Below are positions 1-52,194 of a stretch of 52,194 nt of DNA, piece after piece. Each line of letters opens with the position of its first letter. The stretch's first letter is position 1. Below the pieces are notes generated by a model, which was not told the DNA's origin, did no database searches, and saw nothing but the letters and a program-made list of their open reading frames with translations. This DNA comes from Candidatus Neomarinimicrobiota bacterium (lineage in GTDB: Bacteria > Fidelibacterota > Marinisomatia > SCGC-AAA003-L08 > TS1B11). The stretch is taken from NCBI GenBank assembly GCA_022560655.1, contig JADFSS010000008.1, positions 1-52,194 of the forward strand. The letters run 5' to 3'. Made by a program: the position numbers and the translations under genes.

Positions 1-1
1 A

Positions 2-34
2 CTTTGGTATCTCTTCGGTATCACTTCGGTATCA
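2..34. repeat. three 11-bp tandem direct repeats at window edge
   Basis: The unit CTTCGGTATCA occurs twice back to back at 13-23 and 24-34, preceded by the degenerate copy CTTTGGTATCT at 2-12. The array starts at the window edge and may extend upstream. GGTATCAC at 17-24 is also the inverse of GTGATACC at 53-60, so the region could fold. No function can be assigned. Confidence 0.6.
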
Positions 35-184
35 TCCCTCCCGTCGGTGGACGTGATACCGGCAGGGGGGGAGGGGGTTGCCCGGCCTGCGGATGGCACT
101 ATCCCTGCTGCTCAGTGATAACTTTGGCGGGCGGCCATCATCGGTCAACTGACAGCAATGGAACAGTCATCGTAGAGGTTTAGC

Positions 185-1558
185 ATGGCAACCAGCATAT
201 CCCGGCAGTTGGCCCGGTTCGCACTGGCGCTGGAGTTTGACGATCTGCCCAAGGAGGTCGTCCGCGAGGCGAAGCGCTACCTGTACGACACCATCGGCTG
301 CGCCTTTGGGGGTTTTGACACCCGGGACTCGCAGATCATCCGGCGGCTCTACCGGCAGATGGAGGGCACCCACGAGGCCAGCCTGCTGGTGAGCGGCGAG
401 CGCATCCCGGCCGTGAACGCCACGCTGGTCAACGCCATTGCCGTGCGGGCGCTGGACTTCAACGACATCTATTGGCGCGAAGACCCGTCGCACCCCTCAG
501 ACCTCATTCCGGCGGCCCTGAGCGTGGGCGAGCTGGCGGGGGCCACCATGCAGGCGACCCTGACGGCCATCGTGCTGGGCTACGAGTTCGAGCAGCGCTT
601 GTGCGAGTTTGCCAAGCCCGGCGTGCGGGAGCGCAAATGGCACCACGCCACGCTGACCCAGTTCGCCGCGCCCCTGGTGGCCGGCAAGCTCTTGCGGCTC
701 AGCGAGGACCAGCTGGTCAACGCCATCGGCATCTCGGGCAGCCACAGCCACACCATTGGCGCACCCACGGCGGGGGCGCTGACGATGACCAAGAATACGG
801 TGGACCCGCTGGCGGTGCAGGCGGGCGTGTTTGCCGCGCTCATGGCCCAGGAAGGGTTCACCGGCACCGAGGAGATTTTCGAGGGCAAGGAGGGCTTCAT
901 GGATGTGTTCGGCCCGGACTGGGACGTCCCGGCGCTGGTGGACAATTTGGGGGCCAGTTTCAAGATCATGGAGTGCTCCATGAAGGCCTTTCCCACCGAG
1001 GCGCTGACCCACACGCATATCGCGGCCACCCTGCAGGCCGTAACGGAGCACGACATCCAGCCGGAAGATATCGAGGAGGTGCGGGTCACCACCATTGCCC
1101 GGGCGCGCGACATTCTGTTCGACCCGGCCAAGTACGAGCCCAAAAGCCGGGAGACGGCGGACCACAGTCTGCCCTACTGCATCGCCCGGGCGATCCTGGA
1201 CCGGAAAATCACGATCCGCAGTTTCGATGAAGAGCAGCTCCAGGACCCGCGCCTGAAGACCATCATCCACAAGATCAAGGGGGTGGCCAGCGAGGAGTTT
1301 GAAGCCCTGTTCCCGGAAAAACAGCCCTCGCGGGTGACCATCAGGACGACCAGCGGCCAGGAGCACTCCGTCTATCGGGAGTACCCCAAAGGTGATCCCC
1401 GGGAACCCATGACCGAGCAGGACCTGGACGACAAGTTCGCCGCCCTGACGTCAGCGCGGCTGTCTGAACAGGGTCAAGCGCGGGTCAAGGAAGCTGTCTT
1501 TACCAGCGATACGCTGGCCGGCGTGGGTCACTTCATGTCCATGATCGTGGAGGACTAG
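185..1558 (+). CDS. MmgE/PrpD family protein (2-methylcitrate dehydratase-like)
   Basis: A 457-residue cytosolic protein of the MmgE/PrpD fold, the family of 2-methylcitrate dehydratase and cis-aconitate decarboxylase. The N-terminus shows the usual helical start (LARFALALEFDDLP, then a DTIGCAFGG segment near residue 35), followed by conserved SGSHSHTIGAPTAGA and MKAFPTEALTHTH segments. The length is normal for the family. The ATG follows an AGAGG ribosome site. No propionate-pathway partner (prpB or prpC) lies beside it, so methylcitrate metabolism cannot be claimed and the substrate is unknown. It is the first gene in the window and stands apart from the next by about 110 bp. Confidence 0.85.
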   Translation: MATSISRQLARFALALEFDDLPKEVVREAKRYLYDTIGCAFGGFDTRDSQIIRRLYRQMEGTHEASLLVSGERIPAVNATLVNAIAVRALDFNDIYWREDPSHPSDLIPAALSVGELAGATMQATLTAIVLGYEFEQRLCEFAKPGVRERKWHHATLTQFAAPLVAGKLLRLSEDQLVNAIGISGSHSHTIGAPTAGALTMTKNTVDPLAVQAGVFAALMAQEGFTGTEEIFEGKEGFMDVFGPDWDVPALVDNLGASFKIMECSMKAFPTEALTHTHIAATLQAVTEHDIQPEDIEEVRVTTIARARDILFDPAKYEPKSRETADHSLPYCIARAILDRKITIRSFDEEQLQDPRLKTIIHKIKGVASEEFEALFPEKQPSRVTIRTTSGQEHSVYREYPKGDPREPMTEQDLDDKFAALTSARLSEQGQARVKEAVFTSDTLAGVGHFMSMIVED

Positions 1559-1567
1559 GCCGCGGCC

Positions 1568-1597
1568 GGGTGGGCTGGCCACTTGCCACCCTGTCTG
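1568..1597 (+). terminator. possible hairpin terminator after the MmgE/PrpD gene
   Basis: GGGTGG at 1568-1573 pairs with CCACCC at 1586-1591 across a 12-base loop that itself contains TGGCCA. The tail TGTCTG is only weakly T-rich, so intrinsic termination is uncertain. Confidence 0.3.
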
Positions 1598-1655
1598 CCG
1601 GCCGAGTCAGCCCGCGAGCGAGCTGGACACCTGTAGGCATGCCGCGCGGCGCTCG

Positions 1656-1664
1656 TTAGATTAC
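1656..1664 (+). promoter_or_regulatory. TTAGATTAC element just upstream of a start codon
   Basis: TTAGATTAC ends 5 bases before the ATG at 1670, and there is no Shine-Dalgarno sequence. Similar elements occur before cca (TTAGCTTGC, 6122-6130) and uppS (TTAGCTTTG, 47093-47101). The pattern resembles the TAnnTTTG -7 element of Bacteroidota promoters and would give a leaderless or near-leaderless mRNA. This is inference from three to four sites. Confidence 0.3.
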
Positions 1665-1669
1665 GCCCG

Positions 1670-3964
1670 ATGGGCAAACCGCGACGACTCACATTTTGGC
1701 AAGCGCTGAAGGAGCGCCGGGTCCTGCCGCTGCTGGGACTCTACCTGGGGGCGTCCTGGGTGGCGGTGGAGTTCCTGGGCTTCCTGGTGGACCGCTACCG
1801 GCTGTCCCCGTACCTCATCGACCTGGTCCTGCTGGTGCTGGGCACGCTGCTGCCGGCGGCGGTAGTGCTGGCCTGGACCCACGGCAAGCCGGGGCCTGAC
1901 CAGTGGACGCGTCTGGACAAGGTGGTCCTGCCGGCCAACCTGGCGCTCACGGTCGGGCTGGTACTGATCCTGTTCTCGGGCAGGGACCTGGGGGCGATTA
2001 CCGAGGTGGTCACGGCGGAGGATGAGACCGGCGCGCGCATTGAGCGGGTCATCCCCAAGGCCAGTTTTCGCAAGCAGGCGGCGCTCTATTTTTTTGCGAA
2101 TGAGAGCAGCGACAGCGAGGCGGATTGGGTCAGGCGCTGGATTCCCATGGCGATCTACCTCGACCTGATCCAGGACGCCTACTTTGACAACCGCTCGCCG
2201 TTTCAACTGAGCGCCGACCTGATGGAGTCAGGGGCGCAGCTGGGTGATGCGCCGCTGGCTCTCAAACGGGAGATTGCCCGCAAACTGCACCTGACCTACT
2301 TCCTCGATGGCGCCGTCCGCGGCCTGCACCCGTTCGTCCTGGAAACCCGCCTCTACCGGACCGACAGGGGGCGACTGCTGGCCCGCCATCATTATGACGG
2401 CTTCGATCTGGGGGAGCTTGTGGACCGGATTGCTGTGGACATGAAGGCCGACCTGGGGGTGTCGCCAGGGGAGATTGACGCGGCGCAGGACCTGCCGGTG
2501 GCGGCCCTATCGTCGGATGATCCGGGTGCCCTGGCCCGCTTCATCGACGGCATGATGCAATTAAGTTTTCATCGGGATTGGGCGGCGGCAGCCCGGTCGC
2601 TCATGAGGGCGGTAGATGCGGACCCGACCTTTGCGCTGGCCCAGTTCTATCTCTACCAGACTAACCTGTTGCTGGGCACCGAGTCGGGGGACGCCATCGA
2701 CGCAGCCATGCACTACCTCTACAAAGTGCCCGAGCGCCTGCAGGGTGCTATCAAGGAGGTTTACTATACCTGGCGGGGGGAACCGGAGAAGGCCCTGGCG
2801 GTCCTGCGGCTGGACGTAACCCTTTTCCCCGACGACATTATTGCCCACCGGCGCCTGGCGAATTTTTACAGGAAAACCGCCTATTTTGTCGAGGCCCTCG
2901 GGCAGTACGAGTTCATCCTGGAGCTCGACCCGGCCGACGAGCTGGTGCTGCGGGACATTGCCAATATACACGGGGCGCTGGGCCATTTTGAGGAGGCGCT
3001 GGCCAGCCTGCAAACCTACAGCGATCAGTATCCACGAGACGTCGAGGCCCTGCTGGAAACGGGTGAAATTTACCAGCTACTGGGGCGACTGGCCGATGCC
3101 GAGCAGGTATACGACCGGGCGGCGCTGCTGGCCCCTCAGGGGGCCCGGGTGATGATGCTCCGCGCCAGCCTCCACTTTCAGCAGGGGGCGCTCGAAGCTG
3201 CGCTGCGCCTCGCCAGGCAAGCGGCGGATGCGGCCCAGACCGTAAAGGCGGAGGTGGAGGCGCTTACCAGGCTGGCGGGCCACTACGAGTCGCTGGGACG
3301 CATCAAGGAGGCCATGCAGGTGATTCGCCAGGCCATTCCCGCCGAGCGTAAGCTGTATGGGCCCGCAGGCAGCGCCGTTCTGCGCCTCAAGCACTTCAAC
3401 CTGTATGCGCTCACCACCATGGCTGACTCGGCCGAAGCGCTGCTGGCCGACATGGATGTCCACCTGCCGAGCCCGTGGAACGATGTGTTGGATGTGATGC
3501 AGATCTACTTCCGGCTGAGCCGGGAAAACCCGGCCATCACAGACCGTGAGATGGAGCAGGTGGAGGCCTTTTACCAGGAGTACAAGCTGCTGGTGGACGT
3601 TCCGTGGGAACTGATGAATGCCCGCATCAGGGAGAGCAGAGGCGAATACCGCCAGGCCATCCACGGCTATATTGCGGCGCTGTCGCGCTACCCGAAGCGG
3701 CTGATGGTGCAGCGCCACGTGGCCCGCTGCTACCGCCAGCTGGGCGATGAGGAAGCGGCCCTGGCAACGATCAGGGAGCTGCTGGCGGTGTACCCCAACA
3801 ATCCGGCCGCGCTCTACGAGCAGTATCAGATCCTGCGAGGCGCCGATGCCGATGGCGCTCAAATCCCGCTCCGCCGCCTGGCCGCCATTTGGGCTGAGGC
3901 CGACGAGGTCTACCTACCGGCGCGGGATGTGAGACAGGCGCTGGGGGCTGAGGTTCGGCTGTAG
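1670..3964 (+). CDS. membrane-anchored TPR-repeat protein
   Basis: A 764-residue protein with three predicted membrane segments at about residues 18-40, 48-69 and 85-104, then a soluble region. Residues about 130-270 form an alpha/beta domain like those preceding TPRs in TolB-like/TPR proteins of this group. From about 285 to the end there are many tetratricopeptide-like repeats (for example AHRRLANFYRKTAYFVEALG and LLETGEIYQLLGRLADAEQV). TPR arrays mediate protein-protein contacts; no catalytic domain is visible and the partner is unknown. Adenylate-cyclase-linked TPR proteins have a similar N-terminal anchor, but no cyclase domain is present. No ribosome site precedes the ATG; a TTAGATTAC element lies immediately upstream. 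Confidence 0.75.
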   Translation: MGKPRRLTFWQALKERRVLPLLGLYLGASWVAVEFLGFLVDRYRLSPYLIDLVLLVLGTLLPAAVVLAWTHGKPGPDQWTRLDKVVLPANLALTVGLVLILFSGRDLGAITEVVTAEDETGARIERVIPKASFRKQAALYFFANESSDSEADWVRRWIPMAIYLDLIQDAYFDNRSPFQLSADLMESGAQLGDAPLALKREIARKLHLTYFLDGAVRGLHPFVLETRLYRTDRGRLLARHHYDGFDLGELVDRIAVDMKADLGVSPGEIDAAQDLPVAALSSDDPGALARFIDGMMQLSFHRDWAAAARSLMRAVDADPTFALAQFYLYQTNLLLGTESGDAIDAAMHYLYKVPERLQGAIKEVYYTWRGEPEKALAVLRLDVTLFPDDIIAHRRLANFYRKTAYFVEALGQYEFILELDPADELVLRDIANIHGALGHFEEALASLQTYSDQYPRDVEALLETGEIYQLLGRLADAEQVYDRAALLAPQGARVMMLRASLHFQQGALEAALRLARQAADAAQTVKAEVEALTRLAGHYESLGRIKEAMQVIRQAIPAERKLYGPAGSAVLRLKHFNLYALTTMADSAEALLADMDVHLPSPWNDVLDVMQIYFRLSRENPAITDREMEQVEAFYQEYKLLVDVPWELMNARIRESRGEYRQAIHGYIAALSRYPKRLMVQRHVARCYRQLGDEEAALATIRELLAVYPNNPAALYEQYQILRGADADGAQIPLRRLAAIWAEADEVYLPARDVRQALGAEVRL

Positions 3965-3997
3965 CCAGGGGGCTAGCCGGCAGACTCGGCGCTGAGG

Positions 3998-4852
3998 CTA
4001 GCGATCTTTTTCCTTCAGAAAGTCCCGGTAGATGCGGTCACTGTCAGGGTTGAGCACCTGCATATCGTCCAGTTCCCGCCACATGCCCGCCCGGGCGAGC
4101 ATTTCGGCCGTCTCCTTGGCGTGGCCGGACAGAAAAATCGAGAGATAGCGCTCCTGTCCCTGGCGACGCACCACCGTGCTTACCGAGGTATGGAATTTGC
4201 CCAGCGCCTGCCGCAGTGCGGGTGCATCGGGCTGCTCTTCGGCGACGATCCCCAGGGCCTCGTAAAAGTAGGCTTTGGCCCGGCGCATGTCCTGGTTTGA
4301 GATCAGCCGCTCCACCAGGCTGACCCGACTGGACCAGGCGCGGCCCACGAAGGGGTCATTCTCACCCGTTGCGGCCAGATTGGAAGCCCGGGTGTAGTAG
4401 GCCGTACCGGCCAGAACCTCATAGGTGTCCAGTTCGGCCGCGATGATGATATAGCCGTAGAACTCCAGAAATGAGGCCAGCGGGTCGAACGTGGGCGAGA
4501 AATTGATGGACCTGCCCGCGGAATAGGGGAAGGTGGCGTCGCGGACAAAGTAGACCTGGTCCTGCCGCTTGTTGAACAGAATCTGAGCCTGGTAGTAGAT
4601 CTCGTTACCGATGTTGACGGTTGAGAGAACGACCAGTTGCATATCCAACATCATGTCCAGATCGGCGACGTCATCCTCCCACGGGGAGTGCAGGTAGAAC
4701 TGACGTATGGCTTCCTCCAGCCCCTGGAGCTCCTGACGCTCGCGCACGCTAAGCCGCTCCGTGTCAATTTGGGTCGTCACCTCGCGAAACTGAGCGGGGA
4801 GCGCCGTCGCCAGCACGAGCAGTGCTATGGGCACATAGTTCCACATGGACAT
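3998..4852 (-). CDS. PorD/DUF4835-like periplasmic protein
   Basis: A 284-residue exported protein. A hydrophobic N-terminus (YVPIALLVLATALPAQ) looks like a signal peptide cleaved near residue 20. The body follows the DUF4835/PorD pattern: a helix ending in a W-x-D-D motif (FYLHSPWEDD, about residue 55), a beta region with an FSPTFDPLASFLEFYGYIII-like segment, then TAYYTRASNLA and an SR...RLISNQDMRRAKAYFYEALG helix. PorD is tied to type IX secretion in Bacteroidota; that role here is inference, supported by a type IX-style sorting domain on the protein at 31384. It follows the flavoprotein gene on the same strand with a gap of about 44 bp, suggesting co-transcription. Confidence 0.65.
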   Translation of the reverse strand: MSMWNYVPIALLVLATALPAQFREVTTQIDTERLSVRERQELQGLEEAIRQFYLHSPWEDDVADLDMMLDMQLVVLSTVNIGNEIYYQAQILFNKRQDQVYFVRDATFPYSAGRSINFSPTFDPLASFLEFYGYIIIAAELDTYEVLAGTAYYTRASNLAATGENDPFVGRAWSSRVSLVERLISNQDMRRAKAYFYEALGIVAEEQPDAPALRQALGKFHTSVSTVVRRQGQERYLSIFLSGHAKETAEMLARAGMWRELDDMQVLNPDSDRIYRDFLKEKDR

Positions 4853-4896
4853 AAGGTAGAGCCGCGGCGATTCAATCCCAAGGGAAAGCCGCCGGC

Positions 4897-6015
4897 CTAT
4901 GCGGCCAGCGCCTGCTCGCGCATCCTGAGCCGCCGTCGGTAATCGATGCTGTCCACGGCGCGGACCGCATATTCCTGGGCGGTGTAAATCTGCTTCATGG
5001 TGGGCTCATCGGTGCGCCGGGCCGCATCGCCCACGGCAAAGAAGTTGGGCACCGACGTTTCGCCGCGGGAATCGATGGCGATCTGGCGCTGCTGGGGCGG
5101 AAGTTCGTCATCCAGCAGTTTGACGCCCAGCTGGCGGGCAAGCTCGTTGTAGACCTGGTAAGTGCCCAGCACAACCAGGGCAAAGCGCACCTCTATTTCG
5201 GGATGGCCATGGAACGCAATGGCGCACAGCTCGCCAACGTCGCCACGCACAAAATCGGTGATGCGTTGCGGGACCAGCTCGATGCCGTAGGCGTCGCAGA
5301 GGGTGCGGTTGCCGTCGGAAAGGGCGGGTTCGGCGCCATTGGTGAGGATATAGACGGCGTTGTCGTAGCGCTCGTGGAGCATGAAGGCGACCTCGGCGGC
5401 CGTATCGCTGGAGCCAAAGACGGCCACGGCGTCAGCGCGGGTGAGGTGACCCTCGCAGCGGATGCAGTAGAGCACGGATTCACGGTTGGCGAAAGGATAG
5501 ATGGGACGTGTGGACTCAATCAGATTGCCGTGCCGGTCGTGTATCTGGATTTTTGGCTGCTCGTCCATGATGCCGGTGGCCAGCACCACAGCGGGCGCCT
5601 GGTAAGTCAGGGCGTCCACCTCAACGGTGAACCCCCCGTCGACGATCCGAACGGCCTGGCAATCCGCGTCCAGTATGGTGACCTGGTCCGGGTAGTGTTT
5701 TGTGAGCCGCGCCCGGGTATTTTTGATGATGAGGCGGTTGGGGATGTGGTAGTGCTGGGCCTCGATGAGCGCCACCCCCTGGGAGTCGCCACCGGTGCGC
5801 AACGTGGCCAGCAGCTGGTTTCTGATCAGTCCTTCGTGGACGGTGATCATGTTGTCCACGTTCATGACCCACTGCGAGCGGCTGCGGATGTGAGCGTCTT
5901 TTGAACCGGTCACCAACAGTGTCCGCATGTTATTCTGGGCGGCTCGCAGGGCGGCGGCACTGCCGCCAATTCCGCCACCGATGGTGATGATGTCAAACTG
6001 TGGGGTAGTGCTCAT
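4897..6015 (-). CDS. thioredoxin-reductase-like NAD(P)/FAD oxidoreductase
   Basis: A 372-residue two-Rossmann flavoprotein. The FAD-binding glycine motif GGGIGGSAAA lies near residue 12, the NAD(P) motif VFGSSDTAAEVAF near residue 195, and a C-terminal GDAARR near residue 325 fits the FAD ribityl contact. Between the two nucleotide domains is YCIRCEGH, in the position of the CATCDG redox dithiol of thioredoxin reductase. The enzyme therefore probably passes electrons from NAD(P)H through FAD to a CxxC disulfide, but CIRC is not the classic sequence and the partner is unknown. The start is the ATG at 6015 (MSTTPQFDIIT), not an ATG 45 bases upstream, because the Rossmann strand follows directly. 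It is divergent from cca and precedes the PorD-like gene. Confidence 0.75.
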   Translation of the reverse strand: MSTTPQFDIITIGGGIGGSAAALRAAQNNMRTLLVTGSKDAHIRSRSQWVMNVDNMITVHEGLIRNQLLATLRTGGDSQGVALIEAQHYHIPNRLIIKNTRARLTKHYPDQVTILDADCQAVRIVDGGFTVEVDALTYQAPAVVLATGIMDEQPKIQIHDRHGNLIESTRPIYPFANRESVLYCIRCEGHLTRADAVAVFGSSDTAAEVAFMLHERYDNAVYILTNGAEPALSDGNRTLCDAYGIELVPQRITDFVRGDVGELCAIAFHGHPEIEVRFALVVLGTYQVYNELARQLGVKLLDDELPPQQRQIAIDSRGETSVPNFFAVGDAARRTDEPTMKQIYTAQEYAVRAVDSIDYRRRLRMREQALAA

Positions 6016-6137
6016 TGGCCAGCTCTCCGGAGTATATTGTCTTGGCGAAGGTACGCACAAAGTCAGGTCCGCGACAGGCCCCGCGATGGCCGGATGCCTT
6101 GAATTGTGCCCCTCCGCCCCGTTAGCTTGCTCGCGCT

Positions 6138-7562
6138 ATGAGCAATATCGCTGACCTCATTCGTTCCCGGGAAGAGCACCAGCCCGTACTGGAGGCCGCC
6201 AGCCAGCTGGGGCAGGAGCAGGGGCTTACCCCCTACGTTGTGGGCGGCTACGTACGGGACCTCATTCTCCAGCGGCCGAACCATGACATTGACCTGGTGA
6301 TTGCCGGCGACGGGATCGCATTTGCCCATGCGCTGGCAGAGCGGCTGGGGGTGGGCAAGGTCGTGGAGTACGCGAAGTTCGGGACGGCGCTGATCCCCAT
6401 GCAGGGGCTGGAGGTGGAAGTGGCCACCGCCCGCAGCGAGATCTACCAGCCCGATTCGCGGAAGCCGAGCATCACTGCCGGTGACGTAGAGACGGACCTG
6501 TCCCGGCGGGACTTCACCGTCAACGCCCTGGCCGCCTCGCTGGGCAGGGAGAGTTTCGGCGACCTGCTCGACCCATACACCGGCATTCAGGACATGCGCA
6601 AGGGCATCCTGCGCACGCCCCTTGACCCGGACACGACCTTCAGAGACGACCCGCTGCGCATGCTCCGTGCGGCGCGGTTCGCCGCGCAGCTGGAGTTTGA
6701 GGTGGTGGCCGACGGCCTGGCGAGCATTGCGCGCAACAAGGAGCGCATCAGCATTATCAGCCGGGAGCGCATCACCGGCGAGATCATGAAGCTGCTGTCC
6801 GCCAACAGACCCAGCACCGGTTTTTTTATTCTCAAGGAGACGGGCCTGCTGGCCTACGTCTTCCCCGAGCTCGATGTCCTGTCCGGCGTGGAAGTGCGGG
6901 ATGGCCGCGGCCACAAGGACGTCTTTACCCACACGCTGCAGGTGGTTGACAACGCCGCCGCCGCGAGCGGGAAGACCGCCCTGCGCTTTGCGGGCCTGGT
7001 GCACGACATCGGCAAACCCATGACCAAGCGCTATCATGCCCAGAGCGGCTGGACCTTTCATCACCACGAGGAGGTAGGGCGCAGAATGCTGGAGGAGGTG
7101 GCCCGCCGCATGCGGTTGTCCAACGAACTGCGCAACTATCTGATGAAACTGACCCGGCTGCACCTGCGGCCCATTGCCCTGGCCAAGGAGGGGGTCACCG
7201 ACAGTGCGGTACGGCGGGTGATGCACGAGGCCGGCGACGACGTGGACGACCTGATGATTCTGTGCCGCGCCGATATCACCACCAAGCAAGCCGCTCTGCA
7301 GAAACGCTACCTGGGCAACTTCGAGCGGGTGGAGCAGTTGATGGGGGATGTGACGTTGCGCGACGAGATGCGGGCGTTTCAGTCACCGGTACGGGGGGAC
7401 GAGATCATGGTGGAGTGCGCTCTGGAGCCCGGTCCGCTGGTGGGCCGGCTCAAGCGCGCCATCGAGTCGGCCATCCTGGATGACCGCATCCCCAACACCC
7501 GGGAGGCGGCACTGGCCTACCTGCGGGAAATCAAGGACGAGATACTCTCCACGCCATCCTAG
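6138..7562 (+). CDS. cca: CCA tRNA nucleotidyltransferase / poly(A) polymerase family with HD domain
   Basis: A 474-residue class II nucleotidyltransferase that adds or repairs the 3' CCA of tRNA in the cytosol. The head domain has the VVGGYVRDL helix-loop and the catalytic HDIDLV (DxD) near residue 50. It is followed by the RRDFTVNALA and DDPLRMLRAARFAAQL motifs that read the template-like base pattern. An HD phosphohydrolase domain (LVHDIGKP, near residue 290) follows. CCA-adding and poly(A) polymerase enzymes cannot be separated safely by eye. The start ATG lacks a ribosome site but sits 7 bases after TTAGCTTGC. Confidence 0.88.
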   Translation: MSNIADLIRSREEHQPVLEAASQLGQEQGLTPYVVGGYVRDLILQRPNHDIDLVIAGDGIAFAHALAERLGVGKVVEYAKFGTALIPMQGLEVEVATARSEIYQPDSRKPSITAGDVETDLSRRDFTVNALAASLGRESFGDLLDPYTGIQDMRKGILRTPLDPDTTFRDDPLRMLRAARFAAQLEFEVVADGLASIARNKERISIISRERITGEIMKLLSANRPSTGFFILKETGLLAYVFPELDVLSGVEVRDGRGHKDVFTHTLQVVDNAAAASGKTALRFAGLVHDIGKPMTKRYHAQSGWTFHHHEEVGRRMLEEVARRMRLSNELRNYLMKLTRLHLRPIALAKEGVTDSAVRRVMHEAGDDVDDLMILCRADITTKQAALQKRYLGNFERVEQLMGDVTLRDEMRAFQSPVRGDEIMVECALEPGPLVGRLKRAIESAILDDRIPNTREAALAYLREIKDEILSTPS

Positions 7563-7602
7563 CCGCAATGGCACGCGCAGCGGAGCCGGCCGAAATTTTT
7601 GC

Positions 7603-7631
7603 TTGCCCCGGTACTGTTATGGTGTTATACT
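7603..7631 (+). promoter_or_regulatory. sigma-70-like promoter of the TonB-receptor operon
   Basis: TTGCCC (7603-7608), a 17-bp spacer and TATACT (7626-7631) form a good -35/-10 pair upstream of the receptor gene. The -10 sits inside the inverted repeat at 7612-7645, which suggests repressor control. Promoter rules of this lineage are not known. Confidence 0.5.
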
Positions 7632-7645
7632 CTTGTAGAACAGTA
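7612..7645. promoter_or_regulatory. 7-bp inverted repeat flanking the -10 (candidate operator)
   Basis: TACTGTT at 7612-7618 and AACAGTA at 7639-7645 are perfect inverted halves with a 20-bp centre that contains the TATACT element. A dimeric repressor bound here would block polymerase. The YtrA-type GntR protein encoded about 3.3 kb downstream in the same operon is the natural candidate, but that link is inference. Confidence 0.45.
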
Positions 7646-7714
7646 GTGCAATAAAGCGCACAATGCAAGGTTTGCTAAACCCATGAGCACCCGATTCTGC
7701 ACCCCGCCATTAAC

Positions 7715-9949
7715 GTGAGATTCGCTCTCCTCAGCGTTGTATTTGCCACCCTGCTGGGGGGCCAGCAGGCGGCCAGCATTTCGGGCTTTGTCACTGATGC
7801 CGAGTCGGGGGAGGCGCTCACCGGCGCCAATGTCGTGCTGCAGGGCACCCACCAGGGCACGGCAGCCAACCTGGACGGCTACTACGTTTTGAGCAACCTG
7901 GCACCGGGCAGCCACGTGCTGCAGGTGAGCTATCTGGGTTACGCAACCCTCGACGTTGAGATCGCCGTGAGCAGCGGACAGGTCTATCGCCACAATGTGG
8001 AGCTGGTGCCCAAAAGCCTAGAGGGCGAGACGGTGGAGGTGACCGCGGACAGGGAGAAGTTTCAGCGCGATATCACGGTGAGCAGTGTTACGCTCAATCC
8101 GATAAGTCTGCGGTCATTGCCGCAGCTGGGGGAGGTGGACCTGTTCCGTGCGATCCAGCTGCTGCCGGGTGTGCGGGCGCAGTCGGAATTTTCCAGCGGC
8201 CTGATTGTGCGCGGCGGCAACAGCGACCAGAACCTGATCCTGTTTGACGGTATCACCGTTTACAATCCCTCCCACCTGGGGGGTCTGTTTTCCACGTTTA
8301 TCACGGAGGGTCTGCGGGAGGCGGAGCTGTTGAAGGGGGCCTATCCGGCGGAGTATGGCGGCCGACTCTCCAGCGTGCTGGACATTCACAGCAAGGACGG
8401 CAATTCCAAGCAGATGGCGGGGAGCGCCGAGATCAGCCTGGTGGCTGCCAAGGCGCTTATCGAGGGGCCGCTGGGCAGCGGCGGGTGGTTGCTCACTGGC
8501 CGGCGGACCTATTTGGACCAGGTGCTGAAGGCGCTCAACAGCGCCGCTGTCATCGATTTTGAGCTGCCCTACTACTTCTACGACCTGCAAGGCAATCTGT
8601 ACCAGAATTTTGGCGTGAATGACCGGGTGTCGGTGAGTCTGTACAGCGGCACCGACAACCTCGACTGGCCCGAAATCCTGGCCCAGATCAACTGGGGCAA
8701 CCAGACGGTGAGCACCCGCTGGCGCCACCTGTTCAGCACCCGGCTCATCTCCACGTTCATGCTGGCGGACTCGCGGTTTGAGACCAATTTCGCTTTCGGA
8801 GGCAGCGGCGCCGCCGAGTTTCACAACCGGATACGCGACGTGTCCGCGAAGGGTGACCTGACCTATTTCAGCAGCGACCAGCGATCCATCAAGTTCGGCT
8901 TTGAGACCAAAGCCATGGATATTCACTATCTGGCGACTTTCGGGAGCGATACGACCGCGCTGCTCAACCAGGCGCCGCTGCAGACGGCCATTTACTATGA
9001 TGACAAGTGGAACTTTCACCGGTGGGTCCTGCGCTATGGTCTGCGCCTGAACTATTACGATCTGGCCCGGGAAAAGGTGACCCTGGCGCCCCGCCTGTCG
9101 GCCAAATATCTGCTCAACACCTCGTCCGCGCTGAACCTTTCGCTGGGGCGCTACTACCAATACATTTTTACGGTCAATGACGAGTTCAACCTGCAGGTGA
9201 TCAACTACTGGCTGGCGCAGGATGGGTCCACACCGCAGCAGTATTCGGACCAGTTGATCCTGGGCTATGAGTATCAGGGCAGGGGGACCTATTTCTCCAT
9301 CGAGGGCTACGCCAAGACCATGTACAACCTGCAGGTGTTCCGCGACACCCGGGCAAGTTTCGATGAGCCCGGTTTTGGCAGCACGGTGGGTGAGAACTTC
9401 CGGTCCACCGATGCGGTGGCCTGGGGTGGGGAGCTGTTTGCCCGCAAAACGCGGGGCCGACTGACGGGCTACCTGGGTTACACCCTGTCGTGGGTGGTGA
9501 AGCAGATTGAGGGCGAGCCGAAATACTGGGCCAACTGGGACCGGCGGCACGAGTTCAAGACCTCAGCCAGCTGGAGCCTGACGCCCAAATGGGGTCTGAG
9601 CTCCACTTTTCAGGTGGGGATGGGCTATCCCTACACCCGCATGCTGGGCACCTACTTGTATTATGAGCCGGGGCTGGAGGACGACCTCACGATTGAGACC
9701 CTCCCCGGGACGCGGAACAACGCGCGCCTGCCGGCCTACCACCGCCTGGACCTGAGCCTGACACGTCGCCTGAGCGGCAAGCGCCTGGCAGGGGAGCTGT
9801 ACATCAACATCATCAACATCTATAACCACCGGAACGTGCTCTACGTTTTCTGGGACACCGACGAACTCGTGACGGGCAAGGCGGCGGTGAAGAGCGAGCT
9901 GAAAATGTTCCCCATCATCCCCTCGCTGGGCATCAGGCTATCGTTTTGA
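7715..9949 (+). CDS. TonB-dependent outer-membrane receptor with carboxypeptidase-regulatory N-domain
   Basis: A 744-residue outer-membrane receptor. A signal peptide (FALLSVVFATLLGG) is followed by a CarboxypepD_reg-like domain at about residues 22-105 (ISGFVTDAESGEALTGANVV). The plug follows at about 130-230 (LLPGVRAQSEFSSGLIVRGG, then LFDGITVYNP), and then a beta-barrel ending in aromatic F (GIRLSF), as expected for an outer-membrane protein. Such receptors take up ligands with TonB energy; the ligand is unknown. The start is GTG at 7715, which overlaps the stop of an 11-codon upstream reading frame. The next gene begins on its stop codon, and a DUF4249-like lipoprotein downstream is a typical FCB pairing. 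Confidence 0.88.
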   Translation: MRFALLSVVFATLLGGQQAASISGFVTDAESGEALTGANVVLQGTHQGTAANLDGYYVLSNLAPGSHVLQVSYLGYATLDVEIAVSSGQVYRHNVELVPKSLEGETVEVTADREKFQRDITVSSVTLNPISLRSLPQLGEVDLFRAIQLLPGVRAQSEFSSGLIVRGGNSDQNLILFDGITVYNPSHLGGLFSTFITEGLREAELLKGAYPAEYGGRLSSVLDIHSKDGNSKQMAGSAEISLVAAKALIEGPLGSGGWLLTGRRTYLDQVLKALNSAAVIDFELPYYFYDLQGNLYQNFGVNDRVSVSLYSGTDNLDWPEILAQINWGNQTVSTRWRHLFSTRLISTFMLADSRFETNFAFGGSGAAEFHNRIRDVSAKGDLTYFSSDQRSIKFGFETKAMDIHYLATFGSDTTALLNQAPLQTAIYYDDKWNFHRWVLRYGLRLNYYDLAREKVTLAPRLSAKYLLNTSSALNLSLGRYYQYIFTVNDEFNLQVINYWLAQDGSTPQQYSDQLILGYEYQGRGTYFSIEGYAKTMYNLQVFRDTRASFDEPGFGSTVGENFRSTDAVAWGGELFARKTRGRLTGYLGYTLSWVVKQIEGEPKYWANWDRRHEFKTSASWSLTPKWGLSSTFQVGMGYPYTRMLGTYLYYEPGLEDDLTIETLPGTRNNARLPAYHRLDLSLTRRLSGKRLAGELYINIINIYNHRNVLYVFWDTDELVTGKAAVKSELKMFPIIPSLGIRLSF

Positions 9950-10953
9950 GGGCAGCCGTGGTGATAAAACGGGCCGTTCCCGTCGTTGGACTGGTGCTGA
10001 TGACGCTGGGGGGTTCCGGCTGCGACTGGATCAACGGACTGCCGCCGGACCAGTCCTACCGCGAGAAGATTGTGCTGAACGGCACCCTCATCGCCGGAAC
10101 GCTTATCGATTCCTCAGCGCTCACCGCTACAATCAGGCTGCACCGCAGCGCCGACATTACCGAGCCTTATAATGACCTGTCAGTAACCCTGGACGGTGCC
10201 ACGGTGACGCTGACCGAGGGTGATTCCAGCTATGCCCTGCTGGCCTACCGCGAGGCGCCGGGACTGTGGTACCACCCGACGTTGCTTATTCAGGCTGGGC
10301 TCACCTACAGCATTTTGGTGACTACGGAGCGGCATGATCCGGTCACCGCCACCACCACGGTACCCTCGGCGCTGGCCATCACCGACATCATGGTGGATGG
10401 CGAGGTACGCGATTCCATCGGCACGATCGTTTACAAGCCTGCCAATGGTGACAGCGTGACCCTCTTTCGGCCGACCCAATTCACCTTCCGCATCGTGCCC
10501 GATGAGGCCCTCAATCCGCCGGCCATGGCGCGACTCGTCCTGACCGCCAGAAACGCCGAGGAGCCGACCATGATTACGGACGACGACGAGCTGAGAGCGT
10601 TCTTCATAAAGTGGCAGGGGATTCCGGCCGACTCTGTTGCGCAGCGCATTCGTAGGGGCAGGTCGGTCTCGCTCAACAGCATCAATTACGGTGAGGAATT
10701 CATCGTGGGCTGGAGCCTGCTCCGGTTTTACGGGCAGCAGAATCTAAGCATTTTTGCCATGGATCAAGCCTACCTCGACTACCACAAAGGCAACATTGAG
10801 GGACTGCCGTCAGACCCCAATTATCTGCCGAACAGCAACGTTATCGGCGGGTATGGTCTGTTCAGTTCCGCCAATCTGGGAACCGGGCCGAGCCGGTCAT
10901 CGATGGACTGGCGGCTGCTACGCCCCGGCAGTGGGGAGGGTGGTTCCCCATGA
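9946..10953 (+). CDS. DUF4249-like lipoprotein paired with the TonB receptor
   Basis: A 335-residue secreted protein. A hydrophobic N-terminus ends in GGSGC near residue 26, a plausible though imperfect lipobox. The next region is rich in beta strands (IVLNGTLIAGTLIDS, then a segment with PYNDLSVTLDGATVTLTEG), the architecture of DUF4249 lipoproteins that accompany TonB receptors in Bacteroidota. It may present or bind the ligand at the cell surface, but no function is proven. The first possible start is TTG at 9946, overlapping the receptor stop; GTG at 9958 or 9961 is also possible. Its stop overlaps the start of the GntR gene (ATGA). Confidence 0.6.
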   Translation: MRAAVVIKRAVPVVGLVLMTLGGSGCDWINGLPPDQSYREKIVLNGTLIAGTLIDSSALTATIRLHRSADITEPYNDLSVTLDGATVTLTEGDSSYALLAYREAPGLWYHPTLLIQAGLTYSILVTTERHDPVTATTTVPSALAITDIMVDGEVRDSIGTIVYKPANGDSVTLFRPTQFTFRIVPDEALNPPAMARLVLTARNAEEPTMITDDDELRAFFIKWQGIPADSVAQRIRRGRSVSLNSINYGEEFIVGWSLLRFYGQQNLSIFAMDQAYLDYHKGNIEGLPSDPNYLPNSNVIGGYGLFSSANLGTGPSRSSMDWRLLRPGSGEGGSP

Positions 10954-11318
10954 CCCTCACCTTTGGGAACAAGGTGCCCATCTACCTGCAGGTGGCCCAG
11001 ATGATCCGGGACGCGATCATGTCCGGCGATCTGCGGGAGGGCGAGGCCATCCCCTCGGTGCGGCAAATTTCGGTGGAGCAGGGGCTGAACCCGCAGACCG
11101 TGCTGAACGCAACCCGCCTGCTGGTGGATGAGGGCATTCTTGAGAAGCGCCGGGGGGTGGGTATTTTTGTAAAGGCCGGAGGCAGGAAAGCGCTGATGGC
11201 GCTGGAGTTGGACCGGTTCAAAGGGAACGATCTGCCCGCCCTGGTGAAACGGGCCCAACTGCTGGGGCTATCCAGCAGGGCAGCCGTGAAGCTGGTCAAA
11301 GCGCAATTTGAGGAGTAA
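10950..11318 (+). CDS. GntR family (YtrA-type) transcriptional regulator
   Basis: A 122-residue DNA-binding protein. The N-terminal winged helix-turn-helix is clear (VPIYLQVAQMIRDAIMSGDL, then AIPSVRQISVEQGLNPQTV, then RRGVGIFV). A short C-terminal tail of about 45 residues replaces a large effector domain, which is the YtrA subfamily pattern. YtrA-type regulators commonly control adjacent ABC transporters, and here an ATPase and permease follow directly. It is translationally coupled to the lipoprotein gene by an ATGA overlap. The inverted repeat at 7612-7645 is a candidate target. Confidence 0.85.
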   Translation: MTLTFGNKVPIYLQVAQMIRDAIMSGDLREGEAIPSVRQISVEQGLNPQTVLNATRLLVDEGILEKRRGVGIFVKAGGRKALMALELDRFKGNDLPALVKRAQLLGLSSRAAVKLVKAQFEE

Positions 11319-11322
11319 GTCC

Positions 11323-12177
11323 ATGGATGCCCTTATTCACATTGCAGACTTAAGCAAGTCGTTTGGCTCCACCCAGGCGTTGCAGAACGTCAGCCTGGAT
11401 ATTCCTGCTGGCCGGATTGTCGGTCTGGTAGGGCCCAACGGCGCGGGCAAGACCACCCTGCTGCGGGCCCTCGGCGGAGGCATGGACTATGAAGGGGAAA
11501 TCCGCGTGCTGGGGCTGGAGCCCAGAACCCAGCGCAAAGCCTTGATGGCCATGACGGGGGTCATCCACGATGTGGCCGTGCTGCCGCCGTGGATGCAGGT
11601 GCGGCATGTGCTGGATTATGTTGATCGGGTGCACCCGAACTTCAGCCGGGCGCGCTGCAATGTGCTGCTGGCCACCACCGATATCACCATGAAGAAGAAG
11701 GTGATGCAGCTTTCCAAGGGGATGAAGACCCAGCTGCATCTGGCGCTGGTCCTGGCCACCGAGACGCGGCTGCTGTTACTCGATGAACCCAGCCACGGCC
11801 TTGACATCCTGTTTCGCAAGCGGCTGTATTCATCGGTGCTGCAAGACTACTTCGACGGAGACAAAACCATCCTTATTTCCACACACCAGGTGGAGGAGGT
11901 GGAGCATATCCTGAGCGATGTCATTTTCCTCGACAAGGGCAGGATCATCCTGTACACCAGCATGGACGACTTGAAAGAGACCTTCGCGCAGCTGACTGTT
12001 TCTGCCGAGAAGGCCGATGAGGTTCGCCGGCTCGGCCCGCTCACCGAATCAGAGCTGTTCGGTCGCAAGGTCTTTCTGCTGCGCGACGTCGACCGCGCCA
12101 CGCTGGAGCCGCTGGGTGAGGTGCAGGTGCCCTCGGTGGCCGACGTCTTCGTGGCCCTGATGGGGGGTGTAGCATGA
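11323..12177 (+). CDS. ABC transporter ATP-binding protein (YtrB-like)
   Basis: A 284-residue ABC ATPase. Walker A is GPNGAGKTTL (near residue 40), Walker B is LLLLDEPSHGLD (near 155), and the H-loop is STHQVEEVEH. The signature reads LSKGMKTQL instead of LSGGQ, a variant often seen in GntR-linked exporters. It should power the permease encoded next, whose start overlaps its stop (ATGA). The start is ATG at 11323 behind a GAGGAG ribosome site; an upstream in-frame ATG lies inside the GntR gene. Confidence 0.88.
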   Translation: MDALIHIADLSKSFGSTQALQNVSLDIPAGRIVGLVGPNGAGKTTLLRALGGGMDYEGEIRVLGLEPRTQRKALMAMTGVIHDVAVLPPWMQVRHVLDYVDRVHPNFSRARCNVLLATTDITMKKKVMQLSKGMKTQLHLALVLATETRLLLLDEPSHGLDILFRKRLYSSVLQDYFDGDKTILISTHQVEEVEHILSDVIFLDKGRIILYTSMDDLKETFAQLTVSAEKADEVRRLGPLTESELFGRKVFLLRDVDRATLEPLGEVQVPSVADVFVALMGGVA

Positions 12178-13148
12178 GCGCGTACCGGGCCCTTTTGCAG
12201 CGGGAATGGCGGGAGTGGCGCACGGTCATTGCCATCGTACTGGTGCTGTATGTGATCGGGCTGATCGGAGCGGCAGTGGCACTCCGCGAGGGGGGTGACC
12301 GGCTGATCTCGGGACGGGATAACGAAGCCTGGCAGGAGGAGTTGCAGGAGGAACTTGATGAGGGGGGGATCGACATCGACTTCAGTTGGTTCGAGCCAGG
12401 GAACGTGATTGGGGTCAGCCAAGCCCAGATCCTGCTGTTCGGGTGGGCCCACATGCTCCGGACGGGGGTCTCCTTCATCAACCTGATCCTGCTGGTGGTA
12501 GGCCTCTACTACCTGAGCGATGCGGTGTACAAAGAACGGAGTGACGGCAGCACCTTCTTCCACCGGGGCATGCCCGTTGGCGACGTGGCGCTGCTCTCAT
12601 CCAAGCTGCTGATGGGGACGGTGGGCATACTGGCTCTGTCGTACCTGCTGGGTGTGTTTTGGGTGCTGGAGGGCCACCTGACGTTTCCATCGGGTTCGGC
12701 CCAAATGATGGCAAAATTTGGATTTTCGCCCTCCCAGGTGAACATTGGGGACCTCATTTTGGATTGGGCCGTGTTTCACATTCTGCAGCTGGCCTGGCTG
12801 TTGCCCGTGGCGGCCTACTTCCTGCTGGTTTCGACGGTAACCCGCAGCCGCCCGGTGCTGGTGGGTGTGGGCGTGCCGTTGCTGCTGGGGTTGCTGTGGC
12901 GCTTCCTGGTGGGCGACAACGCGCTGTTGCGGGAGCTGACCGCGAACTTCAGCGTGCTGGGCGATGTCCTCGTTGACCAGTGGCAGGGCGGGCACCCACA
13001 AGATCTGGCGGCCGGGGAGCCCGTGGTTCTGTTTGGTTCATTCTCCGAGTATGTTTTCAGCCTGCGGACGTTGGTCTCGGTGTTGGTGGCGGGAGGGCTA
13101 TTCGGCCTAACCTTCTTCGCCTACCGCAAAAACCTGCCCGTATCCTAA
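12174..13148 (+). CDS. ABC transporter permease
   Basis: A 324-residue membrane protein with about six hydrophobic segments: residues about 15-38, a charged extracytoplasmic loop, then about 85-120, 145-170, 195-225, 230-245 and 300-317. A first segment, a polar loop (NEAWQEELQEEL) and a cluster of helices is typical of ABC-2-type permeases. It overlaps the ATPase gene by 4 bp, so the two form one transporter. The substrate is unknown. It ends the receptor-lipoprotein-regulator-transporter run; about 210 bp without a recognised gene follow. Confidence 0.8.
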   Translation: MSAYRALLQREWREWRTVIAIVLVLYVIGLIGAAVALREGGDRLISGRDNEAWQEELQEELDEGGIDIDFSWFEPGNVIGVSQAQILLFGWAHMLRTGVSFINLILLVVGLYYLSDAVYKERSDGSTFFHRGMPVGDVALLSSKLLMGTVGILALSYLLGVFWVLEGHLTFPSGSAQMMAKFGFSPSQVNIGDLILDWAVFHILQLAWLLPVAAYFLLVSTVTRSRPVLVGVGVPLLLGLLWRFLVGDNALLRELTANFSVLGDVLVDQWQGGHPQDLAAGEPVVLFGSFSEYVFSLRTLVSVLVAGGLFGLTFFAYRKNLPVS

Positions 13149-13358
13149 CCTATGGCCTCTCGGGGCGATCATAATTTTGTGGCGCCGAGTCAGGTTGTTG
13201 CGTGCTTGTCTCAGCGGGGCAGCTGGGCGAAGATCACAGGCAACTTTCCCGGCGCCAAGGCCGTCTATCTGGGTGGCCGGCTGCCATGACGAGCAGCGGT
13301 TGGCGGAGGATCCAAGCGTCCGCCCTGGCATTGAATGCAGTAATCTACAAGGTGCACC

Positions 13359-14657
13359 ATGAAGTTATCTAGACAGCTGGGCCTGTTCATCACGCTGGGA
13401 GGCGGCTGGCTGACTGCCCAGGGGATGCCCGGCCTCACCCTTGAACAACTCATTGATCTGGGGCTGGATAACAGCAGCGGCATACGCATTGCGCAGCGGA
13501 ACCTGAGCGCGGCGAAGGCTGACCGCAGGGGATCCTACTCCGGGTTGGCGCCCTCACTGAGGCTGACCTACCAACAGGACCTTGACCCGGGGCAGGCTTT
13601 CATTGACCCGCTCACCGGCAGCAATGTGGAGCCGCAGCCTTTTGGCAACCAACTGATCCTGTCGCAAACCCTTTTTGACGGTGCCGCGGCATGGTATCGC
13701 GCCGCCAGCGGGGCGAACGCCCAGGCCAGCGCAGAATGGACCCTGACCGAGGCCCGGCAGCAGGGGGTGCTGGCCATTAAGCAGGCCTATTACAACTACC
13801 TGTCCCGCCTGAAGTTGCTGGGGGTGTCGGAAGAGGCGCTGGCCCTGAGCCGGAAGCAGTTGGAGCTGGTGGAGGAGCGCTACCGGCTGCAGGCAGTCAA
13901 GCAGACCGACCTGCTCAAAGCCAGGGTCAGCACGGGGCAGCGGGCGGCCGACCTGCACCGGGCGATGCAAGCATTGGCCACGGCCCGCACCAGCGTGAAT
14001 GTAACCCTGGGGCAGGAGCCCTCGAGGGCCCTAAACCTGGTGCAGGAGAGCGTTTCGCTCGAGCCGCTGCCGGACCGGGAGGCGGCCCTGACGTTACTGC
14101 TGAGGGACAACCCAACCCTTGAGAGGAGCCGCCTGGCCGTTGAAAGCAGCTGGCTCAGCGCCAAGCAACAGCGGGGGCTGCTGCTGCCATCACTGAGCGT
14201 GAGCTATACCCTCAACGCCAGTAGTGCCGTGGCGGGTGAAGTTTTCACTTTTCCCCAGGACATCAGAAGCACAGCCGCACGGCTAAGCGTATCGCTGCCG
14301 TTGTTTACCGGGCTGCGGAACTCGTCGCAGTACAGTCGCTTGAGATATCTGGCCCTGGCGGAGGAGGAGCGCCTGGAGGCGCAGGAGCGAGAGCTGAAGC
14401 GGCAGCTGGAGAATACCTTTTCCAGCCTAAAATCGTTGCATAATATCTATCCGATCAACCAGGAGGTACTGGCCTCTGCGGAGGCGGACGTGCGGCTGGC
14501 CGAGGTGCAGTACAATCTGGGGGCCATCTCCATTTTGAACCTGCTGGACGCCCAGGTTTCGCTCATCACTGCCCGCAGCACGCTGGTACGCACGACTTAC
14601 GATATCAAAATCGCGGAGGCACAGCTGCAGGCGCTCATGGGCGTCTCCCACCGGTGA
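13359..14657 (+). CDS. TolC family outer-membrane efflux protein
   Basis: A 432-residue outer-membrane factor. A signal peptide at the N-terminus (LGLFITLGGGWLTAQG) is followed by two OEP repeats of long coiled-coil helices (GLTLEQLIDLGLDNSSGIRI, then SLEPLPDREAALTLLLRDNP) and the typical NLLDAQVSLITARS segment near the C-terminus. TolC proteins form trimeric channels that connect with a periplasmic adaptor. The adaptor gene starts 6 bp after this stop, and an ABC ATPase with two permeases follows, so the system is a complete tripartite exporter. The ATG follows AAGGTG. Confidence 0.88.
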   Translation: MKLSRQLGLFITLGGGWLTAQGMPGLTLEQLIDLGLDNSSGIRIAQRNLSAAKADRRGSYSGLAPSLRLTYQQDLDPGQAFIDPLTGSNVEPQPFGNQLILSQTLFDGAAAWYRAASGANAQASAEWTLTEARQQGVLAIKQAYYNYLSRLKLLGVSEEALALSRKQLELVEERYRLQAVKQTDLLKARVSTGQRAADLHRAMQALATARTSVNVTLGQEPSRALNLVQESVSLEPLPDREAALTLLLRDNPTLERSRLAVESSWLSAKQQRGLLLPSLSVSYTLNASSAVAGEVFTFPQDIRSTAARLSVSLPLFTGLRNSSQYSRLRYLALAEEERLEAQERELKRQLENTFSSLKSLHNIYPINQEVLASAEADVRLAEVQYNLGAISILNLLDAQVSLITARSTLVRTTYDIKIAEAQLQALMGVSHR

Positions 14658-14663
14658 GGATAG

Positions 14664-16133
14664 ATGAAAATCGGCTCTAGGACGATCAGCCTGAAGAATT
14701 TCAGCTTCAGGAAAATCAACCGCAAGCAGGCGCTGATCGGATCGGCGGTGGTTGCCCTGCTGCTGATTCTACTGCTGAAGGGCAGTGGCGACAATGAGGG
14801 TGAGCTGGGCGACGAGCCCCGCCAGCGCAGCCCCGTGGCGGTGCAGGTTGGCGAGGTCCGCAGCCAGCGTGTGGTGCAGACGGTGACGGCTGCCGGGAAA
14901 ATCCGGCCGGTCTTCGAAACGGAGATTTCATCGACGGTGAGCGCACAGATCATGGAGCTGCGCATTGACGAGGGCGATGACGTTCAGGCGGGGGACACCC
15001 TGGTGGTGCTGGACCGGCTGCGGTATGAGGCGGCGCATAGCCGAGCCAAGTCCGGCTTGCGGTCGGCGCGAGCGGGACTGAGGAAAATTACCGCAGAGCG
15101 GGAACGGGGGCGACAGCTCTACGAGAAACAGCTGATCAGCCTGCAGGAGATGGAAGCGCTGGAGGCCTCATTGGAGTCGTCTCTGAGCCTGGTAGACCAG
15201 GCCACGGCGACCCTGCAGCAGGCCCGTGACGACCTGGACAAAACAGTATTGCTCGCGCCGGAGGGCGGCGTGGTCACCAAGCTCAACAAGGAGCTAGGCG
15301 AGATGGCCCTGGGCTCCACTTTTCAGGCGGACGTCCTGCTGATTATTTCCGACCTCTCTTCCATGGAGGTGGTGGTGGAAGTGGATGAAACCGACGTGGT
15401 GGATATCGAGATCCTTGACCTGGTGCAGATCGAACTGGACGCCATTCAGGACACCGTATTCCTGGGCCGGGTTTCCAAGATTGCCCACAGCGCGGTGGTG
15501 CAGGGGCAAGGCACACAGGAGCAGGCCACCAGTTTCGAGGTCGTGGTGACCCTGGACGTGGCCGGCGAGTCCCGCATGATAGATCCACGCATTCGGCCCG
15601 GTATGTCGGCGACGGCCACGATCACGACCGCCCTGCACGAAGCGGTGGTGGCGGTGCCCATCCAGGCGCTGACGGCCCGTGTGCCGGAGATACCCCCTCC
15701 GGGGGAGTTGGCCAACGGCGACGGCATCGGTGGGCGGCAGAGTTCCAACGGTCCTCCCGGCCGGGGGCGAAGGCGCGGACGGCGCGGCGGCGAACAGGGC
15801 CGGCCAGGGGGCGGGCCGCCCGGGCGTGGCGACCGGGGTTTTGGGTTCGAGCGGCCCGAGCCGGTGGAAGTGGTCTTCGTGGTGGTGAAGGATTCGACTG
15901 GAACCGCCGGGGGCTTCCTGAGGAGACTGTTGGGCAAGCCCGAGATCGAAATCGTGGAGCAGCGGCAGGTCAAACTGGGCATTTCATCCGACACGCATTA
16001 CGAGATTCTGACGGGGCTGTCCGAGGGGGAAGAGATTGTAGTGGGTAATTATCGCGCGGTGAGCAAAGAGCTGCGCGCGGGGAGCCAGATTACCCGCAAG
16101 GAGAGCCGCTCCCCACGGCGCAGACCGCGATGA
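14664..16133 (+). CDS. periplasmic adaptor (MacA/HlyD family) of a tripartite exporter
   Basis: A 489-residue membrane-fusion protein. A single N-terminal membrane segment ([16 protein letters not shown], residues about 24-40) anchors it in the inner membrane. Biotinyl-lipoyl-like halves ([20 protein letters not shown] and [20 protein letters not shown]) flank a coiled-coil hairpin at about residues 115-195. Beta-barrel and membrane-proximal domains follow. The C-terminal domain is interrupted at about residues 345-398 by a Gly/Arg/Pro-rich low-complexity stretch ([20 protein letters not shown]), which is unusual for the family. It links the TolC protein to the MacB-like transporter; the ATPase gene overlaps its stop by 4 bp. 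Confidence 0.87.
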
Positions 16134-16900
16134 GTGCGCTGCCGCCGGGCCAATTGCCGCCTAACGGCCGGAAGGGCTTCATCGTCCTGGAGGGGGTCAC
16201 CAAGATTTACAGCATGGGCAAGGAGCAGGTGCATGCCCTGCGAGGCATCACCCTCAACATCGCGGCCAGTGAATACATCTCGATCATGGGGCCCTCCGGC
16301 TCGGGCAAGTCGACCCTGATGAATATTATCGGCTGCCTGGACACGCCCACGGCCGGCCGCTATGAGTTTGAGGGCGAAGTGGTCTGTGATATAGCGGGCG
16401 ACAAGATTGAGCGGATGGATGACAATCAACTGGCGCAAATTCGCAACCGGAAGATTGGCTTCGTCTTCCAGACCTTCAACCTCCTGCCGCGCACCTCGGC
16501 CCTGCGCAACGTGGAGCTGCCGCTGATCTACGCCGGTATGCCCAGGCGAGCACGCCTGGAGCGCGCAGCTGAAGCGCTGGAGCTGGTGGGACTCTCAGAC
16601 CGTGCGGACCACAAACCCAGTGAGCTCAGCGGAGGCCAGCGGCAGCGGGTTGCCATCGCCCGCGCCCTGGTGACCAACCCGGCCATTATTCTGGCGGACG
16701 AACCGACCGGCAACCTGGACTCCACCACGGGCGAGGAGATTATGGACCTGCTGGACGGCCTGCAGCGCCAGGGCAACACGATCATTCTGGTCACCCACGA
16801 ATCACATATTGCCGCCCGGGCGCACCGGGTGATTCACATTCTGGACGGTGAGGTGGCCCTGGATGAACGCACCGTGAACGGCCAGACGGTGCCGGCATGA
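16130..16900 (+). CDS. MacB-like ABC transporter ATP-binding protein
   Basis: A 256-residue ATPase of the MacB/LolD class. Motifs are Walker [11 protein letters not shown] (near residue 57), Q-loop [10 protein letters not shown], signature [15 protein letters not shown] and Walker [12 protein letters not shown]. Family members use ATP binding to drive mechanotransmission rather than pumping across the membrane. Here the ATPase is separate from the permease, unlike fused MacB. It overlaps the adaptor gene upstream and the first permease downstream by 4 bp each. Confidence 0.9.
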
Positions 16901-18111
16901 TCGAAATCCTGCGGGTAGCGGGGTCGGCGCTGTGGGCGCACAAATTCCGGACCCTGCTCACCACGCTGGGCATCGCCATCGGCATCTTCACGGTGGGCGT
17001 CGTGATGGCCATCATCGAGGGGCTCAATTCGTCGTTTGCCAATCAGATATCGGCCCTGGGCTCGGACGTGCTCTACGTGGACAAGCGGGCCTGGTTTCAG
17101 GGACGGGATGCCTGGATCCTCGCGCGCCAGCGCCGCAACCTGGACCTGGATGCGGTGGAATACATCGCCGCCCGCGCCGAGTACGTGAGCCACGCCAGCC
17201 CGCGGATATTTCAGCGTGCGACCGTGAAATACAAGGGGCGGAGTCTTGAATCGGTGGCCGCCCTCGGGGTGCACGAAGACATGGCGGTGATCTCCGGCGA
17301 TGAGGTGGTGGAGGGGCGCTTCATATCGCGGGTGGACACACGGCACAAGAAAGCCGTCGCCGTGATCGGAGCGGCGGTGCGGGAGAACCTGTTCCCCAAC
17401 GAGAACCCCGTGGGCAAGAAAGTGAGCCTCAACGGCCGGCGATTCCTGGTCATCGGGGTGCTGGAGAAGCGGGGCCAAATGCTGGGGCGCAACCTCGACA
17501 ACATGATCTACATCCCGGCCGAGACCCTGCTCAAAATGTTTGGGCGCCGCTGGCGCAACATCTCCATTGCCCTGAAGGCGTCCGACCCGGCACTGGTGGA
17601 TGAGGCCAAGGAGGAGGTGGAAGGGATCATGCGGCGCTACCGTCAGCTGCGGCCCGGCCAGCCCAATGACTTCGCCATCAACCAACAGAGCACCCTGCAG
17701 GACCTGTACGATAACGCCACGCGGATACTCTGGATGGTGGCCATCGGCATCGGCAGCATCGCGCTGATTGTGGGCGGGGTGGGGGTGATGAATATCATGC
17801 TGGTGACCGTAACCGAACGCACGATGGAGATCGGTTTGCGCAAAAGCCTGGGCGCCCGGCGCAGCACCATCCGGTGGCAATTTCTGGTGGAAAGCATGAC
17901 GGTATCGGCCGTGGGGGTGGTGGTGGGTTTCCTGCTGGCCTCCGGGACGGCCATGTTCATTGACCGGGCGACTCCGCTGGCGGCCCGGATTCCCCCCACG
18001 TGGGGCGCGCTGGGTGTGGGCGTCGTCTTTGTGACGGGGCTGGTGTTCGGGCTGTGGCCGGCCAACAAGGCCGCCCGCCTGGACCCCATTGAGGCGCTGC
18101 GGTACGAATAA
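16897..18111 (+). CDS. MacB-like ABC permease, first of two
   Basis: A 404-residue FtsX/MacB permease. One membrane helix at the N-terminus ([20 protein letters not shown]) is followed by a large periplasmic core (MacB_PCD) and three C-terminal helices, with a conserved [20 protein letters not shown] turn and a final [11 protein letters not shown] second, distinct permease of the same family follows with a one-base stop/start overlap. The two proteins presumably form a heterodimer with the ATPase. The substrate is unknown; lipids, peptides or drugs are all possible for the family. Confidence 0.88.
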
Positions 18112-19340
18112 TGCTCGAGTTTATCCAGATTGCCTTGCGAGCCATTGTGAGCAACAAGCTGCGTTCGAGCCTGACCCTGCTGGGCGTCGTGATCGGCGTG
18201 TGGGCCATTACCAGCATGCAGGGGGTGGTCAAGGGCTTCGACAACGCCATGCAGGAGCAGCTCAGCGGGCTGGGGTCGGAGTCGTTCGTGATTCAGAAAT
18301 TCCCGGCCGTGATGGTGGGGCAGCGTTGGTGGCGATACGCCCGGCGCAAGGATTTCAGCTACGAGGACGCCCTGTACCTGCAGGCCACCAGCCCCAGCGT
18401 TCAGGCGGCCACTGCGGTGATCGAGCGGCGGATCCAGACGATCAAATACAAGGACAAGAAAACGGCACCCGACGTGCGCGTTATCGGCACCATGGCTGAA
18501 TACCTGACCACGGAATCGGTGGACCTGGCCAGCGGCCGCTTCATTACCGACGATGATGTGACGCATTCGCGGCAGGTGGCGGTTCTCGGGCGCGACGTGG
18601 CGGCGGAACTGTTCCCTTATCGGGACCCGGTTGACCAGCGCATTCTGGTGGGCAACCAGGGCTTCGTGGTGGCGGGGGTGCTGGACCAGGCCTCAGTTAC
18701 TTTTGGCGAGTCGCCCGATGAGATTGTGATCATTCCCATTACCGCCTACCAGAAGGTATTCACCTCATCACAGCGGGGCATGAGCACCACCGCGCTCATC
18801 GTCCGGGCCTGGGATGCCCAGAGCGTGGATCAAGCCGCCGACGAGGTCGTGGCCCTGCTGCGGGTGAGGCGCAAGGTTCCCCTGGGTGAGGAGAACGATT
18901 TCGAATTGATCACCGCCGAATCGCTCATGGGCACCATGATGACCTTCACCGGCTATATCCGCATCGCCGCGATTGGCATCGCCGCTATCTCATTGCTGGT
19001 GGCGGGCATCGGAATCATGAATATCATGCTGGTATCGGTGATGGAGCGGACGCGCGAGATCGGCACCCGCAAGGCTGTGGGGGCCACGCGGCGTGACATA
19101 CGGGTGCAGTTCCTCATCGAGGCGGTGCTGTTGTCGGAGTTGGGGGCCGCCGTGGGCATTGTGCTTGCTGTGCTCACCGCGGCGGGTCTTTCGCCCGTGC
19201 TGCACATGGCGGTGCGCGTACCGCTTTGGGCCATGGTGGCTGCCGTGGGCTACTGCTCCGTTATCGGTATCTTTTTCGGCCTGTTTCCGGCCAACAAAGC
19301 CTCCAAGCTGGACCCCATCGAGGCCCTGCGGTACGAGTAA
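18111..19340 (+). CDS. MacB-like ABC permease, second of two
   Basis: A 409-residue paralogue of the preceding permease with the same plan: N-terminal helix (LTLLGVVIGVWAITSM), periplasmic core, three C-terminal helices, the GIGIMNIMLVSVMERTREI turn and final [10 protein letters not shown]. The periplasmic cores differ throughout, so this is an old duplication and not an assembly error. It ends the five-gene exporter operon, and the sigma-54-like promoter of the next operon follows about 75 bp downstream. Confidence 0.88.
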   Translation: MLEFIQIALRAIVSNKLRSSLTLLGVVIGVWAITSMQGVVKGFDNAMQEQLSGLGSESFVIQKFPAVMVGQRWWRYARRKDFSYEDALYLQATSPSVQAATAVIERRIQTIKYKDKKTAPDVRVIGTMAEYLTTESVDLASGRFITDDDVTHSRQVAVLGRDVAAELFPYRDPVDQRILVGNQGFVVAGVLDQASVTFGESPDEIVIIPITAYQKVFTSSQRGMSTTALIVRAWDAQSVDQAADEVVALLRVRRKVPLGEENDFELITAESLMGTMMTFTGYIRIAAIGIAAISLLVAGIGIMNIMLVSVMERTREIGTRKAVGATRRDIRVQFLIEAVLLSELGAAVGIVLAVLTAAGLSPVLHMAVRVPLWAMVAAVGYCSVIGIFFGLFPANKASKLDPIEALRYE

Positions 19341-19415
19341 ATCGGGCAGCTTTCGGCGGGACCGGGGGGTGCCCCAATCTCCTTGTATTCCCTCATGGCC
19401 CCTTGTAACTTGGCG

Positions 19416-19431
19416 TGGCACGATTCTTGTA
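19416..19431 (+). promoter_or_regulatory. putative sigma-54 (-24/-12) promoter of the gatC-kds-lpt-rpoN operon
   Basis: TGGCACGATTCTTGTA matches the sigma-54 consensus TGGCAC-N5-TTGCA with correct GG-to-GC spacing; the only mismatch is T for C in the -12 GC. Transcription would start near 19442, two bases before the gatC ATG at 19444, giving an almost leaderless mRNA. The operon ends with rpoN, so sigma-54 could act on its own operon. No sigma-54 activator gene is in the window. Confidence 0.5.
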
Positions 19432-19443
19432 CCCCGTCGACAA

Positions 19444-19778
19444 ATGTCCGCTAAACAGACCGTTTCACCGCAAGAAATCCAAAAGATCGCGCAACTGGCG
19501 AAACTGCGACTTGACGTTGCGCAGCTGGACACCTATACGAAGCAGATCAACGCCATTCTGGCGCACGCCCAATCGCTGGAGCAGGTTGACCTGGCAGGCG
19601 TTGAACCGCTGTCCAACGTCCTGGATTTAACGAACGTTTCCCGGCCCGACCGGCCGGCGCCGTCTCTGGAGCGGGACAAGGTGCTGGCCAATGCTCCGCG
19701 GACGGAGGAGGGCGCCCCTGAGAAACGAGCCACCGACGGCGAGTTCTTCCTGGTTCCCCGGATCATCAAGTCCGGCCC

Positions 19779-19782
<4 letters not shown>
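19444..19782 (+). CDS. gatC: Asp-tRNA(Asn)/Glu-tRNA(Gln) amidotransferase subunit C
   Basis: A 112-residue GatC, the small subunit that helps GatA-GatB convert misacylated Glu-tRNA(Gln) or Asp-tRNA(Asn) to the correct amide. The pattern is typical: IQKIAQLAKLRLDVAQLD near the N-terminus, then VEPLSNVLDL and LERDKVLANAPRTEEG, and a C-terminal FFLVPRII. gatA and gatB are not in the window, so the complex is encoded at more than one locus. It starts with ATG at 19444 right after a putative sigma-54 promoter and overlaps kdsB by 4 bp. Confidence 0.92.
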
Positions 19783-22940
<3,158 letters not shown>

Positions 22941-22965
22941 CGGACTGCGCGAGCGTGTCGGCCGG

Positions 22966-23487
22966 GTGAAGGCCCTCTTCCTGGATGTGGACGGTATCCT
23001 CACTGACAGCACGATCTACCTGGGACCGAATAATCTGGAGCTGAAGCGCTTTACCGTGGAGGACGGCGTCGGCTGCGCCCTGGCCCGCCAGGCCAACCTT
23101 ACCCTGGCCCTGATATCGGGGCGTCATTCCGAGGCCACCACGGCGCGTGCGGCACAGCTAGGCATCAAGGACGTTTACCAAGGCTACCTGAACAAACTGC
23201 AGCCCCTGGAGGAGCTGCTGGACAAATATGGTTTCAGCGACGGAGAGGTGGCCTATGTGGGGGATGGCCTGGTTGACCTGCCGGTACTGGAGCGGGTGGG
23301 CGTGGCTATCAGCGTGCCCAATGCCCATCCACTGGTGAAGGCATCGGCGGATTACATTACCGAGCGCTCAGGTGGGCAGGGTGTCGTGCTGGAGGTGGTG
23401 GAATGGATCCTGAGGCACCAGGGTCGTTATGATGAAGTGCTGGCGGGGCTGCGGACCCAAATACACGAGGCTAAGAGGATTGGCTAG
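22966..23487 (+). CDS. kdsC: Kdo-8-phosphate phosphatase (HAD family)
   Basis: A 173-residue HAD phosphatase that removes phosphate from Kdo-8-P. The nucleophile motif FLDVDGILTD is at the N-terminus; LALISGRHSE (motif II), the conserved Lys in the YLNKLQPLEELL segment, and YVGDGLVDLPVL (motif IV) follow. The GTG at 22966 is the first standard start, but it leaves only two residues before the core. In the same frame upstream, codons from ATC at 22930 read IATDGLRERVGRV, which resembles normal KdsC N-termini, so a non-standard ATC start overlapping kdsA is possible. Confidence 0.9.
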   Translation: MKALFLDVDGILTDSTIYLGPNNLELKRFTVEDGVGCALARQANLTLALISGRHSEATTARAAQLGIKDVYQGYLNKLQPLEELLDKYGFSDGEVAYVGDGLVDLPVLERVGVAISVPNAHPLVKASADYITERSGGQGVVLEVVEWILRHQGRYDEVLAGLRTQIHEAKRIG

Positions 23488-24469
23488 GAAATCGAAGCGC
23501 GACGTGTTGGCCATTGGGCGCGACGTTATCCTTCAGGAGGCGGCGGCGGTGGGCGCCCTGGCCGACCGGCTGGGGCCCATGTTTGAGGAAGCCGTGAACC
23601 TCATCTACCGGTGCGAGGGACGGGTCGTGGTGACCGGCATGGGCAAGTCGGGTCAGATTTCCCGCAAGATTGCGGCCACCCTGACAAGTACCGGCACGCC
23701 AGCTCTCTACATCCATCCCAGCGAAAGCCTGCACGGCGATCTGGGAATGCTGGGTGTGTCGGACCTCCTGCTGATCGTCTCCAACAGTGGTGAAACCGAG
23801 GACATACTGCGGATGCTGCCGACGGTAGAGGTGTTGGGCATCCCCATCGTCGCCATCGTGGGGCGGCCCGATTCCACCCTTGCGACCAAGGCGGACGTCT
23901 GGCTGGATGCCAGCGTGGAGCGCGAGGCGGGACCCCTTGAACTGGCCCCCACCAGCAGTACGGCCGCAGCGATGGCAATGGGCGACGCCCTGGCCGTGGC
24001 CCTGCTGGAGCTGCGGGATTTTAAACCTGAAGACTTTGCCCTTTACCACCCCGGTGGCACGCTGGGGAAAAAATTGCTCACCACCGTGGAATCCCTGATG
24101 CACGGCCCAGAGAAACTTCCCCTGGTCAGCCTCGATACCGTCATGCGTCAGGCTATTTTTGTCATCAGTGAAAAGGGATTGGGGATCACCGGCGTGGTGG
24201 ATGCTGACGGCCATCTGGTGGGCTGCATTACGGATGGCGACCTGCGCAGGGGCCTGGAAGGGGGTAATCACCTGCTGGACCTGCCGGCCGAAGCCGTCAT
24301 GAACCGGGAGCCCAAGCGGATTTTGCGCCGCGACCTGGCGGTGAGCGCCCTGGCCACCATGGAGGATTTTGAGATCACCTCGCTGTTCGTCATGGAGGAT
24401 GAGGAGAGCTGGCAGCCGGTGGGGGTGATCCATATTCACGACATTTTCAAATCGGGGATTCGCCGATGA
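23480..24469 (+). CDS. kdsD: D-arabinose-5-phosphate isomerase (SIS + CBS domains)
   Basis: A 329-residue isomerase converting ribulose-5-phosphate to arabinose-5-phosphate, the first step toward Kdo. The SIS sugar-phosphate domain contains VVVTGMGKSGQISRKIAATL and LLLIVSNSGETEDILRML; two CBS domains follow from about residue 200 (VDADGHLVGCITDGDLRRGL). The length matches KdsD of other bacteria (about 328). The chosen start is TTG at 23480, overlapping the kdsC stop by 8 bp and preceded by AAGAGG; earlier ATGs lie inside kdsC and encode unrelated residues. The stop overlaps lptC by 4 bp. Confidence 0.94.
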   Translation: MARKSKRDVLAIGRDVILQEAAAVGALADRLGPMFEEAVNLIYRCEGRVVVTGMGKSGQISRKIAATLTSTGTPALYIHPSESLHGDLGMLGVSDLLLIVSNSGETEDILRMLPTVEVLGIPIVAIVGRPDSTLATKADVWLDASVEREAGPLELAPTSSTAAAMAMGDALAVALLELRDFKPEDFALYHPGGTLGKKLLTTVESLMHGPEKLPLVSLDTVMRQAIFVISEKGLGITGVVDADGHLVGCITDGDLRRGLEGGNHLLDLPAEAVMNREPKRILRRDLAVSALATMEDFEITSLFVMEDEESWQPVGVIHIHDIFKSGIRR

Positions 24470-25006
24470 GCTCGGCGGGCGTCCTGTGGCTCTGGTTGCC
24501 GGTAGTGGTGCTGGTTTCGGGTGGCTGCCGGGACAGTGCGGTGATCCAGCAGCGGGGCAGCACCCGGGACATGTTTCCCGATCATGAAAGCTGGGAGAGC
24601 AGCATTATCATCTCCCGAAACGGTCGCCTGATGACGGTGGCCAATTCGCAGCGGATGATCCAGTATGACAACACGGATATTGCCCACCTCATCGGCAATG
24701 TGCAGGTCGATTTTTACAACGACGAGGGGTTGCACGTGAGTCGGCTCCTGGCCGACAGCGCGGATGTGAATACGCGGACCAACACCATGAGCGCATTCGG
24801 CCATGTAATCATCCGTTCCGATAGCGGGCTGGTGCTGCGGACCCGCTCGCTGCGTTGGGACAATGAGTACGAGATGATGACGACCCAGGATTCGGTCATG
24901 TTCGCCACCGATAACAGTGACACCCTTTACGGTGTGGGGTTCGAGTCCGATGTGGACTTAACCCATTGGAAAATCTATCGGCCCTGGGGTGTCGTGGAGC
25001 GCGGCT

Positions 25007-25023
<17 letters not shown>
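24466..25023 (+). CDS. lptC: LPS export protein LptC (lipoprotein-like)
   Basis: A 185-residue LptC. The N-terminal hydrophobic stretch (LWLWLPVVVLVSGGC) ends in SGGC, so it may be a lipoprotein rather than a single-pass membrane protein as in E. coli. The rest is an OstA/LptC beta-jellyroll (MIQYDNTDIAHLIGNVQVDF, then NTRTNTMSAFGHVIIRSDSG). LptC passes LPS from LptB2FG to LptA. lptB follows directly, while lptA and the permeases are not in the window. Confidence 0.85.
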
Positions 25024-25774
<751 letters not shown>

Positions 25775-25778
25775 GGGC

Positions 25779-27164
25779 GTGCCTGACCTCCAGCAGACGC
25801 AACGGCTAGCGCTACATCTGTCACCCCAGCAGATTCTGCAGTCAAGTATTTTGCAGTTGAACGGTCTCATGCTGGAGCAACGGATCGTGGCGGAGCTGGA
25901 GCAGAACCCCGCACTGGAGCTGCTGGACCAAGAGTTGCCCGCCGAAAATGATGAGGTGGCAGAAAATTCCGAGGATGAAGAAGAAATCGATTGGGAGGAA
26001 CTGCTCAACAGCCCTGAGGACTATAATGTGGCCCGCTACGAGGACCACTCGAAGGAGGATTTCGAGGTCCAATTGGTGGCCACCGAGGAGTTTATGGAGC
26101 GACTATCGCGGCAGTTGGTTGATCTGGGTCTGGCCGAAATCGAGATGCAAATCACCGACGAGCTGCTGGGCAACATCAATAGTGAGGGCTATCTGACCGT
26201 TGAACCGCTGCTGATAGCGGACCGGGTAGGCGTAAGCGAGGAAATGGTGGAAAAGGTCCGGCAGCACATATTACACCTGAATCCAGCCGGTGTGGGGGCC
26301 TTGGATTTGCGGGAGTGCCTCCTGGCCCAGCTGGAGGTGCAAGCTGATAAAAGGCTTCCGGGGCAGGAACTGGCCGTATCCATCGTGACGCGCCACTTTG
26401 ATGATTTTGCCAACCGACGCTACACCCGCATTATGCAGTCCCAGTCGTGCACTGAGGAGGAGCTGCAAGCAGCCATCGACGTGATCTCCCACCTGAATCC
26501 GAAGCCGGGCATGGGCGACAGCGTGGTGGTGGGCGAGTACATTGTGCCGGACATCCTGGTGGAGGATGACGAGGGCGACTGGCTGGTGACCCTGAATGAC
26601 AGCACCCTGCCGGGGCTGAACATCAGCAGCACCTATTTGCACATGCTCGCCAATAAGAAGGCGTACGACTTGGAAACCCGTCAGTTCGCGCGGCGGAAAG
26701 TGGAAGCGGCGCGGTGGTTTATTCAGGCGGTCATGCAGCGCAGACAGACCATGGTGCGGGTCATGTCGGCCATCATTTCCCGGCAGGAGGAGTTCTTCCG
26801 CAAGGGCCACGGGCACCTGAAGCCGATGGTCTTGAGGGATATTGCCGATGACATCGGCATGGACATCTCCACCATCAGCCGGGTCACCAACGGCAAGTAT
26901 GTCCAAACGCCCCACGAGATATTCGAGTTGAAGTACTTTTTCTCCGAGGGCATGACCACCGATGAAGGCGAAGAGGTGTCCACGCGCATCATCAAGGCTG
27001 CCCTGCAGAAGATTATTGACGGCGAGGAGAAGCAGAAACCGCTGAACGACGAATCCCTTGCGAAGCGCCTCAACGAGCAAGGCTACCCACTGGCCCGGCG
27101 GACGGTGGCGAAGTACCGGGAGCAGTTGAAACTGCCCGTTGCGCGGCTGCGTAAGGAGCTGTAG
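25779..27164 (+). CDS. rpoN: RNA polymerase sigma-54 factor
   Basis: A 461-residue sigma-54. The Gln/Leu-rich activator-interacting region begins the protein (LQQTQRLALHLSPQQILQSS), followed by an acidic linker (residues about 48-75), the core-binding domain, and the DNA-binding region with a helix-turn-helix (MDISTISRVTNGKY) and an exact RpoN box ARRTVAKYRE near residue 440. It directs transcription at -24/-12 promoters with enhancer-binding ATPases. It starts at GTG 25779, 4 bp after lptB. A putative sigma-54 promoter precedes the first gene of this operon at 19416. Base composition changes sharply just after its stop. Confidence 0.97.
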   Translation: MPDLQQTQRLALHLSPQQILQSSILQLNGLMLEQRIVAELEQNPALELLDQELPAENDEVAENSEDEEEIDWEELLNSPEDYNVARYEDHSKEDFEVQLVATEEFMERLSRQLVDLGLAEIEMQITDELLGNINSEGYLTVEPLLIADRVGVSEEMVEKVRQHILHLNPAGVGALDLRECLLAQLEVQADKRLPGQELAVSIVTRHFDDFANRRYTRIMQSQSCTEEELQAAIDVISHLNPKPGMGDSVVVGEYIVPDILVEDDEGDWLVTLNDSTLPGLNISSTYLHMLANKKAYDLETRQFARRKVEAARWFIQAVMQRRQTMVRVMSAIISRQEEFFRKGHGHLKPMVLRDIADDIGMDISTISRVTNGKYVQTPHEIFELKYFFSEGMTTDEGEEVSTRIIKAALQKIIDGEEKQKPLNDESLAKRLNEQGYPLARRTVAKYREQLKLPVARLRKEL

Positions 27165-27180
27165 CGCTAGACGCCGCACA

Positions 27181-28089
27181 ATGGGAAACGAAATAAAAAT
27201 TAGGTTTATTCATGAGCTAGCGAATCGCTTTGGACCCCTGAAAAGACTTCCTGACAGTCGGTCTCTCATCGACATCGGCGACGAGTTGGCGCGAGTGTAT
27301 GTTCGCTATTCAGCTCTCCACAAGATAAATAAGACATTTTATGGTCTAAGGGAAAAAGATTTACTCTTGCTCGAAGGGCGTCCGTCCTATATTTGCTTTT
27401 TGTGGGAGGGACAGTTTGAACCTCTTTTGGTTCCTTACTCGGCGTTTGAGGAGGTATTTCAGATAGCTACTGCTGCGTCGGATGGACAATATAAGGTTCA
27501 AGTCTTTCCTAATCGTGATGCTACTGAACTGTACATCGCGAAGCAGGGTAGATTTAATGTTGAAGCCTATTTTGGTTGGGGTGCACTTGAAACACTAGCC
27601 TCTTCATCAGCAAATGAATTGGTACCGGAGCTCTCCCATTCTCAAATCCAGACCCTTCTCGGAGCAATCGGCGCTGCAAAGAAGTTCGATATTTGGATTC
27701 CTCCAAGTGATCGTAGTGGCCTTGATTATTCGCTCACCGATCGATTCGATTGCCGCAAATCGCTCCCTACTGGATTTGATCCAGTCAGCAATACATTAAA
27801 AGAAATAGATGTTCTTTGGATTCAACGAGGGTCTAATGAACTCAGAGCCCTTTTTGAAGTGGAGCATTCCACGCCAATCTATTCAGGACTCTTGCGATTT
27901 AATGATATCCATCTCGCAACTCCTCAGCAGCATCCTAGATATAGTATTGTTGCGAATGACACTCGCAGAGCACTTTTTGTACGGCAGGTAAACCGGCCCA
28001 CATTTCGGACAAGCGGCTTGAATGAGGTCTGTACGTTCCTAGAATATGCCGATGTGTATGGCTGGAATAATCGGCTTAATCGTCTATGA
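27181..28089 (+). CDS. unrecognised AT-rich gene, possible PD-(D/E)xK-like nuclease
   Basis: A 302-residue protein with no family I can name. A conserved-looking segment at residues 208-230 has D210, then 15 residues later E226-V-E228 (the EIDVLWI strand, then FEVEHSTPIYSG). That D...ExE geometry resembles the active site of PD-(D/E)xK nucleases of the BamHI type, where Glu replaces Lys. The protein lacks membrane segments and a signal peptide. Its DNA is visibly poorer in G+C than the flanking genes (about 37% over 27301-27360 against roughly 60% nearby), suggesting transfer. It starts at ATG 27181, 16 bp after rpoN, with no clear ribosome site. A nuclease or defence role is inference; a non-enzymatic protein is possible. 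Confidence 0.6.
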   Translation: MGNEIKIRFIHELANRFGPLKRLPDSRSLIDIGDELARVYVRYSALHKINKTFYGLREKDLLLLEGRPSYICFLWEGQFEPLLVPYSAFEEVFQIATAASDGQYKVQVFPNRDATELYIAKQGRFNVEAYFGWGALETLASSSANELVPELSHSQIQTLLGAIGAAKKFDIWIPPSDRSGLDYSLTDRFDCRKSLPTGFDPVSNTLKEIDVLWIQRGSNELRALFEVEHSTPIYSGLLRFNDIHLATPQQHPRYSIVANDTRRALFVRQVNRPTFRTSGLNEVCTFLEYADVYGWNNRLNRL

Positions 28090-28105
28090 CTGAGGAGAGA
28101 GGCAC

Positions 28106-28303
28106 ATGGACGGAGACGAAGCGGAAAAAGTTTGGATTGTTGTGAATGTGTGGCGTGGAATGGCAATAGAAGTCGAAGCATTCGATAAGATCGAGGCCGC
28201 ATGGGAAAGACAGGCAAAATGGCGCGAAGGAATGGATCCGATTTGCGACGAAGCAGTTGTTTTTGAGGCGGACATACAATCAAAACAGGCGTTATTAAAA
28301 TGA
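28106..28303 (+). CDS. small unrecognised protein of the AT-rich islet
   Basis: A 65-residue acidic protein (VWIVVNVWRGMAIEVEAF near the start, then a helix WERQAKWREGM). A strong GAGGAGAGAGG ribosome site precedes the ATG, which supports translation. It follows the nuclease-like gene by 16 bp, shares its lower G+C, and its TGA overlaps the hslV ATG (ATGA). It may be the partner (for example inhibitor or co-factor) of the larger protein; no family was recognised. Confidence 0.6.
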   Translation: MDGDEAEKVWIVVNVWRGMAIEVEAFDKIEAAWERQAKWREGMDPICDEAVVFEADIQSKQALLK

Positions 28304-28838
28304 ACCAAACCCCCATCCGCTCCACCACCATCCTGGGCGTCCGCTTGGGGCGGAAGGTGGCCATGGGCGGCGATGGCCAGGTGACCATGGGCGAGATGCA
28401 GCTTAAGAGCCGGGCCGTAAAGGTGCGGGTCTTTCCCGGTGACAAAGTGTTAGGGGGTTTTGCCGGCGCCGTGGCCGATGCCCTGACCCTGTTCGAAAAA
28501 TTTGAGGGCAAGCTGGAGGAGTACAGCCAGAACCTGCAGCGGGCCGCCGTGGAGCTGGCCAAAGAGTGGCGGACCGATAAATACCTGCGGGAGCTGGACG
28601 CCTTTCTGGCGCTGATGGACACGCGGCACAGCTACATTCTATCGGGCTCGGGGGACGTGATTGATCCTGAGGACCAGTTGATCAGCATCGGGTCGGGCAG
28701 TGGTTATGCCCTGGCGGCGGCACGGGCGCTCATCATGTCCGGCGAGAAAAATCCCCGCGTGGTGGTCCAGAAGGCCCTGGAGATCACCGCCGATATCTGC
28801 ATCTACTCCAACGATTATATTACCATCCTCGAGCTGTG

Positions 28839-28839
<1 letters not shown>
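28300..28839 (+). CDS. hslV: ATP-dependent protease subunit HslV
   Basis: A 179-residue proteasome-like peptidase. The mature protein should begin at Thr9 (short propeptide MNQTPIRS, then [11 protein letters not shown]), the N-terminal threonine nucleophile; [10 protein letters not shown] and AVKVRVF follow as in the family. HslV dodecamers degrade proteins fed by HslU. Its ATG overlaps the stop of the AT-rich small gene by 4 bp, so its translation is coupled to the islet. hslU starts on its stop. Confidence 0.95.
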
Positions 28840-30206
<1,367 letters not shown>

Positions 30207-30237
30207 GCGGAGGAAACCGGCTTCCCCGGAGAGCAGA

Positions 30238-31158
30238 ATGACCTCCCAGCATTTCCTCCACATCACCGATCTGACTCCCGCTGAAATAGAGCATATCTTC
30301 GACCTGGCGGCCCGCACCAAGGCCCGTTTCAGGGATGGCCACGACTACCGCCCGTTCCGGGGCCTCTCGCTGGCCATGATTTTCGCCAAGCCGTCCGCCC
30401 GGACGCGCATCTCCTTCGAGACCGGCTTCTACCGCCTGGGCGGGCACGCCCTCTACCTGGGGCCGGACGATATGGGTCTGGGGCGGCGCGAGGCGGTAAA
30501 AGACGTGGCGCGGGTGGTGAGCCGCTACAACGATATGATCATGGCGCGGCTGTTCGACCACGCTCACATACTGGAGCTGGCCGAGCACGCCACGGTGCCG
30601 GTGGTCAACGGGCTTACCGACTACAACCATCCCTGCCAGATCATGGCGGACATGTTCACCATTCGGGAGCGCCGGGGGCATTTGAACGACCTGAAAATCA
30701 CCTACATTGGTGCCGGCAACAACATCGTGCACTCGTGGCTGCGGCTTGCGGCGCGGCTCCCCTTTGGTCTCACCATCGCCTGCCCGGAGGGTTATGGGCC
30801 CGACCCTGAAACAGTTACCCTGGCAGAGAAGGCCGGCCTGAGCCAGGTGGCCATCAGCCACGACCCAGCCGCCGCCGTGGCCGGGGCCGACGTGGTCTAT
30901 ACCGACGTGTGGGCCAGCATGGGCCAGAAGGAGGAAGCAGCGGAGCGGCAGGCCCGCTTCGAGGGGTTCCAGGTGACGGCAGAGCTCATGGCTGCCACGG
31001 GCAAAAAGAGCTGGTTCATGCACTGCCTGCCTGCCGAGCGGGGTGTGGAAGTGACCGATGAGGTGCTGGACGGGGAGGCGTCCATCGTCTTTGACCAGGC
31101 GGAGAACCGCATGCACGTGCAAAATGCCATCATGCTCGCCCTCCTCGGCAAGGCCTAG
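30238..31158 (+). CDS. argF: ornithine carbamoyltransferase
   Basis: A 306-residue cytosolic transferase making citrulline from ornithine and carbamoyl phosphate. Motifs are SARTRISFETG (carbamoyl-phosphate site, SARTR in place of STRTR), DYNHPCQIMADM, the YTDVWASMGQ (ornithine loop) and FMHCLPAERG (HCLP). The length is normal. N-acetylornithine carbamoyltransferase, found in some Bacteroidota, is less likely because the sequence follows the ordinary OTC pattern. It starts with ATG after GGAGAGC and probably shares a transcript with hslVU. Confidence 0.9.
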   Translation: MTSQHFLHITDLTPAEIEHIFDLAARTKARFRDGHDYRPFRGLSLAMIFAKPSARTRISFETGFYRLGGHALYLGPDDMGLGRREAVKDVARVVSRYNDMIMARLFDHAHILELAEHATVPVVNGLTDYNHPCQIMADMFTIRERRGHLNDLKITYIGAGNNIVHSWLRLAARLPFGLTIACPEGYGPDPETVTLAEKAGLSQVAISHDPAAAVAGADVVYTDVWASMGQKEEAAERQARFEGFQVTAELMAATGKKSWFMHCLPAERGVEVTDEVLDGEASIVFDQAENRMHVQNAIMLALLGKA

Positions 31159-31383
31159 CGCCGCAAGCCTTAGCATATCCCGGTTAGATTTCGCCTAACT
31201 GCCAGTTCGCTGCTTAGCTATTGCGTCTCGGGGAATTGGATACTAATGTCTTTCCTGAGCGGCGAAACAATTCGAGTGTCTATTGCGGACGGGGCTATTC
31301 CTTGGATCGCCGGTACGTCTCGCTAAATTCGAATCTCTCGCGCTTTATGGCTTTAGAAAATTAACTGCCAGGAGTTCACAAAA

Positions 31384-32373
31384 ATGTTGCCTCGGCCCTA
31401 TATAGCTTTGACGCTAGGGATGCTAATTATCCCGATTCTAACAATTCATGCTGCGACAGAATTTCAAGTCATCAACAACGGATTCACCTCTTACATTATC
31501 GACGATGAGAACAACCCTTCGATAACCCTACAACGAGATTCGACCTATATCTTCCATATATCAGCACTAGGGCATCCTTTTTGGATCAAGACCGTGCGTT
31601 CCACCGGAACGGCGAATGCGTATAACGCTGGCGTTACAGGAAATGGTGTTACGCAGGGAGATTTGCAGTTCACGGTCCCCGGTGACGCACCCGATCAGCT
31701 GTTTTATAATTGCCAATTCCATTCCCCCATGACGGGGACCTTTACCATTGAGGGATCCGTGGCGGAGGCGGACACGGCACCGGCGGCGCCCGAGGGACTG
31801 ATGGTCGAGGCCGGCAATGGCGAAGTCACCCTGACCTGGCGGCAGAGCACGGCCACCGACTTTGCCCTGTACCGGGTCTACGGCGATACCGTGACCAGCC
31901 CGGCTAAGCTGGTGGACTCTACCTCCAGTGCTACAGATACCACCGTGAGCCTGACCGGACTTACCAATGGCATTACCTATTACTCCCACGTAACAGCCGT
32001 GGACAGCGGTGGCAACGAGAGCAACATTTCCAATGAAGTATCGGCCACGCCGGAGGGCACGGTCAATATTGCCGCTGCCGCCGGCGGCCTGCCCCAAGGT
32101 TTCGTCCTCGAACAGAACTTTCCCAACCCTTTCAATCCGGTTACCACCCTGCGGTATACGCTTCCCATTGCGACCAGGGTGCGGCTGGCCGTTTACACTC
32201 TCGAGGGCCGGGAGGTCGTTTTGCTGATGGACGATTGGCAACCGGCAGGGACCCATCAGCTGCAATGGGATGGTGCCGACCGGTGGGGCCAGCCGGTGGG
32301 GAGCGGCGTCTACCTGGTCAGGCTTGAGTCGGGTGAGGCCGCCGCTACGCGGAGAGTGCTGCTGCTAAAGTAG
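31384..32373 (+). CDS. secreted cupredoxin-like / Fn3 protein with type IX-type sorting domain
   Basis: A 329-residue exported protein. A signal peptide (IALTLGMLIIPILTIHAA) precedes a cupredoxin-like domain at about residues 28-122: GHPFW supplies His and YNCQFHSPM supplies Cys, His and Met, the ligand set of type 1 copper. A fibronectin type III domain lies at about 137-225, and the last 90 residues hold NFPNPFNPVTTLRYTLP and SGVYLVRL, the T9SS type A / FlgD-like sorting module. It is probably a surface or secreted copper/electron-transfer protein. The DNA for the first domain is more AT-rich than the rest, suggesting a domain shuffle. ATG follows CCAGGAG. Confidence 0.7.
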   Translation: MLPRPYIALTLGMLIIPILTIHAATEFQVINNGFTSYIIDDENNPSITLQRDSTYIFHISALGHPFWIKTVRSTGTANAYNAGVTGNGVTQGDLQFTVPGDAPDQLFYNCQFHSPMTGTFTIEGSVAEADTAPAAPEGLMVEAGNGEVTLTWRQSTATDFALYRVYGDTVTSPAKLVDSTSSATDTTVSLTGLTNGITYYSHVTAVDSGGNESNISNEVSATPEGTVNIAAAAGGLPQGFVLEQNFPNPFNPVTTLRYTLPIATRVRLAVYTLEGREVVLLMDDWQPAGTHQLQWDGADRWGQPVGSGVYLVRLESGEAAATRRVLLLK

Positions 32374-32384
32374 CGGCTGCCGGC

Positions 32385-33314
32385 CTAGACCACCGCTGAT
32401 TGCTTGCGGTCGGCGTCCAGCCCGATCCAGAAGGCCGCCACCCCTGCCAGCATCTCCTGGCCGCCGGCGAGAAACTTTTCGCGGTCAAACCAGTCCTCGA
32501 AGAACACCTCCTCCAGCTCGTCGTGCGTATGGGCGGCGTGCTGATCCTCCACCTTATCGTGCCAGGTGAAAAACGATAGCGACAGTGAGGGGAGCTGCTC
32601 CTGCTTGAAGGCTTTGAGCCCCTGCACCAGCTGCTTCCAGAAACCTGCGGCGGCCCAATTCTCGACGGCAAAACTGGCCCCTTCGGCCACGCTGAGATCT
32701 TCACTGCCGTATATGCGCTCCAGCTCGTCGCAGAAGAATAGGGTCGCTGAGGTTCCGTGGCGCCGCTTGCCCATGTCGGCGAAGCCCAGCCCCAGCTGCT
32801 CTCCGATGCGCAGGAGCCATTCGAAGTGGCTGGCCCTGAAACGGAAGGTGCCGCCGTCCACGGTGCCCTCGGTGGAAACCAGCGCCGGGTCGCCGGAGAG
32901 ATCTTTTTCTTCCTCGGACATGGCGTCGTCGCTCTTGCCGTTTCCACGCCCCGCCTTGTGGAAGATCACGCCGATCTCATTGGCGAGAATTTCCTTGGAG
33001 GCGCGCATGGACTGCAGGGTGCCGGAATTGATGGTTTTTTTCAACTGGGCGATGAGGAACAGATTGGAGAAAACCGAGAACTGGGCAATGAAGTGGCGCA
33101 GGTGATCCCTGGGAATAGCGCCCTGGGCAAACCACTGGCAGTAGCTGTTGGAGGTGATCACCGGGTGGCGCATGAACTTCGCCTCCACCTCGGCGAGGAA
33201 CTTGCGGTAGTCTTCTATCTGGCCCGGGGTCCTCTCTCCCGCTTTGATGCGGGCCTGCAGGCTGGCGGAAAAGGGAACAAAGGTTCGATCCCGGTCCTGT
33301 GGTATAGTGCCCAT
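32385..33314 (-). CDS. heme-oxygenase-like diiron (HDO/iron-containing redox enzyme) family protein
   Basis: A 309-residue all-helical protein resembling the TenA/PqqC/CADD superfamily. The core has AQFSVFSNLFLIAQL, ILANEIG, and near the C-terminus FFTWHDKVEDQHAAH, the H...D..H helix that supplies iron ligands in heme-oxygenase-like diiron enzymes. Such enzymes cleave or hydroxylate amino-acid and fatty-acid substrates; none can be named here. The ATG has an AAGGA site 7 bases upstream. It is the last gene of the minus-strand lpxH operon and ends 12 bp from the convergent secreted-protein gene. Confidence 0.6.
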   Translation of the reverse strand: MGTIPQDRDRTFVPFSASLQARIKAGERTPGQIEDYRKFLAEVEAKFMRHPVITSNSYCQWFAQGAIPRDHLRHFIAQFSVFSNLFLIAQLKKTINSGTLQSMRASKEILANEIGVIFHKAGRGNGKSDDAMSEEEKDLSGDPALVSTEGTVDGGTFRFRASHFEWLLRIGEQLGLGFADMGKRRHGTSATLFFCDELERIYGSEDLSVAEGASFAVENWAAAGFWKQLVQGLKAFKQEQLPSLSLSFFTWHDKVEDQHAAHTHDELEEVFFEDWFDREKFLAGGQEMLAGVAAFWIGLDADRKQSAVV

Positions 33315-33357
33315 AGCGAGTTCCTTATCTAGGGCGTGCCGCCTCGCGACAGTAACG

Positions 33358-34125
33358 TCAGTTCATCTGGTCCCAGTATATTTCCCGGGTAATATAGCTC
33401 ACGGCACTGTCCTTGTCTGTCTTGACCTTGACACGATAGTCGCCCGTGAGTCCCGCCTCCACGGCGCTGTCTGAATATACGCCTGACAGATAGGCCCAGT
33501 CGGTGCCCACCACGAAGGACGAGTCCTCCGCCACCAGTTCGGTTTTCGCGTTCCACAGCCGGAATACCACCCGGACGAAATCCCCCCGGCTCACCCCCGC
33601 ATTCTTGACCTGGCCGGTGTAGATGCGGTGGTCGTCATGAATTTCCTCCCGGGCGTCGCCCAGGAAATCAAACTTGGGCTTGAGCTCGCGGATATCCTGG
33701 ATGGAGCGGACGTGGGATTTGTTCAGCATCAGGTTGCCCAGGGTCGTTTCGATGGTGAGCTCATCGATATTCTCGGCAATGATGTTGCCGCGTACGATGG
33801 TGCCGTTGGTGAGGACCACCTCGTGCGTCAGCGGAGGGGGGCTCAAGCGTCTCAGGATGGTGCGGTAGACTTCGGGCGTCAACTCCCGGCTGCGGTAGGC
33901 CTCCACGTCCACTCTAAGGCGGTTCATCTCCCGGCGCAAATCCTCCAGCGTGGTCTGCATATCGAAGAAATCCTTGTAGGTGATGCGCCGGGTGGTCCTG
34001 CTGGGGATGGTGGCGACCGTGTCGCCTGCCTGGGCCCGTTGACCCAACAAGTCCGTGGGAAAGACCACGGCCAGCGCCAGCAGGAACAGAAAGCGGTGCA
34101 GCCAAACATGGATCGGGTGCCTCAC
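33358..34125 (-). CDS. exported protein with Sm-like segment, function unknown
   Basis: About 255 residues. A signal peptide (FLFLLALAVVFPTDLLG) is followed by a coiled region (about residues 40-75) and an Sm-like beta segment (HEVVLTNGTIVRGNIIAEN, about residues 100-140). The C-terminal half (from about 160) looks like a small beta domain with VFRLWNAKTELVAEDSSFV, as in FxLYD-type exported domains. The GTG at 34125 overlaps the HEAT-protein stop by 4 bp, in keeping with the window; GTG at 34140 is an alternative. It belongs to the lpxH operon; its partner is unknown. Confidence 0.55.
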   Translation of the reverse strand: MRHPIHVWLHRFLFLLALAVVFPTDLLGQRAQAGDTVATIPSRTTRRITYKDFFDMQTTLEDLRREMNRLRVDVEAYRSRELTPEVYRTILRRLSPPPLTHEVVLTNGTIVRGNIIAENIDELTIETTLGNLMLNKSHVRSIQDIRELKPKFDFLGDAREEIHDDHRIYTGQVKNAGVSRGDFVRVVFRLWNAKTELVAEDSSFVVGTDWAYLSGVYSDSAVEAGLTGDYRVKVKTDKDSAVSYITREIYWDQMN

Positions 34126-35267
34126 TGCAGGCTCTGCCACGATTTGGCCGCCCTGAATGCGGCCCGGCGGATGCGCTCCCGGCCGTCAGGTCCGGGCAGT
34201 AGAGCCGCGGTAAGCTCCGCGATGTCGCTGAACAGGCCGTAGTTCAGGGGATCTTCAAGGAGCGGGATCACCTGTGCAAGGATGGTGGGGTCGGCGTACT
34301 TGGCCAGATTGGCAATGGCCTGCTTGCGGAAGCTCAAGGGAAAGTCGCCGGACAGGGCAATGTCGATCAGTGTGGCCTTGATGGACGGGTCTGTGAAGTC
34401 GCCGAGGGCCGTGAGGAGCGTGCTCAGCAGGGAGTAGTATTCCTGCCGTCCCAGCTGATAGGTTTCCAGCAGTGCCAGCACGAGACGCTCCTCCTTGATC
34501 TCACCCATAGCGCTCAGGGCGAAATCCCGCAGCTGCAGGTTGGTGGCGGGATCACCCAGCATGTCGGCGAACAGCTGCACGATCTCGGGGGTCCGTTTCT
34601 TGGCCAGCAGGTCAATGGCGGCGCTGCGAGTGATGAGGTTGATTTCAGGGTCCTTGGCGATGCTGATGAGGACGGGGATGGCCTTTTCGTCGCCGATGCT
34701 GCCCAGTGCTTTGGTGAGCATCTGCTGCATGCGCAGGTGGTCCTCGCGGCTGGCCTGATAGAGGTCAATGAGGGTTTGGACGTAGTCTTCCGAGCCGATG
34801 GACTCCAACCCTTCCACCAGCTTGTTGCGCAGCTGGGCCAGCTTGGCCCCGGTGGTGCTGAGCGCATCGGTAAGGGCCTTGGCGCTGGCATTGCTGGGGA
34901 TGCGGGCCAGCACCTCAATAGAGGCCAGCATCATGTCGATATTCAGGGCGCTGGCCTCGCTCACATTGGCCGCCAGCGCAGCCACGGCCTTGGGATGCCT
35001 GCTTTCGCCCAAGGCATTGGCGGCAGCCAGGCGCACGCTGAGAGGCGCCTCGGTATCCTCGTATATCTCAATAATTTCAAGCAGTGCCCTCATCTTGCCC
35101 TGCTGGTAATCGAGGCGGAGCTTCTCCACGTCAATCTCATCCTTTTCCCGGCGAAACAGAAAACAGCCAGCCAAGAGCAGCATGAGCGCGGTGACTCCCA
35201 GGAGGCGCAGTGCGCTGCGGGCGGTGAGGCGCGGCGGGAAGAGACGGATGGGCTGCTGGACGGTCAT
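34122..35267 (-). CDS. HEAT-repeat lipoprotein
   Basis: A 381-residue protein with a lipobox (LMLLLAGC, Cys near residue 35), so it is probably anchored in a membrane. From about residue 60 onward it is a series of HEAT-like helical repeats (APLSVRLAAANALGESRHPK, PVLISIAKDPEINLITRSAA, DPSIKATLIDIALSGDFPLS). These act as protein-interaction scaffolds. It lies between lpxH and a small exported protein on the minus strand, so an envelope role is likely but the partner is unknown. Confidence 0.7.
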   Translation of the reverse strand: MTVQQPIRLFPPRLTARSALRLLGVTALMLLLAGCFLFRREKDEIDVEKLRLDYQQGKMRALLEIIEIYEDTEAPLSVRLAAANALGESRHPKAVAALAANVSEASALNIDMMLASIEVLARIPSNASAKALTDALSTTGAKLAQLRNKLVEGLESIGSEDYVQTLIDLYQASREDHLRMQQMLTKALGSIGDEKAIPVLISIAKDPEINLITRSAAIDLLAKKRTPEIVQLFADMLGDPATNLQLRDFALSAMGEIKEERLVLALLETYQLGRQEYYSLLSTLLTALGDFTDPSIKATLIDIALSGDFPLSFRKQAIANLAKYADPTILAQVIPLLEDPLNYGLFSDIAELTAALLPGPDGRERIRRAAFRAAKSWQSLQ

Positions 35268-35279
35268 GGCGCGCCAGGC

Positions 35280-36017
35280 TCAGCTGGCCCACGACTCCAG
35301 GGTCAATTGACCCTGGGCGATCTTGCCGTAGGAGTAGTGGGATATCCAATCGCCCAAACAGAGCAGGCTCTTGCCGTCCTGGTTGGTGTGCAGGCGATGG
35401 AGGTGATAGTGCCCCATCACCACCAGGTCAACACCCTCGTCCCAGCGGGAGCGGGCGTATTGGGAAAGCTCGTTAAAGATGGCGTCCTCATCGTAGCTGC
35501 CCCGGTTGTGGTTGCGACTGTAACGTGATGCGGCGAGTGCCAGAGCTATGCCCCAGTCGGGGTGCAGCCAACGGTACAGGAAAATGGCGACGGGGCTGCG
35601 CAGGACCTTGCGCATGAGCCGGTAGCCCGTATCCTTGGCCAGCAAGCCGTCCCCGTGGGTCAAATGAATGCGTCGGCCGTCCAGGTCAACCTGCGCCGCC
35701 GATAGATGGACCTGGAGGCCCAGCGGTCCGTTGAGAAACCCGTTGGTCCAATAGTCATGGTTACCCAAGATAAAATGGATGTCTATGTCGGCCGCACGAA
35801 GCAGATGGAGCTGATGGATCACATCGAAATAGCGCTTGGGAATGACATGCCTGTACTCAAACCAAAAATCGAAGAAGTCCCCGACAATGAACAGGGTTCC
35901 ACCCGTTTGCCGGACCATGTGGAAAAAGTCGAAAAGTTGCCGCCGCTTCTCGCGTTCGGCCTCGCCGCCGTTCAGGGCGAGGTGCACGTCGGATATGAAA
36001 TAAGCCGGGGAGCTCAT
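35280..36017 (-). CDS. lpxH: UDP-2,3-diacylglucosamine diphosphatase
   Basis: A 245-residue metallophosphoesterase that hydrolyses UDP-diacylglucosamine to lipid X and UMP in lipid A synthesis. The calcineurin-like motifs are all visible: ISDVHL (start), VGDFFDFW, ILGNHDYW, LTHGDGL and VMGHYHLHRL. The length fits LpxH rather than LpxI. It starts at ATG 36017 and is divergent from the BMC genes. lpxC and lpxD lie 14-16 kb away. Confidence 0.85.
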   Translation of the reverse strand: MSSPAYFISDVHLALNGGEAEREKRRQLFDFFHMVRQTGGTLFIVGDFFDFWFEYRHVIPKRYFDVIHQLHLLRAADIDIHFILGNHDYWTNGFLNGPLGLQVHLSAAQVDLDGRRIHLTHGDGLLAKDTGYRLMRKVLRSPVAIFLYRWLHPDWGIALALAASRYSRNHNRGSYDEDAIFNELSQYARSRWDEGVDLVVMGHYHLHRLHTNQDGKSLLCLGDWISHYSYGKIAQGQLTLESWAS

Positions 36018-36075
36018 CGCAGGTTAAATTAGGCGCTGCCCGTCGGAGAGGCAACGCAATATTAGGAGAAATGAG

Positions 36076-36109
36076 TTGACATTCAGAGAGGTGGCAGGTA
36101 AAATCCTGC
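36076..36109 (+). promoter_or_regulatory. BMC promoter with palindrome around the -10
   Basis: TTGACA (36076-36081), 17 bp, TAAAAT (36099-36104) is an excellent sigma-70-type promoter upstream of the two shell genes. GCAGG (36094-36098) and CCTGC (36105-36109) form a perfect inverted repeat around the -10, which could be a regulator site. The region to the start is about 80 bases. Confidence 0.6.
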
Positions 36110-36189
36110 TTAATATTGTATATGACATGCCACAGGTTCACCCCGGCTTTGTTCACATCACGACGACCTAATACTTGAGGAGGCCCATC

Positions 36190-36474
36190 TTGGCAGTTTC
36201 CCTCGATGCACTGGGTATGGTTGAGACGCGCGGACTCATTGGCGCCGTCGAGGCGGCGGATACCATGGTGAAGGCCGCCAACGTACGCCTCATTGGTAAG
36301 GAAAAGATCGGCGGTGGTTTCGTGACCGTCATGGTCCGAGGTGATGTGGGGGCGGTGAAAGCCGCCACCGACGCGGGGGCCACGGCCGCTGAAAAAGTCG
36401 GCGAACTGGTATCGGTCCATGTTATTCCACGTCCCCACAGTGACGTGGAGTCCATTCTACCCTCAGGGGATTAA
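36190..36474 (+). CDS. bacterial microcompartment hexameric shell protein (BMC-H, PduA/EutM-like)
   Basis: A 94-residue single BMC domain that forms hexamers tiling a polyhedral protein shell. It reads [20 protein letters not shown], then KIGGG (pore loop), [12 protein letters not shown] and [12 protein letters not shown], very close to PduA-type shell proteins (KIGSG pore). The start is TTG at 36190, 6 bases after a perfect GAGGAGG; a TTG at 36175 lies within that ribosome site. A second shell gene follows after 9 bp, but no encapsulated enzyme or pentameric vertex gene is next to it, so the compartment's chemistry is unknown. Confidence 0.93.
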
Positions 36475-36483
36475 GCTCAACGG

Positions 36484-36972
36484 ATGGTTGGCACAGAAAA
36501 GGCTCTAGGGCTGGTTGAGACCCGGGGTCTGGTAGCTGCCATCGAAGCGGCCGACACCATGGTGAAAGCGGCCAACGTACGCCTGCTGGGCAAGGAGGTG
36601 ACGGCCGCGGCGCTGGTTACGGTGAGCGTCGAAGGTGAGACCGGCGCGGTGCGTGCGAGTGTATCGGCTGGCGCTGCGGCAGCGGAGCGAGTAGGCGAGC
36701 TGGTCTCCAGCCACGTGATTCCCAGGCCGCATGACGAAACTGACCGGGTGCTCATTCATCCGGGCGGCAGATCCGGACCCCCTACGCCCACCCCCGCCGA
36801 TGACGCGCCACCGACAGAGACGAGCGTGCCCTCCCAGCAGGAACTAGCGTCGCTGCCGGTTCGGGAGCTGCGCGATATTGCCCGGCGGACAGCGGGTTTC
36901 GGCCTGCAGGGCAGGGATATTTCCCGGGCCACCAAGGAGCAGCTCCTGGCAGCGTTCCGACAGGTAGCCTGA
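36484..36972 (+). CDS. BMC shell protein with extra C-terminal helical (Rho-N/SAP-like) domain
   Basis: A 162-residue protein. Residues about 1-92 are a BMC domain (LGLVETRGLVAAIEAADTMV, then VIPRPHDETDRVL) with a different pore loop (EVTAAAL). A Pro/Thr-rich linker (about 95-120) follows, then a final domain of about 42 residues (SLPVRELRDIARRTAGFGLQ and TKEQLLAAFRQ). The last part resembles the helix-extended-loop-helix of the Rho N-terminal or SAP type, which often binds nucleic acid. Such a fusion is unlike standard shell proteins. It may link the shell to DNA, RNA or cargo; this is inference. It is co-transcribed with the first shell gene. Confidence 0.85.
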   Translation: MVGTEKALGLVETRGLVAAIEAADTMVKAANVRLLGKEVTAAALVTVSVEGETGAVRASVSAGAAAAERVGELVSSHVIPRPHDETDRVLIHPGGRSGPPTPTPADDAPPTETSVPSQQELASLPVRELRDIARRTAGFGLQGRDISRATKEQLLAAFRQVA

Positions 36973-37175
36973 CCCCGGCTTGCATCCCGTCCCCTTTGCC
37001 CTTATCTTCCCATCAGGCAACTGACGTCCGGCACCCACCCCCGCCGGAACGCCAGGTAATCGTAGGAGGGGGGTGGACGGCCTGCCCGGAGCATTAACCT
37101 ATGCCCTACTGGTCGCGTCTACTAATTGACTCCTGCGCGACAGAACCTTCTGCCTCACGGAGCGTATAGTCCATC

Positions 37176-40100
37176 ATGATGAAACCTGCACGCCTAGTGG
37201 CCCTTTCTGTGATCCTGTGGCTGGCTACGCCCCTCGGTGCCCAGTTTGGACAAAATATTGTCCAGTACGACCGCTACGACTGGCAGTTTATTCAGTCCCC
37301 CTACTTCGACATCTATTTCTACGGGGACAACCTTCCTCTGGCCGAGTTTGCATCGGGAGTGGCCGATGAAGCCTACCGTCAGATCTCGGACCGCCTGAAC
37401 TGGCAGATTCAGAAACGGGTCTCCATCATGATCTACGCGTCCCATGCAGATTTTCAGCAGACCAATGTGACCTTCAGCTACATGTACGAGGGAATTGGCG
37501 GCGTTACAGAGCTGTTCAAGAACCGGGTCGTGGTGCCATTTGAAGGCAGCTACGATGATTTCAGGCATGTCATCCGGCATGAGCTGGTGCATGCCCTGCT
37601 CAATGATATGATTTATGGCGGCAACGTGCAGTCGATCATAAGTGGCCGTATCCGTTATTCCATTCCGGGCTGGATGAACGAGGGCCTATCGGAGTATCTC
37701 GCCACGGGTTGGGATGCCAACTCCGACATGTACATGCGGGACCTTGCTCTGCACGGAGATATAGTGCCGATCCAGCAGCTTGGCGGGCTGTACGCCTATC
37801 GCGGGGGTCAGTCGGTGTGGCGCTACATTGCCGGTAAGTACGGCGAGGAGTCCATCGCCGAAATTTTCAGCCGCGTCAAAATGTCTGGCAATGTGGAGCG
37901 GGGCTTCCGTGCGGCCATCGGAGCCGACTTTGAGCTGCTCACTGATCAGTGGCGGGATTACCTCAAGAAGCTGTACTGGCCGGATGTAGCTGGCCGGGAC
38001 CGGCTCAAGGATATTGCCCATCCGGTGACTAAGCACGAGGAACTGCAGAACACCTACAACATCGCGCCCGCTATTTCACCCGACGGCAGCAAGCTGGCCA
38101 TCATGCGGAACGACCATTCCATCATGGAGATCGTGCTTATCTCCGCTACTGATGGGCGTTTCCTGAAGCGGCTGATCCGGGGCGGAACCACCGCACATTT
38201 TGAGGAGCTCAAGCTGCTCAAGCCGGGCATCACCTGGTCACCGGATGGAAAGAGAGTGGCCTTTGCCGCCAAGGCAGCCAGCAAGGACGTACTCTACGTC
38301 GCCGACATTAAGACCGCCAAGGTAAAGGAGTACCCAACCGAGCTGGAAGGTCTGTTCATGGCCGCCTGGAGTCCCGAAGGCGAGACGATTGCACTGGTAG
38401 GCAATAGTGGCATCAAAAGCGATATCTATCTCCTTGATCTGAAGACTGGGGATCTGACCAATCTCACCGACGATATCTTTAGCGAGTTTAATCCGGTGTG
38501 GTCGCCCGATGGCCAGAGCATCGTTTTCAGCACCGATCGGGGGGATTATCCCGGCTACCGGTTTGATGAACAGGGCAACCGGTACGAATTTGAGCAGCGG
38601 TATGCTCCGGCCAGTGGTGAGTTGCTTGCATCCGTTGCGCCAGGGTTCAGTCTGCTGGATCACGATCTGGGCCAACTGGACATCTTCTCCATTGACCGGG
38701 ATGGCTCGAACCTCCGCAGAATTACCAGCGATCCGGGCAAAGAGAATTACCCGGTCTTCGCCCACACCGAGCCGTACCTATATTTCACCAGCGACCGATC
38801 GGGCATTGACAACATTTATATGCTGAACCTGGAATCGGATGAAACCAGAGCGGTTACCAATATATTAACGGGAATCAGCGACCTGAGCATGGGCCGGGAC
38901 GACAGCCGGCTTTACTTCACCGGGTTTGAGCGCTCGGGATTCGATATTTACCGCATCCATAACCCCCTGGATATGTGGGAGCAGCCGAAGACGGTGCCCC
39001 TGTCCAACTTTCTGCTGACCGATACTACGGACACCAAGTCCATCCTGGTGAATGAGGACCGGGGCCGCACCCAGCCGCGGTTGGAAGGCGACTACGCGAA
39101 CTACGTATTTGGTCTGGATAAGCCCTACAGTTATGGCACAGCCGCAGGGGATACAGCGGAGCGGGTGGAGCTGCAGGAACAGGCCTACAAGGACGAGGGG
39201 GGCGAATATCGCGTCCATCGCTACAAAACCCGCTTCACACTGGACCTCGTGCAGAGCTATGCGGGGTACAGCACGCTCTACAGTTTCCAGGGCATGACCC
39301 AGTTCATGTTCAGCGACATTCTGGGCAATCACCGTATTTCGATGGCCACCGAAATGCAGATTTCGCTGGACAATTCCGACTATTTTCTTACCTACCACCT
39401 GCTCCCGTTCCGGACGAACTATTACTTTACGGTATTCCACACCGCGTTCATCTTCTCCACTGGACTATCGGAGTTGAACCGCTTGCGGCACTTTGGCCTC
39501 GACATTACGGCTTCCCTGCCCATGAACCGGTTCCGGCGCTTTGATCTGAGCCTCACGGCCAACGCTGTGGAGCACGCCATATTTACCGACCCCAACCGTG
39601 ATCTCAATTTCACCCGGGCATCTACCGTCCGGATTACGTCCTTAATCCCCCGGCTGGCTTACGTGTGGGATAACGCCGAGTGGGCATTTCTGCACCCGGT
39701 AAATGGCTGGCGAACTACCCTGTCTGCCACCGCCAGTCCCAAGCTGAGCAATGAGGGCATCTCATTCCAGACCGTATCCCTAGATGTGCGACGGTATTTC
39801 CGTTTGTTTGGCGGAACCAGCATAGCGGCGAGGGTATCCGGCGGCGCCAGCTACGGGGCCGATGCCCAGAGCTTTCTCGTGGGCGGGCTACCGTGGTTGT
39901 TCAGCTCGGAGGGGGGCGGCCGCTACGCCCGGAATATCTTTGATGGAACTGCCGTTGAGAACCTGAAAACGATCTACTTTTCCGAATACCTGACGCCCCT
40001 GCGGGGCACCCGGCTGATGGAGCGGGTGGGCCGTCAAGCCGTGCTGGTCAATCTGGAGTTCCGCTTTCCATTCCTGATCTATTACTTCCCGGCCCTGCGC

Positions 40101-40316
40101 ATGCTGGGTCAGCTGGGCGGTGTGGCGTTTTTGGATGCCGCGGCGGGATTATGGGATAACGCCGGCGACAGGTCCGATATCGTCACCTACGGTTGGGGCC
40201 CGCGCTTCCTGCTTTTCGGGCTACCGATTCAACTCGACTTTGCCTGGCCACTCAATCCTCCCGCTGGGGAGAAACGCACCCGCAGCTGGTACCTGACCAT
40301 CGGCACAGATTTCTAA
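37176..40316 (+). CDS. outer-membrane peptidase / TolB-propeller / beta-barrel fusion protein
   Basis: A 1046-residue exported protein. After a signal peptide (MMKPARLVALSVILWLATPL) comes a Peptidase-MA-like zinc domain: HELVH at residues 135-139 with E169 or E173 in WMNEGLSEYL as third ligand. Next is a TolB/PD40 beta-propeller (ISPDGSKLAIMRND, ITWSPDGKRVAFAAK, PVWSPDGQSIVFSTD) at about 290-600. The last 350 residues look like an outer-membrane beta-barrel of the BamA/Omp85 type ending in TIGTDF. It might cleave or inspect envelope proteins at the outer membrane; the substrate is unknown. ATG at 37176, with a second ATG next to it. Confidence 0.75.
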   Translation: MMKPARLVALSVILWLATPLGAQFGQNIVQYDRYDWQFIQSPYFDIYFYGDNLPLAEFASGVADEAYRQISDRLNWQIQKRVSIMIYASHADFQQTNVTFSYMYEGIGGVTELFKNRVVVPFEGSYDDFRHVIRHELVHALLNDMIYGGNVQSIISGRIRYSIPGWMNEGLSEYLATGWDANSDMYMRDLALHGDIVPIQQLGGLYAYRGGQSVWRYIAGKYGEESIAEIFSRVKMSGNVERGFRAAIGADFELLTDQWRDYLKKLYWPDVAGRDRLKDIAHPVTKHEELQNTYNIAPAISPDGSKLAIMRNDHSIMEIVLISATDGRFLKRLIRGGTTAHFEELKLLKPGITWSPDGKRVAFAAKAASKDVLYVADIKTAKVKEYPTELEGLFMAAWSPEGETIALVGNSGIKSDIYLLDLKTGDLTNLTDDIFSEFNPVWSPDGQSIVFSTDRGDYPGYRFDEQGNRYEFEQRYAPASGELLASVAPGFSLLDHDLGQLDIFSIDRDGSNLRRITSDPGKENYPVFAHTEPYLYFTSDRSGIDNIYMLNLESDETRAVTNILTGISDLSMGRDDSRLYFTGFERSGFDIYRIHNPLDMWEQPKTVPLSNFLLTDTTDTKSILVNEDRGRTQPRLEGDYANYVFGLDKPYSYGTAAGDTAERVELQEQAYKDEGGEYRVHRYKTRFTLDLVQSYAGYSTLYSFQGMTQFMFSDILGNHRISMATEMQISLDNSDYFLTYHLLPFRTNYYFTVFHTAFIFSTGLSELNRLRHFGLDITASLPMNRFRRFDLSLTANAVEHAIFTDPNRDLNFTRASTVRITSLIPRLAYVWDNAEWAFLHPVNGWRTTLSATASPKLSNEGISFQTVSLDVRRYFRLFGGTSIAARVSGGASYGADAQSFLVGGLPWLFSSEGGGRYARNIFDGTAVENLKTIYFSEYLTPLRGTRLMERVGRQAVLVNLEFRFPFLIYYFPALRMLGQLGGVAFLDAAAGLWDNAGDRSDIVTYGWGPRFLLFGLPIQLDFAWPLNPPAGEKRTRSWYLTIGTDF

Positions 40317-40350
40317 CTAACCGCTCCGCTTGCCCCCCCGCCTGAGACCG

Positions 40351-40372
40351 GCCGCCGCTCAATACTGGCGGC
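40351..40372 (+). terminator. possible intergenic hairpin before tgt
   Basis: GCCGCC at 40351-40356 and GGCGGC at 40367-40372 form a 6-bp stem with a 10-base loop. No T-run follows, so a role as terminator for the peptidase-barrel gene is uncertain. Confidence 0.25.
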
Positions 40373-40405
40373 TCATGCGCCCTAGCCGCATCCGGGCCTG
40401 AAGCG

Positions 40406-41530
40406 TTGCAATTCCAGATCGGGTCCAGTGACGCTCATTCCGCCGCTCGGACGGGCGAGCTGGTCCTCGCCCACGGTCGGGTGGAGACCCCCTGTTTCAT
40501 GCCCATCGGGACCCACGGCGCGGTGAAGACGATGGCCCCGTGGGAGCTGCGTGAGCTGGGCGCCGAGATGGTGCTGAGCAACACTTATCACCTGTTCCTC
40601 CGGCCGGGCATGGAGGTGATCGGCAAATCCGGCGGCCTGCATAACTTCATGGGCTGGGACGGTCCCATCCTGACCGATTCGGGCGGTTATCAAATCTTCA
40701 GCCTGGCAGCCCTGCGGAAGGTGGATGACGAAGGGGTAACCTTCAGGAGCCACCTTGACGGCACCACCCACCATCTCACGCCGGAGGGGGTGGTGGACAT
40801 CCAGCGCGGACTGGGCTCGGATTTTGTCCTGGCACTGGACGTCTGTCCGCCAGCTGACGCTTCCCGGCGGATGGTGGCTGAAGCCGTGGCCCGCACGACG
40901 GCCTGGGCCCGGCGTAGCGCCGAGCGGTTCCAGACCACCGCCCCCAGCGTGGGCGATGACCAGTCACTGGTCTGTATCGTGCAGGGCGGAACCGATGAGA
41001 ATTTGCGGCGACGCAGCGCCGAGGAGCTGCTGGCGCTGGAGACCCCGGCCTATGCCGTGGGGGGGCTGGCAGTGGGCGAGCCCAAGGAGGCGTTGCTGAC
41101 AACACTGGAACTGATGGCTGCCTTGCTGCCACAGGCTAAGCCCCGCTATCTTATGGGGGTGGGGACCCCGGCGGACCTGGTGCGGTCAGTGGCGCTGGGC
41201 ATGGATATGTTTGACTGCGTGTTGCCCACGCGCAATGCCCGCAACGGCCAGCTGTTTACCCCCACCGGGAAGTTGAACATCCGTAATACCCGCTACCGCC
41301 TGGACCAGGAGCCGGTACAGGAGGGCTGCGAGTGCCCCCTGTGCGCGCACTTCGGGCGGGCCTATCTTTGCCACCTTTTCCACACGGGGGAGGTTCTGGG
41401 CCTGCGGTTGGCTACGGCCCATAACCTGCACTTTTACCTGCGCCTTATGGCCGACATGCGCAGCGCCATCAGGCAGGGGCGTTTCGATTCTTGGTCGCAG
41501 TCATTCCTGCGGCAATATGGGGAAGATTGA
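40406..41530 (+). CDS. tgt: tRNA-guanine transglycosylase
   Basis: A 374-residue enzyme exchanging guanine-34 for preQ1 in GUN-anticodon tRNAs on the way to queuosine. The conserved TDSGGYQIFSL (general acid Asp) is near residue 95, GGLAVGEPKE follows, MFDCVLPTRNARNG holds the nucleophilic Asp, and the zinc site CECPLC plus His in HLFHTGE is complete. The length matches bacterial Tgt. The start is TTG at 40406. The M48 peptidase gene follows with a tiny gap. Confidence 0.95.
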   Translation: MQFQIGSSDAHSAARTGELVLAHGRVETPCFMPIGTHGAVKTMAPWELRELGAEMVLSNTYHLFLRPGMEVIGKSGGLHNFMGWDGPILTDSGGYQIFSLAALRKVDDEGVTFRSHLDGTTHHLTPEGVVDIQRGLGSDFVLALDVCPPADASRRMVAEAVARTTAWARRSAERFQTTAPSVGDDQSLVCIVQGGTDENLRRRSAEELLALETPAYAVGGLAVGEPKEALLTTLELMAALLPQAKPRYLMGVGTPADLVRSVALGMDMFDCVLPTRNARNGQLFTPTGKLNIRNTRYRLDQEPVQEGCECPLCAHFGRAYLCHLFHTGEVLGLRLATAHNLHFYLRLMADMRSAIRQGRFDSWSQSFLRQYGED

Positions 41531-41532
41531 GC

Positions 41533-42663
41533 GTGACGGGCAGGGTTGAAGACGCGGCCGGGCCGTCACGGCCCAAGGCGTATCATCGTACGCAGTTGGC
41601 GCTCAGCCTGAGTTCCACGGCGGCGGGGTGGGCGTACTTGCTGCTGCTGGTGCTCACGCCTCTGTCTGCGTGGCTGGCTGCAGCCACCGAGTTGACGGCC
41701 AATCCTTACTTGCACTTCGTACTGTTTGGCCTGGCGGCAGGTGTCCTAGCGCAGGTTTATGCGCTGCCCCTATCGTTTTTGAGTGGCTACCTGGTGGAGC
41801 ACCGCTATCAGCTCTCCAACCAAAGCCTGGCGGGATGGGCGTGGGCAAGGACGAAGGGCGCGTTGGTGGGCGCCGCCGTGGGGCTGCCCCTGGCACTGAT
41901 ATTCCTGGCCTGCCTAAGGGCCTTCGGGGCGGGCTGGTGGCTGCCGGTAAGTGGGGTGCTGATCCTGTTCACGGTGGTGCTGGGACGGCTGGCTCCGACC
42001 CTCATATTCCCGCTCTTCTACGAGTTTGAGGCGCTGGCTGATGACCATCCGCTGAAAGAGCGCATAGGAACCCTGAGTGGCTCGGTGGGACTGAACGTGG
42101 CGGGGGTGTTCCGGTTCAACCTGAGCAAGACGACCAAGAAAGCCAACGCGGCCTTCACTGGCCTGGGGCGGGCCAAACGGGTCCTGCTGGCCGATACGCT
42201 GCTGGAGCAGTTCCCCGATGACGAAATCCTGGCGGTGGTGGCCCATGAGCTGGGACACTTCAAACTGCGACACATCTGGAAGGGTATGGCCTTGGGGATG
42301 GTCCTCACGGTTGTGGGGCTCAAGCTTGTGGCGAGTGTTCACGCGAGCATCACGGCGGGGAATGTCACCGATCTGGCAACGCTACCGTGGCTGGCACTGC
42401 TGCTGGGGTTGTACAGCTTCGCTACGGCGCCGCTGGCCAACGCCTACTCCCGGCGGAACGAGTTCGCCGCCGATGGCTACTCCCGACGACTACTGGGCAG
42501 TGGCCGCGACCTGGCCAGTGGGCTTCAGCGTCTGGCCGACCTTAACCTTGCCGACCGGGACCCCCATCCAGTTGTGGAATTCATGTTTTACAACCACCCC
42601 TCCATCACGCGGCGGCTGGTCGCCCTGGCCGAAGATGGCGGCGCCACACCGGAGGTTGATTAG
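41533..42663 (+). CDS. M48 family (Ste24/CAAX prenyl protease 1-like) membrane metallopeptidase
   Basis: A 376-residue inner-membrane zinc protease. About five to six hydrophobic segments surround the catalytic HELGH motif (VVAHELGHFKLRH, near residue 240); the third ligand is in NEFAADGYSRRL (near 320), and HPSITRR closes the fold. M48 enzymes are linked to membrane-protein quality control, and Ste24 to prenyl-peptide cleavage in eukaryotes. Bacteria generally lack prenylated CAAX proteins, so quality control is more likely. The start is GTG at 41533 with GGGGAAG 7 bases upstream; TTG at 41527 is an alternative. Confidence 0.88.
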   Translation: MTGRVEDAAGPSRPKAYHRTQLALSLSSTAAGWAYLLLLVLTPLSAWLAAATELTANPYLHFVLFGLAAGVLAQVYALPLSFLSGYLVEHRYQLSNQSLAGWAWARTKGALVGAAVGLPLALIFLACLRAFGAGWWLPVSGVLILFTVVLGRLAPTLIFPLFYEFEALADDHPLKERIGTLSGSVGLNVAGVFRFNLSKTTKKANAAFTGLGRAKRVLLADTLLEQFPDDEILAVVAHELGHFKLRHIWKGMALGMVLTVVGLKLVASVHASITAGNVTDLATLPWLALLLGLYSFATAPLANAYSRRNEFAADGYSRRLLGSGRDLASGLQRLADLNLADRDPHPVVEFMFYNHPSITRRLVALAEDGGATPEVD

Positions 42664-42898
42664 ACAGCGCTGGCGGTTGGGCGCGCCGGAGATCGCCCTC
42701 TAGGGGTCAAGCGCCAGAACGGATCTCGTCGGATGGTTGGGAGAGCGCCTTGACGCTGTCCTCAACACGGGGTGGTATACCGGTATCGACGACGTGCTCA
42801 TAAATCTGCCGCCGTACCTGGGCATCGAAGTCCGATGTGCTGCTCGTGGCGGTCATGGCGTCTGTGGATGGGGACCGGGCAAGCCCCGCAGGGCCGGC

Positions 42899-43846
42899 TC
42901 ACTGCCACTGCGGCATGTGCATTTCCATTAGGGTCTTGGGTGCGGGCACCTCGTTGTCCAGTTTGCCGATGATGAGGCCGTCTTCCAGGACGTAGAGCGC
43001 CGGCCAGGCGCGGAAGGTGCCCGCAAAGAGGTCAGGGTCGTATCGGTAAATGGGCAGGTCGAAGTTGAACTCCTCCACAAACCAGCCCAACTCGTGGGAT
43101 GCGCTCAGGGTGACGCTGAAGACTTCGTAGTCCGGGAGCTCCGCAGATAAAGCCTTCACGTTGGCCACGGCGTTCCAGCAGTGCTCACAGGTCACGGAGA
43201 AGATGAACACCAGCTGCCGGCCCTCCAACGCCGGCGGGTCGGCTAGGAAGCCTTCATCGGGGAAGAGGGTCCCCGGCTGGGCCGAGGTGGTGTCCAATTG
43301 GGGGTGGTGGATCGTATAGCCGGTAAGGGTACCCAGTGCCAGCAGAAGTGCAGCCAGCGACCCCACCTTCCAGGTACGCCAGCGCGTAGCGGTGGGCGGG
43401 GTGAAGCGCCACATAGCTCCCGCCAGGAGCACAAGGACGAGGTTACGGATCAAGGCAATTCCGGGGCTGGTTTCCAGCAGCCGGCCGAAGCAGCCGCACG
43501 ACTCCAATTCGCCACCCAGTATGCCCATCACCAACAGGGCGGAAAACAGGCCCAGCGCCGCGAGAGTCGCCAGGGCGGTGAGTCTGGGTACCACGCCCAT
43601 GAGCAGTGCTATGCCGAGGATCGTCTCGACGGTGGGCAAGAGCGCTCCGGCCGGGGTGAGCCAACCCGGCAGCTGATACAGGGGCAGTGTGGCCATGAAG
43701 CTCTGGGCGTCCAGAACTTTCAAAGCGCCAGACGTCAGGAAGACGGCGCCCAGGATCAGACGGAACGCGGTGAGAACCCGGGGCAACCAGGATGGCAAAT
43801 TGGGCGGATTCTGCCTTGGCGTCGGCGATTTTTTATTATCAGACAA
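42899..43846 (-). CDS. MauE/DoxX-like membrane domain fused to thioredoxin-like domain
   Basis: A 315-residue inner-membrane protein. Four hydrophobic helices (about residues 25-45, 65-85, 90-110 and 125-145) form a MauE/DoxX-like domain with a CGCFG pair at about 118; a further helix is near 160. The C-terminal domain from about 195 is thioredoxin-like, with CEHC in SVTCEHCWNAV. The two parts could pass electrons or reduce disulfides across the membrane. The start is TTG at 43846 with GGGAG upstream. It faces the M48 gene tail to tail; 235 bp between hold no gene I can support. Confidence 0.7.
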   Translation of the reverse strand: MSDNKKSPTPRQNPPNLPSWLPRVLTAFRLILGAVFLTSGALKVLDAQSFMATLPLYQLPGWLTPAGALLPTVETILGIALLMGVVPRLTALATLAALGLFSALLVMGILGGELESCGCFGRLLETSPGIALIRNLVLVLLAGAMWRFTPPTATRWRTWKVGSLAALLLALGTLTGYTIHHPQLDTTSAQPGTLFPDEGFLADPPALEGRQLVFIFSVTCEHCWNAVANVKALSAELPDYEVFSVTLSASHELGWFVEEFNFDLPIYRYDPDLFAGTFRAWPALYVLEDGLIIGKLDNEVPAPKTLMEMHMPQWQ

Positions 43847-44152
43847 GCCGGCTGACTCCCGTGGTTAGTCTCCCACCGCCGGGATTCTGCTCCTCTATTA
43901 GCAGGCCTAGTTTAGCCACCGCTGCTGCCCAGCGCCAACTGCTACCTTGAGCTCGTCACCATCCGCTGGTATGTAAGGGGTCATCCAATTTCATCCGCGA
44001 CCCGAGCTGATTCCGCAGGGCAGCAGGCGTCGGACGGGAATCTGAATTTGATTGTATCGCTGGCGAGAATAAGGGTAAGTTCACTGACGGGGCACAGCCC
44101 AAAACGCACGATGATTATGACACGATGCACTTTATGATGGAGGCCGACGGGA
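43847..44152. other. 306-bp divergent intergenic region
   Basis: The stretch lies between the MauE-thioredoxin gene (leftward) and the ferredoxin gene (rightward) and should hold both promoters. No coding sequence, strong hairpin or clear -35/-10 pair is visible to me. GGAGG at about 44139-44143 is the ferredoxin ribosome site. Confidence 0.5.
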
Positions 44153-44431
44153 ATGGCATACATCATAACAGAACCTTGCCTGGATACCTGCGATACGGCC
44201 TGTGTCGATGTCTGTCCCGTGGACTGTATCCATCCAGACGAGGGCTGGGAAGCCGGTGATGATCCCACCGGCCATATGCTGTATATCGATCCTGAGGAGT
44301 GCATTGATTGCGGCGCCTGCGAGCCTGAGTGCCCAGTGGAGGCCATATTTGAGGAAGATGCGGTGCCGGAAGAGTGGAAAAAGTTTACTAAAATGAATTA
44401 TGACCGTTTTGGCCAGGACTACGCCGCTTAG
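44153..44431 (+). CDS. two-cluster bacterial ferredoxin with an extra Cys
   Basis: A 92-residue small electron carrier. The first cluster region has C9, C13, C17 and C21-P ([19 protein letters not shown]); the second is [18 protein letters not shown]. Related 7Fe ferredoxins have Lys or another residue where this one has C13, so the first cluster could be [4Fe-4S] rather than [3Fe-4S]. A short acidic C-terminal tail follows. The ATG follows GGAGG. A hairpin with a T-rich tail lies just after the stop. The electron partner is unknown. Confidence 0.92.
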
Positions 44432-44457
44432 CACCATCCACCATTGCGCATTCAGCG

Positions 44458-44494
44458 GCGGCTGTCCGTTTGACTGGCAGCCGCGTTCTGTTGT
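44458..44494 (+). terminator. candidate rho-independent terminator after the ferredoxin gene
   Basis: GCGGCTG at 44458-44464 pairs with CAGCCGC at 44478-44484 across 13 bases, followed by GTTCTGTTGT. The stem is perfect but short and the T-run is broken. Confidence 0.4.
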
Positions 44495-44531
44495 CAGTCG
44501 CACTGCTCAGGCCCCCAACCAAAGGTGAGTA

Positions 44532-45701
44532 TTGCCCGCGACACGTGATGCAATAATGGCCGTCCTCAAGACGGTGAACTACCCCGGCTTCAATCGCGAT
44601 ATTGTTTCGTTCGGTATGGTGCACGACGTGGTGGTGGACGGCGATCAGGCCCGGCTGCAACTAGGCGTGGCCTCAACCGATGAGGAACAGAAGGCGAAGC
44701 TGGCATCGGCAGTCAAGGCAGCCCTGATTGACCAGCTGCCCCTATCCAGCGTGGAGGTGGAGATCGTTCCACCCAAGCCCAGGGGCGGAAACGGTCCGGC
44801 TGCCGGTCCAGCAGGCCCGACCGTTGGGCAGAGCCCTATACCGGGCGTGAAATATACCATTGCGGTGGCCAGCGGGAAGGGAGGCGTGGGCAAAAGCACG
44901 GTGTCGGTCAACCTCGCCGCTGCCATGACCCTTAGCGGTGCCAAGGTGGGTATCCTCGACCTGGATATTTACGGTCCCAGCCTCCCCATGATTATGGGCG
45001 TAGAGGAGCAGCCGGCGATGAACGCTGAGCAGAAGATCATTCCCCTTGAGCGCCACAATATGGCCGTCATGTCCTTCGGCCTGATCAGCGGCAACCAGGC
45101 GCCAACCATCTGGCGGGGTCCCATGGTGGCCAAGATGACCCAGCAGTTTTTTGACGATGTGGCCTGGGGGGAGCTCGAGGTACTGGTCATCGACCTGCCG
45201 CCGGGCACGGGGGATATTCAACTGACGCTGGTCCAGCGACTTGCCCTCACCGGGGCGGTGATTGTCACCACGCCCCAGAAGCTGGCGCTGTTGGATGTGC
45301 GCAAGGGGGCGGATATGTTCGCCAAGGTGAATACGCCGGTGCTAGGTGTCGTGGAAAATATGTCCAGCCTGCCTCTTCGGGGGGTGGTGAAGGACGCTCA
45401 GGGACAGGTTGTGCCCGGCGCTACCCTCGAATTCGAGGGGTTGGGCGCTGTATCCAGCGTGACAGGTGATGAGCAGGGCCGTTTTCACGTTGACGTGGAT
45501 ATATTTCGTAGCGGGGGAGGCGAGGAGGAGAGCAAACGCCTGGGCGTGCCCTTGCTGGGGAGCGTGCCGCTCTGGCCGGAGCTGGTGGTGGCGTCCGATT
45601 CAGGGGAGCCGTATGTATTGCAGCACCCCGACGACCTCGTTGGGCGAGAATTCCGGCGAATTGCCGATGCTCTTCTGAGCATGATCAGGGGCATGTCTTG
45701 A
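44532..45701 (+). CDS. mrp: Mrp/ApbC-type P-loop ATPase with an unusual insertion
   Basis: A 389-residue iron-sulfur carrier-type ATPase. An N-terminal DUF59-like domain (IMAVLKTVNYPGFNRDIVSF) precedes the deviant Walker A ASGKGGVGKSTVSVNLA (near residue 113) and the IDLPPGTGDIQLTLVQ switch region. After VVENMS (near residue 278) normal Mrp proteins carry CPHC; here about 40 residues read LRGVVKDAQGQVVPGATLEF and SVTGDEQGRFHVDV, like a carboxypeptidase-regulatory domain, before the normal DIF-SGGGEEESKRLGVPLLG end. The start is TTG at 44532; ATG at 44556 would trim the conserved N-terminus. Fe-S transfer without CPHC is doubtful. Confidence 0.88.
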   Translation: MPATRDAIMAVLKTVNYPGFNRDIVSFGMVHDVVVDGDQARLQLGVASTDEEQKAKLASAVKAALIDQLPLSSVEVEIVPPKPRGGNGPAAGPAGPTVGQSPIPGVKYTIAVASGKGGVGKSTVSVNLAAAMTLSGAKVGILDLDIYGPSLPMIMGVEEQPAMNAEQKIIPLERHNMAVMSFGLISGNQAPTIWRGPMVAKMTQQFFDDVAWGELEVLVIDLPPGTGDIQLTLVQRLALTGAVIVTTPQKLALLDVRKGADMFAKVNTPVLGVVENMSSLPLRGVVKDAQGQVVPGATLEFEGLGAVSSVTGDEQGRFHVDVDIFRSGGGEEESKRLGVPLLGSVPLWPELVVASDSGEPYVLQHPDDLVGREFRRIADALLSMIRGMS

Positions 45702-45853
45702 AGCCCAGCCAGCCGCCACTTATCGCAAAATCGTAGCGCACACCTAAATTACTCACCGCTCCGAAGCTGGCGACCCATAACTGTCTGGCGTGGTTATGAA
45801 GGGCTGCAGCAAGGCTTTCATCCCAGCGATCGGCATGCCGGTGAAATGACTGC

Positions 45854-46633
45854 ATGATAAACGACCTCACCGTATTGCTCCTGTCCCAGTTTGCGGGCGT
45901 CTATCCTGTCATCATCTGGCTTGTGCCTGTGAGCGTTATTAAGAGTGGCTTCGTTCGGTTTAACCTGGGGCTGGCAACCATCATGTTGGGACTGGCCACC
46001 CTGTTGACGAGCCTGCAAAGCCCGGCAATGCCAATGAAGGGCTGGATGCTAGGTCTGGGTGGTCTCAGTCTGGTGGTGCTGGGGCTGGGTTGGCATCGAA
46101 TGCGAATAGCCCAGGCCATACTAACCCCACTGTTGCTTTTGTGGGGTGGGTTACTATGCCAGCAGGCGCTGGATGGTCGGATTGCTCAAGCTGACTGGGC
46201 CCACTGGATGGCGGTGATTTGGGGTGGTGCCGTGCTGGCCGCGGTGATGTATGCCATGGTGCTGGGGCACTGGTACCTGAATGTGGCCGAGTTGCCCATC
46301 GGCTACCTGCGCCAAGCCACCCGGCTGGCCCTGTTGCTGCTGGCGGGCCGCGCGGCCTGGGTGGCGGGAGTGCTGGTCGTGACCCAGGCAGAACTGGGCC
46401 TACGCCTCCAGCCTGCCTATCTGCTTTTGACCAGACTGGACGGGTTCATTCTGTGGATTGGCCTGCTCATGGGGCTGGCGGCGCCGCTGGTCTTTGCCTG
46501 GATGGCCATGAGGACCGCCCGCATCCAGTCGACCCAGTCAGCCACCGGTCTGCTTTACGTGGTGCTGATCCTGGTGGTGATGGGCACCCTCATTTTCGAT
46601 GGCTATCTGCTGGAACTGGAGCTGCCGCTGTGA
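45854..46633 (+). CDS. polytopic membrane protein of unknown function
   Basis: A 259-residue protein, almost entirely hydrophobic, with about seven or eight membrane helices. A conserved-looking loop reads LGHWYLNVAELPIGYLRQAT near residue 140, with basic residues on the cytosolic side. No catalytic motif was recognised. The next gene starts on its stop codon (TGATG), so they are expressed together. I cannot assign a family. Confidence 0.65.
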   Translation: MINDLTVLLLSQFAGVYPVIIWLVPVSVIKSGFVRFNLGLATIMLGLATLLTSLQSPAMPMKGWMLGLGGLSLVVLGLGWHRMRIAQAILTPLLLLWGGLLCQQALDGRIAQADWAHWMAVIWGGAVLAAVMYAMVLGHWYLNVAELPIGYLRQATRLALLLLAGRAAWVAGVLVVTQAELGLRLQPAYLLLTRLDGFILWIGLLMGLAAPLVFAWMAMRTARIQSTQSATGLLYVVLILVVMGTLIFDGYLLELELPL

Positions 46634-47058
46634 TGGTGGACCTGTCCATTGAGTGCGATCAGTGTGGCCATTATTACCGCGTCAAAGCGGCCGACTCCCG
46701 GTCCGCTATCTGTCCCCAGTGCGGCACCTCGCCGGGAACTGTTGAATCGGCATGGTCGTTGGAACAGGGATGCCCGCTGTGCGGGTGCCGGCACCTTTAC
46801 CGCCGTAAGGCGTTCAACCAGCTCCTGGGTCTGGCAATCATGATTCTAGGTGCGGTCCTGGCTGTGGCGGTGAGTTATTGGTTCCTGCTGCTATTCGGGC
46901 TGATGGACCTGCTGCTTTACCGGCTGGTAGCCGAGTTGGCAGTTTGCTACCGCTGTGGTGTGGAGGTGAGCCTGGAGACTGGGGTTGCCAGGCTGGAACC
47001 GTTCGACCATCATACGGCCGAAATCTACACGTACGAGGGGCAGGAATCCGGTGACTAG
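46633..47058 (+). CDS. small zinc-ribbon membrane protein
   Basis: A 141-residue protein with two CxxC pairs at the N-terminus (CDQCGHYY and CPQCGTS), a CPLC pair (GCPLCGCRHLYRRKA) and CYRCG near the end, the pattern of zinc ribbons. Two membrane helices (LLGLAIMILGAVLAVAVSYW and the LLLFGLMDLLLY region) lie between. It is coupled to the preceding membrane gene and may act with it. The function is unknown. Confidence 0.65.
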   Translation: MVDLSIECDQCGHYYRVKAADSRSAICPQCGTSPGTVESAWSLEQGCPLCGCRHLYRRKAFNQLLGLAIMILGAVLAVAVSYWFLLLFGLMDLLLYRLVAELAVCYRCGVEVSLETGVARLEPFDHHTAEIYTYEGQESGD

Positions 47059-47092
47059 CCTACGGTTGCCTCGGGCGGGGGTGTAAGGTAAC

Positions 47093-47101
47093 TTAGCTTT
47101 G
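47093..47101 (+). promoter_or_regulatory. TAGCTTTG (Bacteroidota-like -7 element) before uppS
   Basis: TTAGCTTTG contains TAGCTTTG, an exact match to the TAnnTTTG -7 element of Bacteroidota promoters, 9 bases before the ATG at 47111. A TTG at 47066 is 25 bp upstream, longer than the usual 19-21 spacing. Transcripts would be nearly leaderless. Confidence 0.35.
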
Positions 47102-47110
47102 ACGGTACCG

Positions 47111-47890
47111 ATGAAATCCGATAACGAATCCGAACTGAAAGCAAGACTCCTGGCAGAGGGGAAATTGCCCCGGCACGTCGCCATTATCATGGATGGCAAT
47201 GGCCGGTGGGCAAAGTCGCGGGCTCTGCCCAGAGTGGCGGGACACAAGGAGGGGGTGAACTCCGTCCGGGAGATTACGCGCGCCTGCGGAGAAATCGGCG
47301 TAGAGATGTTGACGCTTTACACGTTCAGCGCCGAGAACTGGAAGCGCCCCCGCACGGAGGTAAATGCACTGATGCGGTTGCTGGTCGCGACCATTCGTGA
47401 CGAGGTGCAGGAGCTCATGGAAAACAATGTCCGTCTGACCGCCATTGGACTGATTGAAGACCTCCCTTTGATCGCCCAGCGGGAGCTCCGGAGTGCCATC
47501 GGCTTGACGGCCGACAACAGCGGCCTGAACCTGAATCTTGCTCTCAGCTATGGTGGCCGACAGGAGATAATCGCAGCTGTTCGCAGTATCATCCATCAGT
47601 TCACCGAAGAGCAGCTTGCTGCGGGCGACATCGATGAGGCCTTGTTTGAGGCCTGTCTCTACACAGCCGGCATGCCCGATCCGGGGCTAATCATCCGCAC
47701 TGGCGGCGAGACCAGGCTGAGCAATTTCCTCCTGTGGCAGTCGGCCTATAGCGAGCTGATCGTCACCGAGATCATGTGGCCCGAATTCAGGCGCGAGGCC
47801 CTTTATGAGACGCTGCTGGAGTATCAGCGGCGCGAGAGACGGTTCGGGCTGCTGAGCGAACAGGTCGTGGCAGCGCCGATGATGGATTAA
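47111..47890 (+). CDS. uppS: undecaprenyl diphosphate synthase (isoprenyl transferase)
   Basis: A 259-residue cis-prenyltransferase making the C55 carrier for peptidoglycan and O-antigen. The catalytic Asp is in IIMDGNGRWAKSR; RVAGHKEGVNSVREI, LYTFSAENWKRP and RTGGETRLSNFLLWQSAY are all conserved. The start is ATG at 47111; an in-frame TTG at 47099 would add four residues. bamA follows 2 bp after the stop. Confidence 0.95.
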   Translation: MKSDNESELKARLLAEGKLPRHVAIIMDGNGRWAKSRALPRVAGHKEGVNSVREITRACGEIGVEMLTLYTFSAENWKRPRTEVNALMRLLVATIRDEVQELMENNVRLTAIGLIEDLPLIAQRELRSAIGLTADNSGLNLNLALSYGGRQEIIAAVRSIIHQFTEEQLAAGDIDEALFEACLYTAGMPDPGLIIRTGGETRLSNFLLWQSAYSELIVTEIMWPEFRREALYETLLEYQRRERRFGLLSEQVVAAPMMD

Positions 47891-47892
47891 GC

Positions 47893-50328
47893 ATGGTGTT
47901 CAAAACAGGAATCACGCTGATCTTTTTGCTGGCAACGCTGGCCTGGGGCCAGCCGGTACCCAGTTTTTCTCTCAAGGAAGTGGTGGTGGAAGGCAGCGAA
48001 CGGGCCTCCCAACAGGTGATTCGTTCCACCTCGCGGTTGATTCCCGGGAGAACGGTGACGGGCCTGGATATTCAACGGGGCATCCGCCGATTGTGGGATC
48101 TGGGTTTCTTCGCCGACGTGCAGGTCTACATGGATGACGAGACCGATGAAGGGCTGGTGCTGCGCATTACGGTGGAGGAGTACCCGTCTCTGGAGGAGAT
48201 CATTTTCGAGGGGAACAAGAAGATCAGCAAGAACAAGTTGTTGGAGGCCATCGAGTTCAAGCCGCCCCAAATTCTGTCCGAGTACGCCGTATCAGAGGTG
48301 GTGCGCAAAGTCAAGGCGGCGTACCACGAGGATGGTTTTCTGAAGGTGGAGGTGGCCGTTGATCAGCTGCCCGGGGAGCGTCCCCATGGGCAAAAGTTGG
48401 TGATCTCGATCAAGGAACACAAGCGGGTGCGTCTGAAACACATCCGCATCGAAGGCAACGACAATGTTGCTACCTGGCTGATACGGCTGAAGATGAAGAA
48501 CACCAAGCGGTGGCGGTGGTACACCTTTTGGCGCTCTCCATTCAACCAGGACGAATACGAAGAAGACATAAAGAGCGTGTTGGATTACTATCGCAACCAA
48601 GGCTACCGCGATGTCATGATCGCCAGTGATTCAGTGGGCTATGCTCCCGATGGCAAGTCCATGGAATTAGTGCTGCGCATCAGTGAGGGGCATCCGTACT
48701 ACTACCGCAACTTCAGCTGGGAAGGCAACACGCTGCACACGGATGAGAAGCTGCAGGCGGCGCTGGGATTCAGCACCGGAGACCTGGTGAACAAGGAGGC
48801 CTTTGCGATGGCCGTGGCGCAGAAAGTCCACCCGGTGTATATGGATGAGGGCTACCTCTATTCGCGTGTGGAACCGGTGGAGTATCCGGTAGGTATGGAT
48901 TCGGTGGACGTGGTCTTCAACATTGTTGAGGGCAAGAAGGTCTCCATCCGGTACATCAACATCTCCGGCAACGAGAAGACCCGCGACTATGTGATTCGCC
49001 GTGAGCTGCGCATTGATCCGGGCGACACCTTCAGTTATGAGCGGCTGGGGCGCAGCCAGCGTGACGTTTGGATCCTGAATTTCTTCGAGAATGTGGAGCC
49101 CGACGTGCAACCGGTGGACGAGGATGAGGTAGACTTAGATATAAAGGTGACCGAACGGTCGACCGACCGTGCCAACCTGTCCATCGGGTACACTGAGCAG
49201 TTCGGCATCATTGGTGGTGGCGGGCTGGAGTTCAACAACTTGCTCGGCACGGGGCAGTTGCTTAATCTGAATTACACCCGGGGTGCACAGAATAGTTTGG
49301 GTCTGTCGTCTGGGGTTCGGCAATCGGCCTACCAGTCAATATCGGTGAGCCTGATGAATCCGTGGTTGCTGAACACGCCTAACCTGGTGGGCCTGTCGGT
49401 CTTTTATTCTGAGCGGGGGCGTTCCCAGGCCGCTGCGTTTTACCTGCCGTTCGACATCATTCAAATTGGTGGTTCCGCCCGCTGGGGGCGCCGGTTCCGG
49501 TGGCCGGACTCCTTCTTTCGAGGATCGTGGAGCTTTCAGGCCGCAAACAAGAGCTACTCACTGGATGATCCATCACAATCACTTGAGGAGCGGCGTCAGC
49601 TGTTAAAGAGTTACCTGAGCGGGGTGACCGATGACGAATTCCCCGAAGGCGAGGCCTACATCTCGACGATTGGCATCTCCCTTACCCAGGCCATCTCCAG
49701 GGACAGCCGCGACCGGCCCGAGTTCCCCACGAGGGGTTCGGAACTGAACTGGGTGTCCACCCTCTCCGGGCTTTGGCTGGGCGGCAATGAGGATTTCCAT
49801 AAGCATGTATTCACCCTCAAGTGGTATGTTCCCGCCACCCAGAAACTGGTGTTCCACCAGTCGCTGAAGCTGGGGGCCATCAAACAGGTGACGAGCCGTG
49901 GCGACCGGTCGATTCTGCCACCGGATGAGCGCTTCTACATGGGTGGGACGGGGATACCATTTGGTGAGATGTTACGTGGATACCAAGACAACACCGTGGG
50001 TCCCTATCTTGATCGGCCGCTGGGCGGAACGGTGATGCTGAAATATTCAGCGGAGCTGCGGTTGTCGCTTTCGAACAGCCCCACTGTCTATGCCCTCGCC
50101 TTCGTAGATATGGGCAACACCTGGCTCGATTTTGGCTCGGTTGACCCCTTCCTGCTGAAGCGGTCGGCAGGTGTCGGCGTTCGCATATTCATGCCCATGC
50201 TGGGGCTGCTGGGCTTGGACCTGGGCTACGGCTTCGACCCGGTGGACAGTGACCGTGTCCGTAGCCCAAACCGTGATCCGGGTCCCCATGGGTGGGAGTT
50301 TCACTTTATTTTCGGAGCACCCTTTTAA
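47893..50328 (+). CDS. bamA: outer-membrane protein assembly factor BamA
   Basis: An 811-residue Omp85 protein that inserts beta-barrels into the outer membrane. A signal peptide (FLLATLAWGQPVPSF) is followed by five POTRA domains (about residues 25-420, for example LEEIIFEGNKKISKNKLLEA and VSIRYINISGNEKTRDYVIR) and a C-terminal beta-barrel ending in FIFGAPF, with the last Phe used as the sorting signal. The length and order are normal. ompH follows after 18 bp, and lpxD and lpxC come next, a common envelope cluster. Confidence 0.96.
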   Translation: MVFKTGITLIFLLATLAWGQPVPSFSLKEVVVEGSERASQQVIRSTSRLIPGRTVTGLDIQRGIRRLWDLGFFADVQVYMDDETDEGLVLRITVEEYPSLEEIIFEGNKKISKNKLLEAIEFKPPQILSEYAVSEVVRKVKAAYHEDGFLKVEVAVDQLPGERPHGQKLVISIKEHKRVRLKHIRIEGNDNVATWLIRLKMKNTKRWRWYTFWRSPFNQDEYEEDIKSVLDYYRNQGYRDVMIASDSVGYAPDGKSMELVLRISEGHPYYYRNFSWEGNTLHTDEKLQAALGFSTGDLVNKEAFAMAVAQKVHPVYMDEGYLYSRVEPVEYPVGMDSVDVVFNIVEGKKVSIRYINISGNEKTRDYVIRRELRIDPGDTFSYERLGRSQRDVWILNFFENVEPDVQPVDEDEVDLDIKVTERSTDRANLSIGYTEQFGIIGGGGLEFNNLLGTGQLLNLNYTRGAQNSLGLSSGVRQSAYQSISVSLMNPWLLNTPNLVGLSVFYSERGRSQAAAFYLPFDIIQIGGSARWGRRFRWPDSFFRGSWSFQAANKSYSLDDPSQSLEERRQLLKSYLSGVTDDEFPEGEAYISTIGISLTQAISRDSRDRPEFPTRGSELNWVSTLSGLWLGGNEDFHKHVFTLKWYVPATQKLVFHQSLKLGAIKQVTSRGDRSILPPDERFYMGGTGIPFGEMLRGYQDNTVGPYLDRPLGGTVMLKYSAELRLSLSNSPTVYALAFVDMGNTWLDFGSVDPFLLKRSAGVGVRIFMPMLGLLGLDLGYGFDPVDSDRVRSPNRDPGPHGWEFHFIFGAPF

Positions 50329-50346
50329 CTCGAAGAAGGAGTTGTA

Positions 50347-50877
50347 GTGAAGACACACGGGCATACCCTTGGTTCGATCAGCCTGGCGTTGGCAATCCCC
50401 ATGATGTTGGCGGGCCAGCTCAAGATAGGGTACATCGATTCCAACCGGATCATGCAGGAATTTGAGGAAGTTCGCGACGCCCAGGCACAGCTGGAGAAAG
50501 AGACCCGGAGACTGCAGGTGGAGTACAACGTTCACGTGGAGCGCCTGGACAGTTTGAGCAAGCAGTTCGAGCGCCAGCGTCTGTTGCTGAGCAATGAGAA
50601 GATTCGTGCAAAAGAGCGCGAGATACAGGAACAAATTCAGGAGACACAGCAGTACCAGCAGGCCAAATTTGGTCCCGAAGGAGACCTCTATCGCTACCAG
50701 GCCCAGCTGATGGCGCCGGTATTGGACAAGGTGGATAAAGCGGTGAAGAAGATAGGCGCTGAGCGGTCATATGACTATATCGTTGATGCCGCCGGCGGCG
50801 CCCTGGTCTACGCCTTGCCAGAGTGGGATCTCACCAGTGAGGTGATCGAGGAGCTGCGCCGTTCCGCATCAAACTAA
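50347..50877 (+). CDS. ompH: OmpH/Skp family periplasmic chaperone
   Basis: A 176-residue periplasmic protein. A signal peptide is followed by KIGYIDSNRIMQEFEEVRDA, the Skp/OmpH start, then a long coiled-coil helix (about residues 45-110). Skp-type chaperones hold unfolded outer-membrane proteins for BamA, which is encoded just upstream. The start is GTG at 50347 after AAGAAGGAG. lpxD begins 14 bp after the stop. Confidence 0.88.
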   Translation: MKTHGHTLGSISLALAIPMMLAGQLKIGYIDSNRIMQEFEEVRDAQAQLEKETRRLQVEYNVHVERLDSLSKQFERQRLLLSNEKIRAKEREIQEQIQETQQYQQAKFGPEGDLYRYQAQLMAPVLDKVDKAVKKIGAERSYDYIVDAAGGALVYALPEWDLTSEVIEELRRSASN

Positions 50878-50891
50878 CGCTCCACACTGAC

Positions 50892-51929
50892 TTGCCTACC
50901 CTCGCCCAGATCGCCCGTGTGATCCACGGTGACGTGGACGGGGATGGCTCCATTGAGATTACCCATGCCTGCGATATCAAATCGGGCAACGAGGGCGGTA
51001 TTACTTTCCTGGCAACCCCTGCGTACAGTACTTATCTGGCCGATTCTGGTGCCAGCGCCGTTATTCTGGGTGCCACTATGGACAGCCAGGGATTGGCCGG
51101 CATACGGGTGGAAAACCCCGCATTGGGGTTTGCTGCCGCGCTGGCCTTTCTCCATCCGGCTGCTGGAGCCGAGACGGGCGTCCACCCCTCCGCCCAGGTG
51201 GGGAACGCGGTCAAACTGGGCCAGAACGTAAGCATCGGTCCCTTCGTTGTAATTGGTGCCGGGGCCTCCGTGGGCGATGACTCCATCATTGGCGCGGGTA
51301 CTCACGTGGGTGGGGGCGCGGTGCTGGGCCGTGCTGTGCACCTCTATCCCAGCGTGGTGCTGTACGACGGCGTTCAGTTGGGTGATGAGGTAATTGTGCA
51401 CAGCGGGGCCGTCATCGGGGCAGATGGATTTGGCTATGTCACGGATAACGCCAGCCACCACAAAGTGCCTCAGGTAGGTGGGGTAGTCATCGGCCACCAA
51501 GTGGAGATAGGCGCCAACAGCACCGTTGACCGGGGCACCATCGGTAATACTACGATTGGTGAGGGCACAAAAATCGACAATCTGGTGCACATAGCCCACA
51601 ACGTGAGGGTGGGTCGCGGCTGCCTCTTTGCCGCGGAAGTGGGGATTGCCGGCTCGACTGAAATCGGCGACTTTGTGACCCTCGGGGGACAGGTGGGCGT
51701 GGTAGACCATGTGACCATTGGAGACCGGGCAGTGGTGGCCAGCAAATCGGCGGTGATGCAATCGCTGGAGGGTGGAAAGACCTACGCTGGAATTCCCGCG
51801 CTGGAACAGCCCCGCTGGCTGCGACAGTCGGCCTCGATCAAGAAATTGCCTGAGCTGGCCGCGCGGTTGCGCAGGTTTGAGACGCGGCTGGGCGAGCTGG
51901 AAGGCGCTCAGCAACAAGAAAAAGATTGA
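50892..51929 (+). CDS. lpxD: UDP-3-O-acylglucosamine N-acyltransferase
   Basis: A 345-residue left-handed beta-helix enzyme that adds the N-linked acyl chain in lipid A synthesis. The N-terminal uridine-binding domain (about 1-95) is followed by hexapeptide repeats (GNAVKLGQNVSIGPFVVIGA). The catalytic His motif region IDNLVHIAHNVRVGRG is intact, with a C-terminal helix. The start is TTG at 50892, since no ATG lies in the right place. Confidence 0.95.
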   Translation: MPTLAQIARVIHGDVDGDGSIEITHACDIKSGNEGGITFLATPAYSTYLADSGASAVILGATMDSQGLAGIRVENPALGFAAALAFLHPAAGAETGVHPSAQVGNAVKLGQNVSIGPFVVIGAGASVGDDSIIGAGTHVGGGAVLGRAVHLYPSVVLYDGVQLGDEVIVHSGAVIGADGFGYVTDNASHHKVPQVGGVVIGHQVEIGANSTVDRGTIGNTTIGEGTKIDNLVHIAHNVRVGRGCLFAAEVGIAGSTEIGDFVTLGGQVGVVDHVTIGDRAVVASKSAVMQSLEGGKTYAGIPALEQPRWLRQSASIKKLPELAARLRRFETRLGELEGAQQQEKD

Positions 51930-51934
51930 TTGCC

Positions 51935-52194
51935 GTGACGGCCTATCAGCAGACCATTCTGAAGAAAACCTCGGTCTCGGGCATCGGCCTGCATACCGGC
52001 GTGGCGTCCACTGCTACCTTCAAGCCGGCCGATGTGGACACGGGCATTCGTTTCATCCGCACCGACTTGGACGCCTTCCCCTCCGTTCCCGCGGATATCG
52101 ACCACGTGGTGGACATTTCCCGGGGCACTACCATCGCACAGGACGGTAACCGGATCCACACAGTGGAGCACATCCTGGCAGCAGCGAGCGGACT
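51935..52194 (+). CDS. lpxC: UDP-3-O-acyl-N-acetylglucosamine deacetylase, 5' part (cut by window edge)
   Basis: The first 86 codons of LpxC, the zinc deacetylase that commits to lipid A synthesis. TILKKTSVSGIGLHTG and the zinc-binding TVEHILAA are visible; the remainder lies outside the window. The GTG at 51935 starts 5 bases after lpxD. In Bacteroidota LpxC is often fused to FabZ, which cannot be tested here. Confidence 0.9.
   Translation, partial: MTAYQQTILKKTSVSGIGLHTGVASTATFKPADVDTGIRFIRTDLDAFPSVPADIDHVVDISRGTTIAQDGNRIHTVEHILAAASG

Follow-up and report, generated by a model that had tools for sequence, protein, structure and literature searches.

Sigma-54 RNA polymerase binds -24/-12 sites without an activator and waits there as a closed complex; an upstream enhancer for an enhancer-binding protein (EBP) is usual at sigma-54 promoters, but not obligatory. 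Negative autoregulation of rpoN, the sigma-54 gene, is known from proteobacteria besides Rhizobium leguminosarum. R. leguminosarum rpoN itself is negatively autoregulated (PMC3538637), and rpoN belongs to the sigma-54 regulon in Geobacter sulfurreducens and Dokdonia sp. MED134 (PMC12316311). In Escherichia coli, sigma-54 represses the overlapping sigma-70 promoters of argT, chaC, mdfA and patA, and cuts overlapping sigma-70 transcription in vitro by 10-60% (PMC4551910). Another study refers to previous reports of sigma-54 repression where promoters overlap; its RNA-seq data fit sigma competition at intergenic sites, whereas roadblock repression was ruled out at intragenic sites (PMC4591121). 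An rpoN-lptABC-kdsCD neighbourhood is described for diderm bacteria, and why rpoN lies beside Kdo and LPS-transport genes in many of them is an old question (PMC3162934). 'Marinimicrobi' is absent from the main text of the sigma-54 survey (PMC12316311), and in the open-licence literature we found no paper on sigma-54 in Marinimicrobia or rpoN in Neomarinimicrobi, nor any apparent treatment of sigma-54 autoregulation of an lptB/kdsD/rpoN operon.

We analysed a stretch of 52,194 nucleotides (the window) from a Candidatus Neomarinimicrobiota bacterium, a member of an uncultured marine phylum, whose genome comprises 2.33 Mb in 128 contigs. A nine-gene run leads from gatC to rpoN, its genes overlapping or separated by gaps of about 25 bp at most. 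The genes and the predicted promoter elements in front of them are as follows.

19383..19388, + strand: -33-type element TTGTAT of a predicted sigma-A promoter (TTG-N20-TAACTT; the pair occurs in 19/19 site-bearing loci)
19406..19413, + strand: -7 box TAACTTGG (TAnnTTTG type) of the same promoter, predicted +1 at 19418
19416..19431, + strand: predicted sigma-54 -24/-12 element TGGCACG-ATTC-TTGTA, covering the predicted sigma-A start
19442, + strand: predicted sigma-54 +1 (A), placed by geometry from -12 at 19430, two bases 5' of the ATG
19444..19782, + strand: gatC, first gene of the operon (PF02686, 3.1e-17)
19779..20489, + strand: kdsB-like cytidylyltransferase gene (PF02348)
20482..22122, + strand: pyrG, CTP synthase (PF06418; scanned from 20488)
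22119..22940, + strand: kdsA-like synthase gene (PF00793)
22966..23487, + strand: kdsC-like HAD phosphatase gene (PF08282)
23429..24469, + strand: kdsD-like isomerase gene, start uncertain (PF01380, PF00571)
24466..25023, + strand: lptC (PF06835)
24989..25774, + strand: lptB-like ABC ATPase gene (PF00005; named from its position beside lptC and rpoN)
25779..27164, + strand: rpoN (sigma-54), which closes the tight run (PF00309, PF04963, PF04552)

As in the diderm neighbourhood, Kdo and Lpt genes stand beside rpoN; here the run also includes gatC, kdsB, pyrG and kdsA, and a conserved sigma-54 site lies at its head. The gatC-to-rpoN order is kept in 12 of the 15 named site-bearing loci, including L121 and L138, which show no kdsD match; the other three have no rpoN match on the stretch covered. 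As in G. sulfurreducens and Dokdonia, a predicted sigma-54 site thus precedes a transcription unit that contains rpoN. Because this gene order is kept, a sigma-54 loop acting on rpoN is credible, and we regard it as likely. RpoN of this genome retains its activator-interacting domain. A known RNA element at gatC was rejected, since the window gave no Rfam match. Between rpoN and hslV, a reading frame (27139-28089) has no Pfam match, and no tblastn match in the 15 named site-bearing loci.

The element TGGCACGATTCTTGTA (19416-19431, forward strand) lies 5' of the gatC ATG at 19444 and consists of TGGCACG (19416-19422), a four-base spacer and TTGTA (19427-19431). Its sole deviation from TGGCACGNNNNTTGCW is T instead of C at -12 (position 19430). 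GG at -24 and TTG ending at -13, correctly spaced, are present in 19/19 gatC loci that carry the element. A sequence-only reading of this DNA had already pointed out the element as a sigma-54-like promoter with a single mismatch, and its sequence, strand, spacing, coordinates and mismatch all proved correct. The same reading had called for a genome-wide search, for enhancer-binding proteins and for conservation in relatives, whose loss was to speak against the site. The search returned 17 one-mismatch matches to TGGCACGNNNNTTGCW, barely above the 12 for the pattern read backwards, and the window holds one such match against 0.70 expected, a count that 51 of 100 shuffles reach. Significance of the gatC site by string alone was therefore rejected, and the case for it rests on position and conservation. 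In one scan, sigma-54-like sites were often intragenic (19 vs 7 in the reversed control). Three strong EBPs are encoded in the genome, and the site is conserved as described below.

We detected gatC in 29 of 60 genomes, the window's own included. TGGCA(C/T)G-N4-TTG(T/C) precedes gatC in 14 of them, belonging to three families (f1, 10/10 with a gatC match; f7, 3/3; f9, 1/1), and is absent before gatC in the 15 genomes of five other families (f2, f3, f5, f6, f8). Fifteen of 78 named loci carry the element: ten are the same records as in the genome set, and five are new (L122, L123, L124, L127, L138), assigned to f7 or f9 by resemblance only. The remaining 63 have no element within two mismatches in the stretch from -90 to +15. 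In total, the element, small variants included, is found in 19/19 distinct gatC loci across these three Neomarinimicrobiota families, with GatC of the other 18 sharing 43-70% identity with that of the window. The loci for this comparison and for the sigma-A promoter were anchored by a regular expression drawn from sequences already seen, which dropped no f1, f7 or f9 locus. The exact form TGGCACGNNNNTTGTA occurs in 15 of the 60 relatives' genomes, directly before gatC in 11 of those 15. The nine of 16 columns fixed in sigma-54 promoters are invariant in the 19 loci and six of the other seven vary (p about 0.0009): the element varies only where sigma-54 tolerates change. Mean column information stays at 0.09-0.25 bits from -170 to -51 (0.14 in shuffles), begins to climb at -50 and gets to 1.8 bits in the site (18 loci, one of the 19 being too short upstream). 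These results make it very probable that 19416-19431 is a sigma-54 binding site.

We then compared the base at -12, where C is conserved in 96% of bacterial sigma-54 promoters (PMC4551910). The gatC sites have T in 16 and C in three (n = 19). The same bipartite motif is found before flgB, where -12 is T in eight, A in seven and C in none of 15 sites (L229-L243), and before dnaK in many relatives, where it is C in six, T in ten and A in five of the 21 sites called among 30 loci; the other nine dnaK loci have none within one mismatch, and two of these lack a candidate, one being masked. C at -12 still occurs in the window's own genome, in the TTGCG of an Hsp20-like gene. Since flgB sites and many dnaK sites of relatives also lack C, we rejected T as a defect of the gatC site; it is, as far as these sites tell, a trait of the lineage, and what it counts against is a standard -12 box rather than sigma-54. 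Among the sigma-54 promoters of these bacteria, a C at -12 is exceptional.

The flgB site TGGCATGACTCTTGTT (L192:7792) lies 37-39 nt from the start in 11/11 f1 genomes, heads flgB-flgC-fliE-fliF-fliG and adjoins a gene for an NtrC-type EBP; the five genes were named by eye, and FlgB itself has no Pfam match. Two of the three strong EBPs in the window's genome have receiver domains and lie beside histidine kinases (also named by eye). The third lacks a receiver and its gene overlaps lptE (G000:C44:10091-11296). A receiver-less EBP followed by lptE was found in 30/30 loci examined (L283-L312); the EBP search matched 59/60 genomes, and the lptE-linked EBP is the only match in 5/5 f6, 2/3 f7 and 5/6 f8 genomes, several reduced ones among them. 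This protein is a candidate activator of the dnaK-type sites. At L019:831-1436, a toxin-antitoxin-like DUF433-DUF5615 pair directly precedes the lptE-linked EBP gene.

TTG and TAnnTT(T/G) about 20 bp apart, the arrangement of a Bacteroidetes-type sigma-A promoter, also lie upstream of gatC. A TTG-N20/21-TAAnTT pair occurs in 19/19 site-bearing gatC loci and in 5% of shuffles. Such a pair at 20-21 bp also precedes gatC in six of the 15 site-less loci, five of them f6 and one f8, and L052, likewise without the site, has a seventh at 22 bp with a poorer box. For the spacing test we used upstream stretches chosen to avoid contamination by gatC itself. TTG-N20-TAnnnT occurs 39 times in gene-upstream regions of a relative (G002), where other spacings give 5-21; for the window's own genome the counts are 13 and 14 at spacings 20 and 21, against 1-8 at others, in a set that still includes the window. 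In G002 and G042 the antisense strand is enriched at spacing 20 too, as divergent genes have upstream regions in common; in G042 the TTG-TAnnnT peak has the same height on either strand. A scan of all sequence did not establish the motif, owing to coding noise, and tRNA promoters offered no second test, as scans of the window and of 14 loci detected no tRNA. The TAnnTTTG box of Flavobacterium psychrophilum spans -12 to -5 (PMC9723704), which places the predicted sigma-A +1 of gatC at 19418, inside the -24 GG of the sigma-54 element. The sigma-A box stands further off in L028 and L031-L034, at 16-20 bp from the site in place of 4-5 bp, and the overlap with the start is looser there.

The sigma-54 geometry predicts a gatC leader of -1 to 7 nt in the 19 loci (the value for L038 depends on the GTG chosen), with -1 nt in L028; the ATG lies 11-17 nt past -11 in 13 of the 19. 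Predicted leaders at dnaK, flgB, Hsp20 and lon are roughly 23-65 nt. The AAGGAG of gatC falls between -12 and +1 in L038 and L124, 5' of the predicted sigma-54 start, indicating that only a transcript from further upstream would carry it; AAGGAG is used at dnaK (L200) in the same genome as L038. Upstream of gatC, no conserved block that could serve as an enhancer was found from -170 to -51 beyond macB-like coding sequence, and the 9-mers common to gatC loci come mainly from the 3' coding end of that macB-like gene. At flgB, AAAATTGCC and CTTTTCTCC are common to six of ten upstream regions. Allowing up to one mismatch in the arms, a TGYCA-N-TGRCA repeat is present upstream of dnaK in 15/28 loci (two of 30 were skipped) and of gatC in 0/19, against 4% of shuffles, used as control because the test takes the best of many placements.

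From the two elements, their overlap and conservation, and the operon order, we infer how sigma-54 might bind and act here. The gatC-to-rpoN operon would be transcribed from the Bacteroidetes-type housekeeping promoter (TTG at 19383, TAACTTG at 19406-19412, +1 at 19418), over whose predicted start the sigma-54 element lies. A sigma-54 closed complex would exclude or block sigma-A polymerase at gatC, so that a rise in RpoN would reduce transcription of the operon that encodes it, and thereby Kdo and CTP supply and LPS export. Were the lptE-linked activator or a different EBP to act on it, this complex could fire to yield a near-leaderless mRNA. We put the probability that occlusion of the sigma-A promoter, and hence negative autoregulation, is the main role of the gatC site at roughly 0.5. 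The sequence-only reading had taken the site for the promoter that makes the operon mRNA, in an autoregulatory loop. The loop finds support in a conserved site at the head of an rpoN-ending operon and in the presence of EBPs. The promoter claim is only partly supported, and no support was found for the site as the source of the operon mRNA: a predicted sigma-A promoter accompanies all 19 sites and is kept in six relatives without one. This promoter, the very short sigma-54 leader, the position of AAGGAG and the lack of a conserved enhancer make the loop more likely repressive than activating. As in R. leguminosarum, rpoN would be targeted by its own product; unlike there, the target is a nine-gene Kdo/LPS-export operon with the site at its head, about 6.3 kb before rpoN, where it overlaps a Bacteroidetes-type promoter, and the sign of regulation is a prediction. 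PMC12316311 states an autoregulatory loop without occlusion, whereas we favour occlusion for the gatC operon.

The main alternative is a tandem arrangement in which an EBP-activated sigma-54 promoter works alongside the sigma-A promoter and would boost the operon, including rpoN, in a positive loop through a near-leaderless mRNA. Its -24/-12 geometry is complete and conserved, EBPs are present, one of them tied to LPS through lptE, and rpoN is predicted or documented as part of the sigma-54 regulon elsewhere (PMC12316311). EBPs can also act without a nearby conserved site, and near-leaderless or leaderless translation is possible, for AUG starts in the 13 loci mentioned above, all of which weighs against occlusion. 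However, no conserved enhancer lies upstream of gatC, and the sigma-54 transcript would lose its ribosome-binding sequence in L038 and L124 and have a leader of -1 nt in L028; we consider this reading rather unlikely. Occlusion also faces the looser overlap in L028 and L031-L034, and the base at -12: the gatC element overlaps a housekeeping promoter footprint as the E. coli repressive sites do, but those sites all kept -12 C (PMC4551910), whereas gatC has mostly T. Loss of this C goes with activator-independent leakage in E. coli (PMC4551910), which would speak more for a leaky promoter. A bypass promoter, at which T relaxes the lock and allows low constitutive firing, would account for the T in 16/19 sites. 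Yet T or A at -12 is general in the lineage, including flgB beside its EBP, and does not single out gatC; moreover, the E. coli case had Region I removed (PMC4551910), whereas RpoN here keeps its activator-interacting domain. Bypass firing is thus a very remote reading.

It is also improbable that the element serves as the operator of a different regulator, or that it is a conserved part of the leader RNA at the 5' end of the sigma-A transcript. The element does lie over or downstream of the sigma-A start, and its spacer is fairly conserved (ATTA/ATAA/ATTC). However, the flgB spacer is conserved too, variation follows sigma-54 tolerance, the same bipartite motif precedes flgB and dnaK, rpoN is in the operon, and no Rfam family matched. 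Returning to occlusion, a conserved sigma-54 site over an ordinary promoter points to feedback of sigma-54 on its own synthesis, in which the part of a brake is likelier than that of the main switch. Its place at the operon head would couple the sigma-54 level with LPS supply within a single transcription unit, and the gatC upstream region is a short, testable promoter. More tentatively, and with less confidence than in occlusion itself, RpoN may be a dedicated enhancer-less brake on its own Kdo/LPS-export operon in three families, with a lineage-specific TTGT -12 box and the partner activator encoded beside lptE, a closed circuit that would be wired at both ends to LPS transport.

Several further sigma-54-like sites were found in the lineage. 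Most dnaK genes of the phylum (L199-L228) have them, about 33-75 nt before the start, and the upstream repeats in 15/28 loci are TGCCAT-N-GGCA-like. Others precede a lon-like gene (L319, G052) and Hsp20-like genes (L016, L097; G000, G006), named by eye; together with dnaK these sites look like a sigma-54-driven heat-shock regulon. About 85-120 bp before the -24 box of flgB (L229-L239), common AAAAATTGCC and CTTTTCTCC blocks may form an enhancer for the NtrC-type EBP encoded next to this gene. TGGCA-type sites with TTTGC(A/T) precede a short frame containing ALCQ-GEVD in three f1 loci (L012, L106, L112), and L109 has such a site without the frame. The window's own genome holds a second exact TGGCACGNNNNTTGTA (L007:197-212, G000:C10), located 14 nt 5' of the ATG for a protein that looks secreted, which makes it another near-leaderless candidate.
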